Source: a virus. Taken from it: a stretch of 49,740 bases of DNA. Position numbers and translations under genes: made by a program. Shown piece by piece: positions 1-49,740 of the stretch. Each line of letters opens with the position of its first letter. Within the stretch, counting starts at the first letter, position 1. The stretch spans positions 1 to 49,740 of the IMG/VR virus record IMGVR_UViG_3300045256_000831, one strand, 5' to 3'. Under the pieces are notes generated by a model. It searched no databases. It worked only from the letters and a program-made list of their open reading frames with translations, and was not told the origin of the DNA.

Positions 1-471
1 ATGGCAATCGTAAAACTAGCGGCCGACGGCCAGGAGCTACAGCTCGACGATTCTATCGCCGGAGACGATACCCGGCTAAAGCAGGCCTTATCACCTTTCT
101 ACCCGGAAGCAGCTACGGCTAATATCCGCCGGGAGACCAATAGCACCGGGCAAATGGTAGTTAGTTTGGTTAAGCAGGCTGGAACGAAAGGTGCCGACCC
201 AATCGGCGATATTCTCATAAGTCTTGTGAAGGCCAGGCAGCATATCAACCCCGCTCTTGAACTGACCTGGCAGATCCAATTCCGCCAGGCGCTAGGGACG
301 CTCTCCATTGAAGACGTGTTGGCTCTACAGCCAATGATTGACAGCGCCGGAACGAAAGGACATGAGGAGGGTCAGAAGGTGGTAGCCGCCCTTTCCCGCC
401 TAGTCGAGGTAACACCTAAGCCGGTAGCAGCCGGTAGCCAGGCGGCGCCTGGTCTCCTCGCCGGGTTTTAG
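1..471 (+). CDS. PRTRC system protein C-like (candidate small ubiquitin-like modifier)
   Basis: A 156-residue protein and the first gene of the PRTRC cassette. The first ~65 residues match the short PRTRC C family pattern: a strand-rich start, then SPFYPEAATA (31-40), ending in GTKG (61-64). Family members that I remember are about 70-80 residues, so residues 65-156 are an extension. The extension carries a second GTKG at 117-120 and an Ala/Pro-rich tail ending GLLAGF. PRTRC C has been considered a small beta-grasp-like partner of the neighbouring ThiF protein; that role is an inference here. The gene starts at base 1, so its promoter is not visible. PRTRC F follows after 35 bases. The family call is fairly good, the modifier role is uncertain. 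Confidence 0.62.
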   Translation: MAIVKLAADGQELQLDDSIAGDDTRLKQALSPFYPEAATANIRRETNSTGQMVVSLVKQAGTKGADPIGDILISLVKARQHINPALELTWQIQFRQALGTLSIEDVLALQPMIDSAGTKGHEEGQKVVAALSRLVEVTPKPVAAGSQAAPGLLAGF

Positions 472-506
472 AAGAGAAGAGTGAAGAGAGGGTAAGTGAG
501 GTTGTT

Positions 507-1574
507 ATGACAGTCGAGATTCCGGTAGGACTCGCAGTAGCTTTGGAAGAGGCGAAACTGAAGTTGTCGCAAGGCATGAACAAACTAACTGAGGTTCCAG
601 CTCCTCTTCCTTTGCCGGTCCGCCCGCGGTTAACTTTTGATTTACAGGAAGCCTCCAAGCTGATAACCCGTTTTTCGCTCACGACAAACGCTTTTGACGC
701 CTGCGCTTACCTTGAAAGCCTTTCGCAGTCGGTGACAATCCTTTCGCTTTACCAGCACTACTTCCCGAAGGAGTGGGCTAACTCAAAGAGCCAGATGCTC
801 CCAGGTGCGGGAGATTTACGCATAAGCACTCGCTTTGGCGCAAGTAAGCTACCGGTGGCAGCCTATAGCGAGCGGGAAATAGAGTTTTTTGAGTTAGTAG
901 AAGCAAAAACTCTTTTCCCCTTTAACTACCAGACCCATGCCGACTCGATGATGGATGGCACTCGGTCGGATTTGATCGAACTGGAATATATGGGGCTGAG
1001 TTGGGAAGGAAGCGAGGATATTGGCGCCGAGCTTGAGGGCCACCGTCTGGCCTGGCAGCTCTTCTTTATTTTGTGGTGCGGGGATAAGTACGACTATACC
1101 GCGAACGCGCTAATTGAACTCATAGAGAATGAGCAGCCAAGCGAAGGGCCGAACGCCGGCCAGAAGTACCTAAAAGCGCTCAAGAAGGCAAAGTTAGGGT
1201 CTGTTCACGAGGGTAAGTTACAAGCGTTGTGCGCACCTGATGTGATAGTAAATCGCTTCGGCCCGGCAAACTATCCCCTGTCGTATTTGCCCCTTGCCGT
1301 GCAACTGATAAACGTTTCCACCGGCAATGTTTTTTTTGATTGTAATTATTGGGAGCCGCAGGAGGCTTACTACTGGAGTCACGGAATAAGTGATATAGAC
1401 GAGCTAATAGCGGAGTATAAGGAAGCCTGCGAGATAAGCCCTAAAGTAGCTGCGCTCAATGACTGGATTGAAGAAGACGCCAGGAATTTTGGAAAGGTAG
1501 TAAAGATATGGAACGAAGCGAAGGACTCCCGGAGCCGGGGAGTGGGATTAACGCTGGTAGAAATAGAGGTATGA
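507..1574 (+). CDS. PRTRC system protein F-like
   Basis: A 355-residue soluble protein with no signal peptide and no membrane segment. Position between C and B, length, and a C-terminal half with aromatic-rich blocks (NYWEPQEAYYW near 287-297, then a helical stretch ending in a W-containing DW..E block) fit PRTRC protein F. The biochemical role of F is unknown to me. A GAGG a few bases upstream of ATG 507 serves as ribosome binding site. The stop overlaps the start of the B gene by 4 bases (ATGA), which suggests translational coupling. The call rests more on context than on a diagnostic motif. Confidence 0.55.
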   Translation: MTVEIPVGLAVALEEAKLKLSQGMNKLTEVPAPLPLPVRPRLTFDLQEASKLITRFSLTTNAFDACAYLESLSQSVTILSLYQHYFPKEWANSKSQMLPGAGDLRISTRFGASKLPVAAYSEREIEFFELVEAKTLFPFNYQTHADSMMDGTRSDLIELEYMGLSWEGSEDIGAELEGHRLAWQLFFILWCGDKYDYTANALIELIENEQPSEGPNAGQKYLKALKKAKLGSVHEGKLQALCAPDVIVNRFGPANYPLSYLPLAVQLINVSTGNVFFDCNYWEPQEAYYWSHGISDIDELIAEYKEACEISPKVAALNDWIEEDARNFGKVVKIWNEAKDSRSRGVGLTLVEIEV

Positions 1575-2518
1575 GTGTGTTTGAAGAGGGCGCGGAAATT
1601 TCCCAAACACCTGCGGAAGAATGGCAGGAGGTTTTTAACCAATCTGGCCTGAAATTGACCTCACAAATTATGAGGGAACTGCTCTCACCTGGCCCTGGCG
1701 CTCTTATGGATGTTGAGGCGGCCCTTTACTTCACCTCCGGCCAGTTAATTTTCCACCACCGGGCTAGTAAGGGTAGCGAGAAAATAGGCGGTGAGCATTT
1801 TAAATGTGTTTCGCCTCAGCAGGTGGCGAATGCCTTTGCGACGCAAACTCTCGACACCGGCTGGCTGCCGCCAGGCGTGGTCAGATGGGGCAAGAATAAA
1901 AAAGGTCAGGATTGGCTGGTGAAGCTGATCCCGGCAGCCGTGCATGTGTTGACTCTCACCCGTCTAAAGCTGGCTGACCGCAAACTGGCCGGAGATGAAG
2001 ATACTAGAACTATCCGGGTGCCGCTCCCACCGCTCGTATTTGGCGGCAGCGGGAATCGCTATTTCGTCTGGGCGTTAAATGGACTGGAAGGTTCGCTCGC
2101 CCCAGATGGCAGCTTGGACGGTAATGCTCCTTTATATACGGCTCCACTTCCCAACGTCTACGATAACACGAGCATTTGTTTTGGGCAGAATAATCCGCCT
2201 GCTGCAAGCTGGGACACCATAGAACGAGTCTGGCGGCTTTTTATTTCGGACGCTCCTTACAACGCGGATCTCTCTCGTAATAAGTCTCAAACACATCCAG
2301 AAGACGTGCGAGCCCAGCTCCTTGCCCTGGCCGATCAGTATGAAGCTTCCCAGACCGGCAAAGATGCAAAAACTACTCGCAACCGGAAACGGAATTTACA
2401 TGCTACCTCAGAGGGGAAATTGGAATATCCGCTGGCCGATCTGGTGCAAATCATTAACCATTACGGCCAGAACCTGACCCTCAATGATGCAGTTCGCCGC
2501 TGTTTGATCGGCGAGTGA
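1571..2518 (+). CDS. PRTRC system protein B-like, E2-like Cys region
   Basis: A 315-residue protein. I chose ATG 1571, which overlaps the F stop as ATGA with GAGGT directly upstream, over an in-frame ATG at 1508 that would lie inside F. PRTRC B hallmarks are GWLPPGVVRWG (98-107) and the PLPPLVFGG block (151-159). Residues 191-203 (APLPNVYDNTSIC), then W214 and a helix, recall the core of ubiquitin-conjugating E2 enzymes, where HPNV..G.ICL carries the thioester cysteine; Cys203 is the matching residue. If so, B would accept a modifier from the ThiF protein and pass it on. The family call is good; the E2 chemistry is inferred from the motif and from the neighbouring E1-like and JAMM genes. Confidence 0.72.
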   Translation: MSVFEEGAEISQTPAEEWQEVFNQSGLKLTSQIMRELLSPGPGALMDVEAALYFTSGQLIFHHRASKGSEKIGGEHFKCVSPQQVANAFATQTLDTGWLPPGVVRWGKNKKGQDWLVKLIPAAVHVLTLTRLKLADRKLAGDEDTRTIRVPLPPLVFGGSGNRYFVWALNGLEGSLAPDGSLDGNAPLYTAPLPNVYDNTSICFGQNNPPAASWDTIERVWRLFISDAPYNADLSRNKSQTHPEDVRAQLLALADQYEASQTGKDAKTTRNRKRNLHATSEGKLEYPLADLVQIINHYGQNLTLNDAVRRCLIGE

Positions 2519-2550
2519 ACGAGTAATCAGAAATTTAGAGAGGCTACAAG

Positions 2551-3279
2551 ATGTTTTGCGATTATAGACTATTAAATAAACCCCAGACCGAAATGCCACA
2601 GATCAAGGTTGGCAAGATGTATGAATACGTGCTGGCCGCCGATGGAGTCTATTTACATGCCAAGAGGGAAGGGCTTGAGGTCTTTTTGCCGGTGATGGAA
2701 CCGCTCCGTTATGGTGCTGAAGTGCGCGGTCTGCTCCCGGCTACTCCTTTTGTAAAGATGGACTATCCTAAAGTACCTCACTCGCTGGTCGAGCAGATGT
2801 TAGAGAGTGCCATCGCCAGCGCTGACGACCGTGGCCGGCCGCTGGAAGTTCTTTTTCATTTGATTTGGACCGGTAGGCCGCCCGGTTACCCTGGCTGGAA
2901 ACTCGTGCTGCCGGAGCAAAAGCGCCACTATGCCAGCGTTAATCCGATAGGGAGCTCCCTCGCTCCAGGTGGTAGCTACGAACTGGCCTTTATCGAATGC
3001 CACTCCCATCATCACATGAACGCCTTTTTTTCTGGCACCGACGATCGGGACGAGCAGGGCTTTCGGATCTATGCCGTATTGGGCAAGATTTACGACCACC
3101 CTCAGCTCAGGGTCAGAGTTGGCGTCTTCGGCCAGCACTTCCAAATACCTGCAACCGAAATATTCGAACTGCCCTACGAGGGCCGAGTGCGGGATGCCAT
3201 AGTGGCTGATGAGCTCGAACAGGAAACCTCCCCGGAACCGGAAGAATTTGAGCTAGAAGCTATGGAGGTAGAGGTATGA
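2551..3279 (+). CDS. PRTRC system protein A, JAMM/JAB metallopeptidase
   Basis: A 242-residue protein with a complete JAMM zinc-peptidase signature in the C-terminal half: His151-Ser-His153, ten residues, Asp164, with Ser161 in the usual place (HSHHHMNAFFSGTDDRDE). JAMM enzymes cleave isopeptide or peptide bonds next to ubiquitin-like modifiers, or mature the modifier. The N-terminal half (1-100) is the PRTRC A-specific part. AGAGG precedes ATG 2551. The stop overlaps the ThiF start by 4 bases, so the two are probably co-translated. The acidic C-terminal tail (from about 222) has no recognised role. Confidence 0.85.
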   Translation: MFCDYRLLNKPQTEMPQIKVGKMYEYVLAADGVYLHAKREGLEVFLPVMEPLRYGAEVRGLLPATPFVKMDYPKVPHSLVEQMLESAIASADDRGRPLEVLFHLIWTGRPPGYPGWKLVLPEQKRHYASVNPIGSSLAPGGSYELAFIECHSHHHMNAFFSGTDDRDEQGFRIYAVLGKIYDHPQLRVRVGVFGQHFQIPATEIFELPYEGRVRDAIVADELEQETSPEPEEFELEAMEVEV

Positions 3280-4256
3280 CCACGGAATTACTTGAGCCCC
3301 AAGTTAGCACTAACCCGGTTAGCACGGGCACCCTCGCCGCTACCGGCAACCAGTTAGATTTGAGCTATCTCAACGCTTCTACTCTTATGATTGCACCTCA
3401 TAAGGAGGTGCGGATAGTGTTAGTCGGTTGCGGCGGCACCGGTTCGTGGCTGGCTCCCCACCTGGCCCGGATTGCCCGGGTAATTATTGAAAGTGGCAAG
3501 AAGGTTTCCCTCTACTTCGTAGATCACGACAAAGTAGAAAAGGCCAACTGCTATCGTCAAAACTTTGCTGATTGCGAGATCGGGCTGCATAAGAGCCGGG
3601 TGCTGGCGCTGCGCTATGGAGCTGCCTGGGGCCTTGATATTGCGGCTTTTCCTGAAAGGTTTAGTGTCGAACGTCCTAACCTCTACCGCTCCGGTGGTGG
3701 TGATGTGCTGACCGTCTATATCGGGTGCGTGGATAATGCCAAGGCCCGCAAGTATTTGGCTCTGACTATCGCTCATGACAATGGGTTTAACGGGCTACCC
3801 CGTTCTTACTGGCTGGATTGTGGTAACGCTTTCCAATCCGGCCAGGTCATTATCGGTTCTCACCACGACCCAAATATGTACGATATGAAACTGGCCTTCG
3901 ATAAATTGCCGGGGATGTGTACCACGCTCCCTTCTCCGGCCCTGGTAGAGCCTACTTTACTTCTCGCAAAACCGGAAGAGGAGGAAAACGCCGCAAGTAA
4001 CCTCTCCTGCGAAGAGATGAACGCTCTGAATGTGCAGTCGCTAACGATCAACCAGCAGATCGCGGGGATCGCGTCCGACTACCTCCTCCGGCTTGTGCTG
4101 CCCGGCGCTGGTGGTCTCAAACGCTTTGCCACTTATATTGATATGGCGAGCGGTGTAGCCCGCTCGAAATATATAACCAGGGAGGCTGTAGGCGCCGTTA
4201 TTGAGAACGCTACCACGCTAGTAGACAAGGGCAAGAAAGTGAGGGCAGCGGGGTGA
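3276..4256 (+). CDS. PRTRC system ThiF-family E1-like adenylyltransferase
   Basis: A 326-residue Rossmann protein of the ThiF/MoeB/E1 family. The nucleotide loop is GCGGTG (51-56). It is followed by the conserved acidic pair in FVDHDKVEKANCYRQNF (Asp83, Asp85, Asn91, Arg94-Gln95) and by GLHKS with Lys106, all typical of active E1-like enzymes. Such proteins adenylate the C terminus of a small beta-grasp protein. Cysteines that could take the thioester exist (for example in WLDCGN), but none is diagnostic. It ends the PRTRC block seen here and is coupled to JAMM gene A upstream and to a small gene downstream, both with 4-base overlaps. Confidence 0.9.
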   Translation: MTTELLEPQVSTNPVSTGTLAATGNQLDLSYLNASTLMIAPHKEVRIVLVGCGGTGSWLAPHLARIARVIIESGKKVSLYFVDHDKVEKANCYRQNFADCEIGLHKSRVLALRYGAAWGLDIAAFPERFSVERPNLYRSGGGDVLTVYIGCVDNAKARKYLALTIAHDNGFNGLPRSYWLDCGNAFQSGQVIIGSHHDPNMYDMKLAFDKLPGMCTTLPSPALVEPTLLLAKPEEEENAASNLSCEEMNALNVQSLTINQQIAGIASDYLLRLVLPGAGGLKRFATYIDMASGVARSKYITREAVGAVIENATTLVDKGKKVRAAG

Positions 4257-4471
4257 TTTCCAGGTACCGCTATTTCAGAACGCTGCCCAAACGTTTCTAC
4301 CACGTCCCAGCTTCGGCTGCCAACCCAGAGCTTTACCAGCTCCTGAAGCGTCACAATATCCCGGACAAGGATATTTACAGCATCATTTGGCACGCAGTCA
4401 GGCGCTACACCTTCAAAGGTAGGAAACCTGACTGGCCAGTCCACAAACGCCGTGTGGGCGATCTGAGGTAG
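4253..4471 (+). CDS. Small basic hypothetical protein after ThiF
   Basis: A 72-residue basic protein (many Arg/Lys, RYRYFRTLPKRFYHVP start) read from GTG 4253, which overlaps the ThiF stop by 4 bases. The overlap makes it part of the same translational unit. No motif recognised. The small size and charge suggest a nucleic-acid or protein-binding partner, which is only a guess. Confidence 0.6.
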   Translation: MISRYRYFRTLPKRFYHVPASAANPELYQLLKRHNIPDKDIYSIIWHAVRRYTFKGRKPDWPVHKRRVGDLR

Positions 4472-4511
4472 TCAGCTAGATAGATAGACAGTCGGAAGAG
4501 GTAACGCAGTA

Positions 4512-5096
4512 ATGGTTGAAGTTAATCCTGAAGTGAAAACCAGCCCGCTGCTCTTTGGGCCTGAGATGGTCCTCATGCTAAAGAAAGACAAAAAGACCCA
4601 GACCAGGCGGCTGATAAAACCCCAGCCGAGGGACGGGGTAAGAAAGTCGGTCTTCGTGAAAAGCGGTTACGAAGACCGGCATGGATACGAGGTCAAATGT
4701 AAGTGGGAAGTGGGCCAGCGGCTTTGGGTGCGCGAGACTGCGCTGCCCGATTTCCCCAAAGAGTTCAGCTATTACGAATTGTCGTGGAGGGAAGTGCCGG
4801 AGGAATATCGCTCACCTAAGCACGTTATCTATCGAGCCGATGGTCATTGGTACGGGATCAACATGTACCCATCCATCCACATGCCACGCTGGGCCAGCCG
4901 TTTCACGCTGGAGATCATCGGTCTCTGGCCGGAAGAGGCCGGGCAGATAAGCCCGGAGGACGCTATAGCGGAAGGTTTCGATAGCCCGGAAGCTTTCTGG
5001 GAATATCTGGCCAAGCTCTACAAGCAGGAAGTAGAGGAAATCAAAGAGCTGTGGTTCTGGGCCATCGAGTTTAAGAAGATCGAATTTAAGGGGTAA
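4512..5096 (+). CDS. ASCH-domain protein
   Basis: A 194-residue protein. The N-terminal block LLFGPEMVLMLKKDKKTQTR with RRLIKPQP, and the central blocks VGQRLWVRET and SIHMPRWASRFTLEI followed by ISPEDAIAEGF, are the usual order of conserved segments in phage-borne ASCH proteins. ASCH is a PUA-like fold thought to bind RNA or modified bases. A related ASCH protein in bacteria is an N4-acetylcytidine amidohydrolase, but that activity cannot be assigned here. It sits in the early operon just before a MazG-like gene, a pairing that would fit nucleotide or RNA metabolism during infection. Confidence 0.82.
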   Translation: MVEVNPEVKTSPLLFGPEMVLMLKKDKKTQTRRLIKPQPRDGVRKSVFVKSGYEDRHGYEVKCKWEVGQRLWVRETALPDFPKEFSYYELSWREVPEEYRSPKHVIYRADGHWYGINMYPSIHMPRWASRFTLEIIGLWPEEAGQISPEDAIAEGFDSPEAFWEYLAKLYKQEVEEIKELWFWAIEFKKIEFKG

Positions 5097-5112
5097 TGTA
5101 AGGAGGCGCAAA

Positions 5113-5748
5113 ATGGACTTTGGCGAGCTTGAAAACCAGATGCTGCGTACTGCCAAATTTGATGAGCCGTTCGACCGGGCTTTAAGCCTGTGCGCTCTGG
5201 GACTAACCGGCGAATCGGGGGAGATAGCCGATCTGGTAAAGAAAGTTTTTTACCACCATCACGAATTCGACGAGGCCAAACAGGCTCAGCTCATTGAAGA
5301 AGGCGGCGACTGGCTCTGGTATGTTTTTTATCTGCTGCGTACTCTGGGGTTAAGTTTTGAGGCCGTGTTGAGACATCCCAGGTACGAAATTATTGTCTAC
5401 CGCCCGATAATCTTAAACGTGGCTCAAACCTTTACTTACCTGGCAGTCGAACTCTCGTGCAAGTCCGGCGAATTAGCGTCTGCTATTTTCGAAGCCAAAG
5501 ATAAAAAGGAAAGGGCCACCCACCCCAGTAGCCGCAGCTATTTTATCGGTTTACTTGTAGAGCCTGTCGCTTACCTTTCAATCCTCGCCCAAAAGCTCGA
5601 TTCGAGCCTTGAGGAAATGTGCCAGGCAACCATCGAAAAGTTGAATAAGCGCTATCCCAACGGTTTTAACACGTCGGATAGCATCGCCAGACGGGATAAG
5701 CTTAACGCTACCAATCCTGAAGAGGGCCTTAGTCATGCTGAAGTATGA
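5113..5748 (+). CDS. MazG-like NTP pyrophosphohydrolase with degenerate second repeat
   Basis: A 211-residue all-alpha protein behind a strong AAGGAGG site. Residues 1-85 hold a MazG core: GLTGESGEIADLVKK with Glu34/Glu37, then EEGGDWLWY with Glu63/Asp66, which gives the ExxE...ExxD metal site. The normal MazG ending does not follow. A second, weaker copy comes first (about 103-185): AVELSCKSGELASAIFE, LLVEPVAYL, SLEEMCQATIEKLNKRYPNGF. It keeps the family ending but lacks the Asp of ExxD. It therefore looks like a fused pair with one active and one degenerate unit. MazG enzymes hydrolyse NTPs to NMP and PPi; phage members may lower alarmone or aberrant nucleotide levels. Confidence 0.85.
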   Translation: MDFGELENQMLRTAKFDEPFDRALSLCALGLTGESGEIADLVKKVFYHHHEFDEAKQAQLIEEGGDWLWYVFYLLRTLGLSFEAVLRHPRYEIIVYRPIILNVAQTFTYLAVELSCKSGELASAIFEAKDKKERATHPSSRSYFIGLLVEPVAYLSILAQKLDSSLEEMCQATIEKLNKRYPNGFNTSDSIARRDKLNATNPEEGLSHAEV

Positions 5749-6085
5749 CCCAACTAACCCGGCGCATGTCCGGGCCAATAAAGCGATCCAGGGTTATCTC
5801 TGGACACTTCGTGAAGCAGGCCTGGATGTGGTAGACGAACAGGAACTTCTTAAGCTGAGAGGGCGCGTCCTTCACCTGGAGGCTGAGCTTGAAGTAACTC
5901 ACCAGCTTTACGAGGCTCAAAACGAAGCGCTGGCTCTTATCCCTGAGTGTCCGGATCACGGGATTGGCTGCCTATCCCACAAAAAAGAGTGGATAACGGC
6001 TCGTCTCGAAGCCGGTAATAGTAATGGTGGTGGTAACAAGCCGCAACGGCCGGGGAAGGGCAGGCGAAATAAGAATGTTTCTTGA
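5735..6085 (+). CDS. Hypothetical early protein
   Basis: A 116-residue protein starting at ATG 5735, inside the end of the MazG-like gene (14-base overlap). The middle (about 38-70) is a heptad-like helix rich in Leu/Glu that could form a coiled coil. A short Cys/His group follows (CPDHGIGCLSHKKEW, about 73-87). The tail is basic and Gly/Asn/Lys-rich. Function not recognised. The overlap shows it belongs to the early operon. Confidence 0.62.
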   Translation: MLKYDPTNPAHVRANKAIQGYLWTLREAGLDVVDEQELLKLRGRVLHLEAELEVTHQLYEAQNEALALIPECPDHGIGCLSHKKEWITARLEAGNSNGGGNKPQRPGKGRRNKNVS

Positions 6086-6365
6086 ACTTATTCTAGCCAT
6101 ACTCTTCCTGGTCCTGCTCATTTTCACTTTGTGGAACCTGGGAGTAGCTTTAGAAGGCGTAGCAGAGAATTCGGCTCGCATCAAAGCTCTTGAGGATCAA
6201 ATCCTTTATGACCGGGCTTTTACAGAGAGGGTACGGGATGAGGCTGCCCAGCTTGAGCAGGAGCTTACTGATCTCAAAAACTTATTACAGATAAGAAGGC
6301 CTTCTATTTACTCTCACGATGAAGGAGAATTCAGCTATGAGCAAACTACAAGTACAACGCTTTGA
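6075..6365 (+). CDS. Small membrane protein with coiled coil
   Basis: A 96-residue protein read from ATG 6075, overlapping the previous stop. An in-frame ATG at 6024 would add 17 residues but lies inside the upstream gene, and only from 6075 does the protein begin with its membrane segment. Residues 2-22 are a hydrophobic helix (FLELILAILFLVLLIFTLWN). Residues 25-75 form a charged helix with heptad spacing (RVRDEAAQLEQELTDLKNLL). It probably sits in the inner membrane with the coiled coil in the cytoplasm. It resembles small early phage membrane proteins, for example those involved in exclusion or lysis timing, but none is specifically recognised. Confidence 0.65.
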   Translation: MFLELILAILFLVLLIFTLWNLGVALEGVAENSARIKALEDQILYDRAFTERVRDEAAQLEQELTDLKNLLQIRRPSIYSHDEGEFSYEQTTSTTL

Positions 6366-6693
6366 CCAGCAGCCGCTCTCTGCCAAAGAAGCTGAAATTA
6401 AGCTACATGCTGACTGGCGGGGATGGCTTATCTTGAATGGTTACACTCGCCAGCCCTCGGTAGTCTTGCCCGGCCACGGCCAGATAAAGCCCCTTACTCT
6501 CGAAATCTATAGGGGTACAGGTGACGCGGGCTACGTGCTTTACCACCCGCCTATCGGTTCCACCGAAGGCACGGAATGCCTTTACATAGCTATTCCGAAC
6601 GGCATCGTGCTAGATAACTTTATCGAGATCATAAAGCAGATGGCCAGCGGCACCATGCAGGTGCTAGCGAGACTAGGAAGCCAGGGTTATTAG
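6337..6693 (+). CDS. Hypothetical early protein
   Basis: A 118-residue soluble protein. I chose ATG 6337 (MSKLQVQRF) because AAGGAG lies about 10 bases upstream; the in-frame ATG at 6319 contains that ribosome binding site. It overlaps the end of the membrane-protein gene by 29 bases. The sequence looks like a compact alpha/beta domain ending in a helix (NGIVLDNFIEIIKQMASG). No family recognised. Confidence 0.65.
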   Translation: MSKLQVQRFDQQPLSAKEAEIKLHADWRGWLILNGYTRQPSVVLPGHGQIKPLTLEIYRGTGDAGYVLYHPPIGSTEGTECLYIAIPNGIVLDNFIEIIKQMASGTMQVLARLGSQGY

Positions 6694-6748
6694 CTTACTT
6701 AATAACAAGCGATAAGCAAAAAAAGAGAGATAGGTAGGGACCGTTAGA

Positions 6749-7201
6749 ATGAGCCATAAAAATAAAGCGCCAGGCAAGCTCCTAATAACTTCGCTGCAAA
6801 AACGAGATGAAAGGCTCTCGCAAAAAGCCGAGAATTCGGTGGACATCGCCCGCCGTCGTGGCTCCGGCTCCGGCCCTCAAGTTCTGGTAGGGGTATCACA
6901 GCACCCCTACACCAAATGCTGGCAGATCTGGCTCTCGCTCTACGGTCAGGATATTTGTGTTCTCACAGCCCACCGGCAATCTATTCACGCCAACGTGATG
7001 CTAAGGGCCATACTCACCAGGCTAACCGATCCAGTTACGCTGGCCCAGCCGGACCCCCTCAGTTTTCTCGATAGTCTCAGGGGTGATGCTATACCTATGC
7101 CCTTCCCGCCTACTACCCTGGCCCAGATCTGCGCCTCCATCGGCCGGGGCGAGGGGCAGGGAGAGAGCAAGGTAATTTATAAAGAAGAGGTAGCGGTGTG
7201 A
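6749..7201 (+). CDS. Hypothetical early protein
   Basis: A 150-residue protein with a basic N terminus (residues 1-35, Lys/Arg-rich), then a globular part with a WQIWLSLYGQDICVLTAHRQ block. The stop shares one base with the ATG of the next gene (TGATG), which indicates coupling. No motif recognised. Confidence 0.6.
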   Translation: MSHKNKAPGKLLITSLQKRDERLSQKAENSVDIARRRGSGSGPQVLVGVSQHPYTKCWQIWLSLYGQDICVLTAHRQSIHANVMLRAILTRLTDPVTLAQPDPLSFLDSLRGDAIPMPFPPTTLAQICASIGRGEGQGESKVIYKEEVAV

Positions 7202-7509
7202 TGAGAGAACTTACCACCAGCATGAGCCAGGAAGAGCAAGGCAGTAACGATCATTGCATATTAGTCGACTCAGCGGTGATTGAATATGACGACGATGGCG
7301 ACCCGGTGACCGAATACGAAACTCTCTTTTATGAGTTTTGCGCGAATGAAGATATTAACGCCACAGCGGCCGCCGCCAGCTACCTGAACTATGACGCCAA
7401 GGAACTGACAATCACCGGCGATAGGGCAGAAAACTTCTGGGTAGAGAAGTGCAACCGCTGCTCTGATAACTGTCCGGGTCGAGCAGCAAAAGCTGCGGGT
7501 AAAGCTTAA
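7201..7509 (+). CDS. Small acidic protein with Cys cluster
   Basis: A 102-residue acidic protein read from ATG 7201 in a TGATG junction; a GTG three bases upstream is also possible. The C-terminal quarter has CNRCSDNCPG, a closely spaced cysteine group that could bind zinc or a cluster. No recognised family. It lies in the early operon directly before another cysteine-containing protein. Confidence 0.6.
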   Translation: MRELTTSMSQEEQGSNDHCILVDSAVIEYDDDGDPVTEYETLFYEFCANEDINATAAAASYLNYDAKELTITGDRAENFWVEKCNRCSDNCPGRAAKAAGKA

Positions 7510-7540
7510 GACCTTTCCGAGGAAATAGGAGCTGCTAATT

Positions 7541-7873
7541 ATGGGTAAGGACGTTTATCAACAAGATCAGGGCGAGACGATCACCGTTAATAGCATTATG
7601 TGGTTTAGCAATAGTCCTGACGCTGGCCACCCCGATTGCCTTTGCTCGTGGTGCGGAAAGCCCATCCCGGAGGGGACCGTTCCACTCAGGGTTTTCGACC
7701 GGACTACCGAAATGGAAGCTCGCTTTCACAACAAGTGCATAGCCGAAGCAAGCCCGGTGCTGGGGATAACTTTCACCTATCTGGGTGATGACGATGAAGA
7801 TGAGCCTTCCTGGGAAGAAGAGTGTGAAGAATGGGACGGGGCGTTCAATGAGGCGCCAGAACAAAGTTATTAG
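7541..7873 (+). CDS. Treble-clef-like zinc-finger protein
   Basis: A 110-residue protein. Residues 33-66 have the spacing of a treble-clef or LIM-like zinc site: CLCSWCGKPI (Cys35, Cys38), a short beta region, then FHNKC (His63, Cys66). The C-terminal third is strongly acidic (Glu/Asp/Trp-rich). This suggests a small DNA- or protein-binding regulator made early in infection. The zinc site is seen in the sequence; the role is not known. Confidence 0.65.
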   Translation: MGKDVYQQDQGETITVNSIMWFSNSPDAGHPDCLCSWCGKPIPEGTVPLRVFDRTTEMEARFHNKCIAEASPVLGITFTYLGDDDEDEPSWEEECEEWDGAFNEAPEQSY

Positions 7874-7898
7874 GTTGGGTAGGTAGGAGGTAATAAAA

Positions 7899-8219
7899 GT
7901 GGGGAAAGATTTCACAGTGACTATCACCGATCCGGAGCGAGCCAAATTCTTTGAGGAAGTGTTCGGGCGGACTACTGTCAACGTTAAAAGCCCAATACCG
8001 GAACTGGCGGCACTGCCTGGCCACCCGCGTGCCAGAGTTTTCAAGCTTGATCTGGACCTGATAACGCCGGAGGAAAGAGAGCGGCTGATCCTTCACTTGG
8101 CCGGGCGGTTTAACGTTCCGGTCGAAGAGGTGAGGACCGATCTGGACCAGGAGGGAGTGCCAATCCTGGACAAACATTGCTATGTGGCGGTCGCCAATCC
8201 TATGAAGTGGTTTTCATGA
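7899..8219 (+). CDS. Hypothetical early protein, GTG start
   Basis: A 106-residue protein. The GTG at 7899 is supported by a good AGGAGG 8 bases upstream, and no ATG exists nearby in this frame. Predicted alpha/beta content; the middle contains DLDLITPEERERLILHLAGR, which looks like a turn followed by a long helix. No family recognised. Confidence 0.65.
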   Translation: MGKDFTVTITDPERAKFFEEVFGRTTVNVKSPIPELAALPGHPRARVFKLDLDLITPEERERLILHLAGRFNVPVEEVRTDLDQEGVPILDKHCYVAVANPMKWFS

Positions 8220-8220
8220 G

Positions 8221-8580
8221 ATGAGCAATCAGTACCCATGCAAAATCGAAAAAGAGCTTAAATGGCCGGTAGTTTATCGCAAGCTGGGAGAGATCGGCAG
8301 CTATCTAATTACGGTGCCACCAGGCGAGGATAACTTTGATATGTTTCGCCAGAGCCGGGTGAAGTGTATGGTCTGGTTGCAAACAGAAGCCATTCGGCTC
8401 GACCAGGGCTACTGGGCGGGCCGGGTGGATTACGAGCCTGAGATTATCGCCCGGTATGAGTGGGTAACTTATGACTACCAGCGCAAAGAGGAAAAGTTCG
8501 AATCGGTAGGGCAGGGTATTGATTGGCTTATAGGGCTTTGCGAGGCGGAGTTGAAGGTAGGTAGAAATCATGACGGGTGA
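8221..8580 (+). CDS. Hypothetical early protein
   Basis: A 119-residue protein that starts 2 bases after the previous stop and overlaps the next gene by 11 bases. It is rich in Trp/Tyr, with a YEPEIIARYEWVTYDYQRK stretch. No motif recognised. The tight packing marks it as a real operon member. Confidence 0.6.
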   Translation: MSNQYPCKIEKELKWPVVYRKLGEIGSYLITVPPGEDNFDMFRQSRVKCMVWLQTEAIRLDQGYWAGRVDYEPEIIARYEWVTYDYQRKEEKFESVGQGIDWLIGLCEAELKVGRNHDG

Positions 8581-9043
8581 GCCATTAATTGGTTTTTACG
8601 ACGAAGAGCTGATGCGAAAATTATTTCGTAGTGAGGATGGTGGCCCGCCCTACCATCTGACTAAAGAATATATGGACCGGGTTTTCCTGGAACATCTTTG
8701 TAACCGGGACGGTGGGGGTTATGGACTTATCATTACTCCCAGCGGGCCGCTAGGTTCGACCGATGGTCCTTACCAAATTTATATAGAACATTATTCGGAG
8801 AGCGGCAAAGATGTCGTAGCCGGGCTTGTGGGGTCTTCACTGGATACTATGACCATCCAATTTTTAAGACCGGGTTTTGGGGTTAACCAAAATACGAAGT
8901 GGTCTGAACTGCATGAGATGTGGGCTAACGCGAAGTCCATTATGGGATTGATCTTCCATATTATTTACCTTCATGAAAAGTGGCTGGGTGAGCAAATTGA
9001 GGTGAACCTAAAGGCAGCTATGGAAGGAACGACTAATGTTTAA
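8570..9043 (+). CDS. Hypothetical early protein
   Basis: A 157-residue protein overlapping both neighbours (11 and 8 bases). The first half has a YHLTKEYMDRVFLEHLCNRD helix, the second a long helix rich in Trp/Met. No conserved family recognised. Confidence 0.58.
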   Translation: MTGEPLIGFYDEELMRKLFRSEDGGPPYHLTKEYMDRVFLEHLCNRDGGGYGLIITPSGPLGSTDGPYQIYIEHYSESGKDVVAGLVGSSLDTMTIQFLRPGFGVNQNTKWSELHEMWANAKSIMGLIFHIIYLHEKWLGEQIEVNLKAAMEGTTNV

Positions 9044-9497
9044 GTTTTTCACTTGGTTCCAAAAGAAAGATGAAGCCGATCTTCGCAGCATGGGCCGCTA
9101 CGCTGGCCCACACTCTGGCAAACGTATCGGTAACGAAATATTCCGCTACGAGTGGGATTATGACAACATTCCGGTAGACCGGCGTTACGATCCCCAGTGG
9201 GCCACCATGCTAAAGATCGGCGAGGTGGCACCGGCGCCAATGGCCGAAGGCGGCTATCTGGCTCTCATTAAAACTTGCATTACCGATAGGGGGGTGATCG
9301 GCTGGTATATGGATCGCGACACGGCCGTTGAAACTGTTTTTAGCACCTTCGATAGCCAGTTTGCACACAAGGGCGCCAAAGTCTGGTGTGACTGCGAAGA
9401 GCGGGCCGGGCGAGCAGTAAAGCAGCCGGGGGAGTACAAAGGACCGAAATATCTGCCGGTGGATGAATGGCTGGCCCGTCGCCAGGGCAAGAAATGA
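9036..9497 (+). CDS. Hypothetical early protein
   Basis: A 153-residue protein with a phenylalanine-rich start (MFKFFTWF), an acidic central part and a VWCDCEERAGRA block (about 121-132) with two close cysteines. No family recognised. It overlaps the genes on both sides by 8 and 4 bases. Confidence 0.58.
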   Translation: MFKFFTWFQKKDEADLRSMGRYAGPHSGKRIGNEIFRYEWDYDNIPVDRRYDPQWATMLKIGEVAPAPMAEGGYLALIKTCITDRGVIGWYMDRDTAVETVFSTFDSQFAHKGAKVWCDCEERAGRAVKQPGEYKGPKYLPVDEWLARRQGKK

Positions 9498-9751
9498 TAC
9501 AAGCTGAAATCGAATTTTTGAAGGCTGTCTATAACGATGGCAAATTCCTGAATAAAGGCGAGACCTTTAGGGACTTATGCAATCGGGTGGGTAATAGCTT
9601 TAAGCAAAATCTTTATTACCTGGAGAAGATGGAGCGTAGGGGCTGGTATTCCAGTGGAGTAAGTTTAGATTTGGGATGGCTTGAACCGGAAGGCGAGAAG
9701 GCCTTAAAGCTTATGTTCGGTAAAAAAGAGGGGAATGTTGAGGGGCGCTAA
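9494..9751 (+). CDS. Small helical protein, possibly winged helix
   Basis: An 85-residue protein read from ATG 9494, which overlaps the previous stop (ATGA). The pattern helix (ETFRDLCNRVGNS), helix (FKQNLYYLEKMERRG), strand-turn-strand (WYSS..LDLGW) suggests a small winged-helix DNA-binding domain. That is a fold guess from the spacing only. It immediately precedes the recombinase gene and could regulate it. Confidence 0.55.
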   Translation: MIQAEIEFLKAVYNDGKFLNKGETFRDLCNRVGNSFKQNLYYLEKMERRGWYSSGVSLDLGWLEPEGEKALKLMFGKKEGNVEGR

Positions 9752-9767
9752 ATTCGTCAGATAATAT

Positions 9768-10247
9768 ATGATATTTGAGCTAGGGTTGCGGGCTGGTGAG
9801 GCTCTAGGGTTGCACGTTGAGGATCTCGATCTATCTATAGACGATGAAAAAATCAGCGTGTTAGGGAAAGGCAGCAAACGGCGCACAATCATCCTTGATG
9901 ACCGGGATTTACTAATCCAGCTTAAAAAGTATCTTAAACAGACTGGCTATAAGAATGGGCCGCTCTTTAGGGCTGAGAAAAATGGTAAGGGTGGGGCGCT
10001 GGGCTATCATGCTGCCCACGAGCTGTGGCAAAAGTATTGCGATAAGGCAGGCCGAAGGTGTACTTTACACCAGCTTCGCCATACTCACGCCACCGAATTA
10101 ATTAATGGAGGAGTCAGCATTTATACGGTTAAACGGCGGTTGGGCCATGAACACATTCAAACCACCGTGCGTTACGCAGAACTTTATGATACCACCGCCG
10201 ACGCTGAGATCCGCACCTGGCGGCGTAAACAGAAGCAAGGCCGATGA
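9768..10247 (+). CDS. Tyrosine recombinase catalytic domain, N-terminal domain absent
   Basis: A 159-residue protein that is just the catalytic domain of a phage-type integrase or Xer-like recombinase. Visible active-site residues are Arg8 (GLRAGE), Lys in GKGSKRR (about 34-37), His101 and Arg104 (HQLRH), His127 (LGHEH) and the nucleophile Tyr136 (TTVRYAEL). Normal members have about 100-150 more N-terminal residues that clamp the core site. Here an in-frame TAA sits 6 bases before the ATG, and the upstream gene is unrelated, so that domain is missing. Either it is a truncated relic, or a stand-alone domain that works with a partner. All catalytic residues are intact, which argues that the loss is recent or that some function remains. 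Confidence 0.85.
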   Translation: MIFELGLRAGEALGLHVEDLDLSIDDEKISVLGKGSKRRTIILDDRDLLIQLKKYLKQTGYKNGPLFRAEKNGKGGALGYHAAHELWQKYCDKAGRRCTLHQLRHTHATELINGGVSIYTVKRRLGHEHIQTTVRYAELYDTTADAEIRTWRRKQKQGR

Positions 10248-10450
10248 TGCAAGAATACGACCGCTTATTTAATCTGGTATTTGGCCGCAAATCCACTTCG
10301 ACCGACTGGGCCGGAGCGCTGGCTTATATTCCGCTTGACCAGCTTGAGAGACTGGCCGCCGTGCCGGAGATGTGGACGGAATTTAGAAAGCACTATGCGG
10401 CCTGGAAAAAGAAGTACGTTCAGGCTTGTATGACAGAGTTAGCGAAGTGA
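10244..10450 (+). CDS. Small hypothetical protein
   Basis: A 68-residue mainly helical protein whose ATG overlaps the recombinase stop by 4 bases. It contains WAGALAYIPLDQLERLAAVPE. Function unknown. It lies between the intact catalytic domain and the recombinase remnant. Confidence 0.55.
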   Translation: MMQEYDRLFNLVFGRKSTSTDWAGALAYIPLDQLERLAAVPEMWTEFRKHYAAWKKKYVQACMTELAK

Positions 10451-10465
10451 AGGGGGTTGTAGGCA

Positions 10466-10801
10466 ATGTGGGAGACTGATCAATTGGGCGAAGCGCTTAA
10501 AGAGGCTTTTGAAAAAGTCCAGGCTCTAACTCCTGAGCCGAGATATTTTATGTGCAACGATTTCATGTTTAATCGCATTATGTACCAGATGCAAATTAGC
10601 CACGTCAACATTCGCTACTACCAGATAGGTCCAAACGCCCAGTTTAGAGTGATGCCCGACCGCCTGGGATTTATCGTCAGCGACGGCGTACCCGGCGAAA
10701 CTATTTTAGGGCTGTCCAAAGAATATGCCGAAGAGTTTTTGAAGGGAGGCGAGTATGACCCTGAAACGGATAAATTTTCAAGAAAGCCTATAACGATCTA
10801 A
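10466..10801 (+). CDS. Hypothetical protein
   Basis: A 111-residue protein behind a good AAGGGGG site. The sequence FNRIMYQMQISHVNIRYYQIGPNAQFRVMPDRLGFIVSDGVP suggests a beta-rich globular domain. No known family. Its stop is followed within 3 bases by the recombinase remnant, so a recombination joint probably lies at its 3' end. Confidence 0.58.
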   Translation: MWETDQLGEALKEAFEKVQALTPEPRYFMCNDFMFNRIMYQMQISHVNIRYYQIGPNAQFRVMPDRLGFIVSDGVPGETILGLSKEYAEEFLKGGEYDPETDKFSRKPITI

Positions 10802-10803
10802 TT

Positions 10804-10902
10804 ATGCAAACCACGCTCCGTTATGCCGAGCAATCAGACCGGACAGCGGACAGGGAGTTAAGAGAGTGGCGCAGGAAAAAACAACAGGGACAGGGCGGCT
10901 AG
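10804..10902 (+). pseudogene. C-terminal remnant of a second tyrosine recombinase
   Basis: A 32-codon open stretch that reads MQTTLRYAEQSDRTADRELR and then EWRRKKQQGQGG. It matches residues 130-158 of the recombinase at 9768..10247 (QTTVRYAELYDTTADAEIRT, WRRKQKQG), including the catalytic tyrosine. Upstream in this frame the similarity stops abruptly, and a stop codon lies about 30 bases before. It is a left-over 3' end of a second, diverged integrase gene, too short to work alone. It is partly overlapped by the next gene, which starts in another frame. Confidence 0.8.
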
Positions 10903-11117
10903 AGCAGACCGCGACAATCCTAGGCGTACTAGCCTATCTAACGATTGAAACCGGCCAGCAGTTCAGGGTCGTGCGTGATGACCACCGATCAGAGAGCCGG
11001 TACTATGTAACGATGAACAACCGGGTAGTAGGTAACATCTTTGCCACTAACGACAGGGAAGCTATCTGTATGGGCCTGGTCCGTTTCACCGAGCTAATCC
11101 GCAATATCCCGGGTTAG
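10866..11117 (+). CDS. Small hypothetical protein overlapping recombinase remnant
   Basis: An 83-residue protein (GTG 10866, a weak choice; no better start is visible). Its compact pattern (helix ATILGVLAYLTI, strands FRVVRDD and YYVTMNN, helix EAICMGLVRFTELI) looks like a small alpha/beta domain. The first ~12 codons overlap the recombinase remnant in another frame, so the true start may be further in or the N terminus may be a chance fusion. Function unknown. Confidence 0.5.
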   Translation: MAQEKTTGTGRLEQTATILGVLAYLTIETGQQFRVVRDDHRSESRYYVTMNNRVVGNIFATNDREAICMGLVRFTELIRNIPG

Positions 11118-11149
11118 CTCATCATTAATTAATAAGGAGGTTCCAACAA

Positions 11150-12016
11150 ATGGAAATTCTAGTTAAGCCACCATATAAGAAGTGGGAACGCAACAACATC
11201 GGCCAGCGCGACCAGTTCATGACGCTCGACTGCACAGTGAGGGATGTTAAGCCGGATGGCACGGTCCTTCTCGCTTTCGAGGATGATTACATTTCGGGCC
11301 TTGAGATCGAGAAGGCGGAGATATTTGAGCAGGTGCTGAACGACTATATGGTCCAGACCGAAGGGTTTGCCGGTGGGCGGGCCACGCAAAGCCCTCTGGC
11401 GGCCCAGGCCGCTCTCGATCAGATCCCGTTTGTCATTAATAAGGGTGTGGCGGCGAAAGCCTCTGCCGCCGCTCCCAATGACGGTGACGTTATCGCTCCC
11501 AACGCTCTCGCTGCCTTCGCCGGTGGCGGGGAGTTACCTATAACTTTTGAGCAAGTTGCCAGGGTAGGCCGAGGTGAGTGGTACCTTAATCCTGCTATAT
11601 CAGCGGAGTCATTTGCGACTGAGCAGCGCAGAATGCGCCAGGAGTGGGAAAGCGTCTACCTCCCGACTGGCTTCACTGACAGGCCTGGCAAACTCGCCCT
11701 TTCCGGCGCTGGTGCTGTGCAGGTATCTGAACCGCCGCTTCCCCTTTTCTTCGGTTACATAGAAGGTTGCGATTGTTCCTTCTGCTCTCTATTTAGAAAG
11801 GAAAAGGAGTTAGAACTGCCCCGTCCACATCTCACTGAAAGCGAATTGGACGCGCTGCCTCAATCGGCCCAGGAAGAGCTTAGGGATCTTCGTCTTGAGG
11901 TTCGAGGTTTGCGGATGCAGCGCTATATGGAGAGGCAGCTTTTTGACAAGATGGAGGCCGAGGCTAAACGTGAGATCGAAGCGCTATTCGAGAGGTTTCG
12001 AGCCAGGCTTTCCTGA
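11150..12016 (+). CDS. Hypothetical protein with C-terminal coiled coil
   Basis: A 288-residue protein behind a strong AAGGAGG site. Three parts are visible: an N-terminal beta-rich domain (1-70); an Ala/Gly-rich linker (about 75-130); and a C-terminal region with EGCDCSFCSLF (about 205-215, possible metal site) followed by a long charged helix (from about 230) rich in Glu/Arg with heptad spacing. No family recognised. Confidence 0.68.
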   Translation: MEILVKPPYKKWERNNIGQRDQFMTLDCTVRDVKPDGTVLLAFEDDYISGLEIEKAEIFEQVLNDYMVQTEGFAGGRATQSPLAAQAALDQIPFVINKGVAAKASAAAPNDGDVIAPNALAAFAGGGELPITFEQVARVGRGEWYLNPAISAESFATEQRRMRQEWESVYLPTGFTDRPGKLALSGAGAVQVSEPPLPLFFGYIEGCDCSFCSLFRKEKELELPRPHLTESELDALPQSAQEELRDLRLEVRGLRMQRYMERQLFDKMEAEAKREIEALFERFRARLS

Positions 12017-12073
12017 GGTAACAGTTAGCGGTTAGAGGCTAGAGGTTTGTTAGGCTAGAAATGGAGCTGAGAG

Positions 12074-12514
12074 TTGAGGAGCGATGATGATGATTACGAG
12101 GATAGGAATGCGGTTCAACTTCCACCGAATAGCAGCGCAGGGCTGGCACGACTGGTTAGTAGTGCGGTCGAAGGTGAAATTGAGGATGTAACGCCTACGG
12201 CAACCCTCGTTGTTACACCCGGCAAAATGGTTATCGAGGCAGTTCTCAACCGGCTAAGTTTTACTCATCGCTACAAACCTCACCCTAATTTCGCCCAGAT
12301 CATTAGAGAGCTAGAGGCCGGCCGCCTGCGAGAAGAGGTATGGCCGAACGGCGCAGCCTACGAAGCTACCACCAGCTACCACGCCGGGCTAACTACTACT
12401 ACGGCAGATGGCAGCGGCTACCTTGAGCTTCACGACTTTACCGACGGCATGCCGCTCTTCGTGGCGGCCGGCCAGGGTGCGAAGTTTCGCGTTACTATCG
12501 AACACATTGACTGA
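12074..12514 (+). CDS. Hypothetical protein, probable TTG start
   Basis: A 146-residue protein. No ATG or GTG occurs early in the frame, and TTG 12074 is the best candidate. The first residues are very acidic (SDDDDYED). The core appears beta-rich, ending in FRVTIEHID. No family recognised. The next gene follows after 12 bases with its own strong ribosome binding site. Confidence 0.55.
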   Translation: MRSDDDDYEDRNAVQLPPNSSAGLARLVSSAVEGEIEDVTPTATLVVTPGKMVIEAVLNRLSFTHRYKPHPNFAQIIRELEAGRLREEVWPNGAAYEATTSYHAGLTTTTADGSGYLELHDFTDGMPLFVAAGQGAKFRVTIEHID

Positions 12515-12526
12515 AGGAGGTCTATT

Positions 12527-13786
12527 TTGAGTACGACATTCCAGGATTATCTAACGGGGTACATTGGACAAGCGCTAGGTGAACCTCTGTCCGAACAACA
12601 GCCAGTGGCAGATCCGGATGAAGCCAGCCGCCAGCGAGTGGCACGCATGCGGGAAATCGCTCCAATGCTAGAGGAGAGGATTGTAAACCATTCAGCTTCG
12701 CAGTGGTTTCGCCTGAGCCAGGAAGAGGCGCCGGTAATGGGAATTCCCAGGCAAGGTGGTGGTTACGCTTTCCCCTTCGAGGTAGAGCCGTATGAAACTC
12801 CGCTAGCGCCGGTGGAAGACTATAGCGGAGCCTATCCTATCATGCCAACAATTCGTGAGCTGCGGGCAGATGCAGCCCCAGCCCTCGGTGGGCCAGCGGA
12901 CGTTGACCGACTTAACCGGTCACTCCTTACGGCTATGGCGGTTCCAGCCCGGTTGTTGGAAGATGTTGCGCCCGCCAGCTATATCGAGGAAGATGTGGTC
13001 CAGTTACGAAGAGAATTCATGATGGACGCGCTTAGAGAGGTTTTTCTGGAGCAGCTTACACCTACACCGCCCGCCCAGGCTCAGGACCAGGGCGGGCAGC
13101 CTGGGACCAGCCCGAACCCGGATAGCGGCCGGGTATTTTATCACCGGTTCAGGCAGGTAGAACGCCATGCTTTCCCTGATGGATTTAACCTTTATTGTGA
13201 TAAGCCAATTGACGAGGAAGCGGCCCAGCGGCAGCTTATCCAATTTTTAGATACGGCGGGCATCGCCCCGGCCGAGAAGCTGTTAGAAGCGGTCGAAGCT
13301 GAAGAGATAGACGGGCATCTATTTTCCCATTGCATCATCGGCACGCTGGCCCGTTACTACTATAACCAGCCGCTTAATTTGACAGTGGACCCTTACCGGC
13401 GGTTGAAAAAGGAAGCCGGGTTCAGTCGCATGGTCCCACTGGAACTCGATTTGGAAAGGATGGTAGAGCATGTCTACTATCGTAAACCGTTCAAGCAATA
13501 CTACGGCTCTAACCCGGTTCTGGTTAAAATATCCGGCTGGATAAAAGAGTGGCTCGAAACTGCCAGGAAGAGACAAGCTGAAGCCAAAGCCCGCCAGATC
13601 GAAAATCAGAAAAGGAAGGAGATCCAGACCCTTATGCGCCGCCTCCTTGCCCGCCCGGCTATTTGGTCGGAGCATCATGAGGGTGATGCCCTACCGGCAT
13701 ATCACGAAGCTCCACGGCGGGGCTTTGGCCCGGTTACACGGGCGGCTTACCGCCTGATCGGGAGGCGGCTACCTGATCGCGAGTAA
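12527..13786 (+). CDS. Large hypothetical protein, last gene of the early operon
   Basis: A 419-residue protein starting at TTG 12527, with AAGGAGG 6 bases upstream deciding the start. It has an acidic N-terminal third, a Pro/Gln/Gly-rich linker (about 180-205) and a basic helical C terminus (about 340-419, Lys/Arg-rich, RKRQAEAKARQIENQKRKE). This layout suggests nucleic-acid binding by the tail, but no domain is recognised. It ends about 50 bases before the bidirectional terminator that closes the rightward operon. Confidence 0.68.
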   Translation: MSTTFQDYLTGYIGQALGEPLSEQQPVADPDEASRQRVARMREIAPMLEERIVNHSASQWFRLSQEEAPVMGIPRQGGGYAFPFEVEPYETPLAPVEDYSGAYPIMPTIRELRADAAPALGGPADVDRLNRSLLTAMAVPARLLEDVAPASYIEEDVVQLRREFMMDALREVFLEQLTPTPPAQAQDQGGQPGTSPNPDSGRVFYHRFRQVERHAFPDGFNLYCDKPIDEEAAQRQLIQFLDTAGIAPAEKLLEAVEAEEIDGHLFSHCIIGTLARYYYNQPLNLTVDPYRRLKKEAGFSRMVPLELDLERMVEHVYYRKPFKQYYGSNPVLVKISGWIKEWLETARKRQAEAKARQIENQKRKEIQTLMRRLLARPAIWSEHHEGDALPAYHEAPRRGFGPVTRAAYRLIGRRLPDRE

Positions 13787-13835
13787 GTAGGGCAGTAGAT
13801 TATATAGCCAGATTGTTAGTGTCCAGGCGAATTGT

Positions 13836-13866
13836 AAAAACCCTGTAATAATATTACAGGGTTTTT
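13836..13866. terminator. Bidirectional intrinsic terminator
   Basis: A perfect inverted repeat: AAAAACCCTGTAATA (13836-13850), one base, then TATTACAGGGTTTTT (13852-13866). It gives a stable stem with a T-run on either strand. It lies between the last early gene (+) and the convergent small gene at 13906 (-), so it can stop transcripts from both sides. Confidence 0.9.
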
Positions 13867-13905
13867 GACAAGCCAAATCTAAAAATATTAGTAAAAGGCG
13901 CGTCC

Positions 13906-14277
13906 TCATTCGTTTTGCTCGTACGCTTCCTTGACCTTTACGATCAGCTCGGCCAGTAAATGGAGCGACATCTTACCCCAGCCGTGGCCGTCCAGCCAGA
14001 TCAAGGCTACTGGGGTAACTGGGGTGGTCGGGTTGGAGGAGAGAATACGAAGTACGCTTATAAACTTGAAAGCAAATTTCACTTTAGTTTTTTCAATCTC
14101 ATCCGCTATTTCCTCGTAACCTTCAATCAATGGGTCGGTGCTTAGACCTTTATCGAAGATAAGACACCATTTTGCCAGGGTGGCTTCGCCGTAAGCCGTA
14201 CTCAGGCTGTCTCGCGCCTCATCGGCGAGGTGCTTGATAGTAGTGGTGTAGGGGAAGTCAGTGGGTTGGTCGCTCAT
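13906..14277 (-). CDS. Small protein A, paralogue of the gene at 14294
   Basis: A 123-residue protein. I chose the start at 14277 (MSDQPTDFPY); a longer frame to 14325 exists but runs into the neighbouring gene. It shares its layout with the next gene: TTIKHLADEAR, then YGEA..A..C..F, an acidic middle, and ALIWLDGHGWGKM. No catalytic motif. It is mainly helical. It is transcribed behind the MmeI-like enzyme and ends just before the bidirectional terminator. It could be a small accessory or inhibitor of the enzyme, but no function is recognised. Confidence 0.7.
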   Translation of the reverse strand: MSDQPTDFPYTTTIKHLADEARDSLSTAYGEATLAKWCLIFDKGLSTDPLIEGYEEIADEIEKTKVKFAFKFISVLRILSSNPTTPVTPVALIWLDGHGWGKMSLHLLAELIVKVKEAYEQNE

Positions 14278-14293
14278 AGGGTTTTTCCTACAC

Positions 14294-14638
14294 TTAAGCT
14301 TGAGAGGTTGGTCTGTACTTCTCAAACCACTTGTAAAGCTGGGGAATTGTAACCTGTCCGAAGCCCTTACCGTCGAGCCAAATCATGCCGAGCTGCAAGG
14401 TCTTTGGGTCCGTGCTATGGGCCATGAGTTTTATTACAGCGATCACAAAGCTCACATCTTCGTCTAAATCATCGCCCAGCTCGCCTTCTTCGTCGCAGGC
14501 GCCTTCCGGTACGAGGCGGCTCTGGAACTCCATGCACATCCTGGCAAAGGCGGCCTCACCGTAGTGGGAGAGTGCCCTGGCGCGGGCCTCGTCGGCTAGA
14601 TGTTTGATCGTTGTAACAGTGTTAGTATTATCCACCAC
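14294..14638 (-). CDS. Small protein B, paralogue of the gene at 13906
   Basis: A 114-residue protein with the same blocks as its neighbour: TTIKHLADEAR (about 9-19), HYGEAAFARMCMEF, an acidic loop (EEGELGDDLDED) and GMIWLDGKGFGQV near the end. The pair must come from a tandem duplication with substantial later divergence. Its start overlaps the 3' end of the MmeI-like gene by 11 bases, so it is probably translated by coupling with the enzyme. Role unknown. Confidence 0.75.
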   Translation of the reverse strand: MVDNTNTVTTIKHLADEARARALSHYGEAAFARMCMEFQSRLVPEGACDEEGELGDDLDEDVSFVIAVIKLMAHSTDPKTLQLGMIWLDGKGFGQVTIPQLYKWFEKYRPTSQA

Positions 14639-17474
14639 CCAACTCCGGCTCTTCGTCTTCAGCTTGGTCCACAGTGGGGAGAATCTCTCCCTGGTTAGCG
14701 GCGCGTTCGAGATTGAGTGCTAACAATCTCTCAAGAATTTGGTCATCGGTTAAATCAAGCGGCCAGCCATAAGCCTCCAACACCGCCTTATCTAACTTTT
14801 TGTGAGCCATGTCGAGCCATTCTGGACGCTGGTTGTAGAGGTTGGTCAGCGTGCGCTTTTTAAGTTCGGCTTCGTCTGCGCCGGGCGGGTTCAGCCAGTT
14901 ATCCCGCTTTTGTATTAGCTCTCGTGCCGCCTGGGCTATCGCTCCCACCAGTTTGTCTCCTATTAGCTCTTTCCCCGGTGGCCACGGGAATGGGAAAGTT
15001 TCAAATGTACTAGTCGGGGTGTAACGAAAGCCACTTTCAGCTTCACGCAACTGAGTACCTTGACCCCTCGCCCAAAGTTCGTGAACTTTAGAATGTAAAA
15101 TTCCAAAAAAATAATCGTCATCACGAGCGAACACAATAAGCTGCCCGTCAGGTAAAATATTGGCGTTTAAATATACAAAAAGACGATGTTTTGTTAGCCT
15201 GGGAGTCCCAATATAACGGTTGAGTGATTTAAGCATCTCTCGAATTCTAGGCGCCGCATCCCCGTGTATCCACCAATACGCGGCCCTTTTTTTCATTTTA
15301 TTTTTGACCCTCAGAGGCTTGACACGCTGTCGAATATATTCAAAGGGCAGTTCGTACAAAGCAGCCTCATGCTCTGGCATGTCGGTGCCAAAATCAATAA
15401 TCCACATATTACGAGAACGGCCTGTAATATCTAACCCATTTACCCAGGGTCGAATAACATCACTATTGGGCCGGCCGTTTGGATTACCTTTAGCTGCAAG
15501 TAATAAATCTGCTGTCGCCGCATCAATATCGAAAGCGCCTACTTTAATATCACCCATAGCAGCGATGCCTATATTTTCCTGAAGTCTTTGAGCTGTAGTC
15601 AGATCTAAAGCACCTGTGAGGTTGGCATTGATACTTTGCACAGATAAACCATTCAATGTGCGAGATGGTTCTTTCCCATTGTCAAATCCAACTATCGATA
15701 CATGAACTGCTACGCCCTCTTGTATCCAGGGCCGGTCACTCCAGGCCATAAAAATGTCGCCACTTTGTTTAACACGATTTAATACTGTGCGGTTCTTACC
15801 ACCACGAATCCCTTGAGTAGCTATTAAACCCGCTTTTTGGATTTTATTATTCGCAATAAGTTCTCTAGCCCGCTCAAACCAATAGATTACTAAATCCGCA
15901 CTACCTGGGACACGACCCGCATATAAACTACGAATATCATCTACATATTTATCTTTTAACTCTGACCTCATTTTCTTTTCCCCTAAAAAGGGCGGGTTGC
16001 CGATAACAATGTCTGCTTTAGGCCACTCTGGTTCGGTAGGGCGGCCCTGGTCATCATAGGCCAGGATGGCATCCATGTGCAGAATATTGTGAAGCGGCTT
16101 GAGGATGGGTTCGGGCGGGAAGCCGAAGCCGTTGTTCCACCACCACTGAATATAGCCGATCCAGACGGTGGCCTGGGCCAGTTCGTGCGCGTATTCATTG
16201 ATTTCGATACCGTGTAACTGTTCCGGTGAAACGCTTGGAGTGAGGCGCGATAGTCCCACATCCATTGCAAAGATCGCCACCTCTTTTTGTAAATCGAGCA
16301 ACTGCTTGAGAGCAACGTAAAGAAAATTGCCGCTGCCGCAGGCAGGGTCTAGCACCTGGACGCTGGCAATTTCATCGCTGAAGCCGGTCAAGAGGCTGAC
16401 AAGCGGTTTTTCGCGGTCGGCCCGCTGTCTGCTGTTGGTAGCAGCATCCCGCTGTGCTGCTAGGGCGCGGGCTTGTTCTTGCACCTCGGCCCAGCGACGT
16501 CGTAAAGGTGTTATTAGCACCGGCTCAACAATCAAAAGAATATCATCTCGGTTGGTATAGTGCGCTCCCAGTTGCGCCCGTTTGTTTGGGTCCAGGGAGC
16601 GTTCGAACAGTGTTCCCAGAATAGCAGGCTCAATGTTCGACCAGTCCAGTTTGCAAACTTTGAGCAAAATCCCCTTTGCTGCGTTGTCAAGTTCGATTAC
16701 GTCCTCATCGTTGAATAGACCTCCATTGAAATGGGGAATTGTTTCAAAATAATACATTCCTCCCGACTTCATGGCCGTGAACAAGGAACGGAGTTCCTCG
16801 ACGAAGTGATTAGCAGGCGTCTTTTCAGTACCTTGAACCAATTTGGTGAAAATATTGTTGGGCAGCAGTTGGACATCCTCGGCAAAAAGACAGAAAAGCA
16901 ACCGGATCAGGAAATGAGCTGCCCGGTCCGGCTCGACACCTCGCTTGCGAAGTAAATCAGCAAGCCGGGCAAACTCTGTTGCCGCCTGTTCTGTAGCCTC
17001 CTGCAGAGTTTGAGCGGTGCGGAAAGCCTCAAAGTTGGTAAAGACGTTGCGCAGCAAAGACAGCTTGTGAGGGTCGAGCAGGTCATCAATTGTCAGGCGA
17101 GTAATCTTCTTAACAGTGTTATAAAAATTGGTATGAATTTCGATAGTAAGATTGTCACTGACTACCAGTAACGGCGGGTTTTCAAGCGATTCGCGGTATT
17201 GTAAAAGCTGGTTGTAGGCTTTTTCGAGGCTAGCACGGTTACGCTTATATTCCCAGGCAAAATAGCCTTTTTTCCAGACATCGGCCCAGCCATCTTCACC
17301 GCTTAATTTGGTAGCGCCTTTCTCGAAAGTATAAAATTCCCCGGTAGGATCTTCATCGGTGGGGGTCGGAACTCCTAGCATCTGGCACAGGTCTATGAAG
17401 TGGGATTGGGCGCTGGAACGTTCGGTAAGCTGTATTCTTTTCCATTTATCTACGAATTGCTGAGGTGTTGGCAT
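14628..17474 (-). CDS. MmeI-like (type IIL) restriction-modification enzyme
   Basis: A 948-residue single protein with both nuclease and methyltransferase. N-terminal PD-(D/E)xK nuclease: Asp65 in GWADVWKKG and Glu75-Tyr-Lys77 in FAWEYKRNR, followed by AYNQLLQYR as in MmeI. A helical spacer (about 150-330) leads to the N6-adenine methyltransferase with motif I DPACGSG (376-382) and motif IV GNPPFLG (492-498). The rest is the target-recognition region and C-terminal helices. MmeI itself is 919 residues, so this copy is full length. Such enzymes methylate one strand of an asymmetric site and cut about 20 bases away. On a phage or prophage it could mark its own DNA and exclude rivals. The section around 15100..16000 (recognition part) is more AT-rich than the rest. 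Confidence 0.9.
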   Translation of the reverse strand: MPTPQQFVDKWKRIQLTERSSAQSHFIDLCQMLGVPTPTDEDPTGEFYTFEKGATKLSGEDGWADVWKKGYFAWEYKRNRASLEKAYNQLLQYRESLENPPLLVVSDNLTIEIHTNFYNTVKKITRLTIDDLLDPHKLSLLRNVFTNFEAFRTAQTLQEATEQAATEFARLADLLRKRGVEPDRAAHFLIRLLFCLFAEDVQLLPNNIFTKLVQGTEKTPANHFVEELRSLFTAMKSGGMYYFETIPHFNGGLFNDEDVIELDNAAKGILLKVCKLDWSNIEPAILGTLFERSLDPNKRAQLGAHYTNRDDILLIVEPVLITPLRRRWAEVQEQARALAAQRDAATNSRQRADREKPLVSLLTGFSDEIASVQVLDPACGSGNFLYVALKQLLDLQKEVAIFAMDVGLSRLTPSVSPEQLHGIEINEYAHELAQATVWIGYIQWWWNNGFGFPPEPILKPLHNILHMDAILAYDDQGRPTEPEWPKADIVIGNPPFLGEKKMRSELKDKYVDDIRSLYAGRVPGSADLVIYWFERARELIANNKIQKAGLIATQGIRGGKNRTVLNRVKQSGDIFMAWSDRPWIQEGVAVHVSIVGFDNGKEPSRTLNGLSVQSINANLTGALDLTTAQRLQENIGIAAMGDIKVGAFDIDAATADLLLAAKGNPNGRPNSDVIRPWVNGLDITGRSRNMWIIDFGTDMPEHEAALYELPFEYIRQRVKPLRVKNKMKKRAAYWWIHGDAAPRIREMLKSLNRYIGTPRLTKHRLFVYLNANILPDGQLIVFARDDDYFFGILHSKVHELWARGQGTQLREAESGFRYTPTSTFETFPFPWPPGKELIGDKLVGAIAQAARELIQKRDNWLNPPGADEAELKKRTLTNLYNQRPEWLDMAHKKLDKAVLEAYGWPLDLTDDQILERLLALNLERAANQGEILPTVDQAEDEEPELGGG

Positions 17475-17505
17475 GAATTGGCCTCATTTATGATGAAAGA
17501 ACAAA

Positions 17506-17607
17506 ACCCGGTGGCTTGGAGAGCAACTTGCTAAAGGTTTGCTCCAAAAACCACCGGGTCCTCGGCTTAAATTATATTCTAATATTACTTTTGGAGCAAA
17601 CCTTTAG
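17506..17607 (-). promoter_or_regulatory. Leader with competing inverted repeats (possible attenuator)
   Basis: In the leader of the MmeI-like gene, arm A CTAAAGGTTTGCTCCAAAA (17607-17589 on the - strand) is perfectly complementary to 17549-17531. The latter is itself enclosed by ACCCGGTGG (17559-17551) and CCACCGGGT (17514-17506). The outer stem is followed on the RNA by TTTTGTTCTTTC, which is terminator-like, 30 bases before the ATG. Pairing of A with its complement would disturb the terminator stem. Alternatively the repeats are protein operators. No obvious leader peptide is seen. The repeats are certain, the mechanism is inferred. Confidence 0.55.
17571..17599 (-). promoter_or_regulatory. 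Candidate promoter P2 of the MmeI-like gene
   Basis: On the - strand, TTGCTC (17599-17594) is followed after 17 bases by a perfect TATAAT (17576-17571). The -35 box lies inside the left arm of the 19-base inverted repeat, so anything bound to that repeat would touch the promoter. Expected start is near 17564. Confidence 0.6.
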
Positions 17608-17614
17608 CGTTCTT

Positions 17615-17643
17615 ATTGTATCTACAACTAAACGAAAAGTCTA
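17615..17643 (-). promoter_or_regulatory. Candidate promoter P1 of the MmeI-like gene
   Basis: On the - strand, TAGACT (17643-17638), a 17-base spacer and TACAAT (17620-17615). The expected transcription start near 17608 falls just at the first base of the upstream inverted-repeat arm. Confidence 0.55.
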
Positions 17644-17655
17644 GCTATAAAAAGA

Positions 17656-17684
17656 AAAGACCGGCCCATAAAAGGCCGGTCTTT
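17656..17684 (-). terminator. Intrinsic terminator of the late (lysis) operon
   Basis: Stem AAAGACCGGCC (17656-17666) with GGCCGGTCTTT (17674-17684) and a 7-base loop. On the - strand it is followed by TTTTCTTTTTATAG. It ends - strand transcripts coming from the holin side and insulates the restriction-modification gene from them. Confidence 0.85.
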
Positions 17685-17917
17685 GTGTACGGTACTCCTG
17701 GATAGCTAACTAAAAATGAGAAGGGGAGGTGTTAAGTTGAAGGTTGGGTTGGTTAGAAAAGTGTAGTGGAGAGATGATTGGATAATAGCTTTTACACCAT
17801 TATCAAACCATAGCTACCCAGGCCCGTCAAGAGGGAGAGAGCGGAGTGGGTAGAGAGAGAAAGGGGGAGAAGGGGAAAAGGTGGGTATGGTCTATTTGTA
17901 CGGTAAATTGCCGTACA
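17685..17917. other. Non-coding spacer downstream of the holin gene
   Basis: A spacer without a convincing gene, purine-rich on the + strand (runs such as GAGAGAGAAAGGGGGAGAAGG). A 7-base hairpin TGTACGG/CCGTACA (17897-17917) lies directly after the holin stop. It has no T-run on the - strand, so it is not a clear terminator. Confidence 0.6.
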
Positions 17918-18391
17918 TTACCCAGCAGTGGGGGGTGGGTTAAAAGGGGCAATGGCGCCTTGCGCGTCGCTGGCAGTAGCGACAGAGGCCGGAGTTGGGG
18001 CGGGGGTAGAAGGAGTCTGCTCAGTAGCAGGAGCCGGGGCCGTATCGGTGGCAGCGGCAGTAGTCCCAAAGCTGGTTTCCAGCCATTTCGGCAAATCGTA
18101 CACGGCCGCCTCGATAGCTGCATGCAGGGTGGCGTCGTTGATGGTGAGGTTATGCGCTTCGGCCAGACCTTTGAGGGCTGCGACCGCCACCGCTTTTTTC
18201 TCGTTGCCGGGGGCGCCTTCTAGCTGCTGCTCCACGCTCCGCACGACCTGGGCTGCCAGGTTGACTAGCAGGGTGGCATTCGACTTGCCAGTCGCAGCTT
18301 CCAGCGTTTGGGAAATCTTCGGGAATAAGAGAGCGCCCAGCACGGCCGTAACAATATAAGCCAGGTTCGGAATAATGTCGGTCCAATTCAT
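17918..18391 (-). CDS. Phage holin, LLH family
   Basis: A 157-residue protein. The N-terminal membrane helix (about 8-27, LAYIVTAVLGALLFPKI) is followed by an amphipathic helical domain with VVRSVEQQLEG, GNEKKAVAVAALKGLAEAHN and IEAAVYDLP, the usual order in LLH-type holins. The Ala/Thr/Pro-rich tail (about 112-157) is low complexity. It lies just downstream of the endolysin gene in the lysis cassette. It would oligomerise in the inner membrane and release or activate the endolysin at the programmed time. Confidence 0.82.
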   Translation of the reverse strand: MNWTDIIPNLAYIVTAVLGALLFPKISQTLEAATGKSNATLLVNLAAQVVRSVEQQLEGAPGNEKKAVAVAALKGLAEAHNLTINDATLHAAIEAAVYDLPKWLETSFGTTAAATDTAPAPATEQTPSTPAPTPASVATASDAQGAIAPFNPPPTAG

Positions 18392-18478
18392 GAGAATAGT
18401 TGGTCCTTTCTTCTAGGGGTAGGTTAGGTTGGGGCAGGCATGTACCAAAATTGATACATAGCTATTTAGTTATATGGT

Positions 18479-19537
18479 TTAGGCAGCGGCGGCCGTTAGC
18501 ACCGATTTGGGAGCAGGCAGCCAGCTCGCGCCCTGCCGAACGCCCTGTACCTGCCAGTCGGTGCCAGTATACTCCGGGTATTCTTTCAGCACGGTCCGCT
18601 CAAAGTACTGCGTTACCCGGCCGTCAGCGTCTTTGAAAGGCGCGCTAATCGGATAACCACAGATCAAAGTAGGGTTGTAAAGACGCTGGTAGTACGCTCC
18701 AATCGCTCCAATGGCTACCGCCGCCGACGGCTGGGGCTGTTTGCCAGCCTTGAGCAGGGCCTGGCTGCCCAGCAGTACACCCTGGACGCACCAGGGAGCG
18801 GTGGCAGCGCTAGTTAGCAGATCAGGATAAAATTTTAAAACTGCCCGCTCGAAGACCTGCGTAACCTTACCGTCGCCGTCAACAAATTCGTTTGTAAGCG
18901 GCAGGCCGCAGGTCAGGACCGGGTTGAAGAGCTTTTTCCAATACAGGAGGATCTCGCCCCGAATGGTGTAACCATTCATCGAGAGCGAGGTCGCAGCCGC
19001 CTGGTCCTGAGCGATCATATCCGAGACGTACCCCGGCACATCAATCACGCCTGGGCAGTTCGCCCGGCTGACGCTATCAATCTGGTAGTGGCCCACGATC
19101 CGGCTGATAACTATTGACAGGTTGAAATCTTTGCAGAGCTGGCGGACCAGGGCCTGGCTTGCAGCGAGCTGGGCGGCCGGCATTGGGCGGCGGTGCGCGA
19201 TCATATCCGCGCTCGACGCCTCGTGTTCTATCGAGATGCTTACCAGATTCAGGTTAGTATCGCCGCTGATCGCCTGCGCGATATAAGGGTTACTCATATC
19301 GGGCTGGATTGGGATGCCGTTCCCCCACGCGCTATAACCCTTGTAAGGATCGACGAGACAATAGATTTGTCCACTGAGCGAAATGAGGTAATTGGCGCTG
19401 GCCTGGCTGGCCGGATTGCGAAGCCAGCCGAGCGAGGAATTGAGATCGCCCGCCGTGCCGTGCAAGCAGACGATCTTGCGGCCCAGGTTGTAAGCCCAGT
19501 AGTTAGGGCTGGGAGCTTGGATGATGGAAAGCGTCAC
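18479..19537 (-). CDS. Endolysin: N-acetylmuramoyl-L-alanine amidase with two wall-binding repeats
   Basis: A 352-residue protein. The N-terminal Amidase_2/PGRP domain (about 1-175) has zinc ligands His26 (CLHGTAG), His150 (GHYQID) and Cys161 (ANCPG), plus Glu106 in SIEHE. It should cut the bond between muramic acid and the stem peptide. After a short linker come two tandem repeats (about 190-250 and 275-335) with the pattern LYNPTLICGYPI....DADGRVTQYFER..L..YPE. This repeat type is frequent in secreted Chloroflexota proteins and points to the host wall. No signal peptide, so it needs the neighbouring holin for export. Confidence 0.9.
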   Translation of the reverse strand: MTLSIIQAPSPNYWAYNLGRKIVCLHGTAGDLNSSLGWLRNPASQASANYLISLSGQIYCLVDPYKGYSAWGNGIPIQPDMSNPYIAQAISGDTNLNLVSISIEHEASSADMIAHRRPMPAAQLAASQALVRQLCKDFNLSIVISRIVGHYQIDSVSRANCPGVIDVPGYVSDMIAQDQAAATSLSMNGYTIRGEILLYWKKLFNPVLTCGLPLTNEFVDGDGKVTQVFERAVLKFYPDLLTSAATAPWCVQGVLLGSQALLKAGKQPQPSAAVAIGAIGAYYQRLYNPTLICGYPISAPFKDADGRVTQYFERTVLKEYPEYTGTDWQVQGVRQGASWLPAPKSVLTAAAA

Positions 19538-19543
19538 TTCTGA

Positions 19544-19990
19544 TTATCCTTCCTTTGCTGGCCCAATCGGTCCGGTGGCAGCCCGGCGAGGCCTCGCCCT
19601 TTCTTCGGCCAGCTTCGCTTCCAAATGCGCAACCTGGCTTTCCAGCTCGCCGATCCGCTTGAGGTAGTTCTCTTGCTCCCTGGCCGACTGGTCTCTTAGG
19701 GCCTGGATTTCCCTGGTGTATTGGTCGCGCAGGGCTTTGATCTCTTTGGCATGCTCTTCTTTGATGGCTCTGATTTCGTTTTTCAGCTCGCGTCTCTCAG
19801 CCAGGCCCTCTTTGTTTTGCTCCTGGAGTTCGTTGACCACCGCGTTTAGCCGCTCGAATTCAAGCGTCTTGTTTTGTTGGATAAGCTGTTCAAGCTGAGC
19901 CTTATTTCTGGCCCGGCCGAAGACGAAGCCGAGCAGGCCGGTAGCCGAGCTGGCCGCTCCGCTGAGGAGGACTTGCAATTCAGGTGGCAT
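19544..19990 (-). CDS. Membrane-anchored coiled-coil protein, lysis cassette
   Basis: A 148-residue protein. The N-terminal hydrophobic, Gly/Ala-rich segment (about 6-25) is followed by an almost continuous charged coiled coil (about 30-135) with repeats such as EIKALRDQYTREIQALRDQ. The tail is Pro/Gly/Lys. The layout resembles Rz-like or hemolysin XhlA-like accessory lysis proteins, but no diagnostic family motif is seen. It is the first gene of the lysis group and ends 6 bases before the endolysin start. Confidence 0.65.
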   Translation of the reverse strand: MPPELQVLLSGAASSATGLLGFVFGRARNKAQLEQLIQQNKTLEFERLNAVVNELQEQNKEGLAERRELKNEIRAIKEEHAKEIKALRDQYTREIQALRDQSAREQENYLKRIGELESQVAHLEAKLAEERARPRRAATGPIGPAKEG

Positions 19991-20023
19991 GAGAGTGAGA
20001 CCTTTCCAGTCAGATAGAGGAAA

Positions 20024-20107
20024 ATGGAGTGAAATAGCGTGAGATAGAGGTAACTACTAGCAAATGGAGCGAGATAGAAGCAGTAAGTAGCAGATGGAGT
20101 GAAGTAG
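20024..20107. repeat. Three short direct repeats
   Basis: Three near copies of ATGGAGTGAAATAG at 20024-20037, 20064-20077 (ATGGAGCGAGATAG) and 20094-20107 (ATGGAGTGAAGTAG), spaced 40 and 30 bases. They lie in the leader of the - strand lysis genes and upstream of the + strand HNH promoter. They may be binding sites or simply part of the low-complexity spacers common in this genome. 19991..20255 holds no protein gene. Confidence 0.6.
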
Positions 20108-20150
20108 GGTTAATTAGTCTTAATTAGGTAACTTTGTAAGTCAAAACCGT

Positions 20151-20179
20151 TTGTTAACTAAGCTCAATTGTGCTAAAAT
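20151..20179 (+). promoter_or_regulatory. Promoter of the HNH endonuclease gene
   Basis: TTGTTA (20151-20156), a 17-base spacer and TAAAAT (20174-20179) with an extended TG (TGC before the -10). The expected start is near 20186, about 70 bases before the ATG. It is the only obvious + strand promoter in the late region and gives the inserted gene independent expression. Confidence 0.65.
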
Positions 20180-20194
20180 GATCTCAAAAGGCGC

Positions 20195-20229
20195 AATAAA
20201 ACCCCGCGCTGCGCTAACAGCCGGGGGTT
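20195..20229 (-). terminator. Terminator upstream of the lysis genes (- strand)
   Basis: GC-rich hairpin built from ACCCCG.GCTG and CAGC.CGGGG (20201-20227). On the - strand it is followed by TTTTATT. It would stop - strand transcripts leaving the tail genes before the lysis cassette, so the lysis genes may need their own promoter. The same hairpin lies in the 5' leader of the + strand HNH mRNA. Confidence 0.65.
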
Positions 20230-20255
20230 GACAACCACTGTATAGGAGTGATTGT

Positions 20256-20921
20256 ATGGCTCAGACTACCCGCGTTTGCCCCGTTTGTCAAAAAGAATTT
20301 ACCGTCCCTCTGATGTTGCGTAACCAGGTATGTTGTAGTAAAAATTGTGCTAATAAGATTAGACGTCATCCCACTTTGCCAGCGGATGTTAGATTTTGGA
20401 GCAAAGTTAGAAAAAGCGTTCCCGAAGAATGTTGGGAATGGCAAGGCAGGTTTGATAAAGGCGGTTATGGTGTCTTTACTCTTAGACATGGTAAAAGTGT
20501 AAAAGCGCATAGATTTGCTTACGAGATCAGATATGGCCCTATGGAACCGGATAAATTTGCTTGCCACAAATGCCATAACCGGAGATGTTGTAACTATGAC
20601 CATATTTACCAGGGAACCCCTAAAGATAATTCTAGGGATATGGTTGAAAGTGGTCGGTCGGTAAGTGGTCAGAAATGGCATGAAACACACCTTAGAAATG
20701 GGATGCAAGGGGATAATCATTGGACAAAGTTACACCCTGAAAGGCTTAAACCTAAGAAGGGGGAGGGTAATCCCCAGAGTAAATTGAGCCAAGCTAAAGT
20801 AAATGAAATCCGGCAAAAGTATAGCAATGGCAATATAAGCCAGGCTAGACTTGCTAAAGAATATGGGATTTCTCAAAGTCATATACAACGTGTTATCTCT
20901 GGGGTGCGTTGGTCTAATTAG
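20256..20921 (+). CDS. Freestanding HNH homing-type endonuclease
   Basis: A 221-residue protein. The N-terminal zinc finger (Cys8, Cys11, Cys27, Cys31) precedes an HNH nuclease core with AHRFAYE (His85) and CHKCHNRRCCNYDHIYQG, then TPKDNSRDMVESGR. Next comes a GEGNPQSKLSQ linker and a C-terminal helix-turn-helix (about 178-221, QARLAKEYGISQSHIQRVIS). This is the standard build of phage HNH homing endonucleases. The gene runs against the late operon, is clearly more AT-rich than its neighbours, has its own promoter and TAGGAG site, and overlaps the 3' end of the tail gene at 20914 by 8 bases. These are signs of recent insertion. Confidence 0.9.
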   Translation: MAQTTRVCPVCQKEFTVPLMLRNQVCCSKNCANKIRRHPTLPADVRFWSKVRKSVPEECWEWQGRFDKGGYGVFTLRHGKSVKAHRFAYEIRYGPMEPDKFACHKCHNRRCCNYDHIYQGTPKDNSRDMVESGRSVSGQKWHETHLRNGMQGDNHWTKLHPERLKPKKGEGNPQSKLSQAKVNEIRQKYSNGNISQARLAKEYGISQSHIQRVISGVRWSN

Positions 20922-21636
20922 TCCTTAGTAAAATACATACTAAGATTTTGCCGCCTGTAGTTGCCACACTACCAGTTGTTGAGCAAACCAGAAAATCGCC
21001 AGCATCTACAACACCACTATTCAAAATTGTTTGGTTTGAGACTGTATCTTGGGCCTGACTTGCCAAGCTGGTTGAAGTCGCAAAAAAATCTGGGTTGCCT
21101 TGCTTACCAACCTGGACAGTAACCCCGGTGCCAGCCCCGCTTGCAACTGTATAGACATAATCAATGGCAATAATGGTCGAAGCAGCTTTGATAAGCCTAA
21201 TCGGGACTCTAGCACTTGGCCCGTTTAAATCTAATTCTGCTATTGCGGTTAAGTTTTGATTACGGGCTTCATCACTCATTTTGCTGGGTGTAACCACTCC
21301 AGAGTTTATAGTAGTTGTCCCAGATGCAATACCAATATCCCCGGTCCAGCTATTAGCAAAGTCGAGCGTGCCAGCCCCGGCCGTTCTCACAATACCATTA
21401 CTGCCGGTTGGGACTGCTTTAACAAAGCGGCCGGTGGAATTATTACCGATCAGAAGCTGGCCGTTAGCGCTGGCCCCTAAGAGCCAGTTGAGCGCTCTAA
21501 AGCAGGCATTCCAGCCCTTATCCCAGATGTTGCGGCTGTCAACGTTGCCGTGGGTAAAACTCTCGCAGGTGTCCGCTCCGGTCGTGCCGTCCACACGGTA
21601 CCCATCTAAATTTGGAAAACTTATATCTGCTGGCAT
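20914..21636 (-). CDS. Distal tail / fibre-like structural protein
   Basis: A 240-residue Gly/Thr/Ser-rich protein. Blocks such as GQLLIGNNSTGRFVKAVPTG and TINSGVVTPSKM are common in tail-fibre and receptor-binding proteins of siphoviruses. The C-terminal half (from about 130) is predicted beta-rich and may be the outer domain. It is the last gene of the tail operon before the HNH insertion. Exact role not recognised. Confidence 0.65.
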   Translation of the reverse strand: MPADISFPNLDGYRVDGTTGADTCESFTHGNVDSRNIWDKGWNACFRALNWLLGASANGQLLIGNNSTGRFVKAVPTGSNGIVRTAGAGTLDFANSWTGDIGIASGTTTINSGVVTPSKMSDEARNQNLTAIAELDLNGPSARVPIRLIKAASTIIAIDYVYTVASGAGTGVTVQVGKQGNPDFFATSTSLASQAQDTVSNQTILNSGVVDAGDFLVCSTTGSVATTGGKILVCILLRTN

Positions 21637-21664
21637 GATTTTTAGCTTATCTCAAGGTATTTAT

Positions 21665-22171
21665 TTAAGGTGGCCAGCCCGGACCTTTGCCGGGGTGAGG
21701 TCCATCAGTCGGAGACAGAAAGTAGTAGTAACCGGCTGGCATGTCGCCGGTGCCTATCGAGTGATAATAAGTCCAGGGGAACGGGCCACCTGGGGGTGGT
21801 AGTAGCCCCGAACAACTGACAGTCATTTCGCTTTCGCTGTGAGGAGTATCAGGAGTGGTGGCCTGGGTGCGGACAAAGGTGCCGCCGAAGTTTGAGGTCG
21901 AGGTGTGTTCTTTGATTAGGGGATCGCCCGGCGTAAAAAACTGGTTGCCGATAATATTGGTAATAAACCCGCACTGCATACCGTGCGGGCCGTCCAATGT
22001 CATAGTGCTGGATTGCAGTTCCGGGCTGTAGAGCTTCCGCATATCGGGGTTGCCGTTGCCGGAACCGGCCAGAGTGGCAATTGGCACGCCTACTTGCCGG
22101 TCGTTTTGCTGCCGGTCTTTTACCGAGCGCAGGAAATCGCTCATGCCGGGGGGATGGCCGTAGAAGGGCAT
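21665..22171 (-). CDS. Hypothetical virion-associated protein
   Basis: A 168-residue protein rich in Pro, Gly and Tyr in its last third. No helix-forming stretch or known motif. Position at the end of the tail genes suggests a virion component. It lies between the glycosyltransferase and the fibre-like protein. Confidence 0.55.
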   Translation of the reverse strand: MPFYGHPPGMSDFLRSVKDRQQNDRQVGVPIATLAGSGNGNPDMRKLYSPELQSSTMTLDGPHGMQCGFITNIIGNQFFTPGDPLIKEHTSTSNFGGTFVRTQATTPDTPHSESEMTVSCSGLLPPPGGPFPWTYYHSIGTGDMPAGYYYFLSPTDGPHPGKGPGWPP

Positions 22172-22186
22172 TGGAGTAACTACCTA

Positions 22187-23326
22187 CTAACTAAACTTTC
22201 TTATGATGCAATCTGTGATGTAATCAGCCCCGTTCTCCACCGGGTTCATGCCTTCTGGGTAGGACTGTCCTGAGAAAAACCCGGTCTGCCGCTCAGCTCG
22301 CCACACTTGCTCCGGGTAGCCGTGTATCGGCCAGAAGGCTGCCTTACCGGTAAATTTGCCCAGCGCCGCCAGATACCTTGCCTCGTAGAAGCTGTTATAG
22401 CCGGCGCTCGAAAGCAGATAGTCCACTCCCGGTAGATAGCGCCAAAGCTCGGCCAGCTTTGGATAGAACGCTCCGGCCTGCACCAGTAGCCGCTCTTCTT
22501 CGGGCCGCCGGTAGACCCCCCAGTCGATAAGGTTCCCCTTCATCCAGGGCTGGGCGGCCACATATTCCTGGGGAGTAGTGCTAAAGGCGATCAGCACCAG
22601 CGGCTTTTCGCTGTCGTATTCGGCCGTAGATAGCCCAGCATGCGAGAGCAATGTCGCGCGACTTTCTTCGCGCGACAAGACCCGTCCTGGCTCGACGTTT
22701 ACCACGGGGGCGATCAGCTTCCGGCTGTCCCTGCGGTGGCGCCGGTAGTGTTCGGGCCATCTGTGAAATTCTTCGACGGTGGCGGGAGGTGGTTCCTGGT
22801 AATTCCTATCCTTTACCCCGGCCTCCTTTTCCGCAATGGAACGGACGCGCTCGCGGGCTATCCCATCGTCCCACATGTAGAGGCCGTGATTGGAAGGCTC
22901 TATCTGGTAAAGCCGGTCAAAAATGCCGTAAGGGAGGCTGTAGTGGCCGTCTGTACCCAAAGCGCCCGGCGTATGGCGCATCACTCCCCAGACGTTGGGC
23001 GGGCGAAACTTTTTATCTTTGAGCAGCGGCAGGAGGTTGACCGGGTAGCTATCTACCAAGAGCAGATCGGCTTCGTAATAGAGCAGCTCGTCTATTAGCT
23101 TCGCGTTGGCATCCGGCCCAGGTTCGACCAGCGTGGCTTGTGTCTTTACCGTGGGCAGCCAGTTAGGAACGCTACCTCGGTCAACCGTGCCGAATATCTG
23201 GAAGTCAATTCCGGTGGCATTACGGGCCGCGAAGACCCTAGCCACCGCTTCGGCGCGGGTTAGCACGCCGGTGCCTGAAATATCCCCGGCCGTAAATATG
23301 GAGTATGCTACGCGCTTACTATTCAT
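22187..23326 (-). CDS. GT-B fold glycosyltransferase, MurG/GT28-like
   Basis: A 379-residue protein. I chose ATG 23326 (MNSKRVAYSI), which overlaps the previous stop as ATGA; a frame extending to 23479 lies inside the upstream gene. Residues 13-30 (AGDISGTGVLTRAEAVAR) match the N-terminal glycine-rich acceptor loop of MurG-like enzymes. SSAGYNSFYEARYLA (307-320), then a PIHGYPEQ block, matches the C-terminal donor-binding motif (GG..S..E....P......EQ). It probably transfers a nucleotide-activated sugar. Its place among tail genes suggests that the target is a tail or fibre protein, or a host surface glycan. The substrate is unknown. Confidence 0.75.
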   Translation of the reverse strand: MNSKRVAYSIFTAGDISGTGVLTRAEAVARVFAARNATGIDFQIFGTVDRGSVPNWLPTVKTQATLVEPGPDANAKLIDELLYYEADLLLVDSYPVNLLPLLKDKKFRPPNVWGVMRHTPGALGTDGHYSLPYGIFDRLYQIEPSNHGLYMWDDGIARERVRSIAEKEAGVKDRNYQEPPPATVEEFHRWPEHYRRHRRDSRKLIAPVVNVEPGRVLSREESRATLLSHAGLSTAEYDSEKPLVLIAFSTTPQEYVAAQPWMKGNLIDWGVYRRPEEERLLVQAGAFYPKLAELWRYLPGVDYLLSSAGYNSFYEARYLAALGKFTGKAAFWPIHGYPEQVWRAERQTGFFSGQSYPEGMNPVENGADYITDCIIRKFS

Positions 23327-23781
23327 ATGCTGTACTCCGTCGGCCTGATCCCTGAGAATCCCAGCTTGACGTTCTTGTAGAGGGTGTTCGTGAACTTCTC
23401 TACGGTGGGTTGCTCCATAATCCCCAGCTTGAGCTTGAACAGCCGCTTTTGCCCGTCCCACTGTGAAAACCAGACCCACCCGTCGAGGTTGCGGGCCAGC
23501 TCGAATTGCGCCATGATGAGGACGAATTGCTCGCTATTTACGTAGGGCAGGGTGTACTGAATGGAGGGCCAACCGCGCCACTGCTCGACATAATTGGGGT
23601 ATTGCACCCGCTTCTGGCCGGGCTTGTACACTCGCAGGGCCGGGTCATCGTAGCAATCCGGCGCGATATACCAGACCCTATCTCCACCGGGGGTAGGAAA
23701 AGCGGGCGGGCTGCTCTCGGTGGTAGAGGTCGCGTCGTAGATATTGGCGGCTATAAAGATGATAGAAGTGGGGTCGGCCAT
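23323..23781 (-). CDS. Tail-associated structural protein
   Basis: A 152-residue beta-rich protein (many Trp/Tyr/Phe, WRGWPSIQYTLPYVN and DGWVWFSQWDGQKRLFKLKLG). It contains no enzymatic motif. It follows the large hub-like protein and is coupled to the glycosyltransferase. Probably a minor or distal tail protein, by context. Confidence 0.6.
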   Translation of the reverse strand: MADPTSIIFIAANIYDATSTTESSPPAFPTPGGDRVWYIAPDCYDDPALRVYKPGQKRVQYPNYVEQWRGWPSIQYTLPYVNSEQFVLIMAQFELARNLDGWVWFSQWDGQKRLFKLKLGIMEQPTVEKFTNTLYKNVKLGFSGIRPTEYSI

Positions 23782-23821
23782 CTATTTTACGTTTGTTTCG
23801 GCGAGACGAGGTGAGGTTAGG

Positions 23822-25294
23822 CTAAGCTGTGATGATTTCCTGAAAGGTGAGGGTCGCTTCAGGGTAGCCGCCGCCCAGCCCGTCAATATCCTGCATCTGG
23901 ATGTTGACCTCTTCCAAAGAGTAAAGACCGTTCGTCAGCCCTTTGAAGCTCCCCATAGGATCGTCCGGGAAGGTGAGGTACACCGGCCGGTTATAGCTTC
24001 TTACCGCCCAGGGAATATAGGGGAAGCCGGCGATCTGCACCCTGGCCTTCTGCGATAACCGGTTGTACTCAGAATGGGTAAATAGGTCCATTTTGGAGAG
24101 GTGCGCTCCGCGAATGGAGACATCTTCGCCACCCAGCCCCAGGCCCTGGCCCACCGGATAGGTCGCCTTATTAGGGGCGATCTTCCAGTTTTTGAGGGGA
24201 GTGGTCTGGGAAGCGGTGTCGAGGGTGCTGGCCGGACTGCTCCAGACACCTTCGGCGTAGACCCTATTCACACGGGGGTAGCCCGGCGGAGGGCCGGGTA
24301 CGACGTTGATGGTAAGCCCGGCAATCTTAGAAAGATTGAGAGTGCCGACCGTGGTGACGGTCGCGCCAGGGTTACAGTAGTCGGGGATGAGGTGCATGCC
24401 GCACTGGTTGTCCCACCAGTAGCGGAAGTTACCCTCACGGAGCGCAGAGAGGATAGCCGATTGAGGCGAGCCGTCGTTGATGTCAATCGAGATGATCGCG
24501 CTCTCGGTATCGGCCACGATCTCAATGTCGAACGCCTGGTAGATGGATTTGCCGTTCACGAGGACGTGGTTCGACATATATTCTTCCAGAGCGTAGATCA
24601 CCGAGAGATTATCGAGGAAATGCTTTTCGTTAGCCGGGAGCGGGGTCAGCACATCGGTGTAGGTGAGGGTGGATTCGTCAATATAATTTGCGAAGTTGGC
24701 GAAGGGGTCATCTCCGCTAAAGCCTATCCCGGCGTTGTCGCCAATAGTAGAGACAAACCCCAGTTTGGCTACCGAGTGGTTCATGTCGATGGCCCACTTC
24801 AGTCGCTCGTTTTGGGCAATAGCCTTGAGCAGGTAGGGCAGCCTCGGTACCCGCTGCTTGCCCAAACTGTAGTCTGGTGTAGTGGCGATGATCGTGTTGC
24901 GCTGCACCCCCGGTGCCAGAAATTCAGTGTTAACCCCGCCCTCGTCCTTTACGATCCCATAGAGGTTTACACTATCGGTCGAAAAGCCCAGCGAGGTAAA
25001 ACCGCCGGAGAGGTTGGTGTTAGCGTACTGGGTCAGGCTTACACCGACGGCCCGGCCAGCGTAGAGGGTATCTCTACGGTATTTGCTGCCCACAATCTCG
25101 AAAGTATGCTCCCAGCCGTTGCCGGTGGTATTAGAATTGAGCCAGCGCATATCGCGGCGGCCGGTGCCGGAGTAGTTGTAGACGGCGCGGTCGCCTGCTA
25201 CTGGGCTGGTTTCATAAGGGCTGGCCGAAAAGAGCATGCGGTTGTAGCCCAGCCCCGTTCTTATTTGATGTGTTACGTATTCCAGTCCGGCCAT
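23822..25294 (-). CDS. Large distal tail / baseplate hub-like protein
   Basis: A 490-residue protein with no signal peptide. It is beta-rich in the N-terminal third, has a mixed centre, and the C-terminal third carries LYSLEEVNIQMQDIDGLGGG, typical of hub or tail-tip proteins that end in an OB-like domain. It is the second gene after the tape measure and the right size for a siphovirus tail-tip hub. The call is by position and general look. Confidence 0.62.
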   Translation of the reverse strand: MAGLEYVTHQIRTGLGYNRMLFSASPYETSPVAGDRAVYNYSGTGRRDMRWLNSNTTGNGWEHTFEIVGSKYRRDTLYAGRAVGVSLTQYANTNLSGGFTSLGFSTDSVNLYGIVKDEGGVNTEFLAPGVQRNTIIATTPDYSLGKQRVPRLPYLLKAIAQNERLKWAIDMNHSVAKLGFVSTIGDNAGIGFSGDDPFANFANYIDESTLTYTDVLTPLPANEKHFLDNLSVIYALEEYMSNHVLVNGKSIYQAFDIEIVADTESAIISIDINDGSPQSAILSALREGNFRYWWDNQCGMHLIPDYCNPGATVTTVGTLNLSKIAGLTINVVPGPPPGYPRVNRVYAEGVWSSPASTLDTASQTTPLKNWKIAPNKATYPVGQGLGLGGEDVSIRGAHLSKMDLFTHSEYNRLSQKARVQIAGFPYIPWAVRSYNRPVYLTFPDDPMGSFKGLTNGLYSLEEVNIQMQDIDGLGGGYPEATLTFQEIITA

Positions 25295-25332
25295 AAGTGA
25301 TTAAGTGAGTGAGTGAAAAGAGGTTAGTTTGG

Positions 25333-25902
25333 TTAGGGGAGATCGCTACCTTCGCCGATCATGCCCTGGCCGATCAGCCCGTAGCCGATAGTGCCAACCA
25401 GGGGATCGCCTAGCGTGGCGGCGTCTTCGGAGTAAGCGGGCGGGTTGGGTTCGCCCCAGGCTGGGGCAGTATCGAAGTCCACGTCAATCGCGTCGAGAGT
25501 GATGGTGAATTCGACCAGAGCTACGCCCTCTTCTTTGCCCGACCAGTCCGGCCAGAGGATGACGCAGGTGTGCTTTTCCCACGCGGCCGTGATGGGGTTG
25601 AAGAGGTTGACGGTGAAGCGCTGCTGGTGGTCGTCTCTGGCCCGGTCCCAGTCGGCGTAGAAGCCCTTGACGTTGCCGACCAGCGTCGGATTGCCTTCGG
25701 GGTCGGTATCGAATTCCAGGCCCGCCCAGTGCAGGGTTAGGGTTTTGGCCCCGGAGAAGAGCGGCTGGCCATCGGTTCCCTTAAATTCCTGCCCGTAGGG
25801 GTACCAGGCTGGCATGTCGTCGGGGTCGCGCACCATCCTCACCATGTCGGCGTCGGCGGTGCTATCGCCCTGGACGGCATAAGCGAAATAGCTAATACTC
25901 AT
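25333..25902 (-). CDS. Distal tail protein, Dit-like by position
   Basis: A 189-residue beta-rich protein immediately downstream of the tape measure gene, the usual place of the distal tail protein that caps the tube. The first half has GAKTLTLHWAGLEFDTD, the second LVEFTITLDAIDVDFDT. There is no specific motif to prove Dit. Confidence 0.6.
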   Translation of the reverse strand: MSISYFAYAVQGDSTADADMVRMVRDPDDMPAWYPYGQEFKGTDGQPLFSGAKTLTLHWAGLEFDTDPEGNPTLVGNVKGFYADWDRARDDHQQRFTVNLFNPITAAWEKHTCVILWPDWSGKEEGVALVEFTITLDAIDVDFDTAPAWGEPNPPAYSEDAATLGDPLVGTIGYGLIGQGMIGEGSDLP

Positions 25903-25908
25903 GGCTTG

Positions 25909-28614
25909 TTACCCGCCCCCGAAGACGCCGCGCTGCATCAGCTTGAATGAGCCGGTGATGGCGTCCTGTTTGGCGTTCGCCATCCTCTGGTCGGTAAATT
26001 TCTTGATGTCGTCCAGCGCCTTTTTTAGCTCAGGTGGAAGATCGCCCACCCCGCCGTCAATATTGAAATTGAACTGGGGATTGAAGGCGGGCGTGTTCTG
26101 GGAGCCGCCAGCCGCCGCAGCGTTTTGCATTTGAGAGGGCGAAGGGCCGAGTGGGGTAGGGTTTGAAACATTCATGCCGGACCCACCCAGCGGCGCCGGA
26201 TTTATCCCGCTGCCGACGTTATAGGCGGCTCCGGCGTTAGCGTTAGCGGCCGCATAGGATGCCGCCGCGCTTTGGCCAGCCGCGCCGTAAGCCGCTCCGG
26301 CAGTCTGGTTAGCCAGGTCGGTTAAAGAGGCAACTTTCCAGCCGCCAACTTTTTTGAGGCTGGTATCGCCCCCTTTGAAGTTACCAGCAAATGTGCCACT
26401 GCCATTACTACCGGCTTTTTGCTGGCTGCGCCACTGGTTGGCTTGCGGCACCGTTAAGATAGCTTCGCCCTGGTGAACCAGTACCAGCTTGTTTTCAGGG
26501 ACATTGGGCAGCCCGTCGGCGGCCTGGGTGCCGTCCCAGGGGCTGTTGTAGTAGTCCACCTGGTCGTAGCGACTGTCACCCGGATTGCCGCCCAAAGGCG
26601 CCTTTTGCTCCGGGGCGTTGTGGGTCTGCTTTTTGAAGTTTTCCAGCTCTACCTGCGCCCGGTTGACATAACCACCCTGCCCGCTGCGCTGGAGATACCC
26701 GGCCAGATCCTGACCCAGGTCGGAATTACCCTGCTCGATCTTGTCAAAGCCGTAGGGGTCTGAAGCGTAGAGCTGAGCAGCGAACTCCTGTTTGCTCTCC
26801 TGGAGCGAGCGGCGCTGGCGGGAAGTGTTGATGTCAAAGTCCCGCCGGGCGGTTTTTTCCTCGAAAGATAGATCTTCTTCGCGGTTCTTGAATTTCTCTT
26901 CGGTGAGTTTTTGCTGGATTGTCAGACGCCGGAGCGATTCGGCGTTGTCCTGCATGGCATCGTTGAACTGGGTGGTTAGCTGGTAGCGGGCCTCGTCGAG
27001 CTGGTACTGGTGGGTAGCCAGGTCTATAGCGTGTTCTTTGGTTTTATCGCCCTGGCCTAGCGAGAAATCGCGCCTTTCGGTTCCCTGTTTGAACTGCAAA
27101 TCGCGGTCAGCCGTGAAGTTGGAGTAAGCCAGGCTCCGGTTGGCTTTGTACCCTTCGTACTGGCTGTCTTCGATCAGGCGGCTTTGCTGTTTGGTAAAGT
27201 CCATCGCCTTGAAGAGATAGTCGGTAGAGCTGGCGCCGGATATGCCCATTTTGACCAGATCCTCGTTCATATCCTGGGCGTTGCGGCTTAGCGAGGTACT
27301 GAGCTGGTGCTGCCTATCCTGGGCGGCGAATTGGGCCTGTTGCTCCCGGTCGTGTCTTGCGAAGGCGGCGAGCTGGCGCTCGTCGTTCTGCTTCAGATCA
27401 AAATTGCGCTTTTCGGCCGCGCGTTCGAGGTCGTACTTCTGGTTGGAAGCCTTAAATTCAACGTCCGCGTTTAGCTTGGTCAGGTCGTGCTGGAAGTTGC
27501 GGGTCTCGCGTTCCTTTTGGAGCTTGTTATCGTAGACCTGGTTATCGTAATTAATCCGCTCCTCTTTTTCTTCGAGTTGGAGGTCGCGGTGCTTGACCAT
27601 GAAGTCGTGGTCGAGCTTTTCTTTTTCACGGGCGATGTCCTGCTCCATCTCAACGCCCTGGCGTTTGAGCTGGTCGTACTGGATTTTATTGGCGCCAACC
27701 AACTGGCCCGGCGTGGCCATCGCTTTTTCCTGAGCCGCTTCCCGGTCTTTACGGACTTTGGCGATTTTATTCATGTCGCCAGTCGCGGGCAGCTCATCAA
27801 AGGTATTTTTGATGTCGGTCAGGGCGTGGTCAACGAAGTTTTTCCAACCGGCGTCCCAGTCGTTTTTGGCCTTTTCCATATCCAGCACCACCGGGTTGTG
27901 GGCCAGTTTGGAATCGGCATAATTCTGGTTTAGCTGGGACTGGCGCAGTTTATCCATCCCGCCGCCGGCATCGCTAAAGCCTTTAGCCAGCTCCTGCGCT
28001 TTTTTGCCCGCCTCGGCTACCGCGTCGCCGAAGGCTTTAACGGCCGCCACGCTAGCCCCGATAGCTACCCCCAATACGCCACCGGCCGCTGTAGACATCC
28101 CTCCACCCAACAGATTGTTGGCCTGGCTAAAGCCCGGTAGCTGGCTTAGCGGGTTACTGCCGCCGCCGCTGCCGCTGCCACTGCCACCGGTAGAATTAGA
28201 GCTTGATGATGCTTTGGTAATAGCCTTAGCCGCTTCGGTTGCCTGGTTGCGCAGCTCAACCTCTTTTTTCAAAAGGTCGTTGAATTCGGCCTGGTCGGTA
28301 GTCAGGCTTCGAATGAGCTTAACCTGGTCTGCCATCTCGCCGCTGAGCATGGCAAAGGTGCTGGCCGATTGTTTGGCGCCTGAGGCAAAACTAGCCTGGG
28401 CGTTGGCCATCATCTTGTACTGGGCCTGCGCCTGAGCGACCTGGGTGGCTATGCTCTTGGCGTTCTCAACGTCTTTGTTCGAGATTATTTGCGGAGCGCC
28501 CGACTTACTGCTGCTGCCGATATTGGCGACCATTTTGTTGAGGTCGTCAATTTGCTTGCGGGCGGCTGTGGTATCGAGGCTAAACTCTGCGCCTAAAACC
28601 AGATTATCGTCCAT
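25909..28614 (-). CDS. Tail tape measure protein
   Basis: A 901-residue protein and the largest in the virion operon. An N-terminal helical region (1-130) is followed by a Ser/Gly hinge and a hydrophobic Gly/Ala segment (about 170-190, GGVLGVAIGASVAAVKAF). A very long charged coiled-coil region (about 270-640) has repeated RDF/EFK-type heptads (for example DFSLGQGDKTKEHAIDLATH). The end is Ala/Gly/Asn-rich. This is the usual build of tape measure proteins, which set the tail length. At roughly 0.15 nm per residue it predicts a tail of about 135 nm. It lies just downstream of the tail chaperones. Confidence 0.88.
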   Translation of the reverse strand: MDDNLVLGAEFSLDTTAARKQIDDLNKMVANIGSSSKSGAPQIISNKDVENAKSIATQVAQAQAQYKMMANAQASFASGAKQSASTFAMLSGEMADQVKLIRSLTTDQAEFNDLLKKEVELRNQATEAAKAITKASSSSNSTGGSGSGSGGGSNPLSQLPGFSQANNLLGGGMSTAAGGVLGVAIGASVAAVKAFGDAVAEAGKKAQELAKGFSDAGGGMDKLRQSQLNQNYADSKLAHNPVVLDMEKAKNDWDAGWKNFVDHALTDIKNTFDELPATGDMNKIAKVRKDREAAQEKAMATPGQLVGANKIQYDQLKRQGVEMEQDIAREKEKLDHDFMVKHRDLQLEEKEERINYDNQVYDNKLQKERETRNFQHDLTKLNADVEFKASNQKYDLERAAEKRNFDLKQNDERQLAAFARHDREQQAQFAAQDRQHQLSTSLSRNAQDMNEDLVKMGISGASSTDYLFKAMDFTKQQSRLIEDSQYEGYKANRSLAYSNFTADRDLQFKQGTERRDFSLGQGDKTKEHAIDLATHQYQLDEARYQLTTQFNDAMQDNAESLRRLTIQQKLTEEKFKNREEDLSFEEKTARRDFDINTSRQRRSLQESKQEFAAQLYASDPYGFDKIEQGNSDLGQDLAGYLQRSGQGGYVNRAQVELENFKKQTHNAPEQKAPLGGNPGDSRYDQVDYYNSPWDGTQAADGLPNVPENKLVLVHQGEAILTVPQANQWRSQQKAGSNGSGTFAGNFKGGDTSLKKVGGWKVASLTDLANQTAGAAYGAAGQSAAASYAAANANAGAAYNVGSGINPAPLGGSGMNVSNPTPLGPSPSQMQNAAAAGGSQNTPAFNPQFNFNIDGGVGDLPPELKKALDDIKKFTDQRMANAKQDAITGSFKLMQRGVFGGG

Positions 28615-28677
28615 TGATTAAATTGGATTGGATAGGGTGGGGTGAAGTGAGGTAGGCTGGTATGGAAGTGTGTGAGC

Positions 28678-28700
28678 TATATGCGAAAATTTCGCAGATA
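28678..28700. repeat. Palindrome TGCGAA...TTCGCA in tail spacer
   Basis: TATATGCGAA, AAT, TTCGCAGATA (28678-28700): a 6-base perfect core stem plus 3 more pairs after a mismatch. The right arm TTCGCAGATA is identical to that of the palindrome at 34305-34335. It lies between the tape measure and the 147-residue tail gene. There is no T-run, so it is not an ordinary terminator. Confidence 0.7.
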
Positions 28701-28710
28701 AAAGCTTTAG

Positions 28711-29154
28711 TTAGCTTGCTTTGCCCTTCAGATGTTTGATAAAGGCTGTTGCAAGCTCTTTGAGGATGGTATTTTTCTCGCTCTGGGTAAAGCTGTAGAT
28801 TTTACGGGATTTGTTGAGGTAGAGGGCCACAGGGTCGTTAGTCCAGAGCGAGCCTACGGTTTTGCTGCCGCTGGTTTCCACCTTTACCGGGTTGGCTACT
28901 ACCGCCTTTTGCAAGCGGCCAGTGCGGAACATGACCGGGGTGGTTGGGCTGAAGCCGGAAGCTCCATGGTGGGCGATTAACTCCCGGCGCTGGGTGACGG
29001 TAGACTTTTTAAGAGGCGGCCAGTCGCCCGGCTGGGACTGCCCGAAGTGAGCCTCAACTATGGGCTTGGCGCTCGCTTCCAGCACCTCACCCAGGGCGGC
29101 CGCTGCGGCTTTCTCGAAATCAATTTGCAAAGGTCTGGTTACTTTGAAAGACAT
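28711..29154 (-). CDS. Tail-completion / virion morphogenesis-like protein
   Basis: A 147-residue basic protein. The order WPPLKKSTVTQRRELIAHHG, MFRTGRLQKAV, then a C-terminal Lys-rich helix resembles virion-morphogenesis proteins of the Mu gpG or HK97 gp10 type, which finish the tail or the head-tail joint. Its position, between the chaperones and the tape measure, is unusual, because such genes normally precede the tail tube gene. Confidence 0.62.
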   Translation of the reverse strand: MSFKVTRPLQIDFEKAAAAALGEVLEASAKPIVEAHFGQSQPGDWPPLKKSTVTQRRELIAHHGASGFSPTTPVMFRTGRLQKAVVANPVKVETSGSKTVGSLWTNDPVALYLNKSRKIYSFTQSEKNTILKELATAFIKHLKGKAS

Positions 29155-29172
29155 TGTCCGACCTTACCTGGC

Positions 29173-29673
29173 TTAACTTGCTTTAGCCTGCTTACTGGCG
29201 CTGGCATAAAACCTTTGCAAACTTTCGGCCTTGCGCTGGGCCACCTGGGGGTCCGTCATACCGAGGGCGGCCTGCCCCTTACCTGGTGGGATTGGCATTG
29301 GCGGCGGCGGGGCGTCGGCTTTCGCGTCTTCAAACTCGGCCAGCTTCCGGTAGTAGGCGTCTACTTCCTGATCCAGCCTTTGGAGTACGACCAAGGCTTT
29401 TACCGCTTCTGGTGGCCAGTCGCCCCAGCCGCCGGAGTATTTGAATACCACGCTTTCGGCGAGCTGGCCCAGCACCTTTGAGACGTAGAAATCGTCAAGC
29501 TCTTCCTGAGTGAGCCAGCGCAGGTCCGTAAAGAGCGCTTCCAGGTCGGCCAGATCCGGCTTCTCGGGTTTCTTTTGCTCTTCGCCGGGCTTTCGCTGGC
29601 GCCTCGTGTAATAATTGAGGTTCCACCCGGTGTACCATTCGAGCAGTTTGGCCGGGTGGATCAGGCGTTTTTT
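29173..29673 (-). CDS. Tail assembly chaperone, downstream (T) part made by -1 frameshift
   Basis: An open frame without its own credible start. It is open, without stop, from the slippery site (29667-29673) down to 29173. It reads on as KRLIHPAKLLEWYTGWNLNY and continues through VSKVLGQLAESVV to the end, adding about 164 residues to the G-type protein. A GTG at 29475 could start only a 100-residue piece. As in lambda G/GT, the fusion (about 318 residues in total) would be made in small amounts and bind tail tube and tape measure during assembly. Confidence 0.85.
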   Translation of the reverse strand, partial: KKRLIHPAKLLEWYTGWNLNYYTRRQRKPGEEQKKPEKPDLADLEALFTDLRWLTQEELDDFYVSKVLGQLAESVVFKYSGGWGDWPPEAVKALVVLQRLDQEVDAYYRKLAEFEDAKADAPPPPMPIPPGKGQAALGMTDPQVAQRKAESLQRFYASASKQAKAS

Positions 29674-30128
29674 TCCGCTTCTTCTTTGGAAATAGGTTTG
29701 CCGTCTTTATCCCTGGTTTCGGGCTGGGGCGTGGTAAGCCCTTCGCTCGCCGGGGCCAGGCTGGGGTTGAGTTCGATAGCCTTCTTGTAGCACTCTTCGA
29801 AAAAGGCCGGATACTCTTCGGCCCAGCGCACTACCTCTGCTACCGGCAGCTCGCCCGTGGCATCGGCGAAGAGGATGGTGAGACCTTTGCCGGTGTAGTT
29901 CTTACCGAAAAGCATCCAGGCCAGGCTGTTGAAGGCGATCTTATCTACGCGATTAGGCAGCACATATTTTTGTTCAGCCTCGTCGTATTTGAAGCGCCCC
30001 TGGAGGTAACTCCCGATGTCATCTACCACGATAAATTTAGCGTCGAGTTCGAGGACGCTAAGCCTGCGAGGCTGGTATATTAGCCCCTTCTCATCTTCAT
30101 TTTTGACGGTCGGTTTGCGGGAAGCCAT
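29661..30128 (-). CDS. Tail assembly chaperone, G-like
   Basis: A 155-residue protein in the gap between the tail tube and tape measure genes, the universal place for the chaperone pair. Residues 20-60 are a small beta domain; the C-terminal half is helical and ends DGKPISKEEAEKNA. The last codons contain A-AAA-AAC, where ribosomes can slip by -1 into the T frame. The family varies too much for a motif, so the call rests on position and the frameshift site. Confidence 0.8.
   Translation of the reverse strand: MASRKPTVKNEDEKGLIYQPRRLSVLELDAKFIVVDDIGSYLQGRFKYDEAEQKYVLPNRVDKIAFNSLAWMLFGKNYTGKGLTILFADATGELPVAEVVRWAEEYPAFFEECYKKAIELNPSLAPASEGLTTPQPETRDKDGKPISKEEAEKNA
29667..29673 (-). promoter_or_regulatory. 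Programmed -1 frameshift slippery heptamer A-AAA-AAC
   Basis: On the - strand the G-gene codons GAA AAA AAC GCC TGA contain the canonical X-XXY-YYZ heptamer in the correct phase, two codons before the stop. The -1 frame has no stop until 29173 and is in phase with the downstream chaperone frame. This satisfies the known arrangement for G/GT frameshifting. Confidence 0.87.
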
Positions 30129-30194
30129 GATAAATTTTCTCTCTTTCTCTTGTGTTCTCTCTAAACTAAAAAATATCTAGCGGTGTGGGTAGGA

Positions 30195-30220
30195 GCGGTT
30201 ATAGGTTAACTGATAACCGC
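30195..30220. repeat. Hairpin after the major tail protein gene
   Basis: GCGGTTAT (30195-30202) and ATAACCGC (30213-30220) make an 8-base stem with a 10-base loop, about 20 bases after the tail tube stop on the - strand. No T-run follows. It could be an RNA-stability element or processing site that separates abundant tube mRNA from the chaperone message. Confidence 0.6.
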
Positions 30221-30239
30221 CCCGTTAAAGCAGGCCTAC

Positions 30240-31283
30240 TTACAGGTTCATCGCCGTCGAGATTTTATCGTTGATGAAAGTGAAGGTGTGCGCTTTGACG
30301 AAGCTGGTAGCTTCAAAAGTGACGGTTTGCGGGGTCTGGTTGGTATTCCAGTTGATCTTATTCCACTGGAGGTTAGGGAAGTTGCCAGCGAAGGAGTAAG
30401 GCGTCGAGGAGGTCGGGATCACGTCCGTGCTATTGATAAGGAAGCTGAAAGCGCCCTCTTTGATGGCGGCGTTCATGGCGGCATCAATCGAAAGCCCGGT
30501 GTTCTTGAGATAATTTATCTGGTTATACAACTGGGTGATATTACTATCAGCGATGGCGGTAAAGGCGATAGTCCAGCCCGCTTCGTCAATCAAAATGTCG
30601 CTCTTCTCGCCGCTGCCCAGACACGCTTTACCATATACCACGTTGGGGGTCCAGGTCATCTTGAAGTCGTTGACGCACATCCCGGCCGGAGCAAAAGAGG
30701 GGTAGGTATAGACATTGGCCGAGGGGCCGTTAGGCTGGGGAGTAATAATCCCGGTGTCAGCGGCGAAGGTCTCGGTACCGGCGCCGGCGCCTTCGTTCAA
30801 GGCTCCAAAGCCGATGGTAAACTTTAAAACGTCTTCCGAGTCGACCGTGATCTCACGAGAGACGATCCGGGTGTCCCTGGTGAAGCGGGTCATGGCCCCG
30901 GCGCCGAGGGTACCCTGTTCGCCCCAAACTAGGCCCAGCGACATATAGGGAAGCTCGCTGTTGCGGTCTATCGGGGTGTAGACGTGGGTGTAATCCGGCC
31001 CGGCGCCGGTCGTAGCTTTGGTGTGGTCGCCCAGGAAGATGATCGAGGGCAAAGTCTGGAGGGTCATGCGGCCGTCCAGGGTATCCTGAATCTGGAAAGT
31101 CGTACCGGTATTCTTCTGCTTCCAGATACCGCTGCCCAGGCCGGCCACCCCAGGCACATAAATTTTATCGGTAGCGTGCGACCAGGTTACGAACTGCTCG
31201 GCCGTCTTATAGGCCGAAGCGAGTGAGCCTTTAGCCGACTCTAGGGCCGCGTAAACACGGGCATCAGTTTTAGTAAATGCCAT
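30240..31283 (-). CDS. Major tail protein (tail tube)
   Basis: A 347-residue beta-rich Gly/Thr/Asn-containing protein without membrane segments. It lies directly before the chaperone pair and the tape measure, which is the fixed place of the tail tube gene. Its start is MAFTKTDARVYAALESAKGS; a C-terminal NTNQTPQTVTFEATSFVKAH block is predicted beta. There is no sheath gene beside it, which supports a non-contractile tail. Confidence 0.78.
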   Translation of the reverse strand: MAFTKTDARVYAALESAKGSLASAYKTAEQFVTWSHATDKIYVPGVAGLGSGIWKQKNTGTTFQIQDTLDGRMTLQTLPSIIFLGDHTKATTGAGPDYTHVYTPIDRNSELPYMSLGLVWGEQGTLGAGAMTRFTRDTRIVSREITVDSEDVLKFTIGFGALNEGAGAGTETFAADTGIITPQPNGPSANVYTYPSFAPAGMCVNDFKMTWTPNVVYGKACLGSGEKSDILIDEAGWTIAFTAIADSNITQLYNQINYLKNTGLSIDAAMNAAIKEGAFSFLINSTDVIPTSSTPYSFAGNFPNLQWNKINWNTNQTPQTVTFEATSFVKAHTFTFINDKISTAMNL

Positions 31284-31422
31284 CTAATTAAAAACCTCAT
31301 TTTCTTTGTGGAGTGGATGGAGTGGAAGGGGTAGGTAGGTAAGGGCAGTAGTGGTAGGGGCTAGCGGGGTGAGTGGGCGATGACAGGAAAGGAAAGCAAA
31401 CTTGCTTCTCAGCCGATTAGCA

Positions 31423-31971
31423 TCAACCGTTATGCTCAGGGTCAGTGGCAGTGAGCTGATCCAGCACCTGCTGGGTGCTATCTTCTCGCGCTGGAGTGGC
31501 CGGGGCAGGCTGTTCTGGTTGCGTGTCAGGCTCTACCGTAGGAGCCGGCGGGGCGACGACCACCAGGTCCTGGGCCACCAGGTCGTTAAAGAGTTTTTGA
31601 GCCAGGGTGTTATAGACCTTTTTGATGTTGAAGCCGCCTTTGGCATCTTCCTCGCTCATCTTCTTTTCTATTTCCTGGTGGCGCTCTATAATCAGCGCTT
31701 TCGCTTCCGGCTTTGCGAACTGCTGGCTCTTGTAGGCGATGGCCATCAGCTCAGGGTCAAAGCTGGGCAGCATTATCTGTCCGCCGGGCGTGAGGCCCAT
31801 TTTGCTTTTGCGGACGTAATTCACCGGCGGTACGAAATTGCCCTCCTCGTCAAAGGTCGGTATCACCTGGCCCGCTTCGTCGAAGTAGAATTCCTGGTCC
31901 CCCCAGATGCCTCGCATATTCCACCACGAGCCGAGGGTTTCACCTCGCCATCCGATAAAGATCGCGTTCAA
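31423..31971 (-). CDS. Hypothetical tail-region protein
   Basis: A 182-residue protein with an aromatic/acidic N-terminal half (FIGWRGETLGSWWNMRGIWG), a helical centre (about 85-130, KPEAKALIIERHQEIEKKMS) and a Pro/Ala/Thr-rich tail. No family recognised. It is placed between the membrane protein and the tail tube. Confidence 0.55.
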   Translation of the reverse strand: MNAIFIGWRGETLGSWWNMRGIWGDQEFYFDEAGQVIPTFDEEGNFVPPVNYVRKSKMGLTPGGQIMLPSFDPELMAIAYKSQQFAKPEAKALIIERHQEIEKKMSEEDAKGGFNIKKVYNTLAQKLFNDLVAQDLVVVAPPAPTVEPDTQPEQPAPATPAREDSTQQVLDQLTATDPEHNG

Positions 31972-32001
31972 TTTAGTTCTCCTTACTTATTTCTTAATTA
32001 C

Positions 32002-32274
32002 TTATTTCTTATTCTTAAACTTGCACTGGGGGATGCCAGGATGGGCTGCGTACCACTCCGGGGCAGCGTCCGGCGAGAATTTCTGACACTTACCGGCCAG
32101 GTACAAACTCTCGTCTTCTAGCACCTGCTGGGGAGCCTGCGCGGTCGGAGTAGGCGCCGGTGGCGTTGGCGGTATAGAAGCTGGCCCGGCCGGGCCGAGT
32201 AAGACCCCGAGGAGTATCAAAATGGATATAGCTACGATCAAAGCGGCGGCCGGAATAGCAACTTTAAGCGGCAT
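32002..32274 (-). CDS. Small membrane-anchored protein with Pro-rich stalk
   Basis: A 90-residue protein. The hydrophobic segment at 5-28 (VAIPAAALIVAISILILLGV) is a membrane anchor or uncleaved signal, followed by a Pro/Thr/Ala stalk and a small C-terminal part with two cysteines (GKCQKF and IPQCKF). Such a protein in the middle of a structural operon is unexpected. It might act at the membrane, or be a secreted or exclusion factor. No family recognised. Confidence 0.6.
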   Translation of the reverse strand: MPLKVAIPAAALIVAISILILLGVLLGPAGPASIPPTPPAPTPTAQAPQQVLEDESLYLAGKCQKFSPDAAPEWYAAHPGIPQCKFKNKK

Positions 32275-32320
32275 CAGGCAGAGCCTCCTGAGTGATTGAG
32301 TGGGTGAGTAAATGAGCGAG

Positions 32321-32896
32321 CTAGCTGGTAAGCTGGTAGGCGAGAAGCATTGTTACTCTGATCTTCTTGATAGCGAGACATTTAGCGTCCGAGTTATCGG
32401 AGCCAGGGCCTTGCACCATGGGGTCGTCTTCCAGCTCGATCCACGAGTTTGTGACCGAGACCTGGCTTGCGGTGCCGCCCAGATCGCTCACAGTAAGCCC
32501 GGAGAGCGCTCCACTGTTCAGCACCTGCCGAAGTTTGGCGTCTACCGCCAGCATGAGGAAAAAGGCCCGGCGGTTGGCTTCGTAGTCGGTAGCGCCGTTC
32601 GCCACGCAATCAATGAGCATTACCTGCTTTAAGGTCCGGTGGCCTGAACCGCCCAGAGAAGGGATCTGCTCCGGTTTCCTGCCGGTGTCGTAGACCCGCA
32701 CGTAAGGGGTGGGTAGCGCGGTATTGGTGGCAGGGTTTACGGTGGGCGCCGAGTGGTTGTTCGAGCTGTAGACCCCTGCTACGACCGTAGAGCCGCCCAG
32801 GGCCGTTTTCATAGCGGGGGTGTTGCAGGCGGTATACAAGGGGCCGGTGGTGGGGGTAGGCAGGTCCACCAGGTAATGGATAACTTCGTGGATCAT
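32321..32896 (-). CDS. Tail terminator-like protein
   Basis: A 191-residue alpha/beta protein. Its start, MIHEVIHYLVDLP, then a long loop and a central helix ANRRAFFLMLAVDAKLRQVLNSG, fits the size and order of siphovirus tail terminators that cap the tube, as does its position between the connector and tube genes. No diagnostic motif. Confidence 0.55.
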   Translation of the reverse strand: MIHEVIHYLVDLPTPTTGPLYTACNTPAMKTALGGSTVVAGVYSSNNHSAPTVNPATNTALPTPYVRVYDTGRKPEQIPSLGGSGHRTLKQVMLIDCVANGATDYEANRRAFFLMLAVDAKLRQVLNSGALSGLTVSDLGGTASQVSVTNSWIELEDDPMVQGPGSDNSDAKCLAIKKIRVTMLLAYQLTS

Positions 32897-32897
32897 C

Positions 32898-33272
32898 TTA
32901 TTTGCTGCTAAACCTCACTACGGGACACTTCCAGTGATCGAGGCCCACGCCCCTCAGTTCTTGAGGCTCGCCTACAATGGCGAGATACCAGTCCACCGCT
33001 GCGTCTGAACCGTCGTAAGTAAATTCCCCGGTATCGCCCTCCTTGAGTATCCAGTTGCCGGGGTTTTCGTCCTGGCTGCCGATATATAGGTTGTAGAGGG
33101 CCATCTCCTGGACCTGCTCTCCGTCCTGGGGGTTAGGCGGCCATAATACGGTCGCACCCAGCTTGTTGCCGCCGAGGTAAGCGTCAACGTCCGTAAGCAC
33201 AGTGACAATGGTATGCTGGGAATTCTTGCGTTTTATGGTGATAGTGCCGTTGGGAAGTCCTGGAAGAGCCAT
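32898..33272 (-). CDS. Head-tail joining protein (stopper-like) by position
   Basis: A 124-residue beta-rich protein (start MALPGLPNGTITIKRKNSQH) after the connector gene, with only 1 base between it and the next gene. Its small size and strand-rich pattern fit stopper or neck proteins of HK97-type phages. The exact type is not determinable. Confidence 0.55.
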   Translation of the reverse strand: MALPGLPNGTITIKRKNSQHTIVTVLTDVDAYLGGNKLGATVLWPPNPQDGEQVQEMALYNLYIGSQDENPGNWILKEGDTGEFTYDGSDAAVDWYLAIVGEPQELRGVGLDHWKCPVVRFSSK

Positions 33273-33277
33273 AACTA

Positions 33278-34000
33278 TTAAGTTCCTGTGCCGATAAGTA
33301 GGGGGGTGGGCAGCTCCGAAAGGGCGTCTTTACGGGCCTGGGGGATGCTATCGGGCATATCAATTTCCTGGGCCGCGTCTCCTAACCTTACCGAGTTGCT
33401 GGCGATAGTCTCCATTAGCTCGAATTTGCACAGCTTGAGGGCTACCGACTTTATGAGGAATAGGTCAATATCCGGGGTGTAAGTTACCTCAATGGTACCC
33501 CGGTAGCTATCGGTATAATCGCCGCCTTGCCGGATACCGCCGATCACCGGGTTGCCCAGCCAGCCGACCGAACCTATATTCGAGTTAGCGCCCCAGATAC
33601 CCAGCACCCGGCCGCCTGGCCCTGAAAGCCGGTAGAGGGTAAAGCCGTCCTCGCCAACGAAGTAGTCGCCGGTCTGAGCGGTAGGTGGGGTAGGCCATGA
33701 GGGGCGGCGGGTGAGAGTTACGCCCAGCTCTTTGACTGTGATGGTAGCGCCCTCACTTTCGAGATCAACCGGGGCGAGAAGGAAGATCACCGGCCGGCCG
33801 CCGTTAAGCGTTTCGGAGACGGAGGGCAAATTGGTTACGCTATCCACCTGGGGGTTGTAACCCAGCCGCTTTTTAACGAGACCGGTAGCGCCTTTGGCAA
33901 TGTCGTCGAGAGTATTGGTCGAGGTTATGCCGCTGAGACGCACCAGCCTCTTGAAACGGTTTTGAATGTCGGTAAAAGTTACGAGCGGGGTGATAGCCAT
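33278..34000 (-). CDS. Head-tail connector (adaptor-like) protein
   Basis: A 240-residue protein. The N-terminal helices (LVTFTDIQNRFKRLVRLSG) and C-terminal helices (LIKSVALKLCKFELMETIAS) flank a beta-rich centre. This is the general build of HK97 gp6-like adaptors, here with an enlarged middle. It follows the capsid and zinc-ribbon genes. Confidence 0.62.
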   Translation of the reverse strand: MAITPLVTFTDIQNRFKRLVRLSGITSTNTLDDIAKGATGLVKKRLGYNPQVDSVTNLPSVSETLNGGRPVIFLLAPVDLESEGATITVKELGVTLTRRPSWPTPPTAQTGDYFVGEDGFTLYRLSGPGGRVLGIWGANSNIGSVGWLGNPVIGGIRQGGDYTDSYRGTIEVTYTPDIDLFLIKSVALKLCKFELMETIASNSVRLGDAAQEIDMPDSIPQARKDALSELPTPLLIGTGT

Positions 34001-34004
34001 TTAT

Positions 34005-34259
34005 TTACCTGGTATTAGAGCTGTCAGAGCGAGCGGCGAGAAGGTCCTCGCTCATTTCGGGGTAAGGTGGTGGTGGTGGTGGTGATGCCAATCCCAGCCG
34101 GTAGACGAAATAGGTAGCGCACCACCGGCAGTAAAGGTGGGCATGCCCGTCCTCACCGGCGCTTTTGCAGCCACCATTTTTGGCCTGGCCCTGGCTTATA
34201 CAGTAGACAAGGCTTGGTACAAGATGGTCGTCTCGCTGGCATTTTGGGCAGGTGGGCAT
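34005..34259 (-). CDS. Zinc-ribbon protein in the head operon
   Basis: An 84-residue protein with CPKCQRDDH (Cys4, Cys7) and CRWCATYF, two CxxC knuckles of a zinc ribbon, with a further CKSAGEDGHAH stretch between them. The Pro-rich tail (PPPPPPYPE) is a linker or disordered end. It lies between capsid and connector genes. It may be a small virion or DNA-binding protein; role unknown. Confidence 0.68.
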   Translation of the reverse strand: MPTCPKCQRDDHLVPSLVYCISQGQAKNGGCKSAGEDGHAHLYCRWCATYFVYRLGLASPPPPPPYPEMSEDLLAARSDSSNTR

Positions 34260-34304
34260 AATGAAGTGGGTAGATAATAGAGATAAGTTCAGTAAAGAGA
34301 TGGG

Positions 34305-34335
34305 GGTCTATCTGCGAATTTTTCGCAGATAGACC
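34305..34335. repeat. 14-base perfect palindrome after the capsid gene
   Basis: GGTCTATCTGCGAA (34305-34318), TTT, TTCGCAGATAGACC (34322-34335): a perfect 14-base stem with a 3-base loop, shortly downstream of the capsid stop on the - strand. No T-run follows, so RNase III processing, an RNA 3'-end shield or a protein site are possible. It shares the TTCGCAGATA arm with 28678-28700. Confidence 0.8.
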
Positions 34336-34391
34336 AAATGTGGGTGAGTGGGAAAAGGGAAAGGGAAATGGAAGGGTATGGTACTTAGGCG

Positions 34392-34415
34392 GGTAGGTAG
34401 GTAGGTAGGTAGGTA
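34392..34415. repeat. GGTA tetranucleotide repeat, six copies
   Basis: (GGTA)6 directly after the capsid stop codon (CCTA-type repeats on the mRNA strand). It is a simple repeat that can change length by slippage. It belongs to the low-complexity, G-poor mRNA spacers found between many late genes. Confidence 0.85.
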
Positions 34416-34419
34416 GAGA

Positions 34420-36357
34420 CTAGGCGAAACCTAATACCGACCAGGCACCGGCGATGGTTAGAGCGAAATCCTCGCGGAGGATCGCCCTAAACCAGGTCTG
34501 GTTGTTCTGGAAGGAGCTACCGGCCACGTTCGAGGCCAGGATTTCGATCTGGGCGCGCTGGGCAATGGCCGCATACTCCGACTGACCGGCGAAGAGCAAC
34601 GTGCCGGTGCCGCCGGTCAGAGCCGAGATAGCGCCCGCCGCGAAGGCGACCGTCTTCGGAACCTGGGTCGTGATGTAGACCGGCCGCTCCAAAAGGTAGC
34701 CAACCGGGCCGTAGTTCTGAGGCTCCGAACCGTAAGGCGCTTCTATCACCGGCTGAGGAGAGTTCACGCCACCCGCCGAGCTGAAGATGAAGTTACCGGT
34801 GGTATCTTTCAGCTTGCGGATCTTCATGAGACCGGTAGGCGAGGTGACGAACACGTCCACCTGGGCGTTGTTCTCTTCTACCGCGTTCATGAGGGTGTAA
34901 ACGTCGTCGGCAGCCAGGGCCTGGGAAGCGCCGCTACCGGCCAGAATATTGGCGCCGGGGATCGAGGCGTAGATCGAGGTCGGAACGGTAGTGCTGCCCG
35001 TACCGGCGGTCAGGAAGGTGTCGTCTTCCTTGAGGGCTACCACCTTCTGGAGGTCTTCGCGCACGATCTGCTCGGCGTCGTAGGTGGAGTCGGCGAGGAG
35101 CTGGTTACTCACTTTGGAGAAAGCTACCAGGTTTTTCGCCGTAAAGACGATTTCCGAGAAGCTCTGATCGGTAGCGCCGGAGGAAGCGTCCGCGTTTTCG
35201 GCGATCCACTGGGCGTTGGTCGCACCGGCCTGCGCGGGCAAGTGCAGGGTATCGCTGCCCATCGGGTAAACGCGGGCGAACTTGCGCACGACCGCTTTGG
35301 CCCGTAAGAGCTTGATGAAGTCCGAGGCCCACTCTTCGGGTACGATGAACCCACCGGCGCTGCCGGTAGCGCCACCCAGCGCCTTGAATTCTTTGATGTA
35401 GCCCTGGCGGAATTCAGGATTGGTCAGCGCCCGGTAGGCGTCAATCAATTTGAATTCGGGAGTGCCGCGCCGGTACTGGCCGGAGAGTTGCGAGAGGGAC
35501 AAAAGGCGGTTCCGGTCGAAGGTCTTCACTTCGCGACCGCCCCGGTTCCGGTCCCGGCCACTGGTTTCGTAGCCGCCAAAGTGGAAGGACCGGCCGTAAC
35601 GGGTGTTCATTAATTTTTCCTCGACCATCGTATCTACAAGCTGGCGCTGGCTTTCCAGCCGCTTGCGCTCGGCCTGCTTTTCCTGTTTGCGTTTCGCCAC
35701 GACCTGGGCCACTTTCTTACTGGCCTGGGCATGGGCCGCCTCGCTGGCCTGGCGTAGTGCCGTCTGAATGAGCAGCTTTTTCACGCTGGCTGGCAGCTTC
35801 ACGCCGGAGAGTTCGCTTTTTAGCTGGGCCAGCACCTTCTGAGCAGCCGCCCGTTTGCGAGCCGCCAGCTTTTTCGCTTTGGCGCTCATTACAGCGGCCT
35901 GCACATCTTCGTCGTCAGCGTTGTCGTCAACGCCCAGGGCCGCGTCGAGAATGGCGTCGAGCTGGTCGGCATCGAGGATGACGCTGGCGCCGTTTTCGTC
36001 ACCTTCATCGTCGTCACCTTTCTCTTCATCGTCCTCGGCGTATTCCTCGTCGCCGCCCTCTTCGTCGTCGTCAGCACCCAAAAGCGCGTCCAGCATATCG
36101 TCGTCGAGGCCCATCATTTCCTCGTCGTCCGAGGCTCCGCTGCCTTCTTTGTTCTCGGTTTCATCATCCTGGGTCTCATCGTCCTCTTCATCGTCCATTT
36201 GGCCGGGCATGCCTGCGCCGCCAGCCTTGAGATCCAGAGCGAGCTGCATGAGGAGATCGCGGCCGGTCTTGGGAGCCGCGCCACTGGCACCGGAACCGGG
36301 GCGGCGCTTGCGTTCACTAGCGGCCCGGCGGCTCCGGCGACTGTTCTTGTTCGCCAT
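34420..36357 (-). CDS. Major capsid protein, HK97 fold, with long acidic N-terminal domain
   Basis: A 645-residue protein. The C-terminal part (about 325-645) is a typical HK97-type capsid: GFIVPEEWASDFIKLLRAKA, VYPMGSDTLHLPAQAG, AENADASSGATDQSFSEIVF, TAKNLVAFSKVSNQLLADS. The N-terminal 300 residues are unusual: a basic start (RRSRRAASERKRRP), a very acidic stretch (about 55-125, runs of Asp/Glu), then a long charged helix region. HK97 delta domains act as an internal scaffold and are removed by the prohead protease, but are usually near 100 residues; this one is about three times longer. The protease gene lies 1.3 times this gene's spacer upstream, behind an 85-residue gene. Confidence 0.88.
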   Translation of the reverse strand: MANKNSRRSRRAASERKRRPGSGASGAAPKTGRDLLMQLALDLKAGGAGMPGQMDDEEDDETQDDETENKEGSGASDDEEMMGLDDDMLDALLGADDDEEGGDEEYAEDDEEKGDDDEGDENGASVILDADQLDAILDAALGVDDNADDEDVQAAVMSAKAKKLAARKRAAAQKVLAQLKSELSGVKLPASVKKLLIQTALRQASEAAHAQASKKVAQVVAKRKQEKQAERKRLESQRQLVDTMVEEKLMNTRYGRSFHFGGYETSGRDRNRGGREVKTFDRNRLLSLSQLSGQYRRGTPEFKLIDAYRALTNPEFRQGYIKEFKALGGATGSAGGFIVPEEWASDFIKLLRAKAVVRKFARVYPMGSDTLHLPAQAGATNAQWIAENADASSGATDQSFSEIVFTAKNLVAFSKVSNQLLADSTYDAEQIVREDLQKVVALKEDDTFLTAGTGSTTVPTSIYASIPGANILAGSGASQALAADDVYTLMNAVEENNAQVDVFVTSPTGLMKIRKLKDTTGNFIFSSAGGVNSPQPVIEAPYGSEPQNYGPVGYLLERPVYITTQVPKTVAFAAGAISALTGGTGTLLFAGQSEYAAIAQRAQIEILASNVAGSSFQNNQTWFRAILREDFALTIAGAWSVLGFA

Positions 36358-36633
36358 AGTGGTAATTGTCCTTTCTTGCGTTTCACCTCTTTTTTGATTT
36401 GATGAGGTGAAAGCGGGGGTTGGGTTGGGTTGGGTTGGGTTGGGTTAATAGAGGAGCGGGCGGGGCTAACCAGTCGGAGGTGGCCGGTTAGCTGGCCGCC
36501 GCAAAATGTGGGGAAAGGGCTGCCCGGGCAGGCGGGCTATATGATTAGCCTCCCGTCCGGGGCCGGAGGCCACGAGAATGGCCGGGGAGCCGAGGGCAGG
36601 GGCGGGTAATATTCCAGGGGTGAGAGGGCGGGG
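36358..36633. repeat. Capsid leader: hairpin, GGGTT repeat and structured GC-rich spacer
   Basis: 276 bases without a gene. TTTCACCTC (36381-36389) pairs with GAGGTGAAA (36404-36412) just upstream of the capsid ribosome binding site. The + strand carries six tandem GGGTT units (36417-36446), able to form a G-quadruplex on the template strand. The rest (36447-36633) is GC-rich with several short inverted repeats (for example GCTAACC and GGTTAGC near 36465-36492). It may hold a promoter or processing signals for the abundant capsid mRNA; no clear -10/-35 pair is seen. Confidence 0.7.
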
Positions 36634-36891
36634 TTAGTTTTTGGCTTTACTTTGCGACTTTTCCCCGGTGCCAGGATCTACCGGCGCAGCAGGCTGCTCT
36701 ACAGATTGTTCGTCGGACTGGTGCAGGTCCGCAACCGTGCGGCCTGGGTCAAAGGTAATGGCGCCATAGCCTTCTACATCAAACTGGATAACGCAGTCTT
36801 TGCCGTAAACGCTGACTAACTCTTCCAACAGCGTGGACAGGTGCCGGAGGCGGTAATCTCTAATTTGCCCATCGGGTACGATAACTAACAT
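36634..36891 (-). CDS. Small protein between protease and capsid genes
   Basis: An 85-residue protein. It begins MLVIVPDGQIRDYRLRHLST, followed by a helix LLEELVSVYGKDC and a beta stretch VEGYGAITFDPG, then a charged, disordered tail (from about 60). It is small enough for a head decoration or scaffold helper, but no family is recognised. Confidence 0.58.
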   Translation of the reverse strand: MLVIVPDGQIRDYRLRHLSTLLEELVSVYGKDCVIQFDVEGYGAITFDPGRTVADLHQSDEQSVEQPAAPVDPGTGEKSQSKAKN

Positions 36892-36928
36892 CGGATTTCT
36901 ATTCCTTTGTTCCTTTCTTTTTCAGTTC

Positions 36929-38320
36929 TCAGTTCCTGGTCAGGTTTTCCAGGTAACTGATAGCTTTCTCAAGCTTCACCGCCGCGATCTTCATGGCAGC
37001 GTCTTTTTGCTTCTGGCTTTTAAATTTGGCGGCCATAACTCTCTGGCCCTGTTCGGCCCAGTAATTAACTCCGGCAATAGCCAGCACCAGGGCCTTCCTT
37101 TGGCGCTGAACGTTAAGCGGTAGCATTTTGGATTTAGGAATCCGCTTACCGTCCGCCCCGATAAAACTCTTGGTAGCCAGGTCGAAAACGGCGTAAGGCT
37201 GGGCCGGCGTAGCTACCACGCTGATCTCGAATAGGTCGGCCGATACGATCTCGTTGCCCTGGCGGGTCCAGATACCACCGATAGAGAAGGTGTGCAAGAC
37301 CCCGTTTTTGATGTCCAGGTAGATCTGAAGTAGCGGCTCCCAGACCGGTTTTCTCACGAAAGCTTTCACCCAAAGCCCGTAGTCGTCATCGAAGCGGTAA
37401 GCTACCACCTGTCCCAGAGGCTTATTCCCGATGACCTGGTCGAGACCATGCTCGTACAACAAGATCGGGTTTAGCTCGAAGTAGGTGCGCATGCTTTCCT
37501 GGAAGACCTGGCTGGTAGGAGCAATCAAATCACCGTAGCGGTCTTCAGGGGCGCGTACCGCCGCCCAGCCCTCGATAAAGATGCCGGGCATGCCCTCGTA
37601 GATGGTTTCGCTGGTGCCGGCCGTTTTGAATTCCAGCTTGAAATCAGTTTTCTTTGTAGTGCCGAGGGCCTGTTGTTTGTTTTTGGGAGGCTGGTTGGTG
37701 GGCATTGATTTCTTTTCTTCTTGTGAGGTGGTGGGTTTGGCTAGCTGGAAGGGGAGGCGTTTATCGCCCCAGGCGAGGTGGAAGCGGTCGAAGGCGATCT
37801 GGTGAGGTTCGGGCAGCCCTATTCTTTCTGGCACAGGCGGAGCATCCTCCGGTACGTAGGCCAGCGTGCAATGCGGGGTAAAGCCGTGGTTTGGTTCCAC
37901 GGAAAGGCCGCTGGCTTTTACGCATTTCACCAGCTCGTGGCGCCAGTCTTCGAGGCCCGGCGCATCAAACGAAGCGCATAGAGCGTGCTGGCCGTCGTCG
38001 CCACCGTCCCGGTTATCGAACCGAATGAGGCCGCTGAGAGTGCCTTCGACCGGTCCCATCTTAGCCGCGAAAGCCTTTAGGTTCTTTGCCAGCGCTAACT
38101 TACACTCGTTAAAAGCTTTAGCGCTTTCCTCATCCTCCAGATCCCCCAGGTAGGCGAGGGTCACATGCATATCGCCGGGCGGTACGCAGCGAATGCCACC
38201 CATCATGGCGGCAGGTTCGAGCGCCAGTTTACCGGCCACTTCCTCTGGCAGGAAGAAAGCCAGCATTACACCGGTATGTGGTTCGTTAGTTGGGGTAGTG
38301 ATAGCTTCTTTAGAAGACAT
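36929..38320 (-). CDS. 2H phosphoesterase fused to HK97-type prohead protease
   Basis: A 463-residue two-domain protein. Domain 1 (about 16-195) is a 2H (RNA-ligase-like) phosphoesterase with both HxT motifs: His52-Val-Thr54 (MHVTLAYLGD) and His150-Cys-Thr152 (PHCTLAYVPED). After a Lys/Gln linker (196-235), domain 2 (about 240-390) is a U35-type prohead protease: GIFIEGWAAV, catalytic His291 (LYEHGLDQ), Ser346 (HTFSIGG) and Glu365 in LFEISVVATPA. A basic helical tail follows. Internal Met206 could give the protease alone; its ribosome site is weak. The protease would mature the capsid. The 2H part may cleave RNA or cyclic oligonucleotides. An anti-CBASS role, as for T4 Acb1, is a hypothesis. 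Confidence 0.87.
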   Translation of the reverse strand: MSSKEAITTPTNEPHTGVMLAFFLPEEVAGKLALEPAAMMGGIRCVPPGDMHVTLAYLGDLEDEESAKAFNECKLALAKNLKAFAAKMGPVEGTLSGLIRFDNRDGGDDGQHALCASFDAPGLEDWRHELVKCVKASGLSVEPNHGFTPHCTLAYVPEDAPPVPERIGLPEPHQIAFDRFHLAWGDKRLPFQLAKPTTSQEEKKSMPTNQPPKNKQQALGTTKKTDFKLEFKTAGTSETIYEGMPGIFIEGWAAVRAPEDRYGDLIAPTSQVFQESMRTYFELNPILLYEHGLDQVIGNKPLGQVVAYRFDDDYGLWVKAFVRKPVWEPLLQIYLDIKNGVLHTFSIGGIWTRQGNEIVSADLFEISVVATPAQPYAVFDLATKSFIGADGKRIPKSKMLPLNVQRQRKALVLAIAGVNYWAEQGQRVMAAKFKSQKQKDAAMKIAAVKLEKAISYLENLTRN

Positions 38321-38337
38321 TATTAGAGTAGAGTGAT

Positions 38338-39156
38338 TTACTTAACTGAGCAGAAGTGAACTGTGGAAGGGTTCAGTGGTGAAAAGCACAAGGGGCAGCG
38401 CTGGCGATAACCAGCCCCATTTACAAAACTGTTAGGGCTAGTATCGAGGCCCAGATAGTGGTAAAGGCACTTGGTGTTATGCTCAGGGTCGCAACCACAT
38501 TGCGGGTAAATATAATCTCGGGTTTTGATTGGAGGGCAGTTGGAGCAGGCTTCACCTTTGGCAGGATCGCAGCCGCAGCACTGGCTAGAAACGAGGCTAG
38601 AACTGCTGAGTGGCTCCCATTCCTCTCGGAGCATTGCCATTTGGACATTATCCCAGTACCGGCCCTGGTGGAAACTATCCTGGCGCAGGCGGCCTTCATG
38701 TTTGAAGCCCAGCTTTTCGTAGAGCCTCATGGCCCGGCGGTTATACTCGAAAACCCACAGGCTAACCCGGTTGAGGTTCAATTCCTCGAAGCCGTAGCGG
38801 AGCAGGAGCCGGATCGCTTCTGAACCATAACCCTTACCCCGGTCGGTCTCATCGCCGATAGCGATGGCAAGCGTGGCTTTGCGATCAGTCCAGCTAATGC
38901 CGTAGAGAGATGCTTTACCAATCAGCCGGTTGTCTTCAACCGTTCTAAGCCGGAATTGGTATTCTTCTCCGGCATTACAACTAAAGCTTTTGTCCCAATC
39001 CTCATACTGGCTTTTTGGGACGGGATAAGCCGGACCGGAGTAGGCGCGCTGCATGTAGATAGGATCAGTAGACCACTTCGCAAAAGCTTCAGCGTCGCCT
39101 GGCTCGGCGGTAGTTAGCTTCACCAAACTGCCGGTGAAAAGGTTCTCTTTGGTCAT
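38338..39156 (-). CDS. GNAT acetyltransferase with C-terminal Cys-rich region
   Basis: A 272-residue protein. The RimJ/RimL-like N-acetyltransferase domain (1-178) shows the CoA loop in TDRGKGYGSEAIRLLLRYGF (about 105-124) and ending blocks NRRAMRLYEKLGFKHEGRLR. The C-terminal part (about 185-272) is Cys-rich, with two CGCDP blocks and a CPLCFSPL...HFC end, probably two zinc sites. It overlaps the portal gene by 4 bases, so it is made together with head proteins. It may acetylate a virion protein, a toxin or a small molecule. The substrate is unknown. Confidence 0.85.
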   Translation of the reverse strand: MTKENLFTGSLVKLTTAEPGDAEAFAKWSTDPIYMQRAYSGPAYPVPKSQYEDWDKSFSCNAGEEYQFRLRTVEDNRLIGKASLYGISWTDRKATLAIAIGDETDRGKGYGSEAIRLLLRYGFEELNLNRVSLWVFEYNRRAMRLYEKLGFKHEGRLRQDSFHQGRYWDNVQMAMLREEWEPLSSSSLVSSQCCGCDPAKGEACSNCPPIKTRDYIYPQCGCDPEHNTKCLYHYLGLDTSPNSFVNGAGYRQRCPLCFSPLNPSTVHFCSVK

Positions 39157-40742
39157 ACCTCTTCTTCCTCTTCTTCATCACTCAAATCCTCTATAAGCTC
39201 TTTTAGTGGGTATTTACCCAGCGCTGTTTCCAGCCGCTTATACTCGCCCAGTTCTCCTGCTGACAGCCGGGCGATAGGCGTGCCGTCCGGGCCAAAGATG
39301 AGGTGCATAGCCGGGCTTTCGCCTTCTTGCTGTTGCCCGAACCGGCTGGCCTGGCTATTCGGGTTGAAGGGGCTATCCGGGTCGTCTTCCAAAATGAGGT
39401 TCTTGCCCATCACCCGCTTCATTGTCTGGCGCTTCTCCCAGAGCGTCAGGCTGGTCATACCGTCAACGTCCTTAGCAATCTCTACCTGGCTCGCCAGATC
39501 GTCGAACTGAGGTACGTCAAATTCCAGATCGAACCCGAAGTAGCAGGTAACGTCGTTCGTCCAGCGGTCCTGCCACATTTCCGCCAGAGGCGTGATCGCC
39601 TCCTTGTAGAACATGCGGTCGGCCGCGTCGAGCTTGTTGTACTGGGCGTCGTCCTGGCTGCCCAGCTTCGATTTAGGAGTCCTAAAGGCCCTGAGAATGC
39701 GGTCCTCGCCCAGCTTCTTCCAGTCAATCATGCCCGCCTCGGTCTGGGGGATCGAGACGTTCTGCCACTGCATCCCGCCGGTGAGGAGGGCCACCTTAAA
39801 GTGGTTTCTTGCCCCCTGGAACTGGTCCTTGATCTCGGCTTTAGCGAGTTTGTACTGCTTGGGGTCTACCTCGGCGTTGGGCGGGGAGGACACCACACCG
39901 GACAGCACGGCGCCGTTTTGGAAGAAAGCGCGCTGGTACTCGTCAATGGCGATCTGGGCGTCGAGGGTTTGCGCCAAAGCGTGGATCGTACTCATACCCC
40001 AGAAGAAAGGAGTATTGGGTGAAAGCTGTTTGGCGTGGCTGATTTCATCGGGGTCCCAGGTCGAGGAATGGGCGTCGCCCTGGTAGTAGTAGCCGACCAG
40101 CCCTTCGTCGGTCAGCACGATGGGCTGAGTCCAGGCCGGGTTTAAGGGCCAGAGATACTCCGGCCAGCCCAGCCCGTTCATATTGTCTTTGAGGGTGAGG
40201 GCGTTACCGGCCAGGTCGTAATACATCTGCTGAAGCGCCTGGAACTCGAACCAGGTCTGGTAAGGGTTGGGCTTGTTCAGGAGATTATGCAACTCCCTAA
40301 ACTTTACCCACTCGCTCTTATCCCGAAAGAGGGGGTGATTACCGGCGACGGCGGCCGCCACGTCCTGGCTGCCCTGTTCTAGCACCGTGCCGGTCCGGCG
40401 GTGGCGCAGCTTCCAGGTGAGACGGGCAACCGCTTCAGCCCGGAGAAGGGCGCAGGCATGCACCAGGTCGTCGGCAGCGTAGGCACCGATAAATTCGCCG
40501 GTGGTCCGAAAGCGCGACAGGCCAATATTGAGTTGCCCGCTACCACCAGGGCCAAAGATACCACCCATCAGAGCGCCGTAACTCGACCACCCAGCGTCGC
40601 CGTCTACCCCGAAGCCCTTGCGCTGGGCCAGTTCGTTGTTACTTCCCCCTTTGGGAGCAAGACGTGCAGCTACTCCGCCCAGCACGCGAGAAGCGGTCGA
40701 ACGGAGCTGACTATTGAGGTTGGATAGGTTGAATGGGGGCAT
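39153..40742 (-). CDS. Phage portal protein, HK97/lambda type
   Basis: A 529-residue protein. Portal hallmarks: LLNKPNPYQTWFEFQALQQM (about 147-166), LWPLNPAWTQPIVL, QLSPNTPFFWGMSTIHAL and an AFFQNGAVLSGV block, all in the usual order. The C-terminal end is acidic (SDEEEEEEV). It forms the dodecameric DNA gate and head-tail vertex. It lies directly after the large terminase gene. Confidence 0.88.
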   Translation of the reverse strand: MPPFNLSNLNSQLRSTASRVLGGVAARLAPKGGSNNELAQRKGFGVDGDAGWSSYGALMGGIFGPGGSGQLNIGLSRFRTTGEFIGAYAADDLVHACALLRAEAVARLTWKLRHRRTGTVLEQGSQDVAAAVAGNHPLFRDKSEWVKFRELHNLLNKPNPYQTWFEFQALQQMYYDLAGNALTLKDNMNGLGWPEYLWPLNPAWTQPIVLTDEGLVGYYYQGDAHSSTWDPDEISHAKQLSPNTPFFWGMSTIHALAQTLDAQIAIDEYQRAFFQNGAVLSGVVSSPPNAEVDPKQYKLAKAEIKDQFQGARNHFKVALLTGGMQWQNVSIPQTEAGMIDWKKLGEDRILRAFRTPKSKLGSQDDAQYNKLDAADRMFYKEAITPLAEMWQDRWTNDVTCYFGFDLEFDVPQFDDLASQVEIAKDVDGMTSLTLWEKRQTMKRVMGKNLILEDDPDSPFNPNSQASRFGQQQEGESPAMHLIFGPDGTPIARLSAGELGEYKRLETALGKYPLKELIEDLSDEEEEEEV

Positions 40743-40749
40743 GATGCTT

Positions 40750-42663
40750 TTAATTTTCGTCAGAGGAAAAATATTCGGAGATGTCTATGTCAGCGTAAGG
40801 ATCTGGCCGGCCGTTTTCACCATCGTCCTCGTCGTCAGCCATTGCATTGATGACATGAAATTGGCGGGGTAACTTGGCTTCGCCGACCGCGAAATATTCG
40901 GCGCTGGACCGGTAGTGAGAGGTCCAGTCATGCACCGGGCCGGATGGTGCGGTGGTAGATTGCGAATTCTCGCTCCGGTCGGGGTATTTCGATTGCGAGA
41001 TGGCATCGAAGGCTGCCCAGGCGCCTTCCCGGTTCACCTCGCAGCGCATCAGTACGTCGGTAAGTGCTGAGCGCCGGGCGGCGTAGCTGTTATCTTTGGT
41101 GTTCGACCGGACGACGATCCCAGCTTTCGCCAGGGTTTGCTCAACGCTTACGGCGGTATCCTGGCTACGCTGCTTGCCGGCCGGGTCGCCCCGGTGTTCG
41201 AGGAAGCGTGTTACCCCAGCCTTCTGGAGCATGAGGATAAAGTCTATTTCGGCCTGGCTGTACTGCCATAGTGCCTGCTGTTCGGGAGTGGGCAGTTCAG
41301 CTCTGGCAAACGGGACGTAGAAGCCGATGGGCCTGGCGTTATTGGTGTAAGAGAACATCATCCGGTAGATCGGTTCGCCCACCGGCAGCCGGGCCGCGTC
41401 GGGGTGCTTTTGCCACCAGATAAGGGCCGTGTTATCGCTTACCCCGTAGTCCCAGCTAAGGAACGAGGGCCAGCCAGGCGTCCACTTGAGGCGTTCTTTA
41501 AGGCGGCCGGTCGCCTCGATAATGCTACAGATCGGGTAGTATTTACCTTTGACCGAGGCCTCGTAATCAATCAGGACTTCACGGGCGAAGGTAGCCTCGT
41601 CGTTTTCGGCCTGCTGCTGTTTGAACCATTCCTCGGTGTGAGTGGGGTTCTTCCACCACTCCATCCTGAGTACGCGGCTACCGGAGATTTTGCGGAGGCG
41701 CTGGGTAAGCCGATAGAAAAGGTTCTTACCGTTGACGGTGCTCCCGGCGATAACGGTCTTACTGGCCTGCCTGACCGAACCCCATACATCCTGGGTCCAA
41801 AAAGCGTACTCATCCAGGAAGATGATGGTGTAGCGGCCGCCGCGCCCGAAGTCTTCGGTCTGACTATCCCCGGCGATAAACCCCTTCGTCTCGGGGTTGA
41901 CTATCGAGAGATAGGTGCGGTTCTTGGCCCGGTTGTAGCCCTTCGGTTGGAGCCAGGTAGGCAGCTTCGTGATACCGTAGTCGAGCTTACCGAAGAGGCT
42001 ATCAAGCTTGCCGTTGTCTACACTCGCTTCCTTGCGGGAGCCGATCAGGGCCTGGAAGCCCGGCCGGAAGAGCCAGCACCAGATAATAAACCAGAGGACG
42101 AGCCAACTCATGCCCATATCGCGGCATTTCTCGATGGCGCCGGACTTGCGTTTTACCAGAAGCCATTCGAGCCAGGCCGCCGCTTCTACCTGGAAGTCCC
42201 AGAGCGCAAAGGGCAGTTCGGTCGAGGTGCCGCCGTTTTCCTGGGCGGCCAGATCAAGATCCTTTTGTAAAAGTGCGAGGGCTTCGGCTGAAAGGGAAGC
42301 CTGGTAGCGCTTACCTTTGAAGAATGCTTGGAAGTCACTGTCTTCGTCCGGGTCGGTATTCTCATCAGGCGGGCGAGGCTCGGTGACGTAAGCGTAGTGC
42401 GAACAGAAGTAGGCGAAACTGGCTTTACAGGCGGCCCGTTCCCGTTCTACATCCTGGGGAGTGAGGCCGTCGGGAGTGATGCCGTCGTCACCGGTGAAAG
42501 TCGAGCTTTCATCAATATTCGGGGCCTTCCCCGTCTCGATTATCTGCGAGAAGCCCGATAAGACTCGCCGTAGCAGGGCTTGAGGCGAGTCGCTCGTAGA
42601 TTCGCCGTTGGGTCTCTGGGGACTCCTCGGCAAAAGCGGCGAAGATGGTTCTGAGGACTTCAT
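40750..42663 (-). CDS. Terminase large subunit
   Basis: A 637-residue protein. ATPase: a Walker A-like CRDMGMSW (180-187), the deviant type seen in many phage terminases, and Walker B TIIFLDEYA (279-287). A C-terminal RNase H-like nuclease is indicated by LSWDYGVSDNTA (about 398-409). It packages and cuts DNA with TerS. The ATG at 42663 lies 152 bases inside the TerS gene. The first ~50 residues are Ser/Pro-rich and look like frame shadow. No ATG, GTG or TTG lies closer to the ATPase domain, so the true start may be non-standard. Confidence 0.88.
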   Translation of the reverse strand: MKSSEPSSPLLPRSPQRPNGESTSDSPQALLRRVLSGFSQIIETGKAPNIDESSTFTGDDGITPDGLTPQDVERERAACKASFAYFCSHYAYVTEPRPPDENTDPDEDSDFQAFFKGKRYQASLSAEALALLQKDLDLAAQENGGTSTELPFALWDFQVEAAAWLEWLLVKRKSGAIEKCRDMGMSWLVLWFIIWCWLFRPGFQALIGSRKEASVDNGKLDSLFGKLDYGITKLPTWLQPKGYNRAKNRTYLSIVNPETKGFIAGDSQTEDFGRGGRYTIIFLDEYAFWTQDVWGSVRQASKTVIAGSTVNGKNLFYRLTQRLRKISGSRVLRMEWWKNPTHTEEWFKQQQAENDEATFAREVLIDYEASVKGKYYPICSIIEATGRLKERLKWTPGWPSFLSWDYGVSDNTALIWWQKHPDAARLPVGEPIYRMMFSYTNNARPIGFYVPFARAELPTPEQQALWQYSQAEIDFILMLQKAGVTRFLEHRGDPAGKQRSQDTAVSVEQTLAKAGIVVRSNTKDNSYAARRSALTDVLMRCEVNREGAWAAFDAISQSKYPDRSENSQSTTAPSGPVHDWTSHYRSSAEYFAVGEAKLPRQFHVINAMADDEDDGENGRPDPYADIDISEYFSSDEN

Positions 42664-43072
42664 TAAACATGATCGAGTTGTAGGTCTTTTCGACGATATT
42701 GGCCGCTGCGACTAAGGTCTGGCGCATCTCGGCCCGGACGGCTACCTGTTCTTTGAGGGGGGCTTTGCTATTAGAGAGGAGTTTTGTGGTCTGGTCCATC
42801 ACTTCCTGGAGGCCAGACTGTATGTCGAAGACGTTCACCTTTATCCGGTACTGGGCTTCTTGCCCTTCCTCGGTGGATAACAAGGCGGTCACCTGGGCGG
42901 CGGCCTGCTCCTGGAGCTTGGGAGTTACTACCGGGCGAGATAGAGCCGTCTCAACCTGCGACTTGGTAATACCCAGTTGTTCGGCTATTCTGCGAACAGA
43001 TAAGCCTTCGTCAAACTTGAGACGGTGGATCTCCTGGAGCTTGGTGTCCGATAATTCGCTCGTGCGGGGCAT
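42512..43072 (-). CDS. Terminase small subunit
   Basis: A 186-residue protein. N-terminal helix-turn-helix (about 16-45, EGLSVRRIAEQLGITKSQVE), a central helical oligomerisation region and a C-terminal helix. It lies immediately before TerL. It should recognise the packaging site. The DNA for residues SELSDT is itself part of a repeat also found upstream of the gene, which suggests that the site overlaps the start of terS. Confidence 0.8.
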   Translation of the reverse strand: MPRTSELSDTKLQEIHRLKFDEGLSVRRIAEQLGITKSQVETALSRPVVTPKLQEQAAAQVTALLSTEEGQEAQYRIKVNVFDIQSGLQEVMDQTTKLLSNSKAPLKEQVAVRAEMRQTLVAAANIVEKTYNSIMFNEVLRTIFAAFAEESPETQRRIYERLASSPATASLIGLLADNRDGEGPEY

Positions 43073-43133
43073 AATGTCCGATTATGTCTGATTTAGCTTG
43101 AGTTCAATAAACGTGACTGTCCGATAATTCGCT
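43045..43133. repeat. Direct repeats at the terS start (candidate packaging site)
   Basis: TGTCCGATAATTCGCT occurs at 43045-43060 (inside terS) and, perfect over 16 bases, at 43118-43133, 73 bases apart. Shorter relatives TGTCCGATTAT (43075-43085) and TGTCTGATTTA (43085-43095) lie between. Repeats in or near the small-terminase gene are typical of pac and cos recognition sites. Confidence 0.7.
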
Positions 43134-43137
43134 GCTA

Positions 43138-43539
43138 TTACCGGCCAGCACCTTTTTGAAGACGGAAGAGAGCCTTTAGCTCTTGCATCCTTAGTCCTCG
43201 GCTGCTGGGTTGCGGCAGAGCGATCTGAGGGCGCACCGGCAGCACGCCTTCCTTGTCAGGCATTATGAAGCCGATATTGCGAAGGGCAGCCTTCATGATC
43301 TGCTTCTGGGTTTTCATCCGCTGCGGACGAGGCAAGTAGTGCATTGTTGGTCGGGCTTTGCGCTCCATGAGCAGATAGACCAGGTGATGAAGCTTTCTAA
43401 TCCGCCGGGCTTCGATGCCACCTATCCAGCGCCGCTGGTGACGGTTTGGCTTGGGCCGAACAACAATCGCTTCGGCGAGCGCCTTGAGAGGCGGCTCTAC
43501 TACCTTTTTGACTTCCTTTTCTGCCTGAGTGGTATTCAA
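43138..43539 (-). CDS. Basic hypothetical protein upstream of terS
   Basis: A 133-residue strongly basic protein (Lys/Arg-rich; PNRHQRRWIGGIEARRIRKL and MKTQKQIMKAALRN). It is placed between the fibre module and terS, close to the candidate packaging site, and might bind DNA or RNA. No family recognised. Confidence 0.58.
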   Translation of the reverse strand: MNTTQAEKEVKKVVEPPLKALAEAIVVRPKPNRHQRRWIGGIEARRIRKLHHLVYLLMERKARPTMHYLPRPQRMKTQKQIMKAALRNIGFIMPDKEGVLPVRPQIALPQPSSRGLRMQELKALFRLQKGAGR

Positions 43540-43583
43540 ACTCTTATTTCCCCTTTTCCCTTGATAAAGTGTTTTGCTTAGTC

Positions 43584-43961
43584 TTAGCTCGTGGTGGTCG
43601 TTCTCGTGATGTCTACCTGGACGGTAAGCGTGCCTTTTTCGGTGGTGACGATCTTGTCAGCCCCGTCCTTGACCTGCACGTCGTAGTAGAGGATGGTCTC
43701 GTTCCTCAGATCGCTGGTATCCGCCTCGGCTATCGAAAGGGTGGCAATGCCGCCAGTGGGGTCGGTTAGCACGATCCCGGCGCTGGCAGCGGTGCTTTTC
43801 TGGAATTTGGCCGACGCGTCGGTATCGCTTTCCTCAAGCTTTGCAGTAAACCAGATGGTCCAGCCGGTGATGTCCTGAGCTTCCTGGACCGTGCCGTTTA
43901 ATTTGGTGAAAGTGAGGGTGAAATCCTGATCGTCACCCCGAAACATAGTTAAGGTGGACAT
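43584..43961 (-). CDS. BppU-like N-terminal domain protein (baseplate/fibre connector)
   Basis: A 125-residue beta-sandwich type protein. The order FRGDDQDFTLTFTKLNGTVQ, ITGWTIWFTAKL, GIVLTDPTGGIATLSI, YYDVQVKDGADKIVTTEKGTLTV is the standard sequence pattern of BppU-like N-terminal domains that attach receptor-binding proteins to the tail tip. Here it stands alone. It is followed after 3 bases by the repeat-rich fibre protein. Confidence 0.78.
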   Translation of the reverse strand: MSTLTMFRGDDQDFTLTFTKLNGTVQEAQDITGWTIWFTAKLEESDTDASAKFQKSTAASAGIVLTDPTGGIATLSIAEADTSDLRNETILYYDVQVKDGADKIVTTEKGTLTVQVDITRTTTTS

Positions 43962-43964
43962 TAT

Positions 43965-45296
43965 TTAGTCAATGCTCCCGGTCTTTTTGGTGATTTTGAG
44001 GGTGTAGAATAGCTTTCTGGCCGTACTTACGGTGTAGCTTCGGGCATTGGTAGCAGTCGAGGTGTAGGCAGTGGCGCCCGCTTTACTGGTGTTCGAGGTA
44101 TAAGAAGGAGAAGATGACGAAGGATTAGCGCTGGTAGCTGTCGAGGTGGTCGAAGTATAGCTTTGGACCTTTGTAGTAACCGATTGAACTGGGAGAGTAA
44201 TAACGGCCGGATCAGCGCTGGACGTCTTCTTTACGATGCTTAAGTAGTAAAGGACCTTTTTCAGAGTGCTTACCACGTAATTCCCTACCCCGGCGATATT
44301 CGAGCTGTAAAGCTCAACCCTGGCTGCGGTGGAGGTGTAAGCGTTCGCCCTGGCAATAGATGAAGCGTAACGGTCAATCCTGGCCGCAACCGATTTAATT
44401 GGGGCGGTGATGATGGCAACCGCGCCACCAGAAAACACGGTGACGAGGAAGCTGGCGACAGCGCCGAGAGTTTTCCTGATGCTCTTTAGGAGCGTAGCGC
44501 CTGGGGTGATGGCAGCGCTCGCGGTTATCCCGGCTTCTTTACTGAGCGTTACGCCACTCGCCTGGCTGCCGGTGAGCGCTAGCTGGATCTCTTTTAAGAG
44601 ATTGGTGGCCGGGCTGACTGCGGCCGAGAGCGTTACTAAAAAGACTTTGAGCGAGCTGACTACCGCTGAGATAGCCTGGCTGGCGAAAAGCGAGGTATTT
44701 ACCTGCTTTACCAGCTCTGCGACCGGCGAAGTACTGCCCGAGTTGAGGTTTAGCGCCGCTTCTTTGGTGATGGTAGGGCCGCTCGATTGGCTAGTTCCCA
44801 AACTCAGTAGAACCTGTTTTAGAAAGCTGGCGGCCTGACTCTGGCCCGTATTGACCAGTTTTGAGATGCTGAGAGCTTCGGAGGCGGTGCCGGATTGAGT
44901 TACGGATTTTGTAAGCGAGATTTGCTTTAAGAGCGAAAGGGTGTTACCCACATTCGCGCTTAGAGTTACCAGGATCGTCTTAACTGAGCTTACGCTGGCC
45001 GAGAGGGTTTCACTTGCGCTGACAATCTTCGAGATATTAAAGAGCCTGGTGGCCGAGGTAGCGGTGCTGGCAGCTTGAGATTTGTTCGCTTGAAGGGTTT
45101 CGCTTGCCGCCTGGTTCTGGCTGGCGCTGACGATCTTGCCGACTTGCTTGACGGGTGAGGTAGTCGCCGGGCTTTCGGTGGCTGACTCTGCCTGGGCCGT
45201 GATTGAGCCGGAGTTGTAGGCGAGGGAGATGTTACCGAGGCTGCTCATGTTACTGCCCAGCACTCCGGTAAAATCAATTGGGTCGGTAGCGGCCAT
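43965..45296 (-). CDS. Repeat-rich Ser/Thr/Ala fibre-like protein
   Basis: A 443-residue low-complexity protein. Residues ~40-285 hold variants of an LSASVS..TNLLKEIQLAL..SQASGVTLSKEA unit. The C-terminal part (~315-443) has a different short unit around YTSTAAR / YTSTTSTATS and two matching ends (VLYYLSIVKKTSSAD and LFYTLKITKKTGSID). Repeats of this kind suggest an elongated, probably trimeric fibre or stalk. It lies beside the BppU-like protein and the large fibre, so it probably belongs to the host-recognition apparatus. Confidence 0.62.
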   Translation of the reverse strand: MAATDPIDFTGVLGSNMSSLGNISLAYNSGSITAQAESATESPATTSPVKQVGKIVSASQNQAASETLQANKSQAASTATSATRLFNISKIVSASETLSASVSSVKTILVTLSANVGNTLSLLKQISLTKSVTQSGTASEALSISKLVNTGQSQAASFLKQVLLSLGTSQSSGPTITKEAALNLNSGSTSPVAELVKQVNTSLFASQAISAVVSSLKVFLVTLSAAVSPATNLLKEIQLALTGSQASGVTLSKEAGITASAAITPGATLLKSIRKTLGAVASFLVTVFSGGAVAIITAPIKSVAARIDRYASSIARANAYTSTAARVELYSSNIAGVGNYVVSTLKKVLYYLSIVKKTSSADPAVITLPVQSVTTKVQSYTSTTSTATSANPSSSSPSYTSNTSKAGATAYTSTATNARSYTVSTARKLFYTLKITKKTGSID

Positions 45297-45338
45297 TTAC
45301 CCTCTTACTCATCTATAGCTCTGCGTCAGCGGCGGATT

Positions 45339-45620
45339 CTATGCAGTTGCTACCGCACTTTGTTTGTACTGATAGGCATTAAGAGCCATAAAAGCTTCCA
45401 CCTCTAACCTTTGGGCTTCGGTTGGCTCTATTTTTTGGTGGGCGGCTCGAAAGCCTTCCAGGTGGGCAGCAGTAAACTGACCGTTTATCAAAGCTTTGCA
45501 CCAGTAACCAGGAAATCCGGCAGCCGGGGCATCAACAAACAATACCGCCAAGTCTCCATTGTTTTCGATGTAAAATTCCACGTCGGTGAAAATTATGGTT
45601 CTGCCTAATTCGTCTTGCAT
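45339..45620 (-). CDS. Small fibre-associated protein
   Basis: A 93-residue protein with a beta start (GRTIIFTDVEFYIENNGD), an aromatic turn (GFPGYWCKALING) and a helical end (EAQRLEVEAFMALNAYQYK). Its place just after the large fibre gene (2 bases) suggests a fibre-assembly chaperone. No specific family recognised. Confidence 0.58.
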   Translation of the reverse strand: MQDELGRTIIFTDVEFYIENNGDLAVLFVDAPAAGFPGYWCKALINGQFTAAHLEGFRAAHQKIEPTEAQRLEVEAFMALNAYQYKQSAVATA

Positions 45621-45622
45621 AG

Positions 45623-47434
45623 TTAGATTAACTCCGCGCTGGCTGAGGCATGAACTACCATTTGATGACCTAATGCTGTACCTGTAGGGGGTGTAAAGTT
45701 GAAACCAATGGCTCTAGGCCCGGAAAATCCTTGTAAGCTTACCGCCGTACAAGCCGTTCCGAGGTTATTGTTTAATGGAAAAGCGCTGGCGGCGGTAGGG
45801 TGATAAGTTACTACAGTTGGAACGGTTGTCCCGAACATCCTCATTTCGGGTTGCAACTGCCACGCACTGGTAAATGAACCCGGTGTAGTCCCCGATGTAT
45901 TAGAACCCCCTATGTGCATACCGCGCACTCCTGCGTTTTGGGCCGGGACTGTCCCCTGTTCGAAGGTGTGCTGGTAAAACCGCCGACATCGCATAAAATC
46001 GTCGATGTCGCTGTAATCTTTGAAAGGTGTAGCAATCGGTGAAATTTCCAACTGGGCGTCGGTAATATCAATCTGGTAGGTGGTGTTCGACGTAGGGAGA
46101 TTTAACTGGAACACCAATGCGCTGGGTGTCAGTGTCCCAACACTTAATCCGTTTACCGACTGAATATTAAAGGTGGCGCTATATCTTGCAAATGTCGCTG
46201 AATTGGGGATGCTCCAGGTGGAAGGACTTCCGCTTGCAGAAACATTTGAATTTGGTGTACCTCCGGTTCCGAAATATTGGGTCATAATCGGGGTAAGCGT
46301 AACTGCGGCATTATTACAGCGTATAAGCATTGAAACCGTTACCGTTTTACCGGCAAGGGTCCAAACGTTTTCTATCCACTGTTCAATAATGCAAGAGGTA
46401 TAGCCGGTCCCGGCCACACTTCTATCCACCCGCATACAATATTTTGTATCGGACGAAGAACCGCTACCGCCGACACTGGTACCAAAATCTAATCGGCTAA
46501 TGGTAATCGTCGCGCCGGTGCCACCGCCAAAAAAGGTGTTCCAGCGGTCAACGTGGTAATCGCGCACATTAGCCGTAAAAGATTTGGTGCTGGCTCCGTT
46601 GCCCAACCGCTGCGCCCACTTGAAACGCGGGTTATCGAAGTAGTTTTTAGAGTTGGTCAGGCTAGCCGAACCGTCAAAGTTTATACGGGCTTTTTGGGTG
46701 CTGGTATCATCTACCACGCTGACCGCTGCGGCAGTTGTACCGCTTTGGGTAGTATTGGCAATTATGGCCTCTTTGGTAGTGGTCTGGGTTTGAGCGAATA
46801 ATGCCACCCCGGACGAATTTACAAATTTTCCGCCGTAACCAGACGCCCCACTAGCCGAACCCCAAACCCCGGCCGCTTCGCCCGCGCCAAAAACACCGGT
46901 CCCCCCGGTTGAAGTAGCCGACCCCGAAACGCCGGTCCCTGCGCTTCCAATTCCTTGCACGCCGGTACCGTTGGCGTTGGCCGACGCATCGCCATAAACT
47001 CCTACTGGAAGACCGCCAACAGTCGAAGTGTTAATTCCCTTAACCGCAGGGCCGCCGTTATTGCTATTGCGGCCTTCAATCGCAGGAAATGAGGTGGTGT
47101 TGGAAATCAACACCTCGCCGGTCTGGGCCGTGGGCGTGCCGCTTTGCAGTTGCACTACCGCGTTCCAGGCCGCCAGCGTCAGAATTTGCCGGACTATAGC
47201 TCCGTCGTTGTGCGTTACGGCGGTAGTGCTTTCCTGGCCGCGCGTAACGGTCCAGGTCGTGCCACTGACGTTGGTGACGTAGACGATTTCAGCTTCAATA
47301 ATGGCCGCGAAAGGCGTAGCCGGGAAATTCGTGCTGCTGGCAACCTTAATGGAAGTGGCCGAGTTTGAAATCGAGCCGCCGTTGCCACTGAGGATGGTGG
47401 CTACATTATTCGCCTGGTTTAAGAAAATCCCCAT
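45623..47434 (-). CDS. Tail fibre / receptor-binding protein
   Basis: A 603-residue protein. The N-terminal domain has SGNGGSISNSATSIKVASST and a TRGQESTTAV block often found in fibre attachment regions. The middle is a Gly-rich repeat (GTGVQGIGSAGTGVSGSATS, ~150-200). The C-terminal half (from ~255) is a jelly-roll type domain with NPRFKWAQRLG, YHVDRWNTFFGGG and IDITDAQLEISPIATPF, typical of carbohydrate-binding tips of phage fibres. It is the main candidate for host attachment. Confidence 0.8.
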   Translation of the reverse strand: MGIFLNQANNVATILSGNGGSISNSATSIKVASSTNFPATPFAAIIEAEIVYVTNVSGTTWTVTRGQESTTAVTHNDGAIVRQILTLAAWNAVVQLQSGTPTAQTGEVLISNTTSFPAIEGRNSNNGGPAVKGINTSTVGGLPVGVYGDASANANGTGVQGIGSAGTGVSGSATSTGGTGVFGAGEAAGVWGSASGASGYGGKFVNSSGVALFAQTQTTTKEAIIANTTQSGTTAAAVSVVDDTSTQKARINFDGSASLTNSKNYFDNPRFKWAQRLGNGASTKSFTANVRDYHVDRWNTFFGGGTGATITISRLDFGTSVGGSGSSSDTKYCMRVDRSVAGTGYTSCIIEQWIENVWTLAGKTVTVSMLIRCNNAAVTLTPIMTQYFGTGGTPNSNVSASGSPSTWSIPNSATFARYSATFNIQSVNGLSVGTLTPSALVFQLNLPTSNTTYQIDITDAQLEISPIATPFKDYSDIDDFMRCRRFYQHTFEQGTVPAQNAGVRGMHIGGSNTSGTTPGSFTSAWQLQPEMRMFGTTVPTVVTYHPTAASAFPLNNNLGTACTAVSLQGFSGPRAIGFNFTPPTGTALGHQMVVHASASAELI

Positions 47435-47456
47435 CTAATTTATTTAGTAGCCGGGT

Positions 47457-47867
47457 CTAAGTTAGCTGCACGTTCCAGGTTAGTTGAATGCTATCTCCTG
47501 TGGAAAGGTTCACCACGGAGAAGACGCCACGGGTAAACATGTTGCCAGAGGTGGAAGCATCGAAAAGGCCCGACTCAGTAACGGCCCGGCCAGCGGTCGC
47601 GGTGATCGTCCCGACCACCCTATAAGTATCGTTGGCGGTCGTAGTCGTGGCGCGGCTGGAAGTGCCGAGGGCGCGGGTTTCTACCTCAGTCACCAACGCG
47701 GTCTGGGTAGCCGCTTCAGCAGTGGTACCTGTACCGATGGCGACATAGTTCGGTTCAGTGCCGGAGCCTATGATCCGGTTGGTGATAATGTCTTTGCCGG
47801 TATTCGTGACCAGCGGAGCGAGGAACATAGTAGCCAGGGCCGAGAGGGGCAGTAAAAGCCATTTCAT
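47457..47867 (-). CDS. Small tail-fibre-like protein
   Basis: A 136-residue protein. After a hydrophobic N terminus (MKWLLLPLSALATMFLAPLV) comes VAIGTGTTAEAATQTALVTE, then TANDTYRVVGTITATAGRAV, TESGLFDAS and a beta end, a pattern shared by phage tail-fibre proteins of about 120 residues. The true start may be at MFLAPLV, but an AGGAG lies upstream of the ATG used. It is placed upstream of the large fibre gene. Confidence 0.65.
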   Translation of the reverse strand: MKWLLLPLSALATMFLAPLVTNTGKDIITNRIIGSGTEPNYVAIGTGTTAEAATQTALVTEVETRALGTSSRATTTTANDTYRVVGTITATAGRAVTESGLFDASTSGNMFTRGVFSVVNLSTGDSIQLTWNVQLT

Positions 47868-47961
47868 ATGGGAGGGACTCCTGAGGCGGTTATTATTGAG
47901 GTAGATAAAAAGAGGCTAAGTAACGAACGAGGAAAAGCTGGCAGCGAGGAGTAGCTTAGAG

Positions 47962-48132
47962 CTATATCCCCAGGTGACGCCTTACGTACTGGCGAACGTT
48001 CCAGGCCAGTTGCTTTAGCGGGTTCTTAAACGAGCGGTAGACTACGCCCAGGTCTTCGACCGTGCCGTCGGCGCGAGTGACAATGATGGAAAGATCGCTA
48101 TTGATTGCCCGCTGTCGCGTATTGAAAATCAC
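47962..48132 (-). CDS. Small basic protein, GTG start
   Basis: A 56-residue protein. A longer frame to 48246 would run through a tRNA gene, so I take GTG 48132 (start reads MIFNTRQRAINSDLSIIVTR), with AAAGGGA about 10 bases upstream. It is beta then basic helix, ending RQYVRRHLGI. No family recognised. Confidence 0.5.
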   Translation of the reverse strand: MIFNTRQRAINSDLSIIVTRADGTVEDLGVVYRSFKNPLKQLAWNVRQYVRRHLGI

Positions 48133-48171
48133 CGGTTGGTTCCCTTTCTTTCCCTTGAGATTTAGATTAGT

Positions 48172-48245
48172 TGGTAGCGGGACCTGGATTCGAACCCGGT
48201 ATTTAAGTTTATGAGACTCATGTGTTGCCCTTACACCATCCCGCA
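48172..48245 (-). tRNA. tRNA with CAT anticodon (Met, possibly Ile after modification)
   Basis: A 74-base cloverleaf: acceptor TGCGGGA/TCCCGCT with base 1-72 U-U unpaired; T8; D-arm GTGT/ACAC with a GG-containing loop; anticodon stem TGAGT/ACTTA with loop CTCATAA (anticodon CAT); T-arm CCGGG/CCAGG with loop TTCGAAT and one G-A mismatch; discriminator A and encoded CCA. The 1-72 mismatch recalls initiators, but the three G-C pairs of the initiator anticodon stem are absent, so it is an elongator Met or a lysidine-type Ile tRNA. Phage tRNAs often match codon bias or replace tRNAs cut by host defence. Confidence 0.87.
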
Positions 48246-48311
48246 CTATTGCTTGCTATTATTTCCAGCCGTTCTTATACCGGTTCTGGCGCCGAAGTCG
48301 TGACAACATTA

Positions 48312-48824
48312 TTATGCCGCTTCATCTTTCCGGTCGGCAGCGGCCGGGCCTATCCAGTGCCTGCGCCAGGCCGGGCTATTCTGGTAGCACTCTCTTAAGA
48401 GATTAAATTTACGCTCGACATAACCGGCGTAAGTTGGCTCAATGCCGGATAGCACATGACTAAGCAGCGCGTCACTCTTGAAAAACCGCCTGCTGCCCAG
48501 GTCTAAATAATGTTCCTCGTAGCGGAGCATGCAAGCGATATGAGGGCAGACACTCCCGGTTTGCATAAAGAACCAGCAGCTACAATCGGCCCGGCCTTTG
48601 GGGAGTTCAAGGCAAACTTCAAAACTGAGAGGGCGCGCTTCCACTTTAGCCGGGGGATCAGATACCGGAGTGACCTCCTCAACCTGGTAGAAGTAAAGAA
48701 ATTGCCCGGTGGCGATACCGTCTACTACCAGTTCGCGCTTCTGAATTAATTGGGGCGGGTGGCAAAACCTGGCAAAGAAGGCGCGTTCCACCTGTTCGTG
48801 AGTGAGTTTAAAAATGTCTAACAT
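48312..48824 (-). CDS. SWIM zinc-finger protein
   Basis: A 170-residue protein. Residues 81-95 are CSCWFFMQTGSVCPH, the CxC...CxH signature of SWIM zinc fingers, preceded by beta strands and followed by ACMLRYEEHYL. The C-terminal part is helical with a basic stretch (AWRRHWIG). SWIM domains bind DNA or protein in transposases, helicases and regulators. Here no catalytic partner domain is present. Confidence 0.75.
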   Translation of the reverse strand: MLDIFKLTHEQVERAFFARFCHPPQLIQKRELVVDGIATGQFLYFYQVEEVTPVSDPPAKVEARPLSFEVCLELPKGRADCSCWFFMQTGSVCPHIACMLRYEEHYLDLGSRRFFKSDALLSHVLSGIEPTYAGYVERKFNLLRECYQNSPAWRRHWIGPAAADRKDEAA

Positions 48825-48882
48825 TGTTAAATTACGACCTCATTCAATCACACCTGGGCTTAAAATACATCCCATAAGCTAA

Positions 48883-49113
48883 CTACTTTTCGAGCGGGTT
48901 TGAACTCACGAGGCTAGTTAGGTCAAAAATAATGACCGTAGGGTGTGCCATTTCCCTCTGTAAACGTTCGTGAAGCCGGTCCAGGGCCACAACCCCTCCC
49001 AACTCGTAAACTAACCGTAGGACTTCCCGCCATATTCTGGCCCACTCGGCCAGGGTGAGAATGGCTCCCTCGCTGTTATCATCGGCATCCGCCGGAAATT
49101 TTAAAACGGCCAC
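48883..49113 (-). CDS. Small helical hypothetical protein
   Basis: A 76-residue protein: a short acidic start, then helices (WARIWREVLRLVYELGG, ALDRLHERLQREMAHPT). Possibly a small regulator. No family recognised. Confidence 0.52.
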   Translation of the reverse strand: MAVLKFPADADDNSEGAILTLAEWARIWREVLRLVYELGGVVALDRLHERLQREMAHPTVIIFDLTSLVSSNPLEK

Positions 49114-49121
49114 TGGGCTAT

Positions 49122-49415
49122 TTACTCCACAAATCTGTAAAGGTTATTCACGCGGGCTTCCTGGGGGAATTCGCGTTCGTACTGACCGGTGCGCCGGGCA
49201 TTATCGGCCATCTCCTTTTGAGTGAGGTAAGGTTTTTCACGCTTGCCCAAGATGCAGTCTATCGTCACAAGCGCAATACAGAACTGGCAGGTGGGCGAAG
49301 GTACGCCCTGGGCGTGCTGGCTGTCGGGTGGGTAAACATCGCCGTTGAGGGCATTGTTACGCCCTTCTACCTCCCGGCGCAGCGCCAGAAGTTCTTCTAA
49401 AAATTTAGGGTTCAT
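49122..49415 (-). CDS. Small hypothetical protein
   Basis: A 97-residue charged protein with a helical start (FLEELLALRREVEGRNNAL) and CQFCIALVTIDCILG (two CxxC-like cysteines, then Cys), followed by KREKPYLTQKEMADNARRTG. It may bind metal. Not recognised. Confidence 0.52.
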   Translation of the reverse strand: MNPKFLEELLALRREVEGRNNALNGDVYPPDSQHAQGVPSPTCQFCIALVTIDCILGKREKPYLTQKEMADNARRTGQYEREFPQEARVNNLYRFVE

Positions 49416-49446
49416 GGGTTGGTTGGTGGGTATTGTTTTGTTCTTT

Positions 49447-49740
49447 TTAATTAAGGCTATGAGGTAAAACGTAGTAGGTCAGATGTTCCCCCAGGTAGGT
49501 CGGATAGCACTGGACAAAGCGCCAGACTGCCCCCCTGATGTCGTTCTCGCCCAGCTTGCCATAGATGTTCCTGAGATGGCAGTTAAGGGTGTGCATACTC
49601 ATGATCAGTTTGCTGGCGACCACCAGTTTGGAAGCGACCGGATTGAGAAACTCACGCATTACTTCAATCTCGCGTTCGGTCAGCTCTTCAACCAGGTTGT
49701 ACCGCTCATGGTGGGCAGCGGACCTCGTACACTCAATTGA
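49447..49740 (-). CDS. LuxR-type DNA-binding regulator, 5' end outside the window
   Basis: The frame is open to the window edge and reads in from beyond base 49740, so the start is missing. The visible 97 residues contain LTEREIEVMREFL and VASKLIMSMHTLNCHLRNIY followed by GKLG, the four-helix LuxR/GerE DNA-binding domain. The first visible 27 residues (SIECTRSAAHHERYNLVEEL...) precede it. The tail after residue ~73 is aromatic (YPTYLGEHLTYYV). It could control the late or lysogeny operon; whether it has a sensor part cannot be seen. Confidence 0.75.
   Translation of the reverse strand, partial: SIECTRSAAHHERYNLVEELTEREIEVMREFLNPVASKLVVASKLIMSMHTLNCHLRNIYGKLGENDIRGAVWRFVQCYPTYLGEHLTYYVLPHSLN

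Follow-up and report, generated by a model that had tools for sequence, protein, structure and literature searches.

In the present study, we identified a probable ubiquitin-like conjugation system carried by a phage. The window analyzed comprises 49,740 nucleotides (the whole of IMG/VR virus record IMGVR_UViG_3300045256_000831), and its positions 1-4256 form one operon, the products of which are, in order, C (ubiquitin-like), F (helical), B (E2-like), A (a JAMM peptidase), and ThiF (E1-like). The operon is a diverged relative of the PRTRC cassette of plasmids (class 6d of Iyer et al.), and we consider it likely that it functions in ubiquitin-like conjugation for the phage. The results obtained revealed a conserved gene set, gene order, and catalytic residues, a ubiquitin fold with a -KG boundary, and the recurrence of the cassette in phages.

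The five genes are tightly coupled, as the first-pass annotation had described. The reading frames are real and lie on the forward strand (C, 1-471; F, 507-1574; B, 1508-2518; A, 2551-3279; and ThiF, 3276-4256), with an ATGA overlap between A and ThiF at 3276-3279. Since the ATG at 1571-1573 overlaps the stop codon of F, also as ATGA, the true start of B is probably 1571 and not 1508 (B, 1571-2518). ThiF in turn overlaps an additional 72-aa ORF (4253-4471) as GTGA at 4253; this translationally coupled ORF, for which no homologue was found, is a possible extra member of the operon. The genes that follow encode a phrog_874 phage protein (4512-5096; 3.6e-32) and a MazG-like pyrophosphohydrolase of the phage early-gene type (5113-5748; phrog_229, 6.6e-27; PF03819, 1.7e-9). 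ParB, D, and E are out of sight because the record begins exactly at the ATG of C; no ParB was found elsewhere in the record.

C consists of 156 amino acids. Its ubiquitin-fold domain (residues 1-64, positions 1-192) ends in AGTKG, with the last Gly at residue 64, and is followed by an unrelated helical extension (residues 65-156, positions 193-468). In the AlphaFold2 model, residues 3-57 of the beta-grasp domain were mostly predicted with pLDDT > 90, followed by a low-confidence linker at the predicted cleavage site (pLDDT 61) and helices at residues 67-137. VIA-align matched residues 1-64 to ubiquitin, SUMO1, NEDD8, ISG15, and MoaD (Z 4.5-5.3), with an rmsd of 2-3 Å in most rows and residue 63/64 at ubiquitin residue 76/77. 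The Z values were only approximately 5, although ubiquitin-fold proteins made up nearly all of the top rows. Foldseek matches of the whole C model were weak, with none at E < 0.1, perhaps because the model contains two domains. The match of C itself to Prok_Ub was below significance (E 0.14); its alignment has 49 members, 24 of which matched Prok_Ub, the best at 1.5e-30. Across this alignment, only K63 and G64 are invariant. Sequence searches of the PDB identified no relatives of C or A, and the match of B was at chance level.

The -KG boundary is also evident in the relatives of C, in which it is either the exact C-terminus or precedes unrelated sequence. Polyubiquitin-like fusions are present in phages; in Bacillus phage KLEB27-3, -KG joins four head-to-tail ubiquitin copies. 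In other phages, unlike extensions begin at the same ubiquitin residue. In phages of the BgVeeders33 type that have dissimilar extensions, the ubiquitin part is 93-100% identical, and the next 20 residues are 0-25% identical (55% in one pair). The counterpart of the C extension is a gene of its own in Planktothrix and Pseudanabaena plasmids. Since -KG in the relatives is the C-terminus, an extension junction, or a ubiquitin-ubiquitin junction, we predict that C is cleaved after Gly64, probably by A, which would release residues 1-64 as the mature modifier and cut off the extension. C is therefore a precursor with a releasable modifier rather than the small free modifier previously proposed. 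We also considered whether another GTKG, at residues 116-119, represents a second ubiquitin unit. We rejected this reading because the motif falls within a long helix of the model and the relatives do not retain it.

A, B, and ThiF all showed significant NCBIfam matches, and all three scored under the curated cut-offs. A matched PRTRC_A (E 8e-15; 54.9 bits vs a cut-off of 101.8) and Prok-JAB (E 5.5e-5), B matched Prok-E2_D (PF14460, E 3.5e-19) and PRTRC_B (E 5.4e-11; 42.3 bits vs 131.45), and ThiF matched PRTRC_ThiF (E 1.9e-41; 142 bits vs 144.75). Judged by its sequence, ThiF is a divergent homologue of PRTRC_ThiF.

The catalytic residues proposed for A and ThiF are intact, and conservation extends across 78-94 relatives. 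A has an intact HxHx10D motif (E99, H151-S-H153-x10-D164, and S161), the residues of which are conserved in 77-78 of 78 relatives. Class 6d is characterized by a JAB-N domain in which an Arg and a Trp are strictly conserved; in A, R39 is nearly invariant (alignment A3). The nucleotide and metal residues of ThiF are intact. GxGGxG (GCGGTG), D83, N91, R94, Q95, K106, D153, R158, and C245 are invariant or nearly so in 94 relatives, and the candidate catalytic cysteine, C245, is retained in all of them. The ThiF profile matched structures of UBA6, ThiF, BilD, BubCD, and Cap2. The E2-like assignment of B was supported by the PF14460 match and by P213, N216, and C224, which are retained in 90/90 relatives; C224 (numbered from the ATG at 1508) sits in the motif PLPNVYDNTSICFG. 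However, the downstream His, the second catalytic-site residue, is replaced in B of the window (YNAD, an Asp variant). Iyer et al. described this His as "absolute conserved" and considered it to be part of the active site (PMC1779556). It is missing in 27 of the 90 E2s, the window included, mostly as FNxD, and, thus, is not diagnostic of the wider family.

An iterated profile of F identified homologues between the ubiquitin and E2 genes in 59 of 80 cassettes and linked F to the annotated PRTRC F of Aromatoleum. The AlphaFold2 model of F is helical and only moderately confident (mean pLDDT 71), and no fold match was found for it in the PDB. No E3 was recognized.

Iyer, Burroughs and Aravind (2006; PMC1779556) described class 6d as an operon of a ubiquitin-like protein with a C-terminal Gly, an alpha-helical protein, an E2-like protein that has a conserved Cys, and JAB and E1-like proteins, in hosts that include cyanobacteria. 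The window similarly contains, in one operon, a beta-grasp protein with a conserved Gly, an E2-like protein with the conserved Cys (C224), separate JAB and E1-like genes, and an alpha-helical protein. In contrast to class 6d, the set of the window is on a phage, its ubiquitin-like protein is made as a precursor in which an extension follows Gly64, and its E2 has YNAD in place of the His. Given the replaced His, we regard the set as a variant of class 6d and not as a plain member. The window shares the order C-F-B-A-ThiF on one strand with PRTRC (NCBIfam TIGR03734-03737; Aromatoleum aromaticum EbN1 plasmid 1), and phages related to the window have ParB upstream of C, as in the PRTRC of plasmids and integrative elements. 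It differs from PRTRC in the scores below the cut-offs and in the fused precursor form of C.

The cassette is not restricted to this window. ThiF matched 173 fetched loci, and 62 of the 80 virus loci carry the full set of ubiquitin, E2, JAMM, and ThiF in this order on a single strand; therefore, the gene set is not due to chance. These loci were found with a closer ThiF profile (A5), the 12-sequence ThiF profile being too diverse; single-protein queries (ThiF or window positions 12527-13786) yielded no matches in viral contigs. A portal or terminase was also present on 32 of the 50 cassette contigs checked, and ParB adjoined the cassette, directly upstream, in 19 virus loci. Among isolated phages in GenBank, Bacillus KLEB27-3, Vibrio D69, Burkholderia BgVeeders33, Salmonella Arash, and Acinetobacter ME3 share the ubiquitin-like protein, E2, JAMM, and ThiF with the window. 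Their ubiquitin-like proteins end in -GTKG or -GVKG where clear, and some sets have several ubiquitin copies or a standalone ubiquitin; the identity of ThiF to that of the window is only 24-29% for KLEB27-3 and BgVeeders33. In Arash, the predicted modifier is encoded by an ORF at positions 107-307 of locus L181, which the published annotation lacks. The proteins of these sets are mostly annotated as hypothetical or structural. PRTRC sets had been regarded as mostly plasmid-borne and the phage case as exceptional; the present results revealed that carriage by phages is common. Among the open-access papers searched, we found no description of phage PRTRC sets, although one may exist elsewhere, and no biochemistry of any PRTRC set. 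Tagging proteins in the manner of ubiquitin appears to be widespread among phages, but has gone unstudied.

We infer the catalytic steps and the target of the pathway as follows. C would be made as a precursor and cut after Gly64 by A, yielding a free ubiquitin-fold modifier ending in -GTKG. ThiF would adenylate the C-terminus of the modifier and probably hold it on C245. The modifier would then be passed to C224 of B, which would attach it to lysines of the target. In addition, A may take the tag off again, and F probably acts as an adaptor or selects the target. In all 12 loci that lack a JAMM gene, the ubiquitin needs no trimming. This association between JAMM and extension was strong in Fisher's test (8.6e-8), but derives mostly from one clade; since only approximately three independent changes on the tree underlie it and its significance is lost once descent is allowed for, we treat it as consistent evidence only. 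In broader terms, tailed phages of many lineages may run their own tagging pathway, with JAMM trimming precursor or polyubiquitin-like modifiers at -GTKG, with DNA-maintenance, host, or virion proteins as targets during infection, and with some particles carrying the enzymes; we consider the chances of this to be evenly balanced.

Bacterial ubiquitin-like conjugation is known mainly as an anti-phage defense. If the proposed function is correct, the complete and conserved set in dozens of phages, including growable isolates, would mean that phages use the tagging chemistry themselves. The comparative data also provide a testable prediction for the uncharacterized plasmid cassette, namely, that the modifier ends in -GTKG and is matured by the adjoining JAMM protease. 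Trypsin would leave one Gly (+57.02 Da) on Lys, which is the mass of carbamidomethylation, and, thus, the tag may have escaped standard proteomics; this expected mass is a search target for existing proteomics data.

The cassette is also present on plasmids, which make no virions, and beside ParB in many phages; therefore, the target most likely belongs to DNA maintenance or replication or to the host, and not to the virion alone. It is less likely, but not negligible, that the set acts on the virion, with the modifier put on or taken off structural proteins for assembly control or particle protection; a virion target had been suggested in the first-pass annotation, and the set would then resemble Bil in reverse or be an equivalent of lambda gpK/gpI. 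In Salmonella phage Arash, E1 and E2 were labelled as structural proteins after mass spectrometry of particles; however, 116 proteins are on the particle list, ribonucleotide reductases among them, and the authors consider carry-over possible. Phages related to the clade of the window have terminase and portal genes downstream of the cassette, whereas the cassette of the window is in the arm of the opposite strand, away from the virion operon. In lambda, the JAMM domain of gpK was reported to cut a ubiquitin-like domain from the attached gpI (PMC12908700). However, gpI and gpK are tail proteins and lambda has no E1 or E2, whereas the window has both, and its A and C genes are apart from the virion operon.

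Defense or superinfection exclusion, in which the modifier would tag proteins of competing phages, is somewhat less likely still. Bil, a bacterial ISG15-like defense, consists of a ubiquitin-like protein, an E2, a JAMM-type deubiquitinase, and an E1. The set of the window follows the same logic, but is carried by a phage and has F; to our knowledge, Bil has neither F nor ParB. The distribution of the cassette is mobile and patchy, and it is missing from the record of G001, a relative that shares the head genes. ThiF shows distant similarity to defense E1s (BilD, BubCD, Cap2, and the PADLOC E1-E2), although its similarity to BilD is weak (8tyz, E 3.7e-4). However, PADLOC Bil models did not match the set of the window, and no PADLOC defense family matched B or A. 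Moreover, ParB beside the cassette is unusual for defense genes, and large phages in whose genomes no lysogeny genes are apparent, such as Arash, also carry it. We regard Bil as an analogy only.

It is improbable that C is a ThiS/MoaD-like sulfur carrier on which ThiF makes a thiocarboxylate for cofactor or nucleotide chemistry, with nothing being conjugated. ThiF and a C-terminal -G are features of ThiS/MoaD systems; however, the cassette consistently includes an E2-like protein in which the Cys is invariant, and no sulfurtransferase or biosynthesis gene recurs beside it.

The weakest alternative, that the first 13 kb are a plasmid or other replicon misjoined to a phage, is very improbable, and misassembly is unlikely. 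Transcription runs in opposite directions in the two arms, their G+C differs slightly (52.1 vs 55.3%), and G001 contains the head genes, but no ThiF. However, the cassette has phrog_874, MazG, and integrase genes as neighbors, and in an independent virus contig (L019), a phrog_874 homologue immediately follows ThiF. As proposed in the first-pass annotation, which had also raised the separate replicon, the cassette and the virion operon appear to be on one element. The right-arm head genes and the left-arm recombinase of the window both have counterparts in G001, and dozens of contigs with a portal or terminase also carry the cassette. Tetranucleotide usage was as well correlated between the left and right arms (0.879) as between the halves of the left arm (0.863).

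Five plus-strand ORFs at positions 1-4256 of the window form one operon. They encode the ubiquitin-like precursor C (1-471), F (507-1574, the second ORF), B (1508-2518, or better 1571-2518 because an ATGA overlap favors the latter start; Prok-E2_D/PRTRC B), A (2551-3279; PRTRC A/Prok-JAB), and ThiF (3276-4256; PRTRC ThiF), the last three being named by family searches. This type of system was predicted in 2006 and is already known as PRTRC on plasmids. The first-pass annotation had called the genes a PRTRC set. In an HMM search, the NCBIfam matches of A, B, and ThiF were all significant, but all fell below the curated cut-offs; therefore, the window carries a divergent PRTRC relative and no textbook set. 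The proteins closest to its ThiF (40-50% identical) were from cyanobacterial plasmids, a Chlorohelix (Chloroflexota) plasmid, Acidobacteria and Anaerolineae MAGs, and other virus contigs.

Residue conservation was scored in alignments of 94 ThiF, 90 E2, and 78 JAMM sequences. The E1 nucleotide-binding residues and C245, E2 P213, N216, and C224, and JAMM E99, H151, H153, S161, and D164 were invariant or nearly so and were all present in the window proteins, which bears out the earlier claim of intact JAMM and ThiF residues. There is one notable exception in the E2. For this operon type, named class 6d, Iyer et al. (2006; PMC1779556) described a His that follows the Cys as absolutely conserved. 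In contrast, the window E2 has YNAD there and no His, and 26 other relatives among the 90 E2 sequences also lacked it, mostly with FNxD. As judged from the alignment, the window E2 is a member of an Asp variant.

C had been proposed as a small modifier. It is not a small free protein, but a precursor of 156 residues with a predicted ubiquitin fold and a conserved -KG. In the AlphaFold2 model, a beta-grasp domain predicted with confidence (strands 3-8, 11-16, 41-46, and 52-57; helix 23-30) is followed by a low-confidence linker at the GTKG region and a separate helical domain (67-137). In VIA-align, modeled residues 1-64 superposed on ubiquitin, SUMO1, NEDD8, ISG15, and MoaD (Z approximately 4.5-5.3, rmsd mostly 2-3 A), which put K63 and G64 at ubiquitin positions 76-77. 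K63 and G64 were the only invariant columns among 49 sequences. After -[T/S/P/V]KG, some relatives (e.g., Aromatoleum, Planktothrix, and Salmonella phage Arash) have an immediate stop codon, a cyanobacterial and soil-phage clade has a related extension (blastp 1e-10 to 1e-4), and others have unrelated sequence. In BgVeeders33-type pairs with unlike extensions, the ubiquitin part was 93-100% identical and the next 20 residues 0-25% (55% in one pair). The C-type extension is a gene of its own in Planktothrix and Pseudanabaena plasmids. Bacillus phage KLEB27-3 (L006, 745-1452) has a polyubiquitin-like gene of four head-to-tail units (...GVKG-MARTV...), and Vibrio phage D69 has three units, each ending in GTKG. 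A boundary shared by stops, varied extensions, and repeated units is the pattern expected from a protease cut after Gly. A second GTKG in C (residues 116-119; window 344-361), with DNA nearly the same as the first (GCcGGAACGAAAGG), lies inside a predicted helix and is not conserved among relatives. C residues 7-123 are matched by PADLOC model C3a152, labeled "Type III-C specific" (E 1.1e-17), which suggests that a ubiquitin-like precursor was entered there among the accessory proteins of CRISPR type III.

A is the candidate protease for this cut. Among JAMM-bearing loci, 55 had a ubiquitin extension and 13 did not, and all 12 JAMM-less loci had a ubiquitin-like protein in no need of trimming (one ends in GTKA). 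JAMM was absent from the whole records of these 12 loci in a search in which positive controls gave matches. Since JAMM was gained or lost only approximately three times on the ThiF tree, the association is suggestive, not proven.

The possibility that the cassette is a misjoined separate replicon was not borne out. It adjoins phage-type families (phrog_874, MazG, and, further on, an integrase), and a phrog_874 homologue directly follows ThiF in the independent virus contig L019. A 78-kb relative shares head genes (45-65% identical) and the left-arm recombinase (59%) but has no ThiF, which makes the cassette an accessory element of this lineage, provided that the record of the relative is not a fragment. 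When IMG/VR was searched with a profile, ThiF relatives were detected on 163 virus contigs, of which 80 were kept; 62 of these have Ub, E2, JAMM, and ThiF arranged as in the window, all on a single strand, and 32 of 50 contigs tested carry a portal or terminase. The window ThiF belongs to a supported clade of 25 ThiF proteins, which also includes most of the cyanobacterial plasmids and 15 virus contigs, each of which carries a portal or terminase. As upstream of the Ub gene in canonical PRTRC, a ParB-domain gene immediately precedes it in 19 virus loci; SSB genes also occur on this side at a slightly greater distance, and terminase and HNH genes are found downstream. The window is a complete IMG/VR virus record (49,740 bases; no end repeats) that begins exactly at the ATG of C, indicating that upstream sequence was lost or trimmed; a whole-record search detected no ParB, as expected if this cut removed its gene.

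HMM matches identified E2, JAMM, and E1 in Arash, and GenBank labels its E2 (gp248c) and ThiF (gp246c) "structural protein". The Arash study relabeled as structural any protein for which purified particles yielded two or more unique peptides, and it lists several consecutive cassette-region proteins, under numbering that may be one off from GenBank; the authors allowed for carry-over of abundant enzymes (PMC10585845). The published detection of E1 and E2 indicates that at least one isolated phage produces the enzymes while infecting its host. The Arash modifier ORF upstream of the enzymes (L181, OQ632216, 107-307; ends GTKG*) was missed in annotation; the GenBank gene call at 102-320 overlaps it in a different frame. 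Plasmids also carry the cassette, and the family overall is therefore unlikely to target virion proteins alone.

We infer that A would process C, ThiF would activate the modifier, and B would receive and transfer it to a lysine of a presumed target, with a putative role for F. Trypsin would trim a -GTKG modifier to one glycine on that lysine, and GlyGly-remnant searches would thus miss it. The precursor and polyubiquitin-like architecture, the E2 Asp variant, and the breadth of phage carriage were not described in the literature searched.

In Acinetobacter phage ME3 (L182, 2745-5855), the JAMM gene is in two pieces (profile halves 2745-3179 and 5205-5855); the intervening stretch of approximately 2 kb contains ORFs and a tRNA-Met and may be an intron or a homing insertion. 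The window also encodes an MmeI-like restriction-modification enzyme (14628-17474; PF20473, 4.3e-29) and, close to its right end, a tRNA-Met (CAT; 48172-48245). At 36929-38320, a 2'-5' RNA ligase/LigT-type phosphoesterase domain is fused to a prohead protease-like part; this protein could act on nucleotide signals, and it and the adjoining GNAT gene both recur in the relative L016.
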